A stretch of DNA of 46,547 nt, from positions 1 to 46,547 of the forward strand of contig JACAVV010000036.1 in assembly GCA_024648695.1 (NCBI GenBank). The letters run 5' to 3'. The notes beneath the pieces are model-generated. The model ran no database searches. It saw only the letters and a list, made by a program, of their open reading frames with translations, and had not been told where the DNA came from. Positions within the stretch are counted from its first letter, which is position 1. Each line of letters opens with the position of its first letter. Shown here one piece after another: positions 1-46,547 of this stretch. The DNA comes from Nitrospina sp. Lineage in GTDB: Bacteria; Nitrospinota; Nitrospinia; Nitrospinales; JACRGP01. Made by a program: the position numbers and the translations under genes.

Positions 1-1
1 T

Positions 2-121
2 ATAAGGGAAACACTCATGGATAAGAAAGCTTTAATCGACATTTTGACTCTAAACCCACAACGATTGAGAAAAATCAACTTAGAACCTATACAATATCAG
101 CTAAGTTTCCCCGGACACTAG
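2..121 (+). pseudogene. C-terminal end of a transposase (partial, enters from left edge)
   Basis: An open frame runs from the window edge to a TAG at 119-121 and would encode about 39 residues ending in SFPGH. The stop codon lies inside the sequence TTTCCCCGGACACTAGTG (106-123), which matches the terminal inverted repeats of the miniature element at 36288-36568. A coding frame that ends inside a terminal repeat is typical of insertion sequences, so I read this as the last residues of a DDE-type transposase. The stretch LNPQRLRKIN is in keeping with transposase C-termini, but the family cannot be fixed from this little sequence. An IS4-like family would fit the 9-bp target duplication seen at the miniature element. 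The gene may be intact outside the window. Confidence 0.5.
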
Positions 122-123
122 TG
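106..123. repeat. Right terminal inverted repeat of an insertion sequence
   Basis: Read inward on the minus strand the end is CACTAGTGTCCGGGGAAA. The two ends of the element at 36288-36568 read CATTAGTGTCCGGGGAAA and CACTACTGTCCGGGGAAA. The three ends differ at only a few positions, so they belong to one family. The sequence right after it, from 124, should hold the target duplication, but the partner end lies outside the window. Confidence 0.65.
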
Positions 124-297
124 ATATTTTATTAGTGAAAAGTTATTCGTTTTCAAATTACTTTGAAATGTATCCGTTTGTATGGGATTGGGTATCAATC
201 CCTTCTTTTCCGAGGAGTAGGGTGAGTTATATTCAACCAGGATGAAGGCGTAAAATACCGTTATAGAAAGTAAGCCCATAAAAAATTTCTTTGTCAT
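118..297 (-). CDS. Small single-pass membrane or secreted protein, probably cut short by the IS
   Basis: The ATG at 297 follows a strong ribosome binding site (GGGGAGGAG at about 304-312, spacing about 7), which favours it over the in-frame codon at 315. The 59-residue product begins MTKKFFMGLLSITVFYAF, a basic start followed by a hydrophobic segment, which suggests a signal peptide or membrane anchor. The rest is polar with no recognised motif. The stop codon (TAG, 120-118) is formed within the terminal repeat of the insertion sequence, so the last residues are IS-derived and the original protein was probably longer. Function unknown. Confidence 0.45.
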   Translation of the reverse strand: MTKKFFMGLLSITVFYAFILVEYNSPYSSEKKGLIPNPIQTDTFQSNLKTNNFSLIKYH

Positions 298-315
298 GGA
301 TATCTCCTCCCCCAA

Positions 316-765
316 AAAGAAACTTTCTCTAAAACTTTGGAATAATTAATACCGCTAACAAACGGTTGATTCACCGCCCGCGAATCCTGGTTATCTCCAA
401 TAAACTACATAGCGAAGCCGGTGCTGGTGTCTTGCACGACTACGGCACCCCAGAAGTTGAGCATCGTGATGTCGGAAGGCGGGTTCATATAATAAGGCGA
501 ATTCAATTCATAAGTGCAATTCCAATTACCAATTATGAAGAGGTCAAGTATACTATTGGCTATATCTTTTTATTTGAATAATCCGTTCTCAAGTTGATTA
601 TATAAGACCCAATGACCGTATGATTGTAATAAGTGCTAATTTTTTACCATTTATTCTAGAAATCCTTGATTGCGTGTTTTTTCGGCTCAGTTGAGAAAAA
701 TTTCCCTGATATCTAAACGTTCATGGTCGAGCTTATTAATGAATAACACTAACGCCTAAATTGCC
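316..765. other. Intergenic stretch with a GC-rich patch, no supported gene
   Basis: Most of the stretch is AT-rich with no frame I would defend. About 365-490 is noticeably richer in GC than its flanks and is open for about 70 codons on the plus strand and for a short frame on the minus strand, but neither has a ribosome binding site or a recognisable motif. It may be the remnant of a decayed gene. Confidence 0.4.
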
Positions 766-2130
766 CTATTTTCCAAACAGTTTTTCCGCTTGCTTTCGGC
801 GGTAGAGGAAAATGGTTTCCAGGTCCTTTCGAATGAAAGGATGGACTGGCAAATCCGTGAACACATCAAAGGGTAAGCGGTACATCACACGGTCGCGTAA
901 TATGGTTCCGCCGTCCTGTTCGTAAAACTCGTGGGTGTGAAACCAGTGGGCATAGGGTCCTTTGGTTTGCGTGTCGGAAAACTTTTTATTCGGCTCCCAG
1001 CCGATGATTTTCGATTGCCACTCAAACGGGATGCCATGCAGTTTCAAACTGTAATCGATGGTGGTGCCTTCCCGAACCGATTCGGTGGATATTCTTAAAA
1101 ATTTGAAATTCAGAAATTCCGGTGTGAGGTGCTCCAGGTTTTTCGCGTCCGAGAAAAAAGGAAACACCTCGTCGAGGGGTTTGGGAACCCATTGCTCCAT
1201 CAGGAACTCATGGTCGAAATGATTGACCACCTGTCTTAAAGCCAAATTCAGTTTGGGATACAGGAACTGGTAACCACTGGCTTTCGCTTTTTCTGCTGAA
1301 ACCTTTTGACTGGACAGCACCATTTTGGCCAGGTCGTTCAAGGCCAGCTTCATAGCAAACGCGGGAACGGGAATGAGGGCGGGGCGCTTGAGTTCCTTTC
1401 CCAGGGTCTTCGAAAACTCCAGGTTGGTGACCTGATGTGGCGCCACAGTGTTCACGGGACCCGACAACGCATCGGTTTCGATAGCGTGGACGGCCATTCC
1501 CGCAACATCCCGCACATGTACCCAGGGCAACCATTGTTTCCCATTACCCAGGGGACCTCCCAGTCCAAGACGAAATGCAGGAAGCATCAGTTTCATAGCG
1601 CCTCCTTCTTTTCCCAGGACCACTCCGATGCGCAGAGCTACTGTGCGAATCCCCAAACTTTCTATGCGGAAAACCTCCTGTTCCCAACTCCGGCAAACAT
1701 CGGCGAGAAAACCTGTGCCGTTGGCTTTTGACTCGTCCAGAGATTCCTCTCCCCCATCGCCATAAATCCCGACGGCGGAAGCGGACACGACCACTTTCGG
1801 TTTCACCTCCAGGTTTTTAAGAGCGCGGTATAAATTGCGAGTGGAGAACACCCGGGACCCCAGGATCCGGTTTTTTCGCGAATCGGTCCAGAGTCCGCCA
1901 GCCACATTTTCACCCAGCAGATGAATGACCGCATCGACTCCGTTGAAGGCCGCGCGCGGCGGTTCCAATTGCGTCGGTAGCCAGCGGTGAACTTCGGTAT
2001 GGATCGGCAAGCGCACACCGGCCTTTTCCGGATCGCGAGTGAGAACAACGGTTTGGTGGCCTTTTTCACGCAATAACAACAGCAACTGTTTTCCAACAAA
2101 ACCGGTGGCACCGGTAACAAGAACTTTCAT
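766..2130 (-). CDS. TIGR01777-type NAD(P)-dependent epimerase fused to a SRPBCC domain
   Basis: The 454-residue protein has two parts. Residues 1 to about 300 form an extended short-chain dehydrogenase/reductase domain: the Rossmann dinucleotide motif TGATGFVGKQL is at the N-terminus, followed by VIHLLGENVAGG and SASAVGIYGDGGEE, which are characteristic of the TIGR01777/YfcH (SDR39U1) family. Residues about 305-454 match the SRPBCC (polyketide cyclase/START-like) ligand-binding fold, with the usual opening pattern of PKPLDEVFPFFSDAKNLEHLTP. The fusion is known in other bacteria; the substrate of the family is not established. The start is supported by GGAGGGATCGC just before the ATG. It is transcribed divergently from the CDGSH gene across a palindrome-rich region. 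Confidence 0.9.
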   Translation of the reverse strand: MKVLVTGATGFVGKQLLLLLREKGHQTVVLTRDPEKAGVRLPIHTEVHRWLPTQLEPPRAAFNGVDAVIHLLGENVAGGLWTDSRKNRILGSRVFSTRNLYRALKNLEVKPKVVVSASAVGIYGDGGEESLDESKANGTGFLADVCRSWEQEVFRIESLGIRTVALRIGVVLGKEGGAMKLMLPAFRLGLGGPLGNGKQWLPWVHVRDVAGMAVHAIETDALSGPVNTVAPHQVTNLEFSKTLGKELKRPALIPVPAFAMKLALNDLAKMVLSSQKVSAEKAKASGYQFLYPKLNLALRQVVNHFDHEFLMEQWVPKPLDEVFPFFSDAKNLEHLTPEFLNFKFLRISTESVREGTTIDYSLKLHGIPFEWQSKIIGWEPNKKFSDTQTKGPYAHWFHTHEFYEQDGGTILRDRVMYRLPFDVFTDLPVHPFIRKDLETIFLYRRKQAEKLFGK

Positions 2131-2191
2131 GCGATCCCTCCCAATGGACAGATTTAGGGTGCTTTGCGACCTTTAAAATTTTAAATTCGGA

Positions 2192-2258
2192 TTTGACAAA
2201 TTCCAGGGATTTTGAGAGTTTATTGCATCAAGAGAACTCTCAATAATTCATTGTCAAA
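2192..2258. promoter_or_regulatory. Nested dyad symmetry in a divergent promoter region
   Basis: Two inverted repeats share roughly one centre near 2226. The outer pair is TTTGACAA (2192-2199) with TTGTCAAA (2251-2258). The inner pair is TTGAGAGTT (2212-2220) with AACTCTCAA (2235-2243). The outer arms each contain TTGACA, a perfect -35 box, one pointing each way, although no good -10 lies at standard spacing. A shared operator for the epimerase (minus) and CDGSH (plus) genes is possible. Confidence 0.4.
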
Positions 2259-2326
2259 ATTTGGGGTTCTTAGCTATTATCCCTTACTTTTAAGATAATG
2301 TTAATCCCCTATTCATAAGGAGCGTT

Positions 2327-2560
2327 ATGCCCTACCAGAATTTACCTGTCCGCGTTCAGGAAACTGCCGGAACCAAATTTTACTGCACCTGTGGAGAGTC
2401 AAACAACAAACCCTATTGCGACGGCAACCATTCCAAAAAAAATACGGGTAAGGAACCGATTCGATACGAAATTCCTGAAGCGCGCATGTGCTCGATTTGT
2501 GACTGCGGTGAGTCCAAAAACGCTCCGTTCTGCGACGGGTCCCATTCCAAAAAAGGGTAA
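2327..2560 (+). CDS. Double CDGSH iron-sulfur protein
   Basis: The 77-residue protein contains two copies of the CDGSH-type 2Fe-2S binding signature C-X-C-X2-(S/T)-X3-P-X-C-D-G-(S/N)-H: CTCGESNNKPYCDGNH at about 22-37 and CDCGESKNAPFCDGSH at about 58-73. Each should coordinate one cluster through three Cys and one His. Two motifs in a short soluble chain without a membrane anchor resemble the bacterial and Miner2-like tandem type rather than membrane-anchored mitoNEET. The role is probably electron or cluster transfer; no partner is evident next door. A ribosome binding site AAGGAG precedes the ATG. Confidence 0.92.
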   Translation: MPYQNLPVRVQETAGTKFYCTCGESNNKPYCDGNHSKKNTGKEPIRYEIPEARMCSICDCGESKNAPFCDGSHSKKG

Positions 2561-2578
2561 CGGGATCAACCGCGATTG

Positions 2579-2863
2579 TTATCCTCCCGACACGGCTTGC
2601 AAAATAGTGATCTCGCTGTCTGGTTCCAGAGGAATATCGAGATTCGGGAGCCAGCGGATGTCCTGCTTTCCATAATAAATCAACACATGAGGACGCTGAC
2701 GGCCGTCTTCTTCGAACAAATGCACTTTCATCAAAGGATGGGCTTGCTGTAATTGGCCGAGGCAATCCTTCAAAGTCGCGGCTTTGAAATACATTCTCGT
2801 CTTTCCGCCAGTCGCATGGGCAATCAACTGGCTGAGACAGACAGTCACCTGTACTTTTTCCAT
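2579..2863 (-). CDS. MoaD/ThiS-like ubiquitin-fold protein ending in Gly-Gly
   Basis: The 94-residue protein has the size and pattern of the beta-grasp sulfur carriers MoaD and ThiS: alternating strands, an ATLKDCLGQLQQAHP helix, DSEITILQAVSGG at the end, and a free C-terminal Gly-Gly that is the activated site in this fold. It starts 10 bp downstream of the Asp-box repeat gene on the same strand, so the two are very likely one transcript. No molybdenum-cofactor or thiamin genes are near, so a standard MoaD or ThiS role is not shown. The pairing with an Asp-box protein suggests a specialised carrier or a conjugated tag; that is inference. Confidence 0.8.
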   Translation of the reverse strand: MEKVQVTVCLSQLIAHATGGKTRMYFKAATLKDCLGQLQQAHPLMKVHLFEEDGRQRPHVLIYYGKQDIRWLPNLDIPLEPDSEITILQAVSGG

Positions 2864-2873
2864 CCTGCTCCCC

Positions 2874-3950
2874 CTAATCCAAAGTGCAGGTCGTGACGCT
2901 ATAAATCCTTGGGTAGGTTCCCGGCAGGGGTTGCCAGTTTTCCCCTCGATCTTCGCTAAAATACACCTGCCCGGAACTGGTTCCGAAAACCACGCTACCC
3001 TCGTCGGATACCGTTAAAGCCTGGCGCAATACTCCGGTATAAATGTTGTTTGGCAATCCGGAGGTCAGGGGTTGCCAGGAATCGCCACCATCCTGCGACC
3101 GGTACACGGTCAATTGGCCTTGAGGAAAAATTCTGAATTCATCACTTTCCAGTGGAATGGTATACAGCTCATTGGAGTTTTTGGGAGACATCGCCATGGG
3201 AAACCCGAAGGTTCCAGGCAGGCCGTTTTCAATCCGTTCCCAAGAATCTCCGCCATCCCGACTGCGAAACACGCCGCGGTGGTTTTGCTGAAACAAGCGG
3301 TCCGGGTTGCGCGGGTCCATTACCAGACGATGGACGCAGTAAACAATGCCCTCGAAAGATTCCGATTCCACAACCTTTTCCAATCCATCGTTTTTCAGTT
3401 GCCAGGTGGTTCCCCCGTCATCGCTTCTCAGCACCCCGACGGCGGAAATGCCGACCCAGATTCGGTCCGGATTTTCAGGATGAACCTGCACCGAATGACA
3501 ACACAGCCCACCGGCGCCTCCCATCCATTCAGCTCGCGTTGGATGCTTGGACAACCCCTTCAATTCGCGCCAACTGTTCCCATCATCTTCCGACACGAAT
3601 AATCCCGCTTCATCCACCCCTGCGTAAAGCTTGGTGGAGGCTTCTCCCGATCCGGAAACCAGAGTCCAGATCGCGTTGATTGTTTGTCCGCTGTCGGCTT
3701 CATATTGAGGGACCCCGGTCAAAGCTTGCCAGGTTTCGCCGCCATCTTCGGATTTTTGTATAGAGGGGCCAAAAACAAAATGACTCATGGCGGCGTACAT
3801 GCGGAGGGGTTTTTCAGGCGCAACCATAACATCGTGAACCTTCCAACCTTTTAAGAAGGGGCCTTTTTCCTGCCATTCAACCCTATTCCTGGATTTCGAT
3901 AGAAAAAACGCCCCTTTTTCAGTTCCTAGAATTACCAATATTGTATTCAT
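2874..3950 (-). CDS. Asp-box (BNR) repeat beta-propeller protein, sialidase-like fold
   Basis: The 358-residue protein carries six Asp-box motifs of the form S-X-D-X-G-X-X-W: SEDGGETW, SEDDGNSW, SDDGGTTW, SRDGGDSW, SQDGGDSW and SEDRGENW, spaced through the chain. These mark the blades of a six- or seven-bladed propeller, as in sialidases and the Vps10/YCF48-like proteins. The catalytic residues of true sialidases (Arg triad, Tyr/Glu pair) are not evident, and there is no signal peptide; the N-terminus MNTILVILGTEKGAF looks cytoplasmic. It should therefore be called a propeller of unknown function, not an enzyme. It is the first gene of a pair with the MoaD-like gene. AAGGA precedes the ATG. 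Confidence 0.85.
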   Translation of the reverse strand: MNTILVILGTEKGAFFLSKSRNRVEWQEKGPFLKGWKVHDVMVAPEKPLRMYAAMSHFVFGPSIQKSEDGGETWQALTGVPQYEADSGQTINAIWTLVSGSGEASTKLYAGVDEAGLFVSEDDGNSWRELKGLSKHPTRAEWMGGAGGLCCHSVQVHPENPDRIWVGISAVGVLRSDDGGTTWQLKNDGLEKVVESESFEGIVYCVHRLVMDPRNPDRLFQQNHRGVFRSRDGGDSWERIENGLPGTFGFPMAMSPKNSNELYTIPLESDEFRIFPQGQLTVYRSQDGGDSWQPLTSGLPNNIYTGVLRQALTVSDEGSVVFGTSSGQVYFSEDRGENWQPLPGTYPRIYSVTTCTLD

Positions 3951-4385
3951 TTCCTTGTTCTTTCAGAGATTTATAAAATATAGTCGAATAATTCGTTCTA
4001 AATAACCCACAACTGATCACTTTATTATAAATTCCAGCTAAAAACTTTAACTGGATTCAGTTTAAAATCTTCTGAAACCAACCTTTTTTATAAATCAATA
4101 AAAATATTTTCTTTTAAAAACAATGACTTAAATAAAAAAATCAAATTGCCTGTGAGTTTTTGGCAAACTCTTTGCACATAATAAATTATAAACATAATTT
4201 AAGCTTTATGAATAATTAAACATGAATAAAAAGTTCGGAACTATAAACATTAATACCCTTTTCGGTGTAACCAAAACGTAACATGCTCTTGATATTAACT
4301 AAATATTTAATTGGTACTCTTTTTACAAGACAGGGAAGAAAGTTTTAAAAGTCATTTCAAATTAACTATCACAAGGAGGTTTCCA
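3951..4385. other. AT-rich intergenic region without a gene
   Basis: This stretch separates the divergent Asp-box gene (minus) and the small gene at 4386 (plus). It is strongly AT-rich and presumably holds both promoters. I see no coding frame with support and no clean promoter pair; a TTGATA at 4289 has no convincing -10 at the right distance. Confidence 0.5.
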
Positions 4386-4598
4386 ATGTTTCATGATGTA
4401 AGAGTTTTCAATCCGAATGGTCAGTTAACACATATGATCCCCAGTTCTGAGCTTAGCAGAATGCACTGGAGAAAATTTGAAAAAATGGAAGATGAGATTT
4501 CTTTGACCCATACGGGCCAAATGAAAGTTCCCGGTTGGGTTAAACGACGTCTCGACCTTGAGTTCCCTGATATTCCCGAAGGCATCCAATACTATTAA
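4386..4598 (+). CDS. Small uncharacterised protein (70 aa)
   Basis: The ATG at 4386 follows a near-perfect Shine-Dalgarno sequence (AAGGAGGTTTCC), so this start is preferred over the longer frame from 4311. The product begins MFHDVRVFNPNGQLTHMI and ends in PEGIQYY. There is no signal peptide, membrane segment or known domain. The N-terminal pattern H-X-V-(R/K)-V-(F/Y)-X3-G-(Q/K)-L-X3-I recurs in the small protein at 12443-12622, which suggests a small family in this genome. Function unknown. Confidence 0.75.
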   Translation: MFHDVRVFNPNGQLTHMIPSSELSRMHWRKFEKMEDEISLTHTGQMKVPGWVKRRLDLEFPDIPEGIQYY

Positions 4599-4758
4599 TC
4601 GAAAGGATCCCGAATGGGAATATTTTGCACGATGCATGTACCCTGTCCCGTGTTATCAGGAAATCATGGGGCGGACTGAGGGTTGCAATAAGTTCATTGC
4701 CTTCGAGTCTCAGGACCACGAACTATTCGCTACTTGCGTTTCATCTTTATCAACCTGA
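4558..4758 (+). CDS. Possible overlapping Cys-containing small ORF
   Basis: This frame opens with a TTG inside the previous gene and encodes up to 66 residues. From about residue 16 the translation is protein-like rather than random: it holds WEYFARCMYPVPCYQ, then GCNKFIAFESQDHELFATC, with four Cys and many acidic and aromatic residues. No proper ribosome binding site fits an in-frame start; the AAAGGA at about 4601 points to an ATG at 4614 in another frame, which closes after 21 codons. It could be a translationally coupled gene, a frameshifted remnant, or chance. Low confidence. Confidence 0.25.
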   Translation: MSSLIFPKASNTINRKDPEWEYFARCMYPVPCYQEIMGRTEGCNKFIAFESQDHELFATCVSSLST

Positions 4759-5096
4759 ATCCGTCCCATCGTTTCCAGTCACTTGGCATTTCCCGTTTGC
4801 CGGGATGCGTTATGCACTAATATCCGGATAAGCACCCTTCCTGAAAAGTTCAGCTTTGGCTCCAATTGCCTTCGTAGACAAAATTCGCAAAATCACTTTT
4901 GACCGATCTCTCGGTTATCTCTCCCTTAACTAAATTTTCTTGATAGATATTGCCGCAATGTTTACCATAGTCCTTGCTCTATGGGGTGGATGTGGTTCGC
5001 CCAAATCATCTTAAGCACCTGAACGGAATACCGGTTCGGATCCTGTCCAGACGGCCCTTGCACTTTTATCACACCTCTTTTCCAGATTCGCTATAA
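4759..5096. other. Intergenic region, nothing recognised
   Basis: This leads into the glycosyltransferase operon. I see short frames only, for example an 18-codon frame from 4959, and no clear promoter or hairpin. Confidence 0.4.
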
Positions 5097-6176
5097 ATGA
5101 AAACCATATTACATACAGAAGCCTCTATGGGTCTTGGCGGACAAGAGTTGCGTATTTTGATGGAGTTGTCCGGATTTGAAAAGAAGGGCTACCGCGTTTT
5201 GCTGGCCTGCCAACCCGGTGCCCACATTCAAAACCTGGCGGAACAAAAAGGATTCAAAGTCCTGCCCGTTAAAATCCGCAACAGTATCGACCCCATTGCG
5301 ATCGCGTCCTTTTACCGCATCCTGCGCAAATACCGCGTAGACATCCTCAACACTCACAGCTCCCTGGATGCCTGGACGGCAGGAATCGCTGGCCGTATGG
5401 CTCGCACGCCTTTACTGGTGCGCACACGACACGTTTCTTTACCGATCAAAAACCATTGGGTGTATACCTGGCTGGCAGACAAAATTATCACCACAAGCGA
5501 ATCGATTCGACATTACATTCATGAACGATGCGGGTTTCCTGAAAACAGAATTTACGCCATCCCCACTGGAGTCGATTTGACGCGTTTTCATCCTGATTCG
5601 CACGACCCGGAACTGCTTTCTAAAGAAATGAAGCTGGAATCGGGATTGGTATGGGTGGGCATCATCGGTATGATCCGCTGGTGCAAGGGGCATTCGGTTT
5701 TTTTGCAAAGCGCCCGGCACCTGGTCCAAAAATATTCCCAGGTGCGGTTCGCGGTGGTGGGATTCGACCCCGATGGCCATATTGACTTTCAAAGGGAAAT
5801 CGACGAGCACGGGCTTCAAGACAAGGTTTTCTATCTTGGATTCCGCGAAGACATTCCTGAAATACTTGGCGGGCTGGATATTTTAGTGTCTGCGTCCACT
5901 GCGGCGGAAGGGGTCTCGCAAGCCATTGTGCAAGGAATGGCCATGGAGCGGGCGGTGGTAGCCACCGACATTGGCGGATCTCCGGAAGTGGTGCGTCCAA
6001 ATGAGACGGGACTGCTGGTTCCCCCAAATGATGCCGAGGCTTTGAGTGCGGCCCTTGGGGAATTGATCGAATCTCCCGAAAAACGACTGGAATTTGGTGC
6101 GCGGGGAGCCCAGTGGGTGCGCGCGCATTTGGGAACGGACAATATGATTGAACTCGTCGAGAACGTTTATTCTTGA
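5097..6176 (+). CDS. GT4-family glycosyltransferase
   Basis: A 359-residue GT-B fold glycosyltransferase of family 4. The N-terminal acceptor domain has the early glycine loop GLGGQE after strand 1 and LLVRTRH; the C-terminal nucleotide-sugar domain has GIIGMIRWCKGH and the donor-site region EGVSQAIVQGMA followed by ATDIGGSPEVV. In that region the usual E-X7-E reads E-X7-Q, a variant also found in some LPS and capsule transferases. There are no membrane segments. It is the first of four tightly packed plus-strand genes (1 bp to the next), all for sugar transfer, so it probably acts on LPS core or O-antigen at the inner face of the cytoplasmic membrane. The sugar and acceptor cannot be told. 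Confidence 0.9.
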   Translation: MKTILHTEASMGLGGQELRILMELSGFEKKGYRVLLACQPGAHIQNLAEQKGFKVLPVKIRNSIDPIAIASFYRILRKYRVDILNTHSSLDAWTAGIAGRMARTPLLVRTRHVSLPIKNHWVYTWLADKIITTSESIRHYIHERCGFPENRIYAIPTGVDLTRFHPDSHDPELLSKEMKLESGLVWVGIIGMIRWCKGHSVFLQSARHLVQKYSQVRFAVVGFDPDGHIDFQREIDEHGLQDKVFYLGFREDIPEILGGLDILVSASTAAEGVSQAIVQGMAMERAVVATDIGGSPEVVRPNETGLLVPPNDAEALSAALGELIESPEKRLEFGARGAQWVRAHLGTDNMIELVENVYS

Positions 6177-6177
6177 T

Positions 6178-7281
6178 ATGAATATCCTGGTGACTGCCAA
6201 TTGCTTTCCACCCAAAGTCGGTGGCACCGAGGTGTACAGCCACGAAGTTTCTCTGGGGCTTGCGCACCAGAAAGACACTCGCGTGATTGTATTGGCGCCT
6301 TATTGTGAGGGGGCACCGGATTGGGATGGCGAATCGGAGCTTGAAATTTATCGATACCGTTCCTCATGGGCAAGGGTTGTCCTGTTTTTCAAGTTACTGC
6401 GTTCCGGAAAAATCAATCGTGTGCTGGTGACGCATCGTTCTCATTTTTTGAGCCTGGCCTGTATTGCGAAAGCGATGTTTTCGATTCCGTTTTGGGTGGT
6501 ATTGCACGGCACAGAATATTTTGGCCCCGATAAGGCAGAAAAAATTGTGACCCAGCTTTCCAAAGCTCAAAAGGTGGTTGCGGTCAGCAGTTTCGTTCGA
6601 AAACAAACGGAAGATAAAGGTTTGGCTCCTGCTAAAATAGTCCAACTGCCTCCCCCTATAAACACGAAAAAGTTTCTCCCGAACCTGGATGTCTCTCCCC
6701 TGAAACAAAACCTGGGATTGAAAAACGAAACGGTTTTTCTGACAGCGGCCCGGCTGGTTCCTGAAAAAGGCATCGACCAGGTTATAACAGCCATGAGCAA
6801 AGTCCGCGACCGGTTGCCCCTCTTTCAGTACTATATCCTTGGGGAAGGAAAGGAAGAGGTTCAATTAAAAAACCTGGTAGAAAAGCTGGGCATGCAAGAC
6901 TGCATTCATTTCCTAGGAGCCATTCCCCACGATGCCCTGTTTCAGCAAGAAACAGCTTACATGAACCTGCCGGATGTGTTTGTTCTCACGAGCACCGCCG
7001 AACCCTTTGGGATCGTTTACACCGAAGCAGGCGCATGCGGGAAACCGGTGATCGCCTATGCTTCTGGTGGTGTGGTGGATATTATCGATCATGAACAAAC
7101 GGGACTTTTGGTGGAGCCTGGAAATATAGATGCTTTGGCAGAAGCTTTGGTGAACATCACTTCAGATCCCGAGAAGGCCCGAAAAATGGGAACCGCGGGC
7201 AGAGCAAAAATCGTTCAGGAGTTCGACACTCAAATTCTGGCCAAGAGACTGTGGGCGATGATGGTGTTTCATGAAATCTGA
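6178..7281 (+). CDS. GT4-family glycosyltransferase
   Basis: A 367-residue GT-B enzyme. The start is placed at the ATG at 6178, 1 bp after the preceding stop; the frame is open further upstream but that would overlap the previous gene by 29 bp and precede the canonical opening MNILVTANCFPPKVGGTE. The glycine-rich loop (VGGTE), the ARLVPEKGID strand of the donor domain, and the E-X7-E motif (EPFGIVYTE, followed by GKPVIAYASGG) are all intact, as in WaaG/PimB-type retaining transferases. It overlaps the next gene by 11 bp. Part of the LPS-type operon. Confidence 0.9.
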   Translation: MNILVTANCFPPKVGGTEVYSHEVSLGLAHQKDTRVIVLAPYCEGAPDWDGESELEIYRYRSSWARVVLFFKLLRSGKINRVLVTHRSHFLSLACIAKAMFSIPFWVVLHGTEYFGPDKAEKIVTQLSKAQKVVAVSSFVRKQTEDKGLAPAKIVQLPPPINTKKFLPNLDVSPLKQNLGLKNETVFLTAARLVPEKGIDQVITAMSKVRDRLPLFQYYILGEGKEEVQLKNLVEKLGMQDCIHFLGAIPHDALFQQETAYMNLPDVFVLTSTAEPFGIVYTEAGACGKPVIAYASGGVVDIIDHEQTGLLVEPGNIDALAEALVNITSDPEKARKMGTAGRAKIVQEFDTQILAKRLWAMMVFHEI

Positions 7282-8425
7282 TCTGGCTTTCATACAACGA
7301 ACACTGGTGCCGGGGGGTGGCAACGAGGCCTTTGCCTTGCGGTTTTTAAACGAACTTGCAAAGCGAGGAATGCGCGTCACCCTGTTCGCACACCGGGTAG
7401 CCCCGGAATTGAAAGAACGGTTCGAGTGCATCCATGTTCCTGTTTTCAAGCCGTCTTCCTTTTTGAAAAACCTGAGCTTCGCCTGGTTCTGCAAACGACT
7501 GGTGAGAGAACACGAGTTCGATCTCATTCTGAGTAACGAACGGACCCCCTGGCAAAACGTTTATTTTGCAGGAGAGGGGTGCCACGAGGAATGGCTTAAA
7601 CAACGCTTGAAACAGGTATCGGCCTGGAAGCGATGGTTGATCCGGATCAATCCCCTGCATTTCCTGCTCCACCTTCTGGAAAAAAAATGCCTGACCAATG
7701 CCCGGCTCGATGGGGTGATCGCGTTCTCCGAGCGCACTCGTAAGGAATTGCTCCAAAAGTACAACCTGCCCGAAGATAAAATCCGTGTCGTTTACCACAG
7801 CACGCTGGAACCACGGCCAGACGATGAATTACCGGATCGGGCCCAGTTGAGAAAAGACTGGGGTGTTCCGGAAAATAAGTTGGTGATCCTGTTTGTCGGG
7901 TCCGGCTTTGAACGAAAAGGGCTTCGTTTTCTAATCGAAAGCCTGCCTCACTTAAAATCTCAAGAGTACAGCTTGTGGGTGCTTGGCAAAGGAAACATCA
8001 GACCCTATAAACGGCTTGCGATCCGATTGGGCGTTTCAGAAAACATTCGGTTTTTCGGCCAAAATCCGCACGCCGACCTGTTTTACCGGGCTGGAGATGT
8101 TTTCGTATTGCCCACCCTTTACGAACCCTTCGGCTTGACCGTCCTGGAGGCTATGAGCCAGGGGCTTCCCGTCGTCGTGAGTAGTCATGCAGGCGCTTCG
8201 GAAATTATTTCTCACGGAGAAAACGGCCTGGTGATACAGGACCCTTTCAGTCCTTCCGAAATCGCTGAATGCCTGAACGGGCTATTTGAGGCCGGCAAGC
8301 GAAACTCCCTTGGAGTACGCGGCCGGGACCGGGCTAAAGAATTCAGTTTGCAGAGGCAAGTCGACGAAACCTTCAAAGCGCTGGATCACTTCAAACAATC
8401 GAGGAAATCGGGAGGCATGGATTGA
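7271..8425 (+). CDS. GT4 glycosyltransferase, WaaG (RfaG)-like
   Basis: The 384-residue protein resembles LPS core glucosyltransferase I: it opens with FIQRTLVPGGGNEAFALRF, carries EGCHEEWL in the acceptor domain where WaaG-type enzymes have a Cys-containing loop, then FVGSGFERKGLRFLIES and the intact E-X7-E motif EPFGLTVLE. In the WaaG family such enzymes transfer glucose from UDP-glucose to the heptose region of the core, and the heptosyltransferase-type neighbour fits that. The precise sugar is inference. The start overlaps the previous gene by 11 bp and the end overlaps the next start by 4 bp. Confidence 0.85.
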   Translation: MKSDLAFIQRTLVPGGGNEAFALRFLNELAKRGMRVTLFAHRVAPELKERFECIHVPVFKPSSFLKNLSFAWFCKRLVREHEFDLILSNERTPWQNVYFAGEGCHEEWLKQRLKQVSAWKRWLIRINPLHFLLHLLEKKCLTNARLDGVIAFSERTRKELLQKYNLPEDKIRVVYHSTLEPRPDDELPDRAQLRKDWGVPENKLVILFVGSGFERKGLRFLIESLPHLKSQEYSLWVLGKGNIRPYKRLAIRLGVSENIRFFGQNPHADLFYRAGDVFVLPTLYEPFGLTVLEAMSQGLPVVVSSHAGASEIISHGENGLVIQDPFSPSEIAECLNGLFEAGKRNSLGVRGRDRAKEFSLQRQVDETFKALDHFKQSRKSGGMD

Positions 8426-9393
8426 AGCGCATTCTGGTGATAAGCAGTACAGGAATGGGCGACAGCCTGTGGGCAACTCCCGGTTTGCGTGCACTTAAAA
8501 AATCTTTTTCCGACTGCCACATCAGCCTCCTGCTGGACACTCGATGGAAGGTCTTTTTTAATTGTAATCCTTATGTGGATCGAATCTTTGATTACAAAAA
8601 ACAGTGGTACCGTCAAATCACTCGGGGCATGCGCCTGTTTCCCCACGCATTCGACCACACCCTTATTTTTCACGGCAACAAGGATATCCGGCGGTTTCTG
8701 TTCTGGATTCGGTCCGATAAAGTTTGGACCTATCAACCATTTCCCTGGCTCAAAGACGAAGACAGAATCATTCTGCCACCCACCACTCACGAAATCGACC
8801 GTCGACGCGCTTTATTAGAGTGTATTGGAGCCAAACATGATGGCGGGGACATGGAAATTTTTTATTCTGGAGAGGAAAAAAATTCCGCAAAGGAATTTAT
8901 GACAGCCCGTGGACTTCATGCAAAGGAATTCGTTTATTTCAATTTGGGGGGGTCTCGTGAGAACAGGCGATGGCCCCTGCCCGGCTTCCTAAAGCTCACA
9001 AAAAAATTTCTGGACCAAACGGAATTTCCCATCGTTTTTGGGTCGGGACCGGGCGAAGAACACCTTCCAAATAATTTAATGTCTCACTTTAAAAATCATC
9101 CGAAACTCATGAAAGGTTGTTCCGAATTGAAGTTAGACAGCTTTGTGATTGGTCAAGCCCGATTGATGGTGACCGCCGATACGGGACCGATGCATCTGGC
9201 CCTCGCGCAAAAGGTTCCGACCGTGTCCTTGTTTCCCAATACCGATCCCGCACTAACAGGTCCGTACGACCCCACCGTGGAATATATACGTATTATTCTT
9301 CCCACACCCAATGGGGAGGAAAACGAAGATAAAGGAATTTCTCCGAAAAAGGTTTGGGAAAAGTGTCACGAACTTTTGGAATTATCTAAATAA
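8422..9393 (+). CDS. GT9-family glycosyltransferase (heptosyltransferase-like)
   Basis: A 323-residue ADP-heptose:LPS heptosyltransferase-family protein. It has the N-terminal GMGDSLWATP motif with the conserved Asp, and the C-terminal signature TADTGPMHLALAQKVP followed by SLFPNTDP. The start is a TTG inside the stop region of the previous gene (TTGA overlap), preceded by GGAGG, so translation is probably coupled. It closes the plus-strand operon. It faces a second GT9 gene on the other strand. Confidence 0.88.
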   Translation: MKRILVISSTGMGDSLWATPGLRALKKSFSDCHISLLLDTRWKVFFNCNPYVDRIFDYKKQWYRQITRGMRLFPHAFDHTLIFHGNKDIRRFLFWIRSDKVWTYQPFPWLKDEDRIILPPTTHEIDRRRALLECIGAKHDGGDMEIFYSGEEKNSAKEFMTARGLHAKEFVYFNLGGSRENRRWPLPGFLKLTKKFLDQTEFPIVFGSGPGEEHLPNNLMSHFKNHPKLMKGCSELKLDSFVIGQARLMVTADTGPMHLALAQKVPTVSLFPNTDPALTGPYDPTVEYIRIILPTPNGEENEDKGISPKKVWEKCHELLELSK

Positions 9394-9481
9394 ATTTTAT
9401 CAAACACAAACCGATAGGGAGCACGAAAGAGGACTCTTTTAATACATGCTGTGGCGAGATGATTCTTTAGCCAAACCGTGA

Positions 9482-10537
9482 TCATCTTTTTAAAATGGCC
9501 TCAACCTTTTCCAGCACTTCCTCCACCGTTATCAGACGCTTGCATTCAGCGTCACCTTGGTAACACTCGGGTTTGCGGGTTTGCTTGTTGCACGGACTGC
9601 ACTCGAGTCCACTGTACATGATGGCGTGTCCAGAACCTTGCGGCTTCCAGACGTTTGGGCTCACCGGACCAAAAAAGGCGACCACGGGAGTCCCCATCGC
9701 GGCGACCAGATGCATGAATCCGCCATTGTGGCACACTGCGAACCGCGCCTGCCTGGAAAGCGCGGCCAGAATTTTCAAACTGGTTTGAAAGTACACGTAT
9801 GTTTTTGGAGAAGCATACTGCATCACCTTCTGCACCTGGTGTTCCTGTCCCGGACCGGTGGTGAGAACGACTTTCAATTTAAAGTCCGCTTGCAGGGACG
9901 CAATCAGACTGGCGAATTTTTCGTATTGCCATTGATCGTATACACGCTTGGTGCCGGGATGCACGATGCAAAACGGCTCGTCCCAGGCGATTCCATGATC
10001 CACCAGTAATTCACGGGCATACTTTTCTGCGGAGTCGGGTAAATAAATGGCAGGAGCCGGTTCTCCATCAAAACGGCCTCCCATTTTCCGAATCAGGGCC
10101 ACCTGATAATCGATGGGATATTTCGGCTGAAATTCCTCCAGGCCTAAACGGACATTATACATAAATGATCGCTTGGCCAACTTATGCCCTACCCGGAAAC
10201 GAGCTCCGGACCAACGGGTCATGAACGCCCCACGGGGGCCTTCGTGCATATCGATAGCAATGTCCCACTGGCTTTTTAAGAGACCCCAATAAAATTTTAT
10301 CTGTTCCCGAAACGGTTTTTTCCGAAAACACAGAACCGTATCCACAGCGGGATGGCTCTCCACCAATTCGTCGGAAGGCGCTTCCACTACAACCGTCAAA
10401 TGCGAATCCGGCCACTTCGCTTTGATGGCCGAATAGACTGCCGTGTTGTAAATAACATCCCCGATGGACCGTAGTTTGATCAACAGGATTCTTGGTCGGG
10501 GGGATATTAATTGCTCTGGAAACTCAAAATGGATCAT
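9482..10537 (-). CDS. GT9-family glycosyltransferase (heptosyltransferase-like)
   Basis: The 351-residue protein has LRSIGDVIYNTAVYSAI near the N-terminus (conserved Asp of the GT9 acceptor site), HEGPRGAFMTR, FCIVHPGT, and the C-terminal CHNGGFMHLVAAMGTPVVAF signature followed by FGP. The last third contains a Cys cluster (ECSPCNKQTRKPECYQG, with another Cys after it) that is common in a subset of GT9 proteins and could be structural. It is convergent with the plus-strand glycosyltransferase operon and has no co-directional partner, so it has its own promoter. Likely role: heptose or related sugar addition to inner LPS core. Confidence 0.87.
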   Translation of the reverse strand: MIHFEFPEQLISPRPRILLIKLRSIGDVIYNTAVYSAIKAKWPDSHLTVVVEAPSDELVESHPAVDTVLCFRKKPFREQIKFYWGLLKSQWDIAIDMHEGPRGAFMTRWSGARFRVGHKLAKRSFMYNVRLGLEEFQPKYPIDYQVALIRKMGGRFDGEPAPAIYLPDSAEKYARELLVDHGIAWDEPFCIVHPGTKRVYDQWQYEKFASLIASLQADFKLKVVLTTGPGQEHQVQKVMQYASPKTYVYFQTSLKILAALSRQARFAVCHNGGFMHLVAAMGTPVVAFFGPVSPNVWKPQGSGHAIMYSGLECSPCNKQTRKPECYQGDAECKRLITVEEVLEKVEAILKR

Positions 10538-10722
10538 TATATTTGGGTTGCATATTGATTTTTAATTGTATGTAATGAAATTTGTAGCAGGACAGTGTTC
10601 TCCACTATAGTTTTAGCCGGAGAAGGCTTCCGCAGATGACAGGCTTTGCGCGAATCTTACTGGAATCCAAAAGAAAAGAAAACCGCAATCGAATCCCGAC
10701 CCCCTAATCAAATGACCTGAAC

Positions 10723-11790
10723 ATGAACGATTCGAAATTAATATCATCTCCCGTCTCCCCGTCATGTCCGGTTCCACTGAGCAGGCAACCGACAATCACC
10801 CTGGCGCATGGCGGGGGCGGAAAATGGACCCGGCACCTGATCGATTCGGTGTTTTATCCGGCCTTTGAAAATCCGGATCTTGAAACCCACCACGACAGCG
10901 CACTTTTGAAACTGGGTTCGGATCGATTAGCGCTCACAACTGATTCTTTTGTGGTGGATCCCATCTTGTTCCCGGGCGGCAACATTGGAACATTAGCGGT
11001 CAATGGAACCGTGAACGATCTGGCCATGAGCGGCGCGCGGCCCTTGTTCCTGACGGCCGCTTTTATTCTGGAGGAAGGCCTGTCCATCGAAACGCTTCAA
11101 ACCGTTGTCCAGTCCATGCGGCAGGCGGTGGATGCTTCGGGAGTGAAAATCGTCACCGGAGATACCAAGGTGGTACCCAAAGGCAAGGGAGATCAATTGT
11201 TCATAAACACCACCGGGGTGGGTAGGGTGGAACATGATCTCAAGATTCACCCTGCATCCATACGGTCCGGCGACGCAGTGTTGGTGAGCGGGGACATTGG
11301 CAGGCATGGTATCGCAGTGATGGCGGCGCGCGAAAACCTGGGATTCGAAAACGTCATCGAAAGCGACTGCGCCGGGCTTTGGAAATCAGTCCACGCTTTG
11401 CTTGAAACCGGAATTGAGGTCCACTGTCTGCGTGACTGCACCCGTGGTGGACTCGCCACCGCGCTTATCGAACTTTCACATTCCGCAGGGGTGGCGATTG
11501 AATTGGATGAATCGGCTATTCCTATACAAGAAGAAATTCAGGGCGCATGCGAACTGCTCGGATTTGATCCACTCTATGTAGCGAACGAAGGATGCTTTGT
11601 TGCTATTGTCCCTCCCAACGACAGGGACCGTGCTTTGGAAATCCTGCAGGAGCACAAGCAGGAAGCTACCGTGCGAATTGCTGGTCAGGTTTACGAATCC
11701 GCATCCCCCCGCGTCCGCCTGAAAACGAAAATAGGCACCTCGCGCCTCCTCGAATTATTGAGCGGAGAACAGCTTCCACGAATCTGTTAA
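10723..11790 (+). CDS. hypE: Hydrogenase maturation protein HypE
   Basis: The 355-residue protein is a full-length HypE of the AIR synthase/PurM superfamily. It has the N-terminal AHGGGGKWT and LTTDSFVVDP motifs, GTVNDLAMSGARP, VTGDTKVV, DCTRGGLATALIEL, and the invariant C-terminal PRIC, whose last Cys carries the carbamoyl group that HypE dehydrates to thiocyanate for the Fe-CN ligands of NiFe hydrogenases. It works with HypF, HypC and HypD. None of those, nor a hydrogenase, is in the window, so the gene is isolated here. The start has no strong ribosome binding site; a weak TTGCAT-16-TGTAAT pair lies at 10549-10576. Confidence 0.95.
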   Translation: MNDSKLISSPVSPSCPVPLSRQPTITLAHGGGGKWTRHLIDSVFYPAFENPDLETHHDSALLKLGSDRLALTTDSFVVDPILFPGGNIGTLAVNGTVNDLAMSGARPLFLTAAFILEEGLSIETLQTVVQSMRQAVDASGVKIVTGDTKVVPKGKGDQLFINTTGVGRVEHDLKIHPASIRSGDAVLVSGDIGRHGIAVMAARENLGFENVIESDCAGLWKSVHALLETGIEVHCLRDCTRGGLATALIELSHSAGVAIELDESAIPIQEEIQGACELLGFDPLYVANEGCFVAIVPPNDRDRALEILQEHKQEATVRIAGQVYESASPRVRLKTKIGTSRLLELLSGEQLPRIC

Positions 11791-11832
11791 TAAAATTCTC
11801 AGTAAAGTTTGCTGTTATTTTTTCAAAAAATA

Positions 11833-11841
11833 TGGTATATT
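11833..11841 (+). promoter_or_regulatory. Extended -10 promoter for the candidate RNA
   Basis: TGGTATATT fits an extended -10 element (TGnTATATT). There is no good -35 at standard spacing, as is allowed for extended -10 promoters. Transcription would begin near 11848 and meet a terminator at 12020-12044. Confidence 0.5.
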
Positions 11842-11847
11842 CTTGCT

Positions 11848-12044
11848 AGATTGGTTAGTAGAAGTCATTTGCGTTTTTTTTCGAAGCACCCATTGGGCAA
11901 AGCCCGAACGCTTTACGTGCAGTTTAGGCAGGTCTTTAACAAGATCCGTCGAAAATTTTTAGTACGAGCTATTGCATGAACGTGCTGAATCGAGTGAAAA
12001 CATCAAGTTTTTTCGGAAGCCATCCTTAGCGATGGTTTTTTTTT
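11848..12044 (+). ncRNA. Candidate structured RNA of about 195 nt upstream of the cold-shock gene
   Basis: A self-contained transcription unit can be drawn: an extended -10 promoter at 11833-11841, about 195 nt without a convincing reading frame, and a terminator hairpin with a nine-T run at 12020-12044. Local stems are visible: GGGC-AAA-GCCC inside a GCGTT/AACGC frame around 11871-11911, GG-TCTT with AAGA-T-CC around 11931-11947, and AGTACG pairing with CGTGCT around 11961-11986. The CGTGC at 11916 could pair with the same GTACG, so two mutually exclusive folds are possible. Size and position would suit a 6S-like RNA or an attenuated leader of the cold-shock gene; I could not match it to a known family by eye. 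Confidence 0.45.
12020..12044 (+). terminator. Rho-independent terminator of the candidate RNA
   Basis: The hairpin CCATC-CTTAGC-GATGG (12020-12035) is followed by nine T residues. It lies 113 bp before the cold-shock start and just before a separate -35 box, so it ends the upstream transcript rather than the cold-shock message. Confidence 0.65.
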
Positions 12045-12072
12045 GACTTGAGAACCTTTTTCAGGGTTTATT
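12043..12072 (+). promoter_or_regulatory. Promoter of the cold-shock gene
   Basis: A TTGACT -35 box (12043-12048) is followed after 18 bp by TTTATT (12067-12072). Transcription from about 12079 gives a leader of about 80 nt. The -35 overlaps the T-run of the preceding terminator, an unusually compact arrangement. Confidence 0.5.
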
Positions 12073-12157
12073 AGTACAACCGATCTTTAATTAGAATCGG
12101 GGGGTTGGTTTCAAAATCACTTGAAAGGCCGCCTCGAACACTTAGGAGAGTCTTTAA

Positions 12158-12358
12158 ATGACAGCAGGTACTGTAAAGTGGTTTAATGAAAGCAAAGGTT
12201 ATGGTTTTATTCAATCGGAAGATGGCGAAGATTGTTTCGTGCACTTCTCGGAAATTCAATCCGACGGGTTCAAAACCCTGAATGAAGGTCAAGCCGTAGA
12301 ATTTGAAAAATCAATGGGTCAAAAGGGTCCGCAAGCTTCCAAAGTAATCCCAAAATAA
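12158..12358 (+). CDS. Cold-shock domain protein (CspA family)
   Basis: The 66-residue protein is a single cold-shock domain. It has [15 protein letters not shown], containing the RNP1-type motif, and CFVHFSEIQ, containing the RNP2-type motif, in which Cys replaces the usual Val before FVHF. The length matches the family norm. Such proteins bind single-stranded RNA and DNA and act as RNA chaperones. TAGGAG precedes the ATG. A strong terminator follows at 12380-12409, so the gene is probably monocistronic, with its own promoter and an upstream structured RNA. Confidence 0.97.
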
Positions 12359-12379
12359 TCAGATTCAATCCAGCTTTTG

Positions 12380-12409
12380 CCGGCAGAGCTCAGGCTCTGC
12401 CGGTTTTTT
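12380..12409 (+). terminator. Rho-independent terminator after the cold-shock gene
   Basis: CCGGCAGAGC (12380-12389), a short TCAG loop, GCTCTGCCGG (to 12403), then six T. The ten-base-pair perfect GC-rich stem plus T-run is a classic intrinsic terminator. Confidence 0.9.
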
Positions 12410-12442
12410 CGTGTTTAAACATCTTTTGAGAAAGGAGAGAAT

Positions 12443-12622
12443 ATGATGCATCCGGTAAAAGTTTACGATGCCTCCGGTAAACTTAAAAAAGTGATCTCGG
12501 TTAAAACATTAACCGAACGGTCTGAAAAATTGATTGAAAGTCCGACCATGTTTCGCAAAAATGCCAGAACCGCCAAAGCACAGGCACAATCGACAGAAGT
12601 TGCCACCCCCGAAAGTGAATGA
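12443..12622 (+). CDS. Small uncharacterised protein (59 aa), related to the one at 4386
   Basis: The ATG at 12443, itself followed by a second ATG, comes after AAAGGAGAGA, a strong ribosome binding site. The product starts MMHPVKVYDASGKLKKVI and becomes Lys/Ala/Thr/Ser-rich towards the C-terminus. Its opening matches the 70-residue protein at 4386 in the pattern H-X-V-(R/K)-V-(F/Y)-X3-G-(Q/K)-L-X3-I. No known domain, signal peptide or membrane segment is seen. It lies behind the cold-shock terminator, so it may be expressed by read-through or from its own promoter. Function unknown. Confidence 0.65.
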   Translation: MMHPVKVYDASGKLKKVISVKTLTERSEKLIESPTMFRKNARTAKAQAQSTEVATPESE

Positions 12623-12748
12623 TCCCAAAGGGCCGCAAGGCCCGTTCACTGTTTAAATTCCTCGCTGTTTTGCAAGCTCTCCTCTCTTATAAATATTTGC
12701 TTTTTCCCGCCGGGTTTCCACATGGGAATTTTGGTCCCCAGCCCGACA

Positions 12749-13882
12749 CTATCCTTTTATCCAATACGCCAGAGCCGTTCCTAAAAAGGTGGCGATGGAG
12801 TAGCCCAGTGTTCCACATAAAATAGCAGGTGTGATCAACGACTCCCATTCGCGGCTCGCGGCCATGGCGGCGGCGGTGGTTGGTCCGCCCATATTGGCGT
12901 TGGAGGCGATGACGAGTTCTTCCAGGGCCAAACCGAATACTTTGCCTAACACCAGTAAAACGATTAAATGAATGGATAGAATCATTCCTGCAAAGTACAG
13001 GAGGATGGGACCGGATTGCAAAATGGCGTTTATATTTGCACTGGCACCGATCACTGCAAAAAACACCTGCATCAAGCCGATGCCGATTTTTTCTGCCCCC
13101 TTCAATTTGCCAAAGGCGGACGGAAAGGCTGTCGCGGCGGATACGGTAAGAAGGGTTATAAACAGGATCGCGCTACTGTTCAGTTCAAACCAATCTGCCA
13201 GTTGGAACCCTGTCCAGCAAACGACAATGCTGAAAATCAATCCCAGAATGCTTTTAACTACTCTATCTTTCGAAAAGAGTTTTTGATACCCGTCCTTTCC
13301 TTCGTCTGCACCCGCAACCCGTATTTCCGGAGGATCGGGATACCACTTGCGCAAAAAAGTTATTGACGGAAGCGTGAAAAGAATCATGAAGTACAAGGTC
13401 ATCATCAAATTATCGGCCGCGATGGCGGCGGCTAATAAGGGACCTTGCCTGAACTCCAGGATTTCCGCAACTCCGGCAAAGTTGATGGATCCACCGATAT
13501 AAGTCGCGCCGAAGATGCCTGCCAGTTTCCATCCGTCCGCACCCAGGGGAAGCAGGTGACAGGCTATCACCGTGCCGACGAGGGTCCCAACGGCACCGAG
13601 ACCAAAGGCAATTAATGTGGGACCCGCCTCTTTCAGGATTTTAGCCAGATTGGCTTGCAGGAGCAAAAGTGGAATTGCCAAAGGAACCCAGGTCGACCAA
13701 ACGGTACCATAGACGCTGGAAGTGGACGGCAGAATATTAATATTAGACAGCAGGAAGGTGGTCAATAAAGTGACCATGGCTCCGGAAACTTTAGCACCCC
13801 AGACGGTCTTTTCGGCCCACAAGCCGAATCCGCTCGCGACAATCAAAACGGTCCAGATCAGGGCATCCGGATACGAGTCCAT
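12749..13882 (-). CDS. DUF819-family multi-spanning membrane protein
   Basis: The 377-residue, very hydrophobic protein has about ten to twelve membrane segments and the features of the DUF819 (YjcL-like) family: ATYIGGSINFAGVAEIL in the middle and ASNANMGGPTTAAAMAASRE near the C-terminus, two Gly/Asn-rich re-entrant-type stretches typical of secondary transporters. The substrate of the family is not established. It lies 14 bp downstream of two tandem genes for secreted proteins on the same strand, so the three probably form an operon. Confidence 0.85.
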   Translation of the reverse strand: MDSYPDALIWTVLIVASGFGLWAEKTVWGAKVSGAMVTLLTTFLLSNINILPSTSSVYGTVWSTWVPLAIPLLLLQANLAKILKEAGPTLIAFGLGAVGTLVGTVIACHLLPLGADGWKLAGIFGATYIGGSINFAGVAEILEFRQGPLLAAAIAADNLMMTLYFMILFTLPSITFLRKWYPDPPEIRVAGADEGKDGYQKLFSKDRVVKSILGLIFSIVVCWTGFQLADWFELNSSAILFITLLTVSAATAFPSAFGKLKGAEKIGIGLMQVFFAVIGASANINAILQSGPILLYFAGMILSIHLIVLLVLGKVFGLALEELVIASNANMGGPTTAAAMAASREWESLITPAILCGTLGYSIATFLGTALAYWIKG

Positions 13883-13896
13883 AAGGCTCTAATATT

Positions 13897-14463
13897 TTAC
13901 CTGGAGCGAGTTTCCTGCGGAACCATATATTTGGGATTGGGAACTTCCAGGCCAAAAGCAGGAACGGTTTCATCCTGTCGCGTTAGCTTCCGATACAATT
14001 CCTGAAACTGAACGGTATCCAGTGCGCGGTTCTTCAATTGGGCCACCTGGTCGCTGTCAACAGGTTGTTGCGAGTTTTCGGCAAACAGGGAGGTACCGAT
14101 CCCAATCCAGTAAGGGGAGATGAAGGATTGATGCACCAGGCTGTTCACTTTCCCTAAATAGTGTTCCGTCAAGTTCAAGGCGTGACGTGCAATGTAGCCG
14201 GGAACACATCGGCCAATGGCAACGGTTCGCGACGGGTTCTCCGCCGGGTACACCCACAAGCTGGCGCGTGTGGTTCCCATGGCTTCAAACTCCTTGCGCA
14301 GTCGTCTTAAATTTTTCTCGTATTTTTTCGAGAGCCAGGCTTCCATTTTAATCGGCTGGTCTTCGGGTAACTTGCATTGCGCCCAAACAGGCTTACCAGA
14401 TGCCAGGGTTATCAGGCAAACCAGCAGGAATCCTGCAAAAACTCTTGTACATTGGGTCTTCAA
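13897..14463 (-). CDS. Secreted protein of unknown function, paralogue of the next gene upstream
   Basis: The 188-residue protein starts with a TTG and has a clear signal peptide (hydrophobic to about residue 28, ending ...KPVWAQ). The mature part is basic and helical and contains AIGRCVPGYIARHALN and SFISPYWIGIG, both shared with the paralogue at 14472-15041. The conserved Cys pair (one near the mature N-terminus, one in GRCVP) could form a disulfide. No known domain is recognised. It begins 8 bp after its paralogue ends and lies 14 bp before the DUF819 gene. Confidence 0.75.
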   Translation of the reverse strand: MKTQCTRVFAGFLLVCLITLASGKPVWAQCKLPEDQPIKMEAWLSKKYEKNLRRLRKEFEAMGTTRASLWVYPAENPSRTVAIGRCVPGYIARHALNLTEHYLGKVNSLVHQSFISPYWIGIGTSLFAENSQQPVDSDQVAQLKNRALDTVQFQELYRKLTRQDETVPAFGLEVPNPKYMVPQETRSR

Positions 14464-14471
14464 GGGGACAC

Positions 14472-15041
14472 CTATTTGCTTTCCGAAGGTTTCTCGGGAA
14501 TTTTTGCGTTCGGAACTTTCAATCCAAAGTATGGGACTTTTTTATCCTGAACCGTATATTTGGCATAGAGGGCATGAAACTGTTCGGTGCTGAGCGATTC
14601 GTCCAACAGTTTTTCAACCTGCTGGGCATTGACAATCTGTTGGGAGGGCTCGTCGAACATGGTGACGCCCACTCCAATCCAGTACGGAGAAATGAAAGCC
14701 TGTGTGACCAGGGATTCTATGCCCGAAGTGTATTTCAAAGCAGTTTTTAAAACGTGGCGTGCGATGTAGGCAGGCACACAACGCCCGACAGCCACCACCT
14801 TCGCAGTATCTCCCATGGGAAAAGCGCGTAAACGGGTGAGAGTGTGTCCCATTTCCTTGAATTCTTTTTTAATGGCTTTACGCTGTTTGCGAAATTTTTT
14901 TGAAAAGTAACCTTCCACCTTAATGGATTTGGATTCCAACGGCTTGCATTCCTCTTGCTCGGCAAAGGAGATCCCAGGCACTGCGACCAACGTAATGAGC
15001 AAAATGCCAATCAAAACACTTAATTTACTTTTTAAGAACAT
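14472..15041 (-). CDS. Secreted protein of unknown function, first of a tandem pair
   Basis: The 189-residue protein has a signal peptide (hydrophobic to about residue 27, ending ...GISFAEQ). The mature part holds a Lys-rich helix, AVGRCVPAYIARHVLK, and FISPYWIGVGVTMF, matching the second copy gene. The lengths are almost equal and the pairs of motifs are in the same order, so this is a tandem duplication that has diverged well beyond recent copying. AAAAGGA precedes the ATG. It is the first gene of the likely operon with the paralogue and the DUF819 transporter-like protein. Function unknown. Confidence 0.75.
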   Translation of the reverse strand: MFLKSKLSVLIGILLITLVAVPGISFAEQEECKPLESKSIKVEGYFSKKFRKQRKAIKKEFKEMGHTLTRLRAFPMGDTAKVVAVGRCVPAYIARHVLKTALKYTSGIESLVTQAFISPYWIGVGVTMFDEPSQQIVNAQQVEKLLDESLSTEQFHALYAKYTVQDKKVPYFGLKVPNAKIPEKPSESK

Positions 15042-15115
15042 ATAATTCCTTTTAAAACTTAAAATATTATTATTCCGCGATTTAAAATCTGTAATATGGA
15101 AAAGTCATAATTCCA

Positions 15116-15150
15116 CTCACCCCTACTTCTCTCATCAAGAGAAAAGGGGG
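15116..15150. repeat. REP-like palindrome (copy 1, degenerate)
   Basis: CTCACCCCTACTTCTCT followed by a five-base loop and AGAGAAAAGGGG forms an imperfect hairpin. The left arm is nearly the same as that of the perfect palindrome at 20262-20306. Confidence 0.5.
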
Positions 15151-15191
15151 ACAATAAACAAGCCGCAAGTTTCCTCCAGAGGTAACCTAGC

Positions 15192-15220
15192 TTGACAAAG
15201 GGGAAGTGTGATACTATAGG
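15192..15220 (+). promoter_or_regulatory. Strong sigma-70-type promoter pointing towards the sigma-factor gene
   Basis: A perfect TTGACA (15192-15197) and TATAGG (15215-15220) are separated by 17 bp. Transcription from about 15227 would run antisense across the whole YHS gene and reach the sigma-factor start at 15612, giving a leader of about 385 nt. No clear terminator was seen in between. Confidence 0.5.
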
Positions 15221-15265
15221 GCATTAAACAAAAAGGCAAGCCAACAGCTCCTGAGAGAAAACAGA

Positions 15266-15523
15266 TCAACCGGTTTTCGAGGTGTTTTTATTGTTTTGGG
15301 CAAACTCTTCGGCGCAACGGTCACTGCAAAAAAAATGTGGCGTACCGGAAATATCCCTTTGGACAGACTCCTTTTTGGGAATATACAATTCACAATTGGG
15401 GTCCTGAATCATTTCAGAATCACTACCTTCAACCTTGTTTTCTTCAACCGCAGGCGGGAAAAACGAGCGTATTAGATAATAGAATACCCCGATCAAAAAT
15501 ATCAAAATGGCTAAACGATACAT
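15266..15523 (-). CDS. Membrane-anchored YHS/TRASH-type metal-binding protein
   Basis: The 85-residue protein has an N-terminal membrane anchor (residues about 4-22) and a C-terminal domain with DPNCELYIPK, then HFFCSDRCAEEFA. The C-X-Y and C-X3-C spacing is that of small YHS/TRASH-like treble-clef domains that bind metals. The orientation would place the domain either in the periplasm or cytoplasm; this cannot be settled by eye. Such small proteins are widespread in proteobacteria, with no clear role. It is divergent from the sigma-factor gene and may be covered by an antisense transcript. Confidence 0.75.
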   Translation of the reverse strand: MYRLAILIFLIGVFYYLIRSFFPPAVEENKVEGSDSEMIQDPNCELYIPKKESVQRDISGTPHFFCSDRCAEEFAQNNKNTSKTG

Positions 15524-15611
15524 ATTTTCATTGTATGAGTAAACATTACAGAATTCAATTTAATTTAAAATACTCCGCCAAGGACTTAACCGATTTCAGA
15601 AAGCCGCAAGA

Positions 15612-16613
15612 ATGAGCGATCCCTCCATCGATGATGACGAATTTCCGGATGACGACATCATAGATACCACCTATGATGATATCAGTGCGGGGAACGATGA
15701 ATCCCAACCGGAAGTCGAAGCTGAGGACCCAGAACCGAGAAACCTGCCGATCCTGAAACCGAAAAGCTCGCTGGTTCCTCTGGACCCGCTGACGGCCTAC
15801 CTCAACGAAATTCGACAATACTCCGAACTGTCTGCAGAAGAAGAGTTCGAACTGGCCACGCGCTACAAAAAAAACGAAGATCCCGCCGCCGTTTACAGCC
15901 TCATCACCTCCAATTTATCGCTGGTGGTGAAAATCGCTATGGGATTCAAACGCGAATGGCAAAACCTGATGGATCTGGTGCAGGAAGGTAACGTCGGGCT
16001 CATGAAGGCGGTGCAGAACTTCGATCCTCTGCGCGGGGTTCGGTTGCCTGCTTACGCAAGCTGGTGGATCAAAGCGTATATTCTGAAATACATTTTGGAT
16101 AACTGGCGGCTCGTCAAGGTGGGAACCACCAATACACGCCGAAAATTATTGTATAACCTGCGCAAAGAAAAAGAGAATCTGGAACGCCAGGGGTTTGTCC
16201 CGACCACCAAGTTGCTTGCCGAGCATTTTGGTGTCAAGGAACAGGAAGTGATCGACGTCGAAGCGGGCCTGGGCGCGTCCGATGTTTCCATCGACACACC
16301 GACTCATGATGACGGAAGCCATCCCGGGCAATGGCTCAGCGGTGGGGAATCACCGGGAGCGGAAATAGAAAAAGAAGAAATTCAATCCTTGCTGAGAGAA
16401 AAGCTCAAGGATTTTATGGTCTCCGCCAAACCCATTGAGCGGGACATCGTCGACCAACGCATTTTGGCAGATAAACCGAAGCCCCTGCAAGAAATCGGGA
16501 CGCAATATGGAATCACCCGCGAGGCGGTCAGGCAAGCGGAACAACGGTTAATGAAAAAACTGAAAGCCCATTTGCTGGAAACCATGCCCGAAGTGGCGGA
16601 TTTATTTAAATAA
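15612..16613 (+). CDS. RNA polymerase sigma factor, RpoH (sigma-32)-like
   Basis: The 333-residue protein has the region 1.2/2 pattern of the sigma-70 family: LDPLTAYLNEIRQYSELSAE at about 56-75, DLVQEGNVGLMKAVQNFDP at about 121-139, and the region 2.4/3 stretch NWRLVKVGTTNTRRKLLYNL, which is diagnostic for RpoH. Region 4 near the C-terminus contains LQEIGTQYGITREAVRQAE, the -35 recognising helix-turn-helix. It has an unusual acidic N-terminal tail of about 55 residues (many Asp/Glu). In the family it drives heat-shock genes, but in this lineage the regulon is unknown. Gene symbol is left empty because the tail and group make orthology uncertain. Confidence 0.88.
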   Translation: MSDPSIDDDEFPDDDIIDTTYDDISAGNDESQPEVEAEDPEPRNLPILKPKSSLVPLDPLTAYLNEIRQYSELSAEEEFELATRYKKNEDPAAVYSLITSNLSLVVKIAMGFKREWQNLMDLVQEGNVGLMKAVQNFDPLRGVRLPAYASWWIKAYILKYILDNWRLVKVGTTNTRRKLLYNLRKEKENLERQGFVPTTKLLAEHFGVKEQEVIDVEAGLGASDVSIDTPTHDDGSHPGQWLSGGESPGAEIEKEEIQSLLREKLKDFMVSAKPIERDIVDQRILADKPKPLQEIGTQYGITREAVRQAEQRLMKKLKAHLLETMPEVADLFK

Positions 16614-16629
16614 AGTAGGAAACAAACCC

Positions 16630-16652
16630 CCCTCTCCATCTGAGGGAGAGGG
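16630..16652. repeat. REP-like palindrome (copy 2), possible bidirectional terminator
   Basis: CCCTCTCC (16630-16637) pairs with GGAGAGGG (16645-16652). It sits in the 77-bp gap between the convergent sigma-factor and LRR genes and so may end both transcripts. The sequence matches the core of the longer palindrome at 20262-20306. Confidence 0.6.
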
Positions 16653-16690
16653 AGATTTTGCTCAAAGTTTTCTAAAAAACCCGCCCTGCC

Positions 16691-17584
16691 TTATTGTAAA
16701 AACAAGGTATGCAATTTGGGCAGGGATTTGGATTTATCCAGCGCGTTCAAAGTGTCCTGGTCCTGTTCCGCATTCCAGGTTAAATCCATGAACTCCAGGT
16801 TTACAAGGGTTTTTGAGTTCAATAAAGCCTCGATTCCCTTTTTGCTGATCTTGTTCTTGTAAAGATCCAGTCGTTTTAGATTTTTTAGTTTGGGAGACGT
16901 TGCCAGCGCTTTGGCACCCTCGTCAGTGATGTCATTGGCGCTCAAATCAAGCAATTCCAATCCATCCAGAAGAGAAGATTCCAACAATGTATTCACTCCT
17001 GCATCACCCAACTGATTCTTCATCAAGTTCAGGTGCTTCAGTTTTTTGAGGTAGGGAGAGTCGGCCAACTGTTTGGCCCCATTGCTTGAAATCTGATTAT
17101 CCCAAAGCGATAACCGTTCGACATTCTGAAAGGTAGCCGACCCTGCCAGAATCGCGGTCCCTTCATCACCCAGCTTGTTACCCTTTAATGCCATCGACGA
17201 GACATTTTTCAATGGCTCGTAGGTGGTCATGAACTGGATACCCTTCACACCAACCTGCGAACCATTCAGATTGACCCCGGTTCCATCTTCGCTGGTCCTT
17301 GACTTTACATGTGCGGGAATATCCGCTGGAGGACCTTTTCGCCGACCATAGCCGTGATGGCCTCCATGCCCGCTATGTCCACTTTTGGATTTTCCGCCGT
17401 GGCTGTAGGACCCATGCCCCCCCGGTTTGCCTTGGGGATGTTTGCCTCCAGGGTGTCCGCCAGAAGGATGTCCCGCTTGCGGATGTTCTGTGGGTGCGGG
17501 ATGCTCCCCTTCATACGCCCAAACGGGATTCGACAATAATACCATGCTACAAAAAACAATAAATTGACGACACAAAAATTTCAT
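16691..17584 (-). CDS. Secreted leucine-rich-repeat protein with a His/Gly-rich N-terminus
   Basis: The start is set at the ATG at 17584, right after GGAGAGATATTG. The 297-residue product has a signal peptide ending ...NPVWAYEG, then about 55 residues very rich in His and Gly (repeats of GHP, GGKHP, SGHSGHGGHHGYG), which could bind Cu, Zn or Ni. From about residue 110 it has ribonuclease-inhibitor-type leucine-rich repeats of about 24-26 residues (for example LSLWDNQISSNGAKQLA, LDLSANDITDEGAKALA, LDLYKNKISKKGIEALL). It lies 32 bp downstream of the FGE-fold gene on the same strand, probably one operon. The role is unknown; a periplasmic or outer-membrane binding protein is likely. Confidence 0.85.
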   Translation of the reverse strand: MKFLCRQFIVFCSMVLLSNPVWAYEGEHPAPTEHPQAGHPSGGHPGGKHPQGKPGGHGSYSHGGKSKSGHSGHGGHHGYGRRKGPPADIPAHVKSRTSEDGTGVNLNGSQVGVKGIQFMTTYEPLKNVSSMALKGNKLGDEGTAILAGSATFQNVERLSLWDNQISSNGAKQLADSPYLKKLKHLNLMKNQLGDAGVNTLLESSLLDGLELLDLSANDITDEGAKALATSPKLKNLKRLDLYKNKISKKGIEALLNSKTLVNLEFMDLTWNAEQDQDTLNALDKSKSLPKLHTLFLQ

Positions 17585-17616
17585 CAATATCTCTCCATAT
17601 CAGAAGGAATGTATTT

Positions 17617-18465
17617 TTATTGGGGACTTGCGGATTTAGCGCAACGAAACCCGACATAGTGCAGTTCCTGTTCCGGCAGAACTTTTCCCCGCACTGCCGA
17701 ACGGGCCAGATCGTTATTGGAATTCCACGAACCACCTTTAATTACTTTATACGTTTGTCCGTACATATCGTTTTTATGAGTGTTTCCGGGAAAAGGCAAA
17801 TACCAGCCGCTGACCCATTCCCAAACGTTCCCACCCATGTCGTGAGCGCCATAAGGACTCTTGCCCTCAGGAAAACTTCCCACAGGTGCAGTGTAGCGAT
17901 AAGAATCTTTTTTCCCCATCACGTTGGCTTTGGTGGGGTCCGGACGGTCTCCCCAGGGATACATCCTGCCATCTTCACCCCGGGCAGCTTTTTCCCATTC
18001 ACCCTCATTGGGAAGCCGTTTGCCGGTCCACTTGCAATAATCGTTCGCGTCTTGCCATTGCACTCCTACCACCGGATGCTGAGGGTGATTGAAACGTTTG
18101 TCGTTGAAAAACTTGGGCTTTTTTCGGTTCGTTTGCTGAATGAATTTTTGGTATTCCGCGACAGTCACTTCGAAACGATCAATGTAGAAGGCATCCATAT
18201 AAATTTTTTGAGAAGGCATTTCATCCAGGTACCACTCGCGTGATTCGGAGAAGAAGGTTTCCATCACCCAATCGATATTCTTATCGGTGCTTCCCAGGAG
18301 GAACTCACCGGCGGGAACAAAAATCATATCGGAGCTTCCGGAATCAGGCATCTTGACGGTAAGAATGTTTCCTCTGGACTCAGCCGCGAAGACACCACCG
18401 GCATGGGCCAAAACCATTCCACAAAGCAGGGCGGCGGACCAAAACCGTTTCAATTTTAAAATCAT
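17617..18465 (-). CDS. Secreted FGE-fold (SUMF1-type) protein, probably not a formylglycine-generating enzyme
   Basis: The ATG at 18465 starts a signal peptide (MILKLKRFWSAALLCGMVLA...). The mature part is a complete FGE-sulfatase/SUMF1 domain: MIFVPAGEFLLGS, YIDRFEVTVAEYQKFI, HPVVGVQWQDANDYCKW, KRLPNEGEWEKAARGE, YPWGD, DMGGNVWEW, GGSWNSNNDLARSAVRG and VGFRCA. The pair of Cys that binds copper in true FGE, located in the stretch before the final GFRCA motif, is missing: the region reads ARSAVRG. Enzymatic formylglycine formation is therefore unlikely. It is the first gene before the LRR gene. Confidence 0.88.
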   Translation of the reverse strand: MILKLKRFWSAALLCGMVLAHAGGVFAAESRGNILTVKMPDSGSSDMIFVPAGEFLLGSTDKNIDWVMETFFSESREWYLDEMPSQKIYMDAFYIDRFEVTVAEYQKFIQQTNRKKPKFFNDKRFNHPQHPVVGVQWQDANDYCKWTGKRLPNEGEWEKAARGEDGRMYPWGDRPDPTKANVMGKKDSYRYTAPVGSFPEGKSPYGAHDMGGNVWEWVSGWYLPFPGNTHKNDMYGQTYKVIKGGSWNSNNDLARSAVRGKVLPEQELHYVGFRCAKSASPQ

Positions 18466-18865
18466 AGCTTGACTTTCTTTAAAAGGTGAAATCAAAACCT
18501 TGCTGGTGTTTGCCAGTCACGATTCCCAAATAATAAGAGCTTCAAACAACCAGTATATAAAGAAAAAGAAGAATTATCCCTTAAAATTTTTTCATTTAAA
18601 AGCTGAACTCGTCAGTTCTCCATCGCGGCGTGCGAGTAAAGCGAGCCCAGTCGCATTGTCATGTGAGTTTGCCCACCGCCATCTCCGGTCAGTAGTGCAC
18701 TGCATAAGATCATCCATTTGCGGCCGTGGGCCTCCCGGAGCCTTCAGGGATTGAGTGTCGCATTTTGGTGTTGACTCGGAAGGCGAATTTTTTTAGGATC
18801 TTTCCTTCAATAATAATCGAATCCACCTACGGGGAGAAAAGCATTCCCCTTCAATAGAGGCAATT
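18466..18865. other. Divergent intergenic region with a GC-rich patch
   Basis: The first part is AT-rich and should hold the promoter of the FGE-fold gene. About 18615-18755 is GC-richer, has no supportable frame and may be a gene remnant. The last part carries the promoter for the gene at 18866. Confidence 0.4.
18771..18799 (+). promoter_or_regulatory. Promoter for the small gene at 18866
   Basis: TTGACT (18771-18776) and TAGGAT (18794-18799) are separated by 17 bp. The start point would be near 18806, giving a leader of about 60 nt. Confidence 0.5.
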
Positions 18866-19036
18866 ATGAAACCCGGCGACAGCATCAAATTCGAATTTGC
18901 AGGAAAAAAGAAAGAAGGCGTGGTCCACAAGGTATTCCCAAACACTGTTTACCTGAAAGTCGACTTCGAAAAAGACAAAGGTAAAATCGTGAAAAGAAAA
19001 CTCAGCCAGGTTGGCGGCAAAAAAGCCAAAAAATAG
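18866..19036 (+). CDS. Small basic SH3-like protein (56 aa), DUF2187-like
   Basis: The ATG at 18866 follows ATAGAGG. The product has the pattern of a small beta-barrel: MKPGDSIKFEFAGKKKEG, then VVHKVFPNTVYLKVDFE, ending in a Lys-rich tail. GD-X-I-X-F...G-X-V-X-K-V-X-X-N-X-V is the usual opening of DUF2187-type and related KOW/SH3-like small proteins that may touch RNA or ribosomes. The high Lys content (about a quarter of residues) supports nucleic-acid binding. Function unknown. Confidence 0.7.
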   Translation: MKPGDSIKFEFAGKKKEGVVHKVFPNTVYLKVDFEKDKGKIVKRKLSQVGGKKAKK

Positions 19037-19084
19037 GTTTATCCGGGCATTCCCAATCATGAATGCCCGCGCTTTCCATTCCTT

Positions 19085-19996
19085 TTAAAAGTAAATCGTT
19101 ACCTTGGCGTTTGTTTTTAACGAATCCGTAAACACCCTCGTTTCCTGTCGCACCTTCTTTTTCTTCAAATAGCCTCTGATCGATTCTCTGGCCTCTTCCA
19201 CCGACTGCGCATCTTTGTAATCGGTTACCTGAAGCAGGTGGAGACCGTGAGAAGAACGAAAAATCTCACTCGTTTCACCAGGTTTTAATTTGAACGCCCA
19301 CTCAGCGAACTCCGGAAGCATCCTGTTTTTGGGGAGGAATCCCAAATCACCCCCCCGGGAGCGCAAACTGTCCTGGGAAAACTTTTTCGCCAATTCACCG
19401 AATTTTGCGCCCCTATTGATCTGGTCGACAATGGATTCCATCTTTTTGAGTGCTTTGCGTTCACTGTCGCTATCCTTGGGTTTTACCTTCAGCAGAATGA
19501 CGCTGGCTCTTACTCTCTCCTGAAACTTCCCTTTATTTTTTTTATAATAATCCGCAACTTCCGCATTCGAGATCGTGACTCTGGGGCTCACTTTTTTGGC
19601 AATGACCTGTTGCAGAACATCGTTTAACTTAGCCTTATCATCTAAAGCCCCTTCTGTGTCGATTCCCAATCCCTTACCTTCCTCCAGTAACAGGATTTTA
19701 CGGATTTCTCCTTCAACCAGTTTTTTTGCGGCTACTTTTTCCTGGTCCACATTGAGCGGCACCCCTTTTTCCTTGTACAATTCGACGGTTTTTTTCAAAT
19801 CCGGCCAGATACTGTCTTTGGAAATACTCGTATCATTGACCTTTGCCAAAACGTTGGGGAGTTTTACCTGAGGCTCGCTGGCATCATGACTGTGGCCGGC
19901 ATGCGCCCAAACGTTGGTTACCGGAGTAGAAGCCAGCAAGACCGGTAATAAAAGGAAATACAATAAACGAACAATTTTATGAGGCAAGAAAAGCAT
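19085..19996 (-). CDS. Secreted parvulin-type peptidyl-prolyl isomerase (SurA/PrsA-like)
   Basis: The 303-residue protein has a signal peptide ending near VWAHAG, followed by a short His-rich motif (HAGHSHD), then a SurA_N-like helical region (VLAKVNDTSISKDS...) and a parvulin rotamase domain at about residues 155-255 with VRASVILLKVK, AKKFSQDSLRSRGGDLGF and SSHGLHLLQVTD. Both parvulin hallmark stretches are intact, so it should be catalytic, working as a periplasmic folding factor for outer-membrane proteins. GAAAGGA precedes the ATG. A palindromic operator lies inside its promoter. Confidence 0.9.
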   Translation of the reverse strand: MLFLPHKIVRLLYFLLLPVLLASTPVTNVWAHAGHSHDASEPQVKLPNVLAKVNDTSISKDSIWPDLKKTVELYKEKGVPLNVDQEKVAAKKLVEGEIRKILLLEEGKGLGIDTEGALDDKAKLNDVLQQVIAKKVSPRVTISNAEVADYYKKNKGKFQERVRASVILLKVKPKDSDSERKALKKMESIVDQINRGAKFGELAKKFSQDSLRSRGGDLGFLPKNRMLPEFAEWAFKLKPGETSEIFRSSHGLHLLQVTDYKDAQSVEEARESIRGYLKKKKVRQETRVFTDSLKTNAKVTIYF

Positions 19997-20066
19997 GGTT
20001 TTCCTTTCTTCTATGCGGATAGTAGTTTGATGGAATGCAATGGATTTACCCTATGGATTAAGTTTA

Positions 20067-20095
20067 AAATAAAACGTTCCGGAACGTGATGTCAA
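20067..20095 (-). promoter_or_regulatory. Promoter with a 14-bp palindromic operator between -35 and -10
   Basis: On the minus strand a perfect TTGACA (20095-20090) is followed at 17-18 bp by TTATTT/TATTTT (around 20072-20066). Between them lies the perfect palindrome ACGTTCCGGAACGT (20074-20087). An operator wedged between the two promoter boxes is a classical repressor layout (or a MerR-type layout if the spacing is long). It controls the parvulin gene starting at 19996. Confidence 0.65.
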
Positions 20096-20261
20096 CCCGT
20101 TAATTTTTCTCCTCAAGTGAAACACGTCTCCAGATTTTCGAAACAGGTGACCTTGACGCAGACAATACGCCATTTTATTAATAAGACAGCTATAAAATAT
20201 CTGGCAATTAAAACTATTGAGGATCAAAAATAAATCCCGAATAAGGAAAAATCATTGTTCC

Positions 20262-20306
20262 CCCTCACCCCTCCCTCTCCCGCCAGGGGAGAGGGAGGGG
20301 TGAGGG
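20262..20306. repeat. REP-like palindrome (copy 3, perfect 19-20 bp arms)
   Basis: CCCTCACCCCTCCCTCTCC (20262-20280) is the exact reverse complement of GGAGAGGGAGGGGTGAGGG (20288-20306), with a loop of about 5-7 bases. Such pyrimidine/purine-arm palindromes are typical of dispersed REP elements. The same core appears at 15116 and 16630. Confidence 0.8.
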
Positions 20307-20422
20307 AGTTAAATAAGGCCGAAGGCCATCTTTGTTAAATTAACAATTTGATGGTTTTATTTTCGGCGGATTATTAGTATGAAATAGACCACTCGAATCC
20401 ATCCAAACCAAGGAGCTTTACT

Positions 20423-21124
20423 ATGCAACCGAGTACCCGATATATGAGCCAGGACGCCGTCGCCACAGAGCAACAACGCTTCATGATGCGCGTGTACAAC
20501 TGGATGACCGCCGGACTGATATTGACTGGCGGCATGGCCCTTTACATCGCCAATAACGAATTCATGATCAACCTGATATTCGGCAACAAGGCGGTCCCCT
20601 TCATTTTAATGATCGTACAAATCGGATTGGTCTTCTGGCTGGCAGGTTGGGTTGAACGTATGTCCGCAAGCCAGGCCACCGGTGTGTTTATGTTGTATTC
20701 CGGATTGATGGGGCTCACCTTGTCTTCAATCTTTCTGGTCTACAGCACCGCTTCCGTTGCCTGGACCTTTTTCGTGACCGCCGGCACCTTTGGTTCGCTT
20801 AGCCTGTTTGGCTACGTGACCAAGAAAGACTTGAGCGGCATGGGTCAGTTTTTGTTCATGGGGCTGGTGGGCCTGATCCTATGTTACATCGCCAATATGT
20901 TCGTACAAAGCGCGTCTTTCAGTTTTGCCCTGAACGTGATTGGTATTCTCATCTTCGCAGGCCTTACGGTTTACGACACGCAGAAAATCAAGCAAATGAA
21001 TATCATCGGCAATGAAGGCACCGATGAAGATACCAAGGAAGCCATTCGTGGCGCTCTGACCCTTTACCTGGATTTCATCAACCTGTTCCTGCATCTGCTC
21101 AGGTTTATGGGAAACGAGCGGTAA
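20423..21124 (+). CDS. Bax inhibitor-1 (BI-1/YccA) family membrane protein
   Basis: The 233-residue protein has seven hydrophobic segments and the motifs of the BI-1 family: YNWMTAGLILTGGMALY at the N-terminus, LMGLTLSSIF, and near the C-terminus GLTVYDTQKIKQMN and LTLYLDFINLFLHLLR. The Asp pair thought to form the pH sensor in the family (YDTQ and LYLDF) is present. Family members act as leak channels for calcium or protons and protect membrane protein quality control. AAGGAG precedes the ATG. No co-directional partner follows. Confidence 0.93.
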   Translation: MQPSTRYMSQDAVATEQQRFMMRVYNWMTAGLILTGGMALYIANNEFMINLIFGNKAVPFILMIVQIGLVFWLAGWVERMSASQATGVFMLYSGLMGLTLSSIFLVYSTASVAWTFFVTAGTFGSLSLFGYVTKKDLSGMGQFLFMGLVGLILCYIANMFVQSASFSFALNVIGILIFAGLTVYDTQKIKQMNIIGNEGTDEDTKEAIRGALTLYLDFINLFLHLLRFMGNER

Positions 21125-21167
21125 CCGGATACTGAAGTAAAAGCCATTATGAGTCTGTTCCCCTCAT

Positions 21168-22403
21168 TTATTTGTTGCGGGGAACAGATTCGTAAATTTT
21201 CAACCGTCGGGAGAGCGACCGAAACGAAAATAAGGTCCCAAACGTAATCAGAAGCAAGGTCCCCACGGCGGCCCGGTATTTGAACGTTGCGGTCTCCTGA
21301 AAAATCCACACCACACTTCCCCATAGCAGTGGACCCAGAATCGATGCCATCTTACCTGCTAAGCCGTAGATACCGAAAAACTCACCGATTTTTTCTGGCG
21401 GACATAGCTCAATGAGCAAAGTACGACTGACCACCCACACGCCGCCCATTCCCGCTCCCGCCAAAGGTCCTACACACCAGAATAAGGTTTCACTGGGGCT
21501 GATGATTGCCAGGCCTAACGCCGCAACCCACAACCAGAGCACCATCCAGTAACAAGCCACCGATCCCTTCTTTTTCACCAGCAAGCCGATGAACCAGGAC
21601 CCCAGCATGGCGGCCACCGTGGATGTGATCAAAAATTTTGTGATTTGGGAATCGCTGAAACCGATCACCTTGTTTGCGTAAACCGACATAAAAGCGACGA
21701 TGGTATTGACCACATCAAGAATCAGGAAATGAATCAGAACGAAGTGCAGAAGATTTTTGTATTGCTTCGCTTCAGCGAAGGTTCGCTTTAAAGTCGCTAA
21801 AGCCTCCGCCAGCTTCACTTTACCTGCTTTTAGATCAACGTCTTTAATGAACAAAAAGCAGGGAATGGAGAAGATCAAATACAACACTGCCGTAGGAAAA
21901 AATGCCGCCATTCGGCCACCTGACTCCACAAAAGGTTTGACCAGCATCAACCCGGCAATCGAACCCAAATAACCGAGCGCCACGCCATAACCCGATACTG
22001 TACCGATAGAGCGGCCGCGGGCGACGCCCGGAAGCATGCCGTTATAAAACACCAAAGCCGACTGATAACAGTAGTTGGCAATCCCGAATAAAACCAATCC
22101 TGCAAAAAGATGATCCGCGAATCCGATCGCCGCAGTGCAGGCGACCGATATCAATGTGAGCACCGTCAGCGGTCCACGGCGCCTGCCGGTTTTGTCGGAA
22201 ACCGCACCAAACACGGGAACACTCAGCGCGACCGCCAGCATTGAGCCGGACAAGGCAACACTGTACAGAATATCCGCTCCACCCTGGTCCACGGTCACCC
22301 ACAGCGCGAAGTACAAAGAAATCACGTTCATGGAAAAAATGGTGTTGGCAAAATCGTAGAGCGCCCAGGAATGGACGGGTAGGGCGGGTGTGGCTGGCTT
22401 CAT
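21168..22403 (-). CDS. MFS transporter, UMF1 (Atg22-like) family
   Basis: The ATG at 22403 is chosen, giving 411 residues that open with SWALYDFANTIFSMNVISLYF, the signature of UMF1-type transporters; the frame is open upstream but would run far into the previous gene. About twelve membrane segments are visible, with the MFS loop GAVSDKTGRRRGP between segments 2 and 3. It starts inside the stop of the FGE-fold gene (ATGA overlap), so it is translationally coupled. The substrate is unknown. Confidence 0.9.
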   Translation of the reverse strand: MKPATPALPVHSWALYDFANTIFSMNVISLYFALWVTVDQGGADILYSVALSGSMLAVALSVPVFGAVSDKTGRRRGPLTVLTLISVACTAAIGFADHLFAGLVLFGIANYCYQSALVFYNGMLPGVARGRSIGTVSGYGVALGYLGSIAGLMLVKPFVESGGRMAAFFPTAVLYLIFSIPCFLFIKDVDLKAGKVKLAEALATLKRTFAEAKQYKNLLHFVLIHFLILDVVNTIVAFMSVYANKVIGFSDSQITKFLITSTVAAMLGSWFIGLLVKKKGSVACYWMVLWLWVAALGLAIISPSETLFWCVGPLAGAGMGGVWVVSRTLLIELCPPEKIGEFFGIYGLAGKMASILGPLLWGSVVWIFQETATFKYRAAVGTLLLITFGTLFSFRSLSRRLKIYESVPRNK

Positions 22404-23203
22404 CTTACCGGTTGAACGGTGCGAAACCCATACATGTTGTTTTTCTGGTGTGGATAATTCCTGGCCCGTTTGGAGGTGGTGACGTTTTCGATATCGTTGG
22501 CCCAGGATCCGCCGCGCAACACCTTCATTCCGGTGCTGTCGGTGGGACCTTTGGGATCGATTTCCGGACTCTTTTTGTAATAGTCCTTCTCGTACCAGTC
22601 CAGGCACCACTCCCAAACATTGCCCGCCAGATTGTACACGCCAAAAGGACTTCTGCCGGTCTCGTAATACGTAGTGGGGGCCGTGAACTCGTAATTGTCC
22701 GCCACGCCAAATATATTGACGAAATAAAACAGGGCACCTTTACTCAATTTATCGCCCCAGGGGTAAGGCCTGGCATCACGGCCACGGGCGGCTTTCTCCC
22801 ATTCCGCCTCCGTCGGCAGTCGGCGCGATTTCCAACGCGCATAGGCCATAGCGTCGTACCAACTCACACCCACCACCGGATGATCCTGCTGATTGAAGCG
22901 TTCGTCTTCCCAAAACTCTGGTTCCGGGTGACCCGTGGCTTCTATGAAACTTCTGTATTGTGCGTTACTGACTTCATATTTGTCGATGAAATAGGGAGAG
23001 GTGTAGACGAAGTGTTGCGGAGATTCATCGGCGAATTTACTATCGGAATCTCCCATCGGGAAATAGCCTTCCGGAATGTACAGCATACCCTCCGGGGCCA
23101 GAGGCTCCGCTTTAGCAATCGAAAGTTGGAAAAAGTTGAGAATTAGAGAGAAAAGAAAAATTCCCACGAGAACGGGGAGAGATGGTATTGGGGGGGCCTT
23201 CAT
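22400..23203 (-). CDS. FGE-fold (SUMF1-type) protein, secreted or membrane-anchored
   Basis: The 267-residue protein has an N-terminal hydrophobic segment (about 11-30, ending IAKAEP) and a complete FGE-sulfatase domain: MLYIPEGYFPMGD, YFIDKYEVSNAQYRSFI, HPVVGVSWYDAMAYARW, RRLPTEAEWEKAARG, YPWGD, NLAGNVWEWCLDWY, VLRGGSWAND and YGFRTVQ. The active-site Cys pair of true FGE is absent (the stretch reads TSKRARNYP), and even the Cys of the terminal GFR motif is replaced. It overlaps the zinc-ribbon gene before it and the transporter after it by 4 bp each, so the three proteins are probably made in step. Confidence 0.9.
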   Translation of the reverse strand: MKAPPIPSLPVLVGIFLFSLILNFFQLSIAKAEPLAPEGMLYIPEGYFPMGDSDSKFADESPQHFVYTSPYFIDKYEVSNAQYRSFIEATGHPEPEFWEDERFNQQDHPVVGVSWYDAMAYARWKSRRLPTEAEWEKAARGRDARPYPWGDKLSKGALFYFVNIFGVADNYEFTAPTTYYETGRSPFGVYNLAGNVWEWCLDWYEKDYYKKSPEIDPKGPTDSTGMKVLRGGSWANDIENVTTSKRARNYPHQKNNMYGFRTVQPVR

Positions 23204-23400
23204 TTGAGATCAAAGAAGCCGATATAGGTCACGACATTAGTTTCCGGATCGGCCGCCAATTCTTCCAGATCCTTGATGTTGATCCACTTGTAATGGCCGT
23301 TCCAGCAATTCAGGGTAGTCACCGTGTTTCCGAACCAGTCGGTGGTTTCGTTAAAGAAAACCGGTGCTTGGCATTTTTTACAATATCCTCGGCATTCCAT
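23200..23400 (-). CDS. Small zinc-ribbon-like protein
   Basis: The 66-residue protein has Cys at positions 3, 7 and 10 (MECRGYCKKC) and a further Cys at 32 followed by a His (LNCWNGHYKWI), a layout that could bind one zinc. No signal peptide is present. It is the first gene of the overlapping trio (4-bp overlap with the FGE-fold gene). Its function is not known; it may be a regulator or a chaperone-like subunit for the pathway of the trio. Confidence 0.75.
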   Translation of the reverse strand: MECRGYCKKCQAPVFFNETTDWFGNTVTTLNCWNGHYKWINIKDLEELAADPETNVVTYIGFFDLK

Positions 23401-23606
23401 GACAATTCAAGTTTAATAAAGCACTTGTTCCTCAAAGGGTTCAATCTAAAAAGCTCAGTATGTATAGCAGATTTTAAGGCAAAAACAAAAGAAATCCCAA
23501 AAAAAAATGATCCACCAACACGATTCAAACCCGCGAAGATTAGCATTTGTCAAGGGTTTTATGAGGTTGGGTGTTTTGGAACCGGCTTGTTACGGGAAAT
23601 CCTACT

Positions 23607-24191
23607 TTAAAAAAACTGCATGCCCGAGCGTACCAGTAGGCTTCGAAGCGTTTCCACAGGAAGGCCCACGATGTTTGAAAAACTCCCTTCATGGGATTCT
23701 ACCAGAGCAGAACCTACTCCCTGAATCGCATAAGCCCCCGCCTTGTCCATAGGCTCCCCTGATTGAATATATTCATCTACTTGGTCGGCCTGCAAAGACT
23801 TCATCCGCACCTGGGAAATTTCACAGTCCTGATACACCTTGCCTTCAGGCGAAATAACGGCGAGACCTGTCATTACCTGATGCACTTGCCCGCTCAGGCG
23901 TTCAAGGATTTCTTTAGCATCTTCCGCGTTTCGAGGTTTTCCAATGATATCGCCTTCAAAAACGACAATGGTATCGGCGCCGATCACCGTATGCGCGACG
24001 TGATTGTCCGCCACCCAGCGGGCTTTCTGCAATGCCAGAGACTTTACATTTTCGACAGGGTCCAGGTTTTCGTCGATCACTTCGTCGACAGAACTGGGAA
24101 TCACTTCAAAGTGGTCGGTGATCTTTTGTAACAGTTCAACCCGCCGAGGCGAACCGGAAGCTAAAATAAGTGGGGTGTGGCTGGTGTTCAT
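23607..24191 (-). CDS. maf: Maf-family nucleoside triphosphate pyrophosphatase
   Basis: With the ATG at 24191 the protein has 194 residues, the family size, and the Maf opening LILASGSPRRVELL is close to the N-terminus. Further motifs are TVIGADTIVVFEG with the conserved Asp, GKPRNAEDAKEIL and DKAGAYAIQGVG. The enzyme hydrolyses non-canonical or modified nucleotides such as dTTP, UTP and their analogues to monophosphates. A longer start (TTG at 24233) lacks support. It is divergent from the parvulin gene at 24364. Confidence 0.93.
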   Translation of the reverse strand: MNTSHTPLILASGSPRRVELLQKITDHFEVIPSSVDEVIDENLDPVENVKSLALQKARWVADNHVAHTVIGADTIVVFEGDIIGKPRNAEDAKEILERLSGQVHQVMTGLAVISPEGKVYQDCEISQVRMKSLQADQVDEYIQSGEPMDKAGAYAIQGVGSALVESHEGSFSNIVGLPVETLRSLLVRSGMQFF

Positions 24192-24284
24192 GAGTGGCCT
24201 GAAATTGAGGGCTCGTATTAAAGAAACTTCCAAATCGTGGAAAATCGGTTTAAATTAAACTATTATTATGGATCAAAATTGTTT

Positions 24285-24307
24285 AATTTGCTGAGTATCA
24301 GCAAATT
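24285..24307. promoter_or_regulatory. Perfect 10-bp inverted repeat between divergent genes
   Basis: AATTTGCTGA (24285-24294), GTA, TCAGCAAATT (24298-24307) is a perfect dyad of 23 bp. It has no T-run and so is not a terminator. It lies between maf (minus) and the parvulin gene (plus), about 33 bp upstream of a TATAAT at 24340-24345, a position suited to a transcription factor site. Confidence 0.5.
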
Positions 24308-24363
24308 GTTATCTTTCTAATTATGGAAAGGTGCTTATATATAATTTTTTCTCAGGATAACAC

Positions 24364-24768
24364 ATGGTTGGATTTTCGTATCAGATACAAATCAGGCACA
24401 TTCTTGTCGATAAAGAAAGTGTCGCGCAACTTTTAAAAGAAACTATCGAAGAGGTAAAAGACCAGGTCGGTAAAGTAAAAATGCTGATGCGTCTGGCGGA
24501 AAAATACAGCCTCTGCTCTACCAAGGAGGACGGGGGCAATTTAGGCTGGTTGGAGATGGCCTGTGATGATCCACGCATCCGCGAATACCGTCCGGTGTTC
24601 GAGAACCAGGAACTGGAAAAGATCGTTCGCGAAGGCATACAAAACCGCACGCTGGTAGCCGAAGAGGTGTTTGGTCCGGTTAAAACAAATGAGGGCTACC
24701 ATATTTTAATGATCGCCAACCAGTTCGGCGAAGAGCGCTACACCGAATTCACCGGCTCTGCCATTTAA
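24364..24768 (+). CDS. Short parvulin-domain protein (peptidyl-prolyl isomerase)
   Basis: The 134-residue protein is a single parvulin-type domain without a signal peptide: IQIRHILVDKE at the N-terminus, LAEKYSLCSTKEDGGNLGWLE in the middle (family motif), and NEGYHILMI near the end. An insertion of about 30 residues, rich in charged amino acids, separates the last two motifs and is longer than in minimal parvulins. It is likely cytoplasmic. The end overlaps the convergent gene by 4 bp. Confidence 0.85.
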   Translation: MVGFSYQIQIRHILVDKESVAQLLKETIEEVKDQVGKVKMLMRLAEKYSLCSTKEDGGNLGWLEMACDDPRIREYRPVFENQELEKIVREGIQNRTLVAEEVFGPVKTNEGYHILMIANQFGEERYTEFTGSAI

Positions 24769-25055
24769 GGTTCGAACTGCTTTTTGCGACGGATGATCTG
24801 GCCGCTTCCGCATTGCACCACCAGGCGCATTTCAAACGGATAGGTCCGGCACACGTTGTGAATCGCCTGCACCGCCTGATCTTTGGCGTCACTTTCGTCG
24901 TCCGCTTCGACCTTGATTTCCCAGGCTTGTGCCTGGGTGAGGGTGGGTATTTTTTCCAGTCCGTGTTCTTCCAGACGATCAAAGATCTCTTTTTTCGAGC
25001 TTTCTTCCAGGCCTTGAAATTCTGTGACTATCAAAACATTATACGCCTCTGCCAT
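24765..25055 (-). CDS. Uncharacterised 96-residue protein
   Basis: The product begins MAEAYNVLIVTEFQGLEES and continues with an amphipathic helix and a long acidic stretch (VEADDESDAKDQAVQAI), ending in RRKKQFEP. The alternation of strands and helices suggests a small ferredoxin-like fold, but no family is recognised by eye. No signal peptide. Its 3' end overlaps the parvulin gene by 4 bp in convergent orientation, so both may lack a separate terminator. Confidence 0.6.
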   Translation of the reverse strand: MAEAYNVLIVTEFQGLEESSKKEIFDRLEEHGLEKIPTLTQAQAWEIKVEADDESDAKDQAVQAIHNVCRTYPFEMRLVVQCGSGQIIRRKKQFEP

Positions 25056-25217
25056 TGATTCCTCCCTGATTGATGATGAATATTTAATCCTTATCTAAAA
25101 TTCTTCTAAGCATGCCAATTGTTGGGGCAGATTTCAAGGGGGGAACGTCGTATAAATATTCTCTTGCTATTACCAGTTTCCAGTCCTTTTCAGATTTTTA
25201 AATAAAGAGAAAGTGCC

Positions 25218-26720
25218 TTGTCTTCCGTCCGCCAGTTTGTCGTTAATATTTCCTGGAACGCCGTGGGGAAAACGCTGACTCAAATCATCCTGTTTGGCGT
25301 CTCCATCGCTCTCACACGTTATCTGGGAAAGGAACGTCTCGGTATTTACGCCTCCTTGCTGGTGATCCCCGCTATCCTGCGTCTGATCAATTCACTGGGC
25401 CTGGAAGCGGTGTTGAACAAAAAGCTACCGGAACTCAAGGTTCAGGATCCGACTCTCCAGCAGGGGCGTTTTCTGTTAAACAGAGTTCTGAGCATCAGAA
25501 TCGTCTCCACTGCCATTCTATTGCTATTAGCATATTTGGGCCTGCCTGTTTATTTCGATTGGGTAGACACGCCGGACCTGGTCCAGTACCGGTCTCTCAT
25601 ATTAGTTTATTTTACAGCGGTCAGTCTGCACTCCCTGGCAAGCACCCTTTTCATGACCTATTTAAGGTTCAAGGTGACCGCGTTCATGGATGTGTTCAAT
25701 GCCATTGCCAATCTGGTATTGCTGGTCCTGTTCATCCGCCTCGGTCTGGGAATCCCTGGCGCCTTGTGGGCCTATGCCTTATCCACTCTACTGACGCTTC
25801 TCATCTATATAGTAATTGCAAAACCCTATTGGTGGGGCCCGTCGCAGAAAGTCGGCATGGAAGGCACTGCACAATTGGGGTTGGCGGCCTATGGAGTGGG
25901 GTTTCTGGGTTTCGGTTTGCTGGCACAAAGCGATGTGGTGTTGATGAACTTTTTCAATGTCCCTAACGAGGGTATCGGATTCTACCACCTGGCTACAGGT
26001 CTCGGTGCCATGCTTACATTTGTGTTCACGGGAATCGGACCGTTAGCCATGTCGATCTTTTCCGAGTCCTTTGCCAAAACATCTTATGAAGGATTGAGCG
26101 CATCCTGGAAGCAAATCATGAGCTTCCATTTTTTTTGCAGTGCCCCTATCTTCATATTCGCGTTTGTTTACAGTCAGTCACTGATCATTTTTTTGTATGG
26201 AAATGAATATCATCCTGCAGGACCACTTTTGTCCCTTTATTTGTTTTTCCTGTTTGGCACACTGGTGCTTGGCGGAGGCTTTGCGGTGTCAACTCTGTAC
26301 GTGATTCGTAAACACCCGTTCGCATTACGCACAACCGTGGAGGGGAGTGTCCTCAATATTATGCTAGACGTAATCCTGATCCCATTTTACGGAGAATGGG
26401 GCGCGGTGATCGCAACCGGAACCAGCTTGGTATACATGGCTTTCAGGCAGTGGTGGTGTTTACGGGAAATGATAGACGTGGCCTCAGTATTTCCTTTTTT
26501 CGGCAAATGCGTCGGTTTGGCTCTGCTGGGTTTGTTGGCATCGTTTGGACTCGCAATGGTTCTGAGTAACACATTGCCCGTTCAGGCTATCGGTTACGGA
26601 CTGGGTATTGTGCTGGTTATGTTATGGACGAAGCCATTGGCTCCGGAACATCATGCAGTGGCCGGGGATATTCATCCTCGCCTGGGAAAAGTTACCGGTT
26701 GGTTTGTGAAGGGAGGTTAA
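25218..26720 (+). CDS. Polysaccharide flippase (Wzx/MATE-like, MVF superfamily)
   Basis: The 500-residue, strongly hydrophobic protein has about 12-14 membrane segments. The N-terminus (NISWNAVGKTLTQIILFGVS, then RYLGKERLGIYASL) is typical of O-antigen/teichuronate flippases of the Wzx family, which move lipid-linked glycans across the inner membrane. The start is a TTG, with a weak AAAGAGAAAG ribosome binding site. It opens the glycan region that also holds neuB and acyltransferases. Confidence 0.85.
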   Translation: MSSVRQFVVNISWNAVGKTLTQIILFGVSIALTRYLGKERLGIYASLLVIPAILRLINSLGLEAVLNKKLPELKVQDPTLQQGRFLLNRVLSIRIVSTAILLLLAYLGLPVYFDWVDTPDLVQYRSLILVYFTAVSLHSLASTLFMTYLRFKVTAFMDVFNAIANLVLLVLFIRLGLGIPGALWAYALSTLLTLLIYIVIAKPYWWGPSQKVGMEGTAQLGLAAYGVGFLGFGLLAQSDVVLMNFFNVPNEGIGFYHLATGLGAMLTFVFTGIGPLAMSIFSESFAKTSYEGLSASWKQIMSFHFFCSAPIFIFAFVYSQSLIIFLYGNEYHPAGPLLSLYLFFLFGTLVLGGGFAVSTLYVIRKHPFALRTTVEGSVLNIMLDVILIPFYGEWGAVIATGTSLVYMAFRQWWCLREMIDVASVFPFFGKCVGLALLGLLASFGLAMVLSNTLPVQAIGYGLGIVLVMLWTKPLAPEHHAVAGDIHPRLGKVTGWFVKGG

Positions 26721-26728
26721 TCCTTTTT

Positions 26729-27739
26729 CTAATCACTGAAATATTCGGGAAGTAGGGCTTGCCCTTTCGCCAGGGAGCAATTGAGGGTCTTCCCCAGGAC
26801 CCGCCACTCTTCCCCCGGGGGCAGTCCGTTGCCGGGACGGACCCAGTCGATGAGATCCCAATGGATCACATCCCCCGCTTTTAAATCCTGATTTGCAACG
26901 ATGGAGCGTCGCGCCGCTGAGGCGGTGCCTTGCTCGTTTTTTCCGGAGAAGGCTCCGTAATTTCCAAGCAGGGATTGCACTTCCGGAATACGCTCCATCA
27001 ATTGGCGCAAATCGTCCGGGTCCATCGAGATGGGGTGATCGGGAAAGTCAGAATAATTCTTGTCCAGGGTAAAATGCTTTTCGATGACTCTCGCACCCAG
27101 GGTGACAGCGAATAAGGTGGCCACGATGCCAATGGTGTGATCCGAGAAACCAATCACGCCTCCCAGCTTCTCCTTCAAAAATGGAATCGACAACAAATTG
27201 GCGTCTTCAGGCGGGGTCGGGTATTGAGAAACACAATGCAAAACGATTAATTCCTGCTCAATTTCCTCTCGCGACCACACGTCTTCGATAAATTGTTTAG
27301 CCCGCCGGATCTCCGGGTACCCGGCCATACCTGTCGAAAGGATGATGGGTTTTCCCGTCTGGCACACCGCTTCCATCAGAGGCCAGAAATTATTGTCGCC
27401 AGAGGCTATTTTGAATGCAGGAACCAGCTCGTCCAGAAACTGTGCGCTTTCGATGTCGAAGGGAGTCGATAGAAACATCACGCCTTCGCTATCTGCAACC
27501 TGCTTCAGTTTCCGAAACTGCTCCTGAGAAAACTGGAATTTGGTGAACAGGTCGAAGGCGGGTGTATCTGGAGCCACCAGGCGTTCCGGCACGATGGTCT
27601 GAAATTTGACCGCTCCCGCACCGGTCCGGGCGGCTTCGACGATCATTCGTTCTGCCAGAGAAAAATCGCCTTCATGATTGTTACCGATTTCCGCGATGAC
27701 CAGGATATTCTCATCCAGGTCGAAGGAGCCTATTTTCAT
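26729..27739 (-). CDS. NeuB-family nonulosonate synthase (sialic/legionaminic/pseudaminic acid type)
   Basis: With the ATG at 27739 (AAGGACACC before it) the protein has 336 residues. The TIM-barrel catalytic part has VIAEIGNNHEGD, GAGAVKFQT, STPFD, FKIASGDNN, LSTGM, LHCVSQYP and VIGFSDHT, and a metal-site region VIEKHFTLDK; the C-terminal part is a SAF (antifreeze-like) domain (about 275-336). Enzymes of this family condense PEP with a hexosamine derivative to make a nine-carbon sugar acid. Which sugar cannot be told; the epimerase and cytidylyltransferase partners are not in the window. Confidence 0.9.
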   Translation of the reverse strand: MKIGSFDLDENILVIAEIGNNHEGDFSLAERMIVEAARTGAGAVKFQTIVPERLVAPDTPAFDLFTKFQFSQEQFRKLKQVADSEGVMFLSTPFDIESAQFLDELVPAFKIASGDNNFWPLMEAVCQTGKPIILSTGMAGYPEIRRAKQFIEDVWSREEIEQELIVLHCVSQYPTPPEDANLLSIPFLKEKLGGVIGFSDHTIGIVATLFAVTLGARVIEKHFTLDKNYSDFPDHPISMDPDDLRQLMERIPEVQSLLGNYGAFSGKNEQGTASAARRSIVANQDLKAGDVIHWDLIDWVRPGNGLPPGEEWRVLGKTLNCSLAKGQALLPEYFSD

Positions 27740-27762
27740 GGTGTCCTTATTAATGGTGGAAA

Positions 27763-28542
27763 TTAAATTGAGAGAGAGGTGCCCGACTTTACCGCCAGGA
27801 AGCCCGCAAAATTGTACCACTTGAAAAAGATGTCCACAGATTCAAATCCACAGCGTTTGAGCAGGTCGAGGTTTTCATCAATGCGGTAGGGGACGAGTAC
27901 GTTTTCCAGTGCCTCACGTTTCTGGCTGATTTCCAGCTTCGAATATCCCTGCGCCTTTTTGTATTCGTGATGAAGCTCAATGTACATGCGGTTGAACAGG
28001 GAATCGTTGCCCAACACCTTTTCCACCAGGATCAGACATCCATTGGGTGCCAACCCCGTATAAATGCTTTTCAGCAAACTCTCGCGTTGCAAGGGACGGA
28101 CAAACTGAAGCGTGTAATTCATAAAGACGATGGACGCATTGGCAATGTCCAGTCCGGCAGAAAGGTCCTGATGCCGAAACTCGACGCGGTTCTTTTGCGG
28201 CAGGTCCGCAAATTTTTCCGACGCTTTTTTAAGCATCGGCTCCGAGTTGTCGATACCGATAAAGCGCACCGTGTCGTCAGAAACCGATTTGGAAAAGTTC
28301 AGTAACAAGGTGCCTGTGGAACACCCCAAATCGTAAACACAGGTATCCGATTGCAAAAAACGGTGTGCCAGACGCAAGGTCATCGCCTGCGTTTCATCGT
28401 AGAAGGGAACGCTACGATGAATCATATCTTCGAACACGCCCGCGACCTTCTCGTCGAATTTAAACTCCTGTCCGCTGACAGGCCCAGCAAACACCGAATC
28501 TTTGTTTTTGGATTTGGACACAACGGCTCCTGAAATTTCCAT
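27763..28542 (-). CDS. cmoA: Carboxy-SAM synthase CmoA
   Basis: The start at the ATG 28542 gives 259 residues. It has the CmoA opening FDEKVAGVFEDMIHRSVP, the SAM motif VYDLGCSTGTLLL, NYTLQF, and the diagnostic YSKLEISQKREALENVL, which includes the Arg that contacts the carboxy group of carboxy-SAM in the E. coli enzyme. The enzyme makes carboxy-SAM from SAM and prephenate for tRNA wobble uridine cmo5U modification. Its partner CmoB is not adjacent, although it usually is in gammaproteobacteria. It lies 23 bp upstream of the neuB gene. Confidence 0.88.
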   Translation of the reverse strand: MEISGAVVSKSKNKDSVFAGPVSGQEFKFDEKVAGVFEDMIHRSVPFYDETQAMTLRLAHRFLQSDTCVYDLGCSTGTLLLNFSKSVSDDTVRFIGIDNSEPMLKKASEKFADLPQKNRVEFRHQDLSAGLDIANASIVFMNYTLQFVRPLQRESLLKSIYTGLAPNGCLILVEKVLGNDSLFNRMYIELHHEYKKAQGYSKLEISQKREALENVLVPYRIDENLDLLKRCGFESVDIFFKWYNFAGFLAVKSGTSLSI

Positions 28543-28602
28543 CAATTAAAAGCTATTTTCCAGATTGTATCCAAGGGCGAAGAGAATCTCCAGAACTAGT
28601 TT

Positions 28603-29664
28603 TCACATTTTTCCCGCATCCCTTAATTCCTTGAAAAGAGGCATGAGGCGTTGGGTGAACTTGGTGGCGTCCTGGCGGTTGAGGTGGGACCATTCGGGAC
28701 AGTCGAACTCACTCAATTCCGGATAGTCTTCGAAGTGGATTCCTGGTGCACCGGTGGTGGACAGGAGACGGTCCCAAAATTCTGCGCGAGGCGTTTTTTC
28801 GTTTTCCAGTTCCCGTAGCTGACCGGTCGATGGCAGGCGCAGGTAAACAACATGGCCTCCACGTGCGCGGATTTTATCGACGCGGGCTTTGTTTGCCTTA
28901 AGTGTCTTTTTCACGGCAGGGGGGGGCGGGGCTCTGCTGAACAGGGGCAACCAGATTTGCTGGATACGGTGTTGCAAGGCTTCGTCTTTCGCGGCAAATT
29001 TCCACATCCAGCCCTGACGTTTTTCGTCCACTCCGTGAAAATAAGGCGGCAGTTCCGGCGATGTTTTTACTTTTTCACGATTGGGTATTTTCAGGTCCTG
29101 CAAGAGTTCGTTCAGTGTCAGGTCACCCTCATTAAGGAAGGCGAAGACGCGCTCCAGCATCATTCCCAGATAGTGTCCCGAGCGTTGCGACGGACTCCAT
29201 TCTCGATAATGTTTCAGGTGTTCTCGGGGACTGTCCATCGGCGGTCCGCCTGGAGCGAAGTACAGGCTGGGAACCACACCGACGATCACGGTTCCCGAAA
29301 AAGTCGGGTCATTTGCCAAATCTTCCAGGTACGGATTGGGATTCGTCCCCACGGTGGCCAGTTGCAAGGGCCGTTCGCCCATGGCTTTTTCGTAGACGTC
29401 CATATTGAAGTCGAACAACAAGCGGGACGCGCCGATCAACACGGTGCGGTTGTATTCCGTTTCCAGGATTTCGCGTCTGCTGGCCCAAAGATCTTTGGTG
29501 TCGTTCAAGGTGGGAATGTAACTTTTCGAGCGCCAATACATCTCCCATCCCAGGGTGAACACCGATGCGATGGCAAAAGACAACACTGCAAGCAGGACCC
29601 AATGATGTTTCGGAACAACACGCGTCAGTTCGTAGGTTTTAAAACTGGAAGTAGATGAACGCAT
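28603..29664 (-). CDS. Membrane-anchored SGNH-like protein paired with the MBOAT gene
   Basis: The 353-residue protein has one N-terminal membrane segment (about 22-42), then a soluble domain with VLIGASRLLFDF (Ser nucleophile-type GxS loop), VIVGVVPSLYF, and near the C-terminus DCPEWSHLNRQDATKF (Asp-X-X-His arrangement typical of SGNH acyltransfer proteins such as AlgJ, AlgX or DltD partners). It overlaps the MBOAT gene by 26 bp and is preceded by AGGGAGG. By analogy with AlgI/AlgJ, MBOAT brings an acyl group across the membrane and this protein transfers it to a glycan. The substrate is unknown. Confidence 0.8.
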   Translation of the reverse strand: MRSSTSSFKTYELTRVVPKHHWVLLAVLSFAIASVFTLGWEMYWRSKSYIPTLNDTKDLWASRREILETEYNRTVLIGASRLLFDFNMDVYEKAMGERPLQLATVGTNPNPYLEDLANDPTFSGTVIVGVVPSLYFAPGGPPMDSPREHLKHYREWSPSQRSGHYLGMMLERVFAFLNEGDLTLNELLQDLKIPNREKVKTSPELPPYFHGVDEKRQGWMWKFAAKDEALQHRIQQIWLPLFSRAPPPPAVKKTLKANKARVDKIRARGGHVVYLRLPSTGQLRELENEKTPRAEFWDRLLSTTGAPGIHFEDYPELSEFDCPEWSHLNRQDATKFTQRLMPLFKELRDAGKM

Positions 29665-31057
29665 TCGCGCCTCCCTGAGTGACGATCAATCCGATTAACA
29701 TCGTGCTCCACAAGGTGACCACCCACCATGCGGGCAAATTCTGAATGGCGTGTTCCAGATGTTTCTCGTGCAAATACCAGTGGGAGCAAAGGAGTCCAAT
29801 CACGACCCCGCTGACTTGAAGGATCTCCAGTGTCGGGAGAATCTGGGTTCCGTTGAAGTTGAACAGAGACCCGAACAGCAAACACGCAGTAGAGAAATCT
29901 CCCGCACGAAAAAATATCCAGGTGACGCTGACAATGAGAAAGGTCAGCATACCGAGCCCAAAACGACCCATCCGGGTTTTCACCAAGGCAATATCAGGAA
30001 AACATTGGCGAAGCAGATGTTCGACCACCAGATAGAACCCGTGCAAAAGACCCCAAACAATGAAGGTCCAGGACGCACCGTGCCAGAGTCCGCCGAGAAA
30101 CATGGTGAACATTAAATTGAACAAGGTTCGAAGCGTACCGCGCCGGTTGCCGCCCAGCGGAATGTAAAGATAATCGCGGAGCCACGTTGACAGCGTTATG
30201 TGCCAGCGTCGCCAAAAATCCGAGAAACCGATGGCGGCGTAGGGTGAACGAAAATTGTCCGGCAAGATAAAGCCCAGACATAAAGCGGTGCCAATGGCGC
30301 AAGTTGAGTAACCGGCGAAGTCGCAGAATATCTGGGCCGAAAACGCCAGAACCCCTATCCAGGTATCAAAGAAATGCAGGGCCGTTCCGGAATGGCTGAA
30401 CACTTTATCAGCGGCCGAGGAAAGCAGGGTATCCGCTAAAACGACTTTCTGGAACATTCCCAGGGTCATGAAATACAATCCCCAGCCAAACTGGTCGCGT
30501 GTGGCCCGGCGCGGTTTTATACACTGCGGAAGGAAATCGACCGCACGGACAATGGGTCCGGCTACCAACTGCGGAAAGAAAGTCACATATAAAGCAAAAT
30601 CCAGGAACGATTGGCACCGGTCGGTTTTCCTGAAATACACGTCCAAAGTGTAAGAAAGCGTTTGGAAAGTATAAAACGAAATCCCGACAGGAAGAATGAT
30701 GCTAGGAGTCGCGGCTTCAAAAGGAATCCCGGCCAGATCCATCAAGGCTTTAAAGTTTTCCAGTAGGAAGTTGCCATACTTAAAAAATCCCAGCAAACCC
30801 AAATTGACGGCGAGGCTAATGAAAAGCAATCCTTTCCGCTTGCCGGGCCCCTCTTCCCTGACCAGAGCTTTGGCGACATACCAGTCCACCAGCGTCGAAA
30901 TCCAGAGAAGGATTACGAAAGGTGGATTCCAGGCCGCGTAAAAAATATAGCTGGCTGTCAGAAGAACGGTTTTCTGTGTTTTCCAGGAGGAGACCGTGTA
31001 ATGGAGGCCCAGAACCACAATAAAGAAAACGATAAACGTGAGGGAATTGAATAGCAT
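29639..31057 (-). CDS. MBOAT acyltransferase (AlgI-like)
   Basis: The 472-residue protein has about ten to twelve membrane segments and the MBOAT motifs: LPVGISFYTFQTLSYTLD, FPQLVAGPI, FSDFWRRWHITLSTWLRDYL and the conserved His in GLWHGASWTF. The family transfers acyl groups, usually acetyl, from cytoplasmic donors to extracytoplasmic polymers. The adjacent SGNH-like gene matches the usual two-component arrangement. The role in modifying the glycan built by the flippase/NeuB region is inference. Confidence 0.93.
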   Translation of the reverse strand: MLFNSLTFIVFFIVVLGLHYTVSSWKTQKTVLLTASYIFYAAWNPPFVILLWISTLVDWYVAKALVREEGPGKRKGLLFISLAVNLGLLGFFKYGNFLLENFKALMDLAGIPFEAATPSIILPVGISFYTFQTLSYTLDVYFRKTDRCQSFLDFALYVTFFPQLVAGPIVRAVDFLPQCIKPRRATRDQFGWGLYFMTLGMFQKVVLADTLLSSAADKVFSHSGTALHFFDTWIGVLAFSAQIFCDFAGYSTCAIGTALCLGFILPDNFRSPYAAIGFSDFWRRWHITLSTWLRDYLYIPLGGNRRGTLRTLFNLMFTMFLGGLWHGASWTFIVWGLLHGFYLVVEHLLRQCFPDIALVKTRMGRFGLGMLTFLIVSVTWIFFRAGDFSTACLLFGSLFNFNGTQILPTLEILQVSGVVIGLLCSHWYLHEKHLEHAIQNLPAWWVVTLWSTMLIGLIVTQGGANAFIYFQF

Positions 31058-31362
31058 GTAATGATTATCAGGATAGACATGTACAGGCAGGGATCTGAAG
31101 AGAACCTTACGAGCCGGGAAGGTTTATTATACTCATAATTCCTTCGACAGCCAAAACTATAAATCCGACGCTCTAAATACCTGCCCGATTGCGTTTGAAA
31201 TTAATTTAGCAACCTAAAAGAAGCTTGTTAAAAAATGAAATTTTTTACTAAATACTAAATAAAATGCTTACAACTGTCATTTTTTAATTTACATTTTCTT
31301 GCTATTTAATGCTATAATTTTCAGGAAGTCGAATATTACCAGTAAAATCATTTTTGTTTTGC
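31058..31362. other. AT-rich divergent intergenic region
   Basis: The stretch separates the MBOAT operon (minus) and the chemotaxis-type operon (plus). The right part is strongly AT-rich and contains the promoter at 31289-31318; nothing else was recognised. Confidence 0.5.
31289..31318 (+). promoter_or_regulatory. Promoter of the CheR/hybrid-kinase operon
   Basis: A perfect TATAAT (31313-31318) has the extended element TG at 31310-31311 (TGcTATAAT) and a TTACAT at 31289-31294 with 18 bp spacing. The start point would be near 31325, giving a leader of about 40 nt to the ATG at 31363. Confidence 0.65.
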
Positions 31363-32283
31363 ATGCAAAAATCGGTTATTGGGTCAATTAGAGAGGTTGA
31401 TTTCACCTTGAAAACGCTTAGTCTAAGCCGCATTGCGAATAAAAATGAGAGCCCCACCTTTTTTTGTGACGAGAATAACCAGATTGAACTCCAGTTATTT
31501 CTTGAAGCTATATATTTGAAATACGGCTACGATTTTCGGAATTATTCCCGCGGCACCCTGGAGCGGCGTATATTAAATCGTATGACCATTTTGAATTTAA
31601 AAAGCGTCAGCCAATTGATGTCCAAAGTGCTTCGGGACCCTAAATTATTAAATTCATTGATTTTGGATTTATCGATAGGTGTCACAGAGATGTTCAGGGA
31701 CCCGTCGTCCTTTTTGGCCCTTAGAAAAGAAGTGCTTCCACTTTTAAAGCCCTATGATTCTATAAATGTCTGGGTGGCGGGATGTTGTACGGGAGAAGAA
31801 GCGTATTCTATGGCTATTCTCCTTAAAGAAGAGGGGTTGGGAGAAAAATCCCGGGTTTATGCGACTGATTTGAACGAGACCAGCCTGGAAATCGCAATGC
31901 GTGGTGCTTATTGTCCTGAGAAAATCAAGCAGTACACGCAAAACTATCAAAATTCAGGGGGACGGGAATCTTTTGTCAATTATTACCGTGTTGAAAAAGG
32001 ATTCGCCGTAATGGAACCCGAATTGAAGTCGATGATATTATTTGCCCCTCATAACCTTGCCACCGATCAGGCTTTTAGCGAAATTCACCTGATTTTGTGC
32101 CGTAATGTTTTAATTTATTTTAATAATGACTTAAAAACCCGCGTGTTTGATTTGTTTTTCCAGAGCCTGGTCCTCCAGGGTTTACTAAATCTTGGAATGA
32201 AAGAGTCACAAATTGCACCCCTGCAAAGCAACAAATTTCAGGGGTTTGATGTTTCGCATAGAATTTTCAGGAAACAAAATTAA
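31363..32283 (+). CDS. CheR-type protein methyltransferase
   Basis: The protein (306 residues from the ATG at 31363) has the two-part layout of CheR: an N-terminal helical domain (about 45-115, with YGYDFRNYSRGTLERRI) and a SAM-dependent methyltransferase domain with WVAGCCTGEEAYSMAILL, YATDLNETSLEIA and ILCRNVLIYF. Chemotaxis CheR methylates glutamates of receptor helices. No CheB, CheA, CheW or separate receptor is next to it; a hybrid kinase follows after 9 bp. The start has no clear ribosome binding site; a TTG at 31408 (AGAGG before it) is possible. Confidence 0.88.
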   Translation: MQKSVIGSIREVDFTLKTLSLSRIANKNESPTFFCDENNQIELQLFLEAIYLKYGYDFRNYSRGTLERRILNRMTILNLKSVSQLMSKVLRDPKLLNSLILDLSIGVTEMFRDPSSFLALRKEVLPLLKPYDSINVWVAGCCTGEEAYSMAILLKEEGLGEKSRVYATDLNETSLEIAMRGAYCPEKIKQYTQNYQNSGGRESFVNYYRVEKGFAVMEPELKSMILFAPHNLATDQAFSEIHLILCRNVLIYFNNDLKTRVFDLFFQSLVLQGLLNLGMKESQIAPLQSNKFQGFDVSHRIFRKQN

Positions 32284-32292
32284 AGCCATTAT

Positions 32293-35200
32293 TTGCGAAA
32301 GATGAAAATTACAAACAATACAATTGGCAAAAAGATAGCCTGGGGTTTTGTCCTGTTAGGGCTGATTTTGTCAGGTGTGGTCGGAGGCACCTTTTTCGAA
32401 ATGAAGGAGGTTCAATCCCGGTTTAACCGTGTCACAAACTTGAGAGTGGTCACAGCCGAAACCACACTGAAAATGTTAAATGGTGTCAATCAATCCCTGG
32501 CGGCCCTCCGGGGTTGGATTATTCTTAAACAGAACCAGTTTAAAGAGAACAGGAGAAACGCTTGGGATCAGGAAATAAGACCTTCCTTTAATGTCCTGCG
32601 AGACCTTTCCCGCAAATGGACAGATTCCCAAAACGTTAAATACTTACAACTGATTGAAGGCAAGCTTGACGCCTTTCAAAAAATTCAAACCGAAATCGAA
32701 TTCAACGCTTCGACTCTCCAAAACACTCCCGCCCAAAAGATTTTAGTGGAAACCGTTGTTCCTGCTTCAGAACAATACCTCGCTCAAATCACGTCCCTTA
32801 TCGATCAAGAGCTGATTATTGATGAAGGAGAGTCCAGGAAAATGTTCCTTGGAATATTGGCTGATTTGCGGGGGAGTATGGCTTCTGCCATTTCCAATAT
32901 CAGGGGATTCCTGATAACCCAGGATCCAAAGTTTAAAATTCAGTTTGAACAGGAATGGAATAAAAATTCGCGCCGATTTAAAGATCTCCTTTCCCAACAG
33001 GACCTGATGACACAACAGCAACGCCTGGCATTTGAAAAAATAGTTGAGGCGCGTGAAATTATTCAACCACTGCCCGAGAAGATGTTCGAAATCCTGGAGA
33101 GCCCAAATTGGAATAAAGCCCAATATTTACTTTCAACAAAGGCTATCCCCCTTTCAAAAGAAATTATTTCACTTTTAAAGAGCATGGCGGAAAGCCAGGT
33201 CTTGCTAAGAAATAAAGATTTACAGGAAACTCAAAAGGGATTGAATGCAACATTAAATTTTGGATTTCTGTTCTTGTTTTTCGGGTTACTAGCCTGCGCC
33301 TTTTTGGGATTTCGAATCACCCGTTCAGTAAGTCTTCCTATTCAAGAGGCGATCAAGGTTTCCGATAGGATTGCCGAGGGACACCTGGATGAAAGTTTCA
33401 AAATTTCCGGATCTGAGGAAGTGGAACATCTCGGTCAAACGCTGGAAACCATGCGGCAAAATTTATTGTGGGAAAGAAACCGGCTTCAGGATGAAAAATG
33501 GGTTCAAACGCAATACGGCATTCTAATCGACAAATTGCAAGGGTGGAAAAATCTGGAAGACTTTTCTTCCATCTTCATTGAAGAGCTTTGCCCTTTGTTG
33601 AAAACCCCCCTGGGGTTGATTTATTTGAATGGAGCAGAATTGGGAGACCGCGATCCCGATTTGGTTTTAAAAGGAACCTATTGCTATGTGACCCATGAAT
33701 CCTCTCCCTCCAGGTTTGAAATAGGCGAAGGCCTTGTAGGGCAATGTGCCGTTAATCAAAAGCAAATGTCATTGAAAGAGATTCCTGAAGGATATATAAA
33801 CATTCGGTCGGGGACCGGAGAGTCTCCACCCAGGTATTTGGATCTATGGCCCATTTGTATTGAAGATCGTTTGTTAGCTGTTATTGAACTGGCTTCTTTT
33901 CAAGAATTCAATCCACTGCAACGGATCTTGCTGGAAAGGCTTTCAAACAGCGTTGGTATCATTTTAAACAATATTGCACAGGGATTGAAAACTGAGAAGT
34001 TACTGGAAGAATCCCAGGCTCTGACAGAAGAATACCATTCCCAATCGCAAGAACTTCAGATTGCTTATGAAAAACTGACCGAAAAAACCCAAAGCCTGAA
34101 CGAGCAAAAGGTAGCTCTGGAAAAAAGAGGCCAGGAAATTTCCAGCGCGAAAAAAGATCTGGAAATCAAGGCTCATGAATTGACTATGGCCTCCAAGTAT
34201 AAATCCGAGTTTTTAGCAAATATGTCTCACGAGTTACGGACCCCTTTAAACAGTTTGCTGGTGCTATCCAAACTGCTCGCTGAAAACAAGGAAAACAACC
34301 TGAGTGTAAAAGAAATGGAATTCGCCCAAACTATTTTTGATTCGGGAAATGATTTATTGAGACTTCTTAATGATGTTCTGGATTTGTCAAAAATAGAGGC
34401 TGGAAAGATTGACATATTATGTTCCGGGTTTGATCTGACGGAGATTCGAAACCATATTCAAAGAAATTTCAAAGAGGTTGCCAGGCAAAAAAATCTGGAC
34501 CTAAGGGTTATATTGCCCGAAAACGAATCGATTCAATTGTTCACAGACATTAAGCGTCTGCAACAGATTCTTACCAACCTGTTATCTAATGCTTTCAAAT
34601 TTACTGAATCGGGTTATGTAGAAGTCGAATTCTATTTTCCGGATAGTGAACGATTAATATACCTGGGTAGCCCTAAAAGGAAAGAACCTTTTGTAGCTTT
34701 TTCCGTGAGGGATACAGGTATCGGGATATCCAAAGAAAAACAAGGTTCAATCATGGAAGCATTTCAGCAGGTGGATGGCAGTACCAGTCGAAAATATGGG
34801 GGAACGGGCCTTGGGCTCTCCATTTGTCGTGAAATGTCAAGATTGCTGGGAGGAGAGGTATACCTCTCCAGTCAACCGGGAAAAGGAACGGAAGTCACTC
34901 TTTTGATTCCAGTCAACCATCCGGATGCAGACACTAATGTCTCCACGCCAGTTTCAGAGGTGGTTTCAAAGCAGGTTCCTGATTTGAAAACTGCTCAGGC
35001 AAACCAAGATAATTCGGGGGGCAGGAAATGGGAGTCTCCCATAGGAACCCGCCCTATACGTCAACCATATTCCCAAACCATTCATGAGCCCTCGCTGACG
35101 CCACATGTGCTTATCGTGGAGGATGATGTGGCCTTCGCCAATGTCCTGCTGGAAATGGTTGAAAGGTATGGTCTGGCAGGAATTCTGGCTACCGAAGGGG

Positions 35201-36273
35201 AGTCGGCGCTAAGCCTGGCAAGGGAATATTGTCCGGATGTTATCATTCTCGACATCAAAATCCCTCTCCTCAATGGTTGGGCCTTGCTGGATTTAATTAA
35301 ACATGATCCCGAATTAAAACATATTCCGGTCCATGTCGTCTCGGTTGTGGAAGATCCCAAACGGGCATTAGACCAGGGAGCCAGCAGTTATCTTGAAAAA
35401 CCGGTCGGTAAGGACGATTTGGAATCCATGTTCAATGAAATGATCGATATTGCGAATCAATCCCAAATCCGCGTATTGATTCTGGAAAGTGATCACTTGA
35501 AACTGGAATCGATAAATAGTTTTCTGGCAGACTCCAAAACCATTGTGGCAGAGTCCTCCCCCCAGGAGCAGGTGCTGGATCATTTGCAAACCGGATCTTT
35601 CGATTGTTTGGTTCTGGATTGGAGCACTGATTGGCAATTGCAAATCGAGTTTTTGAAAGAGATCAGATCACAATCCACCAAAGAGCTAACTGTAATAACG
35701 CATACGGAAACTGAAATACCCGGGGATAAGGAGGCTGAATTGGAAAAACTCTCGGACTCCATTATCATCAAAGGTGACAAATCTGAAGAGCGTTTGATCG
35801 AAGAACTGGTTGAGATTCAGAAAACCAAAAGAAAGAATCTGTTTCGATCCAAACAGGAAGACGTTACGCCGGATGTTTTCGAAAACAAAGATGATATTCT
35901 GTATGGAAAAACTGTTCTGATTGTAGACGATGACGTTAGAAATATTTTTGCTCTGACAAGTGCCCTGGAAAATGAAGGCTTGAATGTTATCTATGCAGAA
36001 AATGGAGAGGATAGCATGGAAACCCTGGTGGATGTTGTCAAGGTGGATATCATTCTCATGGATATAATGATGCCCGGCATAGACGGGTATGAAACCATGA
36101 GAAAGATTCGAAAAATGGAGAACTTTAAAGAACTGCCTATCCTTGCCCTTACAGCTAAAGCCATGAAAGAAGACAGGCAAAAATGCCTGGATGCCGGAGC
36201 TTCCGATTACATCACAAAACCCGTGGAAATGGACCGCCTCCTTTCCCTCATGCGTATTTGGTTATATTGTTAA
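32293..36273 (+). CDS. Large hybrid histidine kinase (sensor, HAMP, GAF, HisKA, HATPase, three receivers)
   Basis: The 1326-residue protein has, in order: membrane segment 1 (about 14-36), a long extracytoplasmic helical sensor (about 37-320), membrane segment 2 (about 321-343), HAMP (about 345-395), GAF (about 413-565), a coiled coil (about 570-640), HisKA with FLANMSHELRTPLN (His about 646), HATPase (about 750-872), receiver 1 (about 936-1050, Asp about 987), receiver 2 (about 1058-1175, divergent, Asp about 1109 in LVLDWSTD, atypical active site), and receiver 3 (about 1207-1326, Asp about 1257 in LMDIMMPG). The start may also be the ATG three codons downstream at 32302. The four-helix sensor plus HAMP resembles chemoreceptor input, which fits the CheR gene 9 bp upstream. 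Confidence 0.92.
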   Translation: MRKMKITNNTIGKKIAWGFVLLGLILSGVVGGTFFEMKEVQSRFNRVTNLRVVTAETTLKMLNGVNQSLAALRGWIILKQNQFKENRRNAWDQEIRPSFNVLRDLSRKWTDSQNVKYLQLIEGKLDAFQKIQTEIEFNASTLQNTPAQKILVETVVPASEQYLAQITSLIDQELIIDEGESRKMFLGILADLRGSMASAISNIRGFLITQDPKFKIQFEQEWNKNSRRFKDLLSQQDLMTQQQRLAFEKIVEAREIIQPLPEKMFEILESPNWNKAQYLLSTKAIPLSKEIISLLKSMAESQVLLRNKDLQETQKGLNATLNFGFLFLFFGLLACAFLGFRITRSVSLPIQEAIKVSDRIAEGHLDESFKISGSEEVEHLGQTLETMRQNLLWERNRLQDEKWVQTQYGILIDKLQGWKNLEDFSSIFIEELCPLLKTPLGLIYLNGAELGDRDPDLVLKGTYCYVTHESSPSRFEIGEGLVGQCAVNQKQMSLKEIPEGYINIRSGTGESPPRYLDLWPICIEDRLLAVIELASFQEFNPLQRILLERLSNSVGIILNNIAQGLKTEKLLEESQALTEEYHSQSQELQIAYEKLTEKTQSLNEQKVALEKRGQEISSAKKDLEIKAHELTMASKYKSEFLANMSHELRTPLNSLLVLSKLLAENKENNLSVKEMEFAQTIFDSGNDLLRLLNDVLDLSKIEAGKIDILCSGFDLTEIRNHIQRNFKEVARQKNLDLRVILPENESIQLFTDIKRLQQILTNLLSNAFKFTESGYVEVEFYFPDSERLIYLGSPKRKEPFVAFSVRDTGIGISKEKQGSIMEAFQQVDGSTSRKYGGTGLGLSICREMSRLLGGEVYLSSQPGKGTEVTLLIPVNHPDADTNVSTPVSEVVSKQVPDLKTAQANQDNSGGRKWESPIGTRPIRQPYSQTIHEPSLTPHVLIVEDDVAFANVLLEMVERYGLAGILATEGESALSLAREYCPDVIILDIKIPLLNGWALLDLIKHDPELKHIPVHVVSVVEDPKRALDQGASSYLEKPVGKDDLESMFNEMIDIANQSQIRVLILESDHLKLESINSFLADSKTIVAESSPQEQVLDHLQTGSFDCLVLDWSTDWQLQIEFLKEIRSQSTKELTVITHTETEIPGDKEAELEKLSDSIIIKGDKSEERLIEELVEIQKTKRKNLFRSKQEDVTPDVFENKDDILYGKTVLIVDDDVRNIFALTSALENEGLNVIYAENGEDSMETLVDVVKVDIILMDIMMPGIDGYETMRKIRKMENFKELPILALTAKAMKEDRQKCLDAGASDYITKPVEMDRLLSLMRIWLYC

Positions 36274-36278
36274 ATATG

Positions 36279-36287
36279 TTAAAATGT
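36279..36287. repeat. Target site duplication, left copy
   Basis: TTAAAATGT, identical to 36569-36577, directly flanks the left terminal repeat of the miniature element. Confidence 0.8.
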
Positions 36288-36568
36288 CATTAGTGTCCGG
36301 GGAAAATCAAAATATTCTTTGAAAACGTGAGGCTTAATTGGGCTGTTTTTTAACCGGACAGCACGAATAAGCTCCTAAAATGGCTGTAAATGCCTGTTCC
36401 CACACTGATAAGGATTTTCAGCGATCTCAGAAAACTCTTTCAGGGGATGTAGATTCAGGTTTTCCCGGACAGCATGGATCGAAAACAGGTAACTCCTTAA
36501 AAAACAATGAAATATTTTTTAATACTGGACTATCAACCCAATGTTAAAAATTTCCCCGGACAGTAGTG
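36288..36568. mobile_element. Miniature inverted-repeat transposable element (281 bp)
   Basis: The left end reads CATTAGTGTCCGGGGAAA and the right end, on the other strand, CACTACTGTCCGGGGAAA. A perfect 9-bp direct repeat TTAAAATGT flanks the element on both sides. No transposase frame is present; the longest reading frame near the right end ends in NFPGQ, echoing the SFPGH at the end of the transposase frame at 2-121, so the element is probably a deletion derivative of that insertion sequence. Two internal CCGGACAG copies (near 36355 and 36466) resemble more terminal-repeat remnants. A 9-bp duplication fits IS4-like families. It lies between the hybrid kinase gene and the receiver-kinase gene. 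Confidence 0.82.
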
Positions 36569-36577
36569 TTAAAATGT
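36569..36577. repeat. Target site duplication, right copy
   Basis: TTAAAATGT, identical to 36279-36287, directly flanks the right terminal repeat of the miniature element. Confidence 0.8.
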
Positions 36578-36615
36578 AATTCATAAAAAAGATAAAATAA
36601 TTTTTTTTGACCCCC

Positions 36616-37749
36616 ATGACGACTATAACCTCAATTGAATCCAATCCCGTTAACATATTGATTGTTGACGATAACCCTCGTAACCTGTTGACCCTTGAAG
36701 CCACTTTGGGGGCAGATGAATATAACCTGATTCAAACATCCTCCGGTAAAGAAGCCTTGAAATGCTTACTTGAAAACCCGGATTTGGCGTTGATTATTAT
36801 GGATGTTCAAATGCCGGGTATGGACGGATTCGAAACTGCCCAAATAATAAAACAGCGTCAGCAAACAAGAGGAATTCCCTTCATTTTTCTTTCGGCCAAC
36901 AATATTACCGAAGGAGATTTTGTTACGGGATATGATCTGGGAGCATTCGACTACATAACCAAACCTTTTTCCCCGGGAATTCTAAGGTCAAAAGTGAAAG
37001 CCTTTGTGGACCAATACAGGCTCCATCAGGAAAAAGAACTCCTGTTGCGGGAACTGGAAAAAAAGAACAGGGACCTGTCTGTTTTCACTTCGCTCGCTTC
37101 CCATGATTTAAAATCACCGCTCCGGAAAGTATCCACACTGGTATCATTCATTCAAAAGGACTGTGGTGACCAACTGGACTCTTTAGGCAAAGAATACCTG
37201 AACCGTATCAATCAGATAATTATCAGGATGGCAAGCTTGCTACAAAGCCTGTTAAGTTATTCCCAACTCTCGATTCGCAAATTAAAATTTACGAAAATTG
37301 ATCTCAATTTATTAATGGATTCGCTGGTTGATGAAATAAAGCTTGAGCTTGAAGAATCTCAGGGAAACATTGAATTTGAAAGTTTACCGAGTATTTATGG
37401 GGAGCCCAACCTTATCAATCAAATTTTTCATAATCTGATTTCCAACAGTCTTAAATTCCGCAGGGAAGGGATTCCTCCAGTAATTAACATCAGCCATCGA
37501 TTTGTTAAAGAGGGTTGGATTGAAATTAAAATTAAAGATAATGGCATTGGATTTGAAAATAAATTTGCAGAAAGAATTTTTCAGCCTTTTGAGCGATTAT
37601 TTAGCGCCGAACAGTTCGAAGGTCATGGTATAGGATTAGCCAGTTGCGAAAAAATCATTCAATTTCACAAAGGCTCCATTCGTGCCGAGGGTGAGTTGAG
37701 CAAAGGCGCCATATTCACTCTGACCCTTCCAACAAAAGCAACCGAATAA
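36616..37749 (+). CDS. Receiver-histidine kinase fusion protein
   Basis: The protein (about 377 residues from the ATG at 36616) has an N-terminal receiver (NILIVDDNPRNLL; Asp at about residue 63 in IMDVQMPGMDG; Lys in YITKPF), a coiled-coil linker, a HisKA-type domain with FTSLASHDLKSPLRKV (His about 163) and a HATPase domain with IFHNLISNSLKF, IKDNGIGF and HGIGLASCEKII. There is no membrane segment, so it is cytoplasmic and can be switched by phosphotransfer, probably from the preceding hybrid kinase. No ribosome binding site is evident; the miniature element ends about 40 bp upstream and may have changed its expression. Confidence 0.9.
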   Translation: MTTITSIESNPVNILIVDDNPRNLLTLEATLGADEYNLIQTSSGKEALKCLLENPDLALIIMDVQMPGMDGFETAQIIKQRQQTRGIPFIFLSANNITEGDFVTGYDLGAFDYITKPFSPGILRSKVKAFVDQYRLHQEKELLLRELEKKNRDLSVFTSLASHDLKSPLRKVSTLVSFIQKDCGDQLDSLGKEYLNRINQIIIRMASLLQSLLSYSQLSIRKLKFTKIDLNLLMDSLVDEIKLELEESQGNIEFESLPSIYGEPNLINQIFHNLISNSLKFRREGIPPVINISHRFVKEGWIEIKIKDNGIGFENKFAERIFQPFERLFSAEQFEGHGIGLASCEKIIQFHKGSIRAEGELSKGAIFTLTLPTKATE

Positions 37750-38010
37750 GACGGTTTACACCTTCTCTCACCTCCTGGACGTTCCCTTTACCCAATAGCC
37801 TTTAAATTCTTTAAGGCAAAAGTCTTTTATATTCAAACGCTTACGAAAAGTTTTAAAAAATCTCATCTTTCTATTAAAGATTCTCCTTTTTTTGCCGTTA
37901 AGCAGACTAGGAAACCTGTGTCAGTTGAAGATTAAATTTTTGCGCCTTGTTTATCAGGCCTGAAATGCTGAGACAGGTATCAAAAAACGCTTATTGGAGG
38001 CATTAAAATT

Positions 38011-38433
38011 ATGGACGCGGAAGCTGTACAAGGGGCCAATGCCCCTAATGTTCAGTCAATTTCCCCACGTCCGGTTAGAGAACCGTCAAGTGCACCAACG
38101 CCACCGGACGGTCCGCAAAGGAATGCGACGGATACAGTATCCCTCTCCAATCAAGGAAGACAGGCTCTGGAAGAAGCCGCAGGAGTGTTGTCACCACCGG
38201 AACCCGGTTCCGCGCCTGACAACCCGGAGGTTTCTACAGGTTCGGGAAACAACAATTCCCAGCGCCAGATTGATTTAACGGACGATCAGCAAGTGGTCCT
38301 GAAAATTGTCGATCAGGCGACCCGGGAAGTTGTCAAGCAGGTTCCACCGGAGGAACAGATCCGCCTGAACCGCGCGATCAAAAACAGCGTGGAAGATTTG
38401 ACTGAAAGTAATAACACCAACCCGCAAGGTTAA
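38011..38433 (+). CDS. Small protein with disordered N-terminus and FlaG-like C-terminus
   Basis: The 140-residue protein is rich in Pro, Ser, Asn and Gly up to about residue 85. The C-terminal part has VLKIVDQATREVVKQVPPEE, which resembles the conserved core of FlaG-type flagellar proteins (strand, D-X-X-T-X-E-V-(V/I)-(K/R)-Q-(I/V)-P-P-E-E). TTGGAGG precedes the ATG. A true flagellar role is not proven because no other flagellar gene is in the window. It is followed by a second small protein on the same strand. Confidence 0.65.
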   Translation: MDAEAVQGANAPNVQSISPRPVREPSSAPTPPDGPQRNATDTVSLSNQGRQALEEAAGVLSPPEPGSAPDNPEVSTGSGNNNSQRQIDLTDDQQVVLKIVDQATREVVKQVPPEEQIRLNRAIKNSVEDLTESNNTNPQG

Positions 38434-38458
38434 CAGCGGTTTCTAAAGGAGCATTATC

Positions 38459-38713
38459 ATGGAAGTGACGAGTGTAGGCAATTTTGCGGCGGCAAGTAAA
38501 GTAGCGACTCCCAATCAGTCTGTTGAAACGGGCAGTGAAGGTTCCAGTGGATCCGCCCAGGCGACTCAATCTGTTGACACGACCGAAGCTTCCGCGACTC
38601 TGCCACCGGCAAACCCAACGGAAAGTACTGGGGAAGAGGAAAGCACAACGCAAAATCAAACCGATACCGGTGCACCCCAGGATACCGGCAATAATGTGGA
38701 TACCATTGTATAG
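38459..38713 (+). CDS. Small low-complexity protein (84 aa)
   Basis: The product begins MEVTSVGNFAAASKV and is then a Ser/Thr/Gly/Gln/Glu-rich chain with no fold or signal peptide. A strong AAAGGAG precedes the ATG, and the gene starts 25 bp after the FlaG-like gene, so the two are probably cotranscribed. It may be a disordered partner of that protein. A hairpin at 38775-38809 may end the transcript. Function unknown. Confidence 0.55.
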   Translation: MEVTSVGNFAAASKVATPNQSVETGSEGSSGSAQATQSVDTTEASATLPPANPTESTGEEESTTQNQTDTGAPQDTGNNVDTIV

Positions 38714-38774
38714 TTGGTAAAAATGGTGTCTGGTCTGGAATCAAAAGTCGATGGGGAATCGATGGCTATAGTTT

Positions 38775-38809
38775 CCTTTCGTTTGAAACTGGGGTTTCAA
38801 ACGAAAAGG
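38775..38809. terminator. Long palindromic hairpin after the small-gene pair
   Basis: CCTTTCGTTTGAAAC (38775-38789), TGGG, GTTTCAAACGAAAAGG (38794-38809) forms a stem of about 14-15 bp with one bulge. It has no T-run but lies just downstream of the pair of small genes and upstream of the minus-strand operon end, so it could end both. Confidence 0.5.
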
Positions 38810-38940
38810 ACAAACGCCACGTTGGGCAAATTCCAGCAAGTAACCCCCGGTCCGGATACCGAACCGCCCGGTTGATGGTTAACTCCTGGAATGTTTTGTC
38901 CGGCGTGGCGAGTAAACTTTGATCAGAGACTGGAAAGATA

Positions 38941-39501
38941 TCAGCGGTTAACCGCTTCCATGAACCTGTCAGTAATTTCTTCCGGAGTGTGAGTCACCCG
39001 GCCGGTTCCATGGTCGAACTCGGGCTTGGCTTTGACCAATAAAAAGCTGGGTCCCTCGGAGTTCATGAATTTCTTAAACGCGTCATTCAATTCATCACGC
39101 GTGCTTACTTTAGCCACCCGCGGGTAACCTGTGGCTCGTGCCACCTCTTCCAGAGCCACTTCAGAGGATAAACTTCTCTGCTTGCCGGTGGATTCGTACA
39201 CCTCATTATCAATCACAACATGCACCAGGTTTTTGGGTGCCGCCGCGGCAATCATGGCCAGGGTTCCCATGGCCATCAAAACATTGCCGTCACCATCCAT
39301 CACGATCACCTTTTTATCAGGTTGGCTCAACGCAACCCCCAATCCTATTGAGGAAGCCAGTCCCATCGACCCGATCATGTAAAAACTTGCTTTACGGTCT
39401 TTAACATTAAAGGATTCCCTGCCGATGAATCCGTTCGCATGCACCACCGGCTCGTCTTTCAGATGGGCCAGAATCTCATTAAATACATCAGTGCCGTTCA
39501 T
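38941..39501 (-). CDS. TPP-dependent decarboxylase, C-terminal (TPP-binding) subunit
   Basis: The 186-residue protein matches the beta (ComE-like) half of split sulfopyruvate/phosphonopyruvate decarboxylases. It has GSMGLASSIGLGVALSQPD, the TPP-Mg motif VMDGDGNVLMAMGTLAMIA, followed by HVVIDNEVYESTGKQ. Its start overlaps the end of the alpha subunit by 14 bp. The substrate is a 2-oxo acid with a phosphonate, sulfonate or related head, by family analogy only; no PEP mutase or sulfolactate gene is nearby to decide. Confidence 0.88.
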   Translation of the reverse strand: MNGTDVFNEILAHLKDEPVVHANGFIGRESFNVKDRKASFYMIGSMGLASSIGLGVALSQPDKKVIVMDGDGNVLMAMGTLAMIAAAAPKNLVHVVIDNEVYESTGKQRSLSSEVALEEVARATGYPRVAKVSTRDELNDAFKKFMNSEGPSFLLVKAKPEFDHGTGRVTHTPEEITDRFMEAVNR

Positions 39502-39994
39502 CGAATAATCCTTTCTTCACCAGAAGCGTGTAGGGGAGTTTTTCGTTTTGAATCGTGTTCAAGGCTTCTTGCAGAACCGTTTCGTAATTGTCTGAAGTCA
39601 GTTCAGCGTATTTCATCTGGGAGGTTTCCAGCAATTGCTCGTTGATGTCTCCCATGATGATGTGTTCCGGTGCATCCTTGCCGCCAAACCCGCGCCAACT
39701 CATGATCACCAGCACCGGGATTTTATAAATCAGATTCAATGAAGTGAAAGCGTTTAAACAGTAACCCAGGCCGGAGTTTTGCATCATGAGAACAGGAAGC
39801 TTGCCACCCATATAGGCCCCGGCACATAATCCCACACAAGCGTCTTCCCGAACACCGGGATAATATTTTACATCCGGGATATTCTCGATGGTGGAGATCA
39901 ACCCTGAAAGCAACGAACAAGGCACCCCGGCGAAAAAATCAAACCCGCGGTCGCGTAATTCCTGAATGAACAATTGGGATGTCAACATCAGCAC
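39488..39994 (-). CDS. TPP-dependent decarboxylase, N-terminal (PYR) subunit
   Basis: The 168-residue protein matches the alpha (ComD-like) half: it opens with FIQELRDRGFDFFAGVPCSLLSG, then YYPGVREDACVGLCAGAYMGG, which includes the catalytic Glu-type region of the PYR domain, and NSGLGYCLNAFTSL. The start is GTG at 39994 or ATG at 39988, just after the epimerase stop. With the next gene it forms one active heteromer. Split genes are known for phosphonopyruvate and sulfopyruvate decarboxylases. Confidence 0.87.
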   Translation of the reverse strand: MLMLTSQLFIQELRDRGFDFFAGVPCSLLSGLISTIENIPDVKYYPGVREDACVGLCAGAYMGGKLPVLMMQNSGLGYCLNAFTSLNLIYKIPVLVIMSWRGFGGKDAPEHIIMGDINEQLLETSQMKYAELTSDNYETVLQEALNTIQNEKLPYTLLVKKGLFDERH

Positions 39995-40936
39995 CTACCA
40001 GGCTGTGATTTGCCGTTCGCCGCCATATTCCATTTGCAAGCGGTGAACTAGTTTAATGTATTCCTTGATTCCTTCCTCCCCTTTAAACTCGACCCCCAAT
40101 TCCAGAGCGGCTTTATTGGACATCGGGATTCCAGCTTCTCCTTTCACCCCTTCCACTTCGCCGAAGGAATCGACCACATCCACAATCATGTTGGCCAAAT
40201 CCATATTATGAATATGCCCATCGACCAGCGTGTAAATATTACCTGAGGCATCAGGGTTGCCCAGACACAACTGAATGGCCTGACAAACTGAGTCTACGGA
40301 AACGTATTTGGTGCTTCCCCGTACGCTCACATTGTAATTGGTAGCCAGGTAATCGATGGTCTGGAACCACTCCGACTTGTCGATTTGGGGTCGCACGCCA
40401 TAAATGGTGACCGGACGCAGTACCGTCACGTCGAAACACTTGGATTTATGATAAAACCAGGAAAACGATTCAATGGAAGATTTCACTGCGCCATAAAGCG
40501 AACCCGGCCAAACCGGATGGTTTTCATCCAGGGGATGTTCCTCATCGACCGAGTCCATTACCTGTCCAAAAATTGAACAGGCGCTCATGAAAATAACCTG
40601 CTTGACCTTGGCTTTTTTGGCCTCTTCCAGCAGGTTATAGCTACCGGTGACATTGGCTTCTACCAATTCCAGGGCGTCTTGAACGGGACCCGGAAAATGT
40701 GCCAGGTGAATGAGAATATCCCGGTCTTCTACCAGTTTCGCAAGCGATTCGCGGTCTGATAAATCACCGATGATATAGTCGACTTCTTCGTAAGGTTTCA
40801 GGTGGTCGACCACACTGCCTTCACGGATCAAGGCCCGCACATCATACTTGGCACTGTCCGGGTTTTCCGGGTTTTGCAGGCATTTTATCAAATGGGAACC
40901 CACCATTCCGGTGATCCCAGTAAGCGCAATTTTCAT
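39995..40936 (-). CDS. NAD-dependent epimerase/dehydratase (extended SDR)
   Basis: The 313-residue protein has the Rossmann motif TGITGMVGSHL, MSACSIFGQ with the catalytic Ser, the active-site YGAVKSS (Tyr-X3-Lys), and VLRPVTIYG. It is the first gene of an operon with the two decarboxylase subunits (no gap). AACTGGAGGATGA precedes the ATG. It may reduce or epimerise a sugar or aldehyde intermediate that the decarboxylase produces or uses; the exact reaction is inference. Confidence 0.85.
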   Translation of the reverse strand: MKIALTGITGMVGSHLIKCLQNPENPDSAKYDVRALIREGSVVDHLKPYEEVDYIIGDLSDRESLAKLVEDRDILIHLAHFPGPVQDALELVEANVTGSYNLLEEAKKAKVKQVIFMSACSIFGQVMDSVDEEHPLDENHPVWPGSLYGAVKSSIESFSWFYHKSKCFDVTVLRPVTIYGVRPQIDKSEWFQTIDYLATNYNVSVRGSTKYVSVDSVCQAIQLCLGNPDASGNIYTLVDGHIHNMDLANMIVDVVDSFGEVEGVKGEAGIPMSNKAALELGVEFKGEEGIKEYIKLVHRLQMEYGGERQITAW

Positions 40937-41278
40937 TTCATCCTCCAGTTATTTCTTTCAGGCAGATCCGCTTGAGTTTCTGGTGCCGGCACAGGTTTTT
41001 CCTATACAAACACGGTTGTGGTCAAACGGGATCGGCTTTGGATTCTGGACGCACTGAAGCCCTATTGGAATTCCAGAAGATTGGAACAGGCCTTATCCTC
41101 GGGTCTAAGAGGGAAGAGCAGGTGGCACCAAGGTCCTTCTGTGGATGGTCATTTCAGGGCACTATAAGATTTTCCCATAATACCACTCAGGGAAAACCGG
41201 AAAAACACCACGATCCAGGTTCAATTTTTAAGTCATTATGGGGAGTGGGTTGTGGGAAGTCAACCGTTTTTGCCGGAA
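40937..41278. other. Intergenic region, no supported gene
   Basis: Lies between ppdK and the epimerase gene, both on the minus strand. A frame of 112 codons on the plus strand has no ribosome binding site of its own and no motif. I see no terminator; a promoter for the epimerase operon must lie here but was not identified. Confidence 0.4.
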
Positions 41279-43921
41279 CTATTTCTTACGTCTGGATTTA
41301 TGCTCGATAGCCGCCTGTGCGGCAGATAACAAGGCGGTCGGAACCCGGAAAGGGGAACAACTCACATATTCGAGGCCTGTTTTGTGAAAGAAGGAGATGG
41401 ATGCAGGGTCACCTCCATGCTCACCACAGATTCCCATATGAATCTTCTTATTGGCTTCTCTCCCTTTTTTAACGGCGATTTCCACCAGTTGGCCTGTCCC
41501 TGTTTGATCGAGACTGACAAAGGGGTCTTCCTCTAAAATTCCCTTTTCAATGTAGCTTGGCAGAAAACTTCCCGCATCGTCGCGGCTTAGCCCGAAGGTG
41601 GTCTGGGTCAAATCATTGGTCCCAAACGAAAAGAAATCCGCTTCCTTAGCGATTTCGTCCGCTGTGAGAGCGGCTCGTGGAAGTTCAATCATGGTTCCGA
41701 TTTTATAGGGCAATTTCACATCTGCCTTCTGAATCACCTCTTCAGCCACTTCAAGCACCAGGTCTTTACTGTACTTGAATTCGTTGATGTGCCCGACCAG
41801 CGGAATCATGATTTCGGGAAACACCTTGAGGCCCTTTTTCAGCAGTTTGCAGGCACCCTCAAAAATGGCACGGACCTGCATCCGATAAATCTCGGGAAAA
41901 GTGATTCCCAAACGGCATCCCCTGTGCCCCAACATGGGATTGATCTCTTTCATGGATTCGATCTTTTTGGTCATGACCGATGGTTTCCAACCCATTTCCT
42001 TTGCGAGATTCTTGATTTCTTCGGCAGAAGCGGGCAGAAATTCGTGTAAAGGCGGATCCAGCAGGCGAATGGTCACCGGCAAGCCTTCCATTACCCGAAA
42101 GATTTCAGTGAAATCCACACGTTGTATCGGGAGCAGTTTTTTAAGAGGCTCTTCGCGTTCTTTTGCATCTTCCGCAACAATCATCCGGCGTACCAGGCTG
42201 ATACGTTCCTCGTCAAAAAACATATGCTCGGTCCGGCACAGTCCGATCCCTTCGGCCCCAAAATCCCTTGCTACCCAGGCATCGTGGGGCGTATCTGCGT
42301 TGGCCCGCACTTTCAAGGTACGGACTTCATCGACCCAGGACATGACTTTGGTGAAATTGCCTGTAACTCTTGGTTGGACCAAAGGCAATTGGTCTTTCAT
42401 CACTCGTCCCGTTGTACCATCGAGAGTGATATAGTCCAACTCGTTGATTTTCACACCATTTAGGACACAACGCTTTTTTTTCGTTTCAACGCTTAATGAA
42501 CCGCATCCGGAAACACAGGGTTTTCCCATAGCGCGGGCCACTACCGCCGCGTGGGAGGTCATTCCCCCTTTGGCGGTCAGAATCCCTTGTGCCACGTTCA
42601 TTCCATGAATATCCTCCGGAGAGGTATCCATCCGAACCAGAATCACTTTTTCTTTTTCTTCCGCCAGTTTTTGTGCTTTTTCTGGAGTGAAAACTACCTT
42701 TCCGGTAGCGGCCCCTGGAGAGGCTCCCAATCCCTTGGCCAAAACCTTAACTTTGGTTTTGGGATCGATCATAGGATGAAAAATCTGGTCCAGTTGAGAC
42801 GCTTCAAGGCGAGTGAGAGCGGTTTTTTTATCGATTAAATTTTCTTCCACCATGTCAACAGCCACTTTCAAGGCCGCATCTGCTGTGCGTTTGCCGTTGC
42901 GCGTTTGCAGTAGGTATAGTTTCTCTTCCTGAATCGTGAATTCCAGGTCCTGCATATCGCGATAATGGTTTTCCAGCTTGACGTATATTTTTTCCAGTTC
43001 CTCATAGACGGCGGGCATTTCGTCTTTCAATTCAGATATCGGCTTTGGTGTGCGCACCCCCGCAACGACATCTTCACCCTGGGCATTGACCATGTATTCG
43101 CCGTAAAACTTTTTCTCGCCTGTGGCCGGATTGCGCGTGAAAGCCACGCCGGTGGCAGAGGTGTTCCCCATATTTCCAAAAACCATCGCCTGCACATTGA
43201 CAGCGGTTCCCCAATCGTGGGAAAAGTTGTTCATTTTGCGATAGGCAACAGCCCGTGGGGTGTTCCAGGAATCAAATACGGCATTAATCGCCAGACGCAA
43301 CTGCTCGGCAGGGTCGTCCGGAAAATCGTTTTTGGTTTTCTTTTTGACCAGTGCTTTAAACTTCTTGATGATCGAACGCAAATCCTGAACCGATAATTCC
43401 GTGTCCGATTCAATATTCCGTGCGGCCTTGGTATTGGAAAGAATATCTTCGAAATCTTCACCCTCAATCCCCAAAACCACATTGCCAAACATCGAGATAA
43501 AACGGCGGTAACAGTCGTGTGCGAAAAATTCGTTCCCGGTATTTTCCGCCAGTCCCTGCATGGTGATTTCGTTCAGGCCCAGATTGAGGATGGTATCCAT
43601 CATACCCGGCATGGAAACGCGGGCGCCGCTTCTTACGGAAAGGAGGAGCGGGTTGGCTGGATCGCCAAACTTTTTACCGACAATCGATTCAATTTTTTTA
43701 AGAGATGAAGGAATTTTGTCTTCCAGGCCTGGAGGGAAGGTTGAATTATTCTTAAAATAATAGGTGCAAGCCTTGGTGGTGATAGTGAATCCGGGGGGAA
43801 CGGCAATTCCAAGTCCAGCCATTTCGGCCAGGTTGGCTCCTTTGCCACCTAACAGATCTCTCATTCCGGCTTTGCCTTCGGTTTGTTTCCCTCCAAAAAA
43901 ATAGATATATTTTTCTGCCAT
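41279..43921 (-). CDS. ppdK: Pyruvate, phosphate dikinase
   Basis: The 880-residue protein is full length. The N-terminal ATP-grasp part starts with YIYFFGGKQTEG and LLGGKGANLAEMA; the phosphohistidine domain has GGMTSHAAVVARAMGKPCVSG (His about 457); the C-terminal PEP-binding barrel has GLCRTEHMFF, GHRGCRLGITFPEI, FGTNDLTQTTFGLSRDD and the catalytic Cys (about 832) in GICGEHGGDP. It interconverts pyruvate, ATP and phosphate with PEP, AMP and pyrophosphate and serves PEP supply or glycolytic flux. It lies upstream of the epimerase/decarboxylase operon on the same strand with a gap of about 340 bp, so it is a separate unit. Confidence 0.97.
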   Translation of the reverse strand: MAEKYIYFFGGKQTEGKAGMRDLLGGKGANLAEMAGLGIAVPPGFTITTKACTYYFKNNSTFPPGLEDKIPSSLKKIESIVGKKFGDPANPLLLSVRSGARVSMPGMMDTILNLGLNEITMQGLAENTGNEFFAHDCYRRFISMFGNVVLGIEGEDFEDILSNTKAARNIESDTELSVQDLRSIIKKFKALVKKKTKNDFPDDPAEQLRLAINAVFDSWNTPRAVAYRKMNNFSHDWGTAVNVQAMVFGNMGNTSATGVAFTRNPATGEKKFYGEYMVNAQGEDVVAGVRTPKPISELKDEMPAVYEELEKIYVKLENHYRDMQDLEFTIQEEKLYLLQTRNGKRTADAALKVAVDMVEENLIDKKTALTRLEASQLDQIFHPMIDPKTKVKVLAKGLGASPGAATGKVVFTPEKAQKLAEEKEKVILVRMDTSPEDIHGMNVAQGILTAKGGMTSHAAVVARAMGKPCVSGCGSLSVETKKKRCVLNGVKINELDYITLDGTTGRVMKDQLPLVQPRVTGNFTKVMSWVDEVRTLKVRANADTPHDAWVARDFGAEGIGLCRTEHMFFDEERISLVRRMIVAEDAKEREEPLKKLLPIQRVDFTEIFRVMEGLPVTIRLLDPPLHEFLPASAEEIKNLAKEMGWKPSVMTKKIESMKEINPMLGHRGCRLGITFPEIYRMQVRAIFEGACKLLKKGLKVFPEIMIPLVGHINEFKYSKDLVLEVAEEVIQKADVKLPYKIGTMIELPRAALTADEIAKEADFFSFGTNDLTQTTFGLSRDDAGSFLPSYIEKGILEEDPFVSLDQTGTGQLVEIAVKKGREANKKIHMGICGEHGGDPASISFFHKTGLEYVSCSPFRVPTALLSAAQAAIEHKSRRKK

Positions 43922-44136
43922 AGTATTTATTCGCGCTACAGACCCCGGTTCGCGTTAAACCTGGTTCTTTGGTAAAAGGTTTTTTAGAATTAATTGCATA
44001 ACTAAGGGTGGGATTCGTATCCACTCAGTCCTTGAGAGGAAGCACTCCAGGAAAACTAATGCTTGCATGGACCCAATCGAATCAACGCGATTAGAGTATC
44101 CAAACGGCATTTTCTTTGCAACTGTTTTTAGCGGAT

Positions 44137-46209
44137 TCAGTTTTTTTTCACAACAATTTTCGAAAAATCAGCCAATTTGGAGAATAAACCGGAGATATGC
44201 TTTAATAAAGCCAGGCGATTCTTTTTCACGCGCTCATCCTCAACCATCACCATCACCTGATCGAAAAAACCATCGACCGCTGGTTTGATCTCGACGATTT
44301 TTTCCAAAGCCTGGGCAAACTCTTTATTCCGAATGTGCTGTTCCACCGGACCCGATATCTTCTGGTACGCTTCAAAAAGGTTCGATTCTCCGGCCTCCTG
44401 GAACAAGGCAGGGTCGACTTCGCCCTCTCCGCCTTCCTTTAAAATACTGACCACCCGGCGAAAGGCAATTGCCAGGGGCTCGAAGTGAGACTGTTTTTTT
44501 AAATCCGAAAAAGCGGCCACTTTGGCGCGAACATCGACAAAGGAATCAATCCCGGTAGACAAAACGGCGTCCACCGCATCATAAGGGAACCCCTCGGAAT
44601 TAAACATACTCTTGAACCTCTGCTGAAACAGATCCAGAGTATGTTGCCGGATCTCCTCCGGTTTCAATTTGATTTTTGCAGACAATAATTGCAAACCGAT
44701 ATCGATCCACTGATCCAGGGAAATCGCCCAACCGCGATCCTGAACGATCTGGATGATTCCCAAAGAATGCCGCCGCAAACCATAGGGATCCTCAGATCCG
44801 GAGGGAAGTAATCCCACTCCGATGCATCCCAGAATGGTATCCAGTTTATCCGCCACCGCAACGATGGCGCCGACCGGCGTGCTTGGCAAGTCGTCGCCGG
44901 AAAAGGCGGGCCGGTAATGTTCCTGAATTGCCTTCGCCACTTCCGAGGATTCATTGGAATGCGTGGCATAATAACCACCCATGATGCCCTGCAGTTCGGG
45001 AAACTCGTAAACCATTTGAGTTTCCAAGTCTGCTTTACATAATCGTGCCGCCCGTTGAACTGACTCCACGCCCTCAGGGTATACGGATTCGGCTATCGAT
45101 TGCGCGATCCTGGAAAAACGTTCCATCTTTTCATAAGAAGTCCCGAGGTCCTTTTGAAACACCACACCCTGCAAACGGTCGACATAGGATTCCAGCGGCC
45201 GCTTCTTATCTTCTTCATAGAAGAAACGAGCATCTTCCAGGCGGGCTCGTAATACACGTTCATTGCCGTTTTTGATCTCCTGTCCGGGACCCGGTTCCAT
45301 ATTGCTGATAGTTATGAAATATGGAAGCAGTTTACCTTCGGCATCCTCCACCGGAAAATAGCGCTGATGGTGGCGCATGGTGATGACCAGCAATTCTTTT
45401 GGCAGTTCAAGGTATGCGCTTTCAAAATCACACAGTACAGGATAGGGATACTCAACCAGGAAATTGACCTCGTCCAACAGTTCCGGGTCGTCGGCAACTT
45501 GCCCCTTTACACCCCTGGCCAGATCCTTAACCTGCGCCTGAATGCTTTGTTTGCGCTCTTCCGGATCAATCATCACGTTTCGGCTTTTGCACTCGGTCAG
45601 ATAGGAATCCAGTCCATCCACGCTAAAGAGCTCTGGATTTAGAAATCGATGGCCCCGTGACGTGTTGGAGGACACGACTGGCCCCACTTCGAAGTTTAAC
45701 AGATCCCTGCCAAACAGGGCGGTCACCCAGTGCAAGGGGCGAGCGTAAGGCAATGCGTGGCTCCCCCAACGCATTTTCTTGGGAAATGGCAAAGCGCAGA
45801 TCAGTTGAGGCAAATACTCCTCCAGCAATGCCCTGGTGGCCTGCCCCTTCTTTTCGATCCGGGCACATAACACTTCACCCTTGGGCGTACTTTCTCTCTC
45901 CAGCGCAGAGACATCGATTCCTTTTCCGCGGGCAAAGCCGATAGCGGCTTTGGTCGGTTTCCCCTCGGAGTCAAAGGCGATTTTTACATTAGGACCCAGA
46001 TGCTTTTCCAGTACATCTTTTTGCCTAGCTTCCATATTGGAGCAGGCTATGACCAATCGGCGCGGAGTTCCCAACTTGCGCAGAGAACCCAATGAGATAT
46101 GGCTCTTGTTCAAAAAACCGGTCAATTCGCGTTCCAGGTAATTGAGGGCCGGAGTCAGATAACCTGCAGGAATTTCTTCACTCCCTATCTCCAAAAATAA
46201 ATCAGGCAT
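44137..46209 (-). CDS. glyS: Glycyl-tRNA synthetase beta subunit
   Basis: The 690-residue protein has the GlyS opening LFLEIGSEEIPAGYL, LGTPRRLVI, MRWGSHALPYARPLHW, MRHHQRYFPVEDAEG, EDARFFYEEDKK, and the C-terminal HD-type and anticodon-binding parts (ADKLDTILGCIGVG, GSEDPYGLRRHSLGII). It works with the alpha subunit GlyQ in a tetramer; glyQ is often the next gene upstream but is absent from the 338 bp before this start, so it must lie elsewhere. A TTGACT/TACATA promoter lies 85-115 bp upstream. Confidence 0.97.
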   Translation of the reverse strand: MPDLFLEIGSEEIPAGYLTPALNYLERELTGFLNKSHISLGSLRKLGTPRRLVIACSNMEARQKDVLEKHLGPNVKIAFDSEGKPTKAAIGFARGKGIDVSALERESTPKGEVLCARIEKKGQATRALLEEYLPQLICALPFPKKMRWGSHALPYARPLHWVTALFGRDLLNFEVGPVVSSNTSRGHRFLNPELFSVDGLDSYLTECKSRNVMIDPEERKQSIQAQVKDLARGVKGQVADDPELLDEVNFLVEYPYPVLCDFESAYLELPKELLVITMRHHQRYFPVEDAEGKLLPYFITISNMEPGPGQEIKNGNERVLRARLEDARFFYEEDKKRPLESYVDRLQGVVFQKDLGTSYEKMERFSRIAQSIAESVYPEGVESVQRAARLCKADLETQMVYEFPELQGIMGGYYATHSNESSEVAKAIQEHYRPAFSGDDLPSTPVGAIVAVADKLDTILGCIGVGLLPSGSEDPYGLRRHSLGIIQIVQDRGWAISLDQWIDIGLQLLSAKIKLKPEEIRQHTLDLFQQRFKSMFNSEGFPYDAVDAVLSTGIDSFVDVRAKVAAFSDLKKQSHFEPLAIAFRRVVSILKEGGEGEVDPALFQEAGESNLFEAYQKISGPVEQHIRNKEFAQALEKIVEIKPAVDGFFDQVMVMVEDERVKKNRLALLKHISGLFSKLADFSKIVVKKN

Positions 46210-46547
46210 GTATGTTCGATTAGATTAAGGTTTCAATGAATTGCTGAAAAATGGACTTGCCGGATCAGGAAGCCATTCTGTCCTGAAGTGTGGGTATGTA
46301 TCAAACAAACTCGACAAAGTCAATGCCGGTTAAGATGACTCGTTTTTAACTTTTAGCCATTTTAGCTTTTTTGATTCATTTTAGGCACACTATTCTTTTG
46401 CCATTTGTATATAATATATTAGGGCACCTCTAAAAATTGAGAAATTAGAGGAATTTAGAATTTAAGATTGAAAAAGTAGGTAATAAATTTTTGTATTCGA
46501 TTTATGCCGGGTATATGTTGTCCCGTTTTACCCCTGAATTTATCTCG
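46210..46547. other. Upstream region of glyS, no gene
   Basis: AT-rich stretch holding the glyS promoter. Further right a TATAAT (46410-46415) on the plus strand and a 7-bp hairpin CCTCTAA/TTAGAGG (46427-46451) point out of the window. No reading frame has support. Confidence 0.45.
46295..46323 (-). promoter_or_regulatory. Candidate promoter of glyS
   Basis: On the minus strand TTGACT (46323-46318) and TACATA (46300-46295) are 17 bp apart. The leader to the ATG at 46209 would be about 80 nt. Confidence 0.4.

Follow-up and report, generated by a model that had tools for sequence, protein, structure and literature searches.

In the literature reviewed here, as far as its texts were available, leaders of cold-shock protein (csp) genes in model bacteria are described as acting on translation or RNA stability. 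The leaders of Escherichia coli cspA, cspB, cspG and cspI are given as 159, 160, 155 and 145 nt, respectively, in the sections available of PMC6719143, and a reference cited in PMC3738593 (available in part) treats the E. coli leader as a thermosensor that controls translation. The Agrobacterium tumefaciens RNA C1_109596F, upstream of cspA, was first predicted to be an sRNA; the available part of the report identifies it as the cspA 5′ UTR by Northern blot, on a transcript of ~500 nt, matching Rfam's cspA family and reportedly not expressed by itself (PMC3738593). In Bacillus subtilis, cspB and cspC carry cold shock boxes in their 5′ UTRs, and suppressor mutations of cspC fall in or near these boxes; the available text mentions no internal terminator for either leader (PMC8307031). 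Transcription attenuators, such as TPP riboswitches and the trp and pyr leaders, instead place a promoter, a structured leader and an intrinsic terminator before the gene. Our searches of the open-licence PMC literature, on partly available texts and so without proof of absence in print, found no csp leader with a comparable internal terminator, and no paper combining Nitrospina, small RNA and cold shock.

The DNA analysed here (the window) is the 46,547-nt contig JACAVV010000036.1 of a 4.2 Mb Nitrospina sp. genome. A sequence-only reading had proposed a candidate RNA with its own promoter, alternative pairings and terminator upstream of a cold-shock gene. The position was correct, with csp at 12158–12358 matching PF00313, and we consider it likely from sequence comparison that 11833–12158 comprises the csp promoter and a 5′ leader of ~310 nt, with an internal terminator at which transcription would stop or read through, rather than a free-standing gene. 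The features of the locus are as follows.

10723–11790, same strand as csp: hypE (TIGR02124 match)
11833–11841, + strand: extended −10 promoter element TGGTATATT (sequence; matching box in relatives)
11848–11867, + strand: conserved 5′ box AGATTGGTTAGTAGAAGTCA (5′-end alignment of 73 leaders)
11900–11986, + strand: window-only insertion of 87 nt with GTACG and the two CGTGC copies (aligned against 31 other leaders with a terminator)
12017–12044, + strand: internal intrinsic terminator, stem AAGCCATC/GATGGTTT and T-run (terminator scan; stem pairing in relatives)
12078–12086, + strand: 3′ strand of long-range helix P1, AACCGATCT (9-bp pairing with 11848–11856)
12097–12137, + strand: hairpin P2, directly before the ribosome-binding site (fold; covariation)
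12144–12148, + strand: Shine-Dalgarno AGGAG (sequence)
12158–12358, + strand: csp, cold-shock domain protein of 66 aa (Pfam PF00313, 100.3 bits, cut-off 27)
12379–12404, + strand: terminator 3′ of csp (terminator scan)
12443–12622, + strand: conserved small ORF of 59 aa, KVYDxxGxLKKVISVK-type, downstream of csp (BLASTP to relatives)

The extended −10 promoter named in the sequence-only reading is present, and a TGnTAnnnT box recurs at the matching place in 73 usable csp upstream regions, including that of the window, out of the 92 examined in the order (presumably Nitrospinales). Those 92 comprise 30 loci, 60 further stretches and loci L002 and L003, and there are at least 92 among the csp genes listed; regions were dropped for lack of a TGnTAnnnT box in range or because the contig was short, three were removed by hand as mis-anchored (L094, L140 and L110), and for L142 the box was picked manually. 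A scan of the 1-kb stretch with the leader found no canonical −35/−10 pair. Downstream of the TGnTAnnnT box, many csp leaders of the order share a 5′ box with a consensus of about GGGUUGnnnAAGUCA, which differs in the csp leaders of genus g14 (AAGACAAUU); the latter were excluded from our covariance models. One 5′-box word, GGTTGNNNGAAGTCA, has an exact match at 41248–41262 on the + strand of the window, where the 5′-box word search as a whole returned chance levels (7 matches vs 4.6 expected).

Many relatives share one layout: TGnTAnnnT box, 5′ box, a variable body, in many cases an intrinsic terminator, some 20–40 nt of spacing, a CAACC-type motif, P2, the Shine-Dalgarno sequence and csp. 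The partner of the 5′ box in these relatives is the CAACC-type motif past the terminator. The window follows the same layout, with its own 87-nt insertion, and there AGAUUGGUU (11848–11856) pairs with AACCGAUCU (12078–12086) in 9 bp (P1), downstream of the terminator, at a pair probability of 0.97–0.98 predicted by equilibrium folding between 4 and 45 °C. With P1 5′ strands aligned without use of the 3′ side, the pairing score over all 73 leaders was 1046.6 for own strands vs 955.5 for strands swapped between leaders (sd 18.5, largest 1030.1; 5000 swaps). Relatedness inflates this score, and we therefore tested 25 divergent leaders chosen by a similarity cut-off, in which own pairing again exceeded swapped pairing (p = 0.00025; repeat, 0.0004), while three neighbouring regions put through the same test as controls gave p = 0.99, 0.93 and 0.34. 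A P1 score of 14 or more was reached by 42 of the 73 leaders, vs 1, 2 and 10 when neighbouring regions were scored and 9, 12 and 13 for shuffled sequences. Counted back from the csp start codon, the 3′ strand starts at 81 to 78 nt (interquartile range), a spread of 3 nt vs 9–13 nt in controls, and core columns occur with several pair types (column 8: UA 46, GC 13, UG 7, GU 2; column 10: GC 46, UG 9, GU 5, UA 3, AU 2). The mere presence of a helix of 5 bp or more is weak evidence alone (71 of 73 own vs 48–56 of 73 in six controls). Unlike the position-restricted tests, an unrestricted search over wide regions barely separated own from swapped pairs: 8 of 75 leaders reached or passed the 90th percentile of swapped values.

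P2 behaved similarly, with a swap-test p of 0.0045 in the 25 divergent leaders and a score over all 73 of 1060.0 vs 994.7 (sd 22.2; largest of 5000 swaps, 1084.8). Covariance analysis of homologous upstream regions, proposed as a check on the sequence-only reading, supported both helices. The terminator stem was paired in 97.1% of cells across 35 aligned matches (30 csp leaders and 5 others), and in seven sequences both partners of one of its pairs had changed. Because P1 pairing covaries across the terminator, the candidate RNA and the csp message are evidently parts of one conserved RNA, and we infer from this covariation that promoter and terminator both sit upstream of csp on csp's own transcript. 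The full transcription unit ending at 12044 that had been proposed therefore stands as regards its promoter box and terminator, but is incomplete, because its 5′ strand pairs with 12078–12086. Its description as ~195 nt of structured RNA also holds better for the larger object: taken alone, the 197-nt piece exceeds shuffled sequences in stability only mildly (z = −1.80; 9 of 200 shuffles did as well), whereas the whole leader into csp is more clearly structured (z = −2.73, 0 of 100 as good) and its fold holds P1, the terminator and P2.

The terminator of the sequence-only reading was found at 12015–12040, one of 3 terminator-like sites in the 1-kb stretch vs 1.0 expected. Between the 5′ box and the P1 3′ strand, an intrinsic terminator occurs in 33 of 73 leaders (window included) vs 2.9% of dinucleotide shuffles, and in 13 of 25 divergent representatives vs 3.0% of shuffles; in the other 40 of the 73 no terminator was recognised. 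Such a terminator was present at only 2 of 68 csp loci of other lineages, counted with a required hairpin of −5 kcal/mol, a cut at which the order gives 32 of 73; the comparison loci had at least 200 bases upstream, excluded L004–L011 and included one record titled Nitrospinae (L080). The second hairpin of the covariance model, an AU-rich AAAAC/GUUUU helix before the terminator that looks good by eye, was paired in only 49.1% of cells. For terminator stem and AU-rich hairpin together, the covariation score was the only one of five measures to exceed all 500 shuffles, and two of the five fell below the shuffled mean. In equilibrium folding at 37 °C, the called terminator hairpin had a probability of 0.1 or less in 6 of the 33 terminated RNAs. 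Long 5′-box leaders without a recognised terminator were seen in other csp paralogues (L111, L114–L120, L153, L155, L156, L162 and L167); these have separate conserved segments, such as GAAGTGGTTCTCTAAAAGTTCTTGCATC in L153 and L156.

An Rfam search, suggested with the sequence-only reading, returned no family, the cspA thermoregulator (RF01766) included, in the window or in eight loci, one of them the window's own. The suggestion that the element might be 6S-like fails: 6S RNA (RF00013) was not even among weak matches of 11780–12170, and the genome carries its 6S RNA elsewhere (G000:C2:117441–117620, locus L266; 76.6 bits, cut-off 46.4). The alternative suggestions of a leader and of a new family agree with what was found, a conserved csp leader that matches no Rfam family. 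The proposed switch, in which GTACG would pair with either of two CGTGC copies, is present in letters (GTACG at 11962–11966; CGTGC at 11916–11920 and 11981–11985), and equilibrium folding predicts an exchange with temperature: pairing with 11981–11985 falls from 0.97 at 4 °C to 0.59 at 37 °C and 0.29 at 45 °C, while pairing with 11916–11920 rises from 0.00 to 0.21 and 0.30. All three sites, however, lie in the 87-nt insertion, which has no counterpart in 31 aligned relatives (at most about 9 letters in four of the rows; L106 was excluded from this alignment), and by hand arithmetic about 1.5 partners of 5 bp, G–U allowed, are expected for GTACG by chance in 197 nt. On this alignment the exchange is not a feature of the leader family, although the predicted shift of partner may be relevant in this organism.

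A covariance model of the 5′ half (R1), built from csp leaders of 20 relatives with the window excluded, recovered the window at 11844–12046 (43.1 bits, E = 7.6e-7 for 46.5 kb). Over 64 genomes of the order it gave 39 matches in 35 genomes: 33 before csp, 5 before other genes and 1 at a contig end. The five non-csp leaders, recovered though R1 was trained on csp leaders only, were added to give model R2, which over 77 genomes of the phylum gave 41 matches in 36 genomes, all within the order; none came from the 13 phylum genomes outside it, under filters able to lose weak matches. By coordinates, 35 of the 41 precede csp, three a small ORF (G002, G004 and G007), two a DEAD-box helicase gene (G001 and G003; Pfam PF00270) and one lies at a contig end. 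Training sequences of R2 account for 23 of the 41, and the other 18 comprise 17 before csp and the contig end. Of the alignments used, A2 includes L101 and L132 and A3 does not.

Whole-genome searches scored the window weakly and partially (R1, 34.8 bits, E = 0.0025; R2, 31.8 bits, E = 0.007), and at E = 1e-4 R2 missed 4 of 39 sources (the window, L089, L095 and L141); the insertion is probably behind the weak, partial or missed match of the window. At low thresholds in 12 genomes, R2 gave 12 strong matches, and of the next five (E below 0.1) four likewise precede csp by coordinates; another 13 matches ranked below these. DNA similarity alone traced the element in only 3 of 61 genomes, one being its own and the other two over the terminator only. 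In the window's genome, the R2 search found a single copy of the leader, and the DEAD-box helicase locus of that genome (L243; Pfam DEAD) had no R1 match at E = 1.

The small ORF behind the leader in three genomes is a relative of the window ORF at 12443–12622, which has 51% and 55% identity (BLASTP) to the ORFs at L204 and L208 (G002 and G007) and no Pfam or NCBIfam match. Of 46 helicase loci retrieved, 8 also contain the csp leader, which makes csp and helicase close neighbours in these; in two loci the leader directly precedes the helicase gene. Read by eye, P1 of the small-ORF leader in G007 has different letters that still pair (GAUGGAU/AUCCAUC), and no P1 was seen in the two helicase leaders. 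By eye, the helicase leaders L206 and L207 also have another GC-rich hairpin with a T-run soon after the first terminator, which suggests tandem terminators. Judged from its position, from P1 across the terminator and from the csp genes behind 35 of 41 matches, the element is placed by sequence in the 5′ leader of csp genes. Comparison of genomes shows as conserved, at the level of sequence, the promoter box, terminator, P1, P2 and the association with csp, the helicase gene and the small ORF.

As read from its sequence, the leader has the anatomy of a transcription attenuator, with a start, a choice at the terminator, and csp reached only after readthrough. RNA polymerase would begin near 11848, the putative start site, and would either stop at the internal terminator near 12044, yielding a short RNA of ~195 nt, or read into csp. 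Once transcription has read through, the 5′ end of the RNA would pair with 12078–12086 as P1, closing the leader as one domain before P2 and the ribosome-binding site. We infer that termination is partial and regulated, as well as the nature of its regulator; readthrough would most likely increase in the cold, or when Csp protein melts the terminator in a feedback loop. In the available parts of two reports, E. coli CspD promotes readthrough at intrinsic terminators, and B. subtilis CspB and CspD mostly favour termination (PMC9765468, PMC8307031). As Csp proteins act both ways on readthrough, feedback of either sign is conceivable here. The likeness to TPP, trp and pyr leaders lies in the order of parts, whereas no ligand is named, and no antiterminator supported by covariation was found, for the leader described here.

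A more specific version of attenuation, which we regard as possible yet doubtful, has the 5′ box exchange partners: it would first occupy the 5′ arm of the terminator, allow readthrough, and then move to the 3′ strand of P1. The duplex of 5′ box and arm averages −7.6 kcal/mol vs −3.8 for windows of the leader body, and in the window the arm is predicted to pair with the box while the 3′ arm has yet to emerge (probability 0.83 at 10 °C and 0.70 at 37 °C). Over 33 leaders, however, this predicted pairing averages 0.37–0.39 and is absent in several, partners swapped between species revealed no covariation (p = 0.64 and 0.62; L106 excluded), and a G-rich box beside a C-rich arm could yield such pairing as a by-product.

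We hold about equally low confidence in a translational RNA thermometer like that of E. coli cspA, in which refolding with temperature would expose or hide the ribosome-binding site and the terminator would be leaky and incidental. Such a role would suit a long, structured csp leader, the inclusion of terminator-less leaders in the P1 and P2 tests, and the predicted temperature exchange within the window's insertion. The exchanging part is not conserved, however, there is no Rfam match, and the accessibility of the Shine-Dalgarno sequence is predicted to change only mildly, from 0.62 at 4 °C to 0.83 at 45 °C, rising with warmth and thus in the wrong direction for cold induction. A thermometer would also leave the conserved terminator unexplained.

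It is considerably less probable that the element is the gene of a trans-acting small RNA that merely neighbours csp and has its own promoter. Promoter box and terminator do form a self-contained unit, and the short RNA left by termination would be present either way and could act in trans, but no stand-alone copy occurs among 40 evaluable R2 matches in the 77 phylum genomes, the same element stands before three kinds of gene, and P1 links it to the region past the terminator; furthermore, an extended −10 between terminator and csp start codon is absent in 33 of 33 terminator leaders. Finally, that the terminator belongs to the upstream gene, hypE in the window, is very improbable: hypE does share the strand of csp, with its end at 11790, but a promoter box and a conserved 5′ box intervene, and we rejected the idea on the strands of the longest upstream ORFs of the 33 terminator leaders, which by a crude count are opposite in 19, the same in 13 and not seen in one.

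With csp attenuation as the preferred reading, the leader differs from those at the same place in E. coli, B. subtilis and Agrobacterium by its terminator and closing helix, a distinction drawn from published descriptions and Rfam. The E. coli cspA-type 5′ UTR with its cold box is, like ours, a long csp leader with a conserved box, but the leader described here has no Rfam match and carries an intrinsic terminator and a covarying closing helix. C1_109596F likewise lies upstream of a csp gene and was first taken for an sRNA, but matches the Rfam cspA family where the window does not, and the terminator of the window predicts a short product. The cold shock boxes of B. subtilis cspB and cspC are, by published description, a parallel to the conserved 5′ box. 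Runs of six or more U in leader bodies (27 of 72 vs 15.9 expected) are too weak a signal for calling Csp sites.

At its broadest, the comparison points tentatively, and in our view with less than even probability, to an RNA-encoded cold-shock regulon specific to one lineage: a single attenuator family outside Rfam would precede csp, a DEAD-box helicase gene and a small uncharacterised protein in one order (Nitrospinales-type), its 5′ box would swap partners from the terminator arm to the P1 strand, and cold or Csp would open transcription. Nitrospina is the major marine nitrite oxidizer, going by the title of a cited reference. In its lineage, a conserved leader that carries a premature terminator ahead of csp, an RNA helicase gene and a gene for a small protein would move control by csp leaders to the level of transcription, and the csp leader allows a direct test of whether Csp proteins regulate their own genes via termination.
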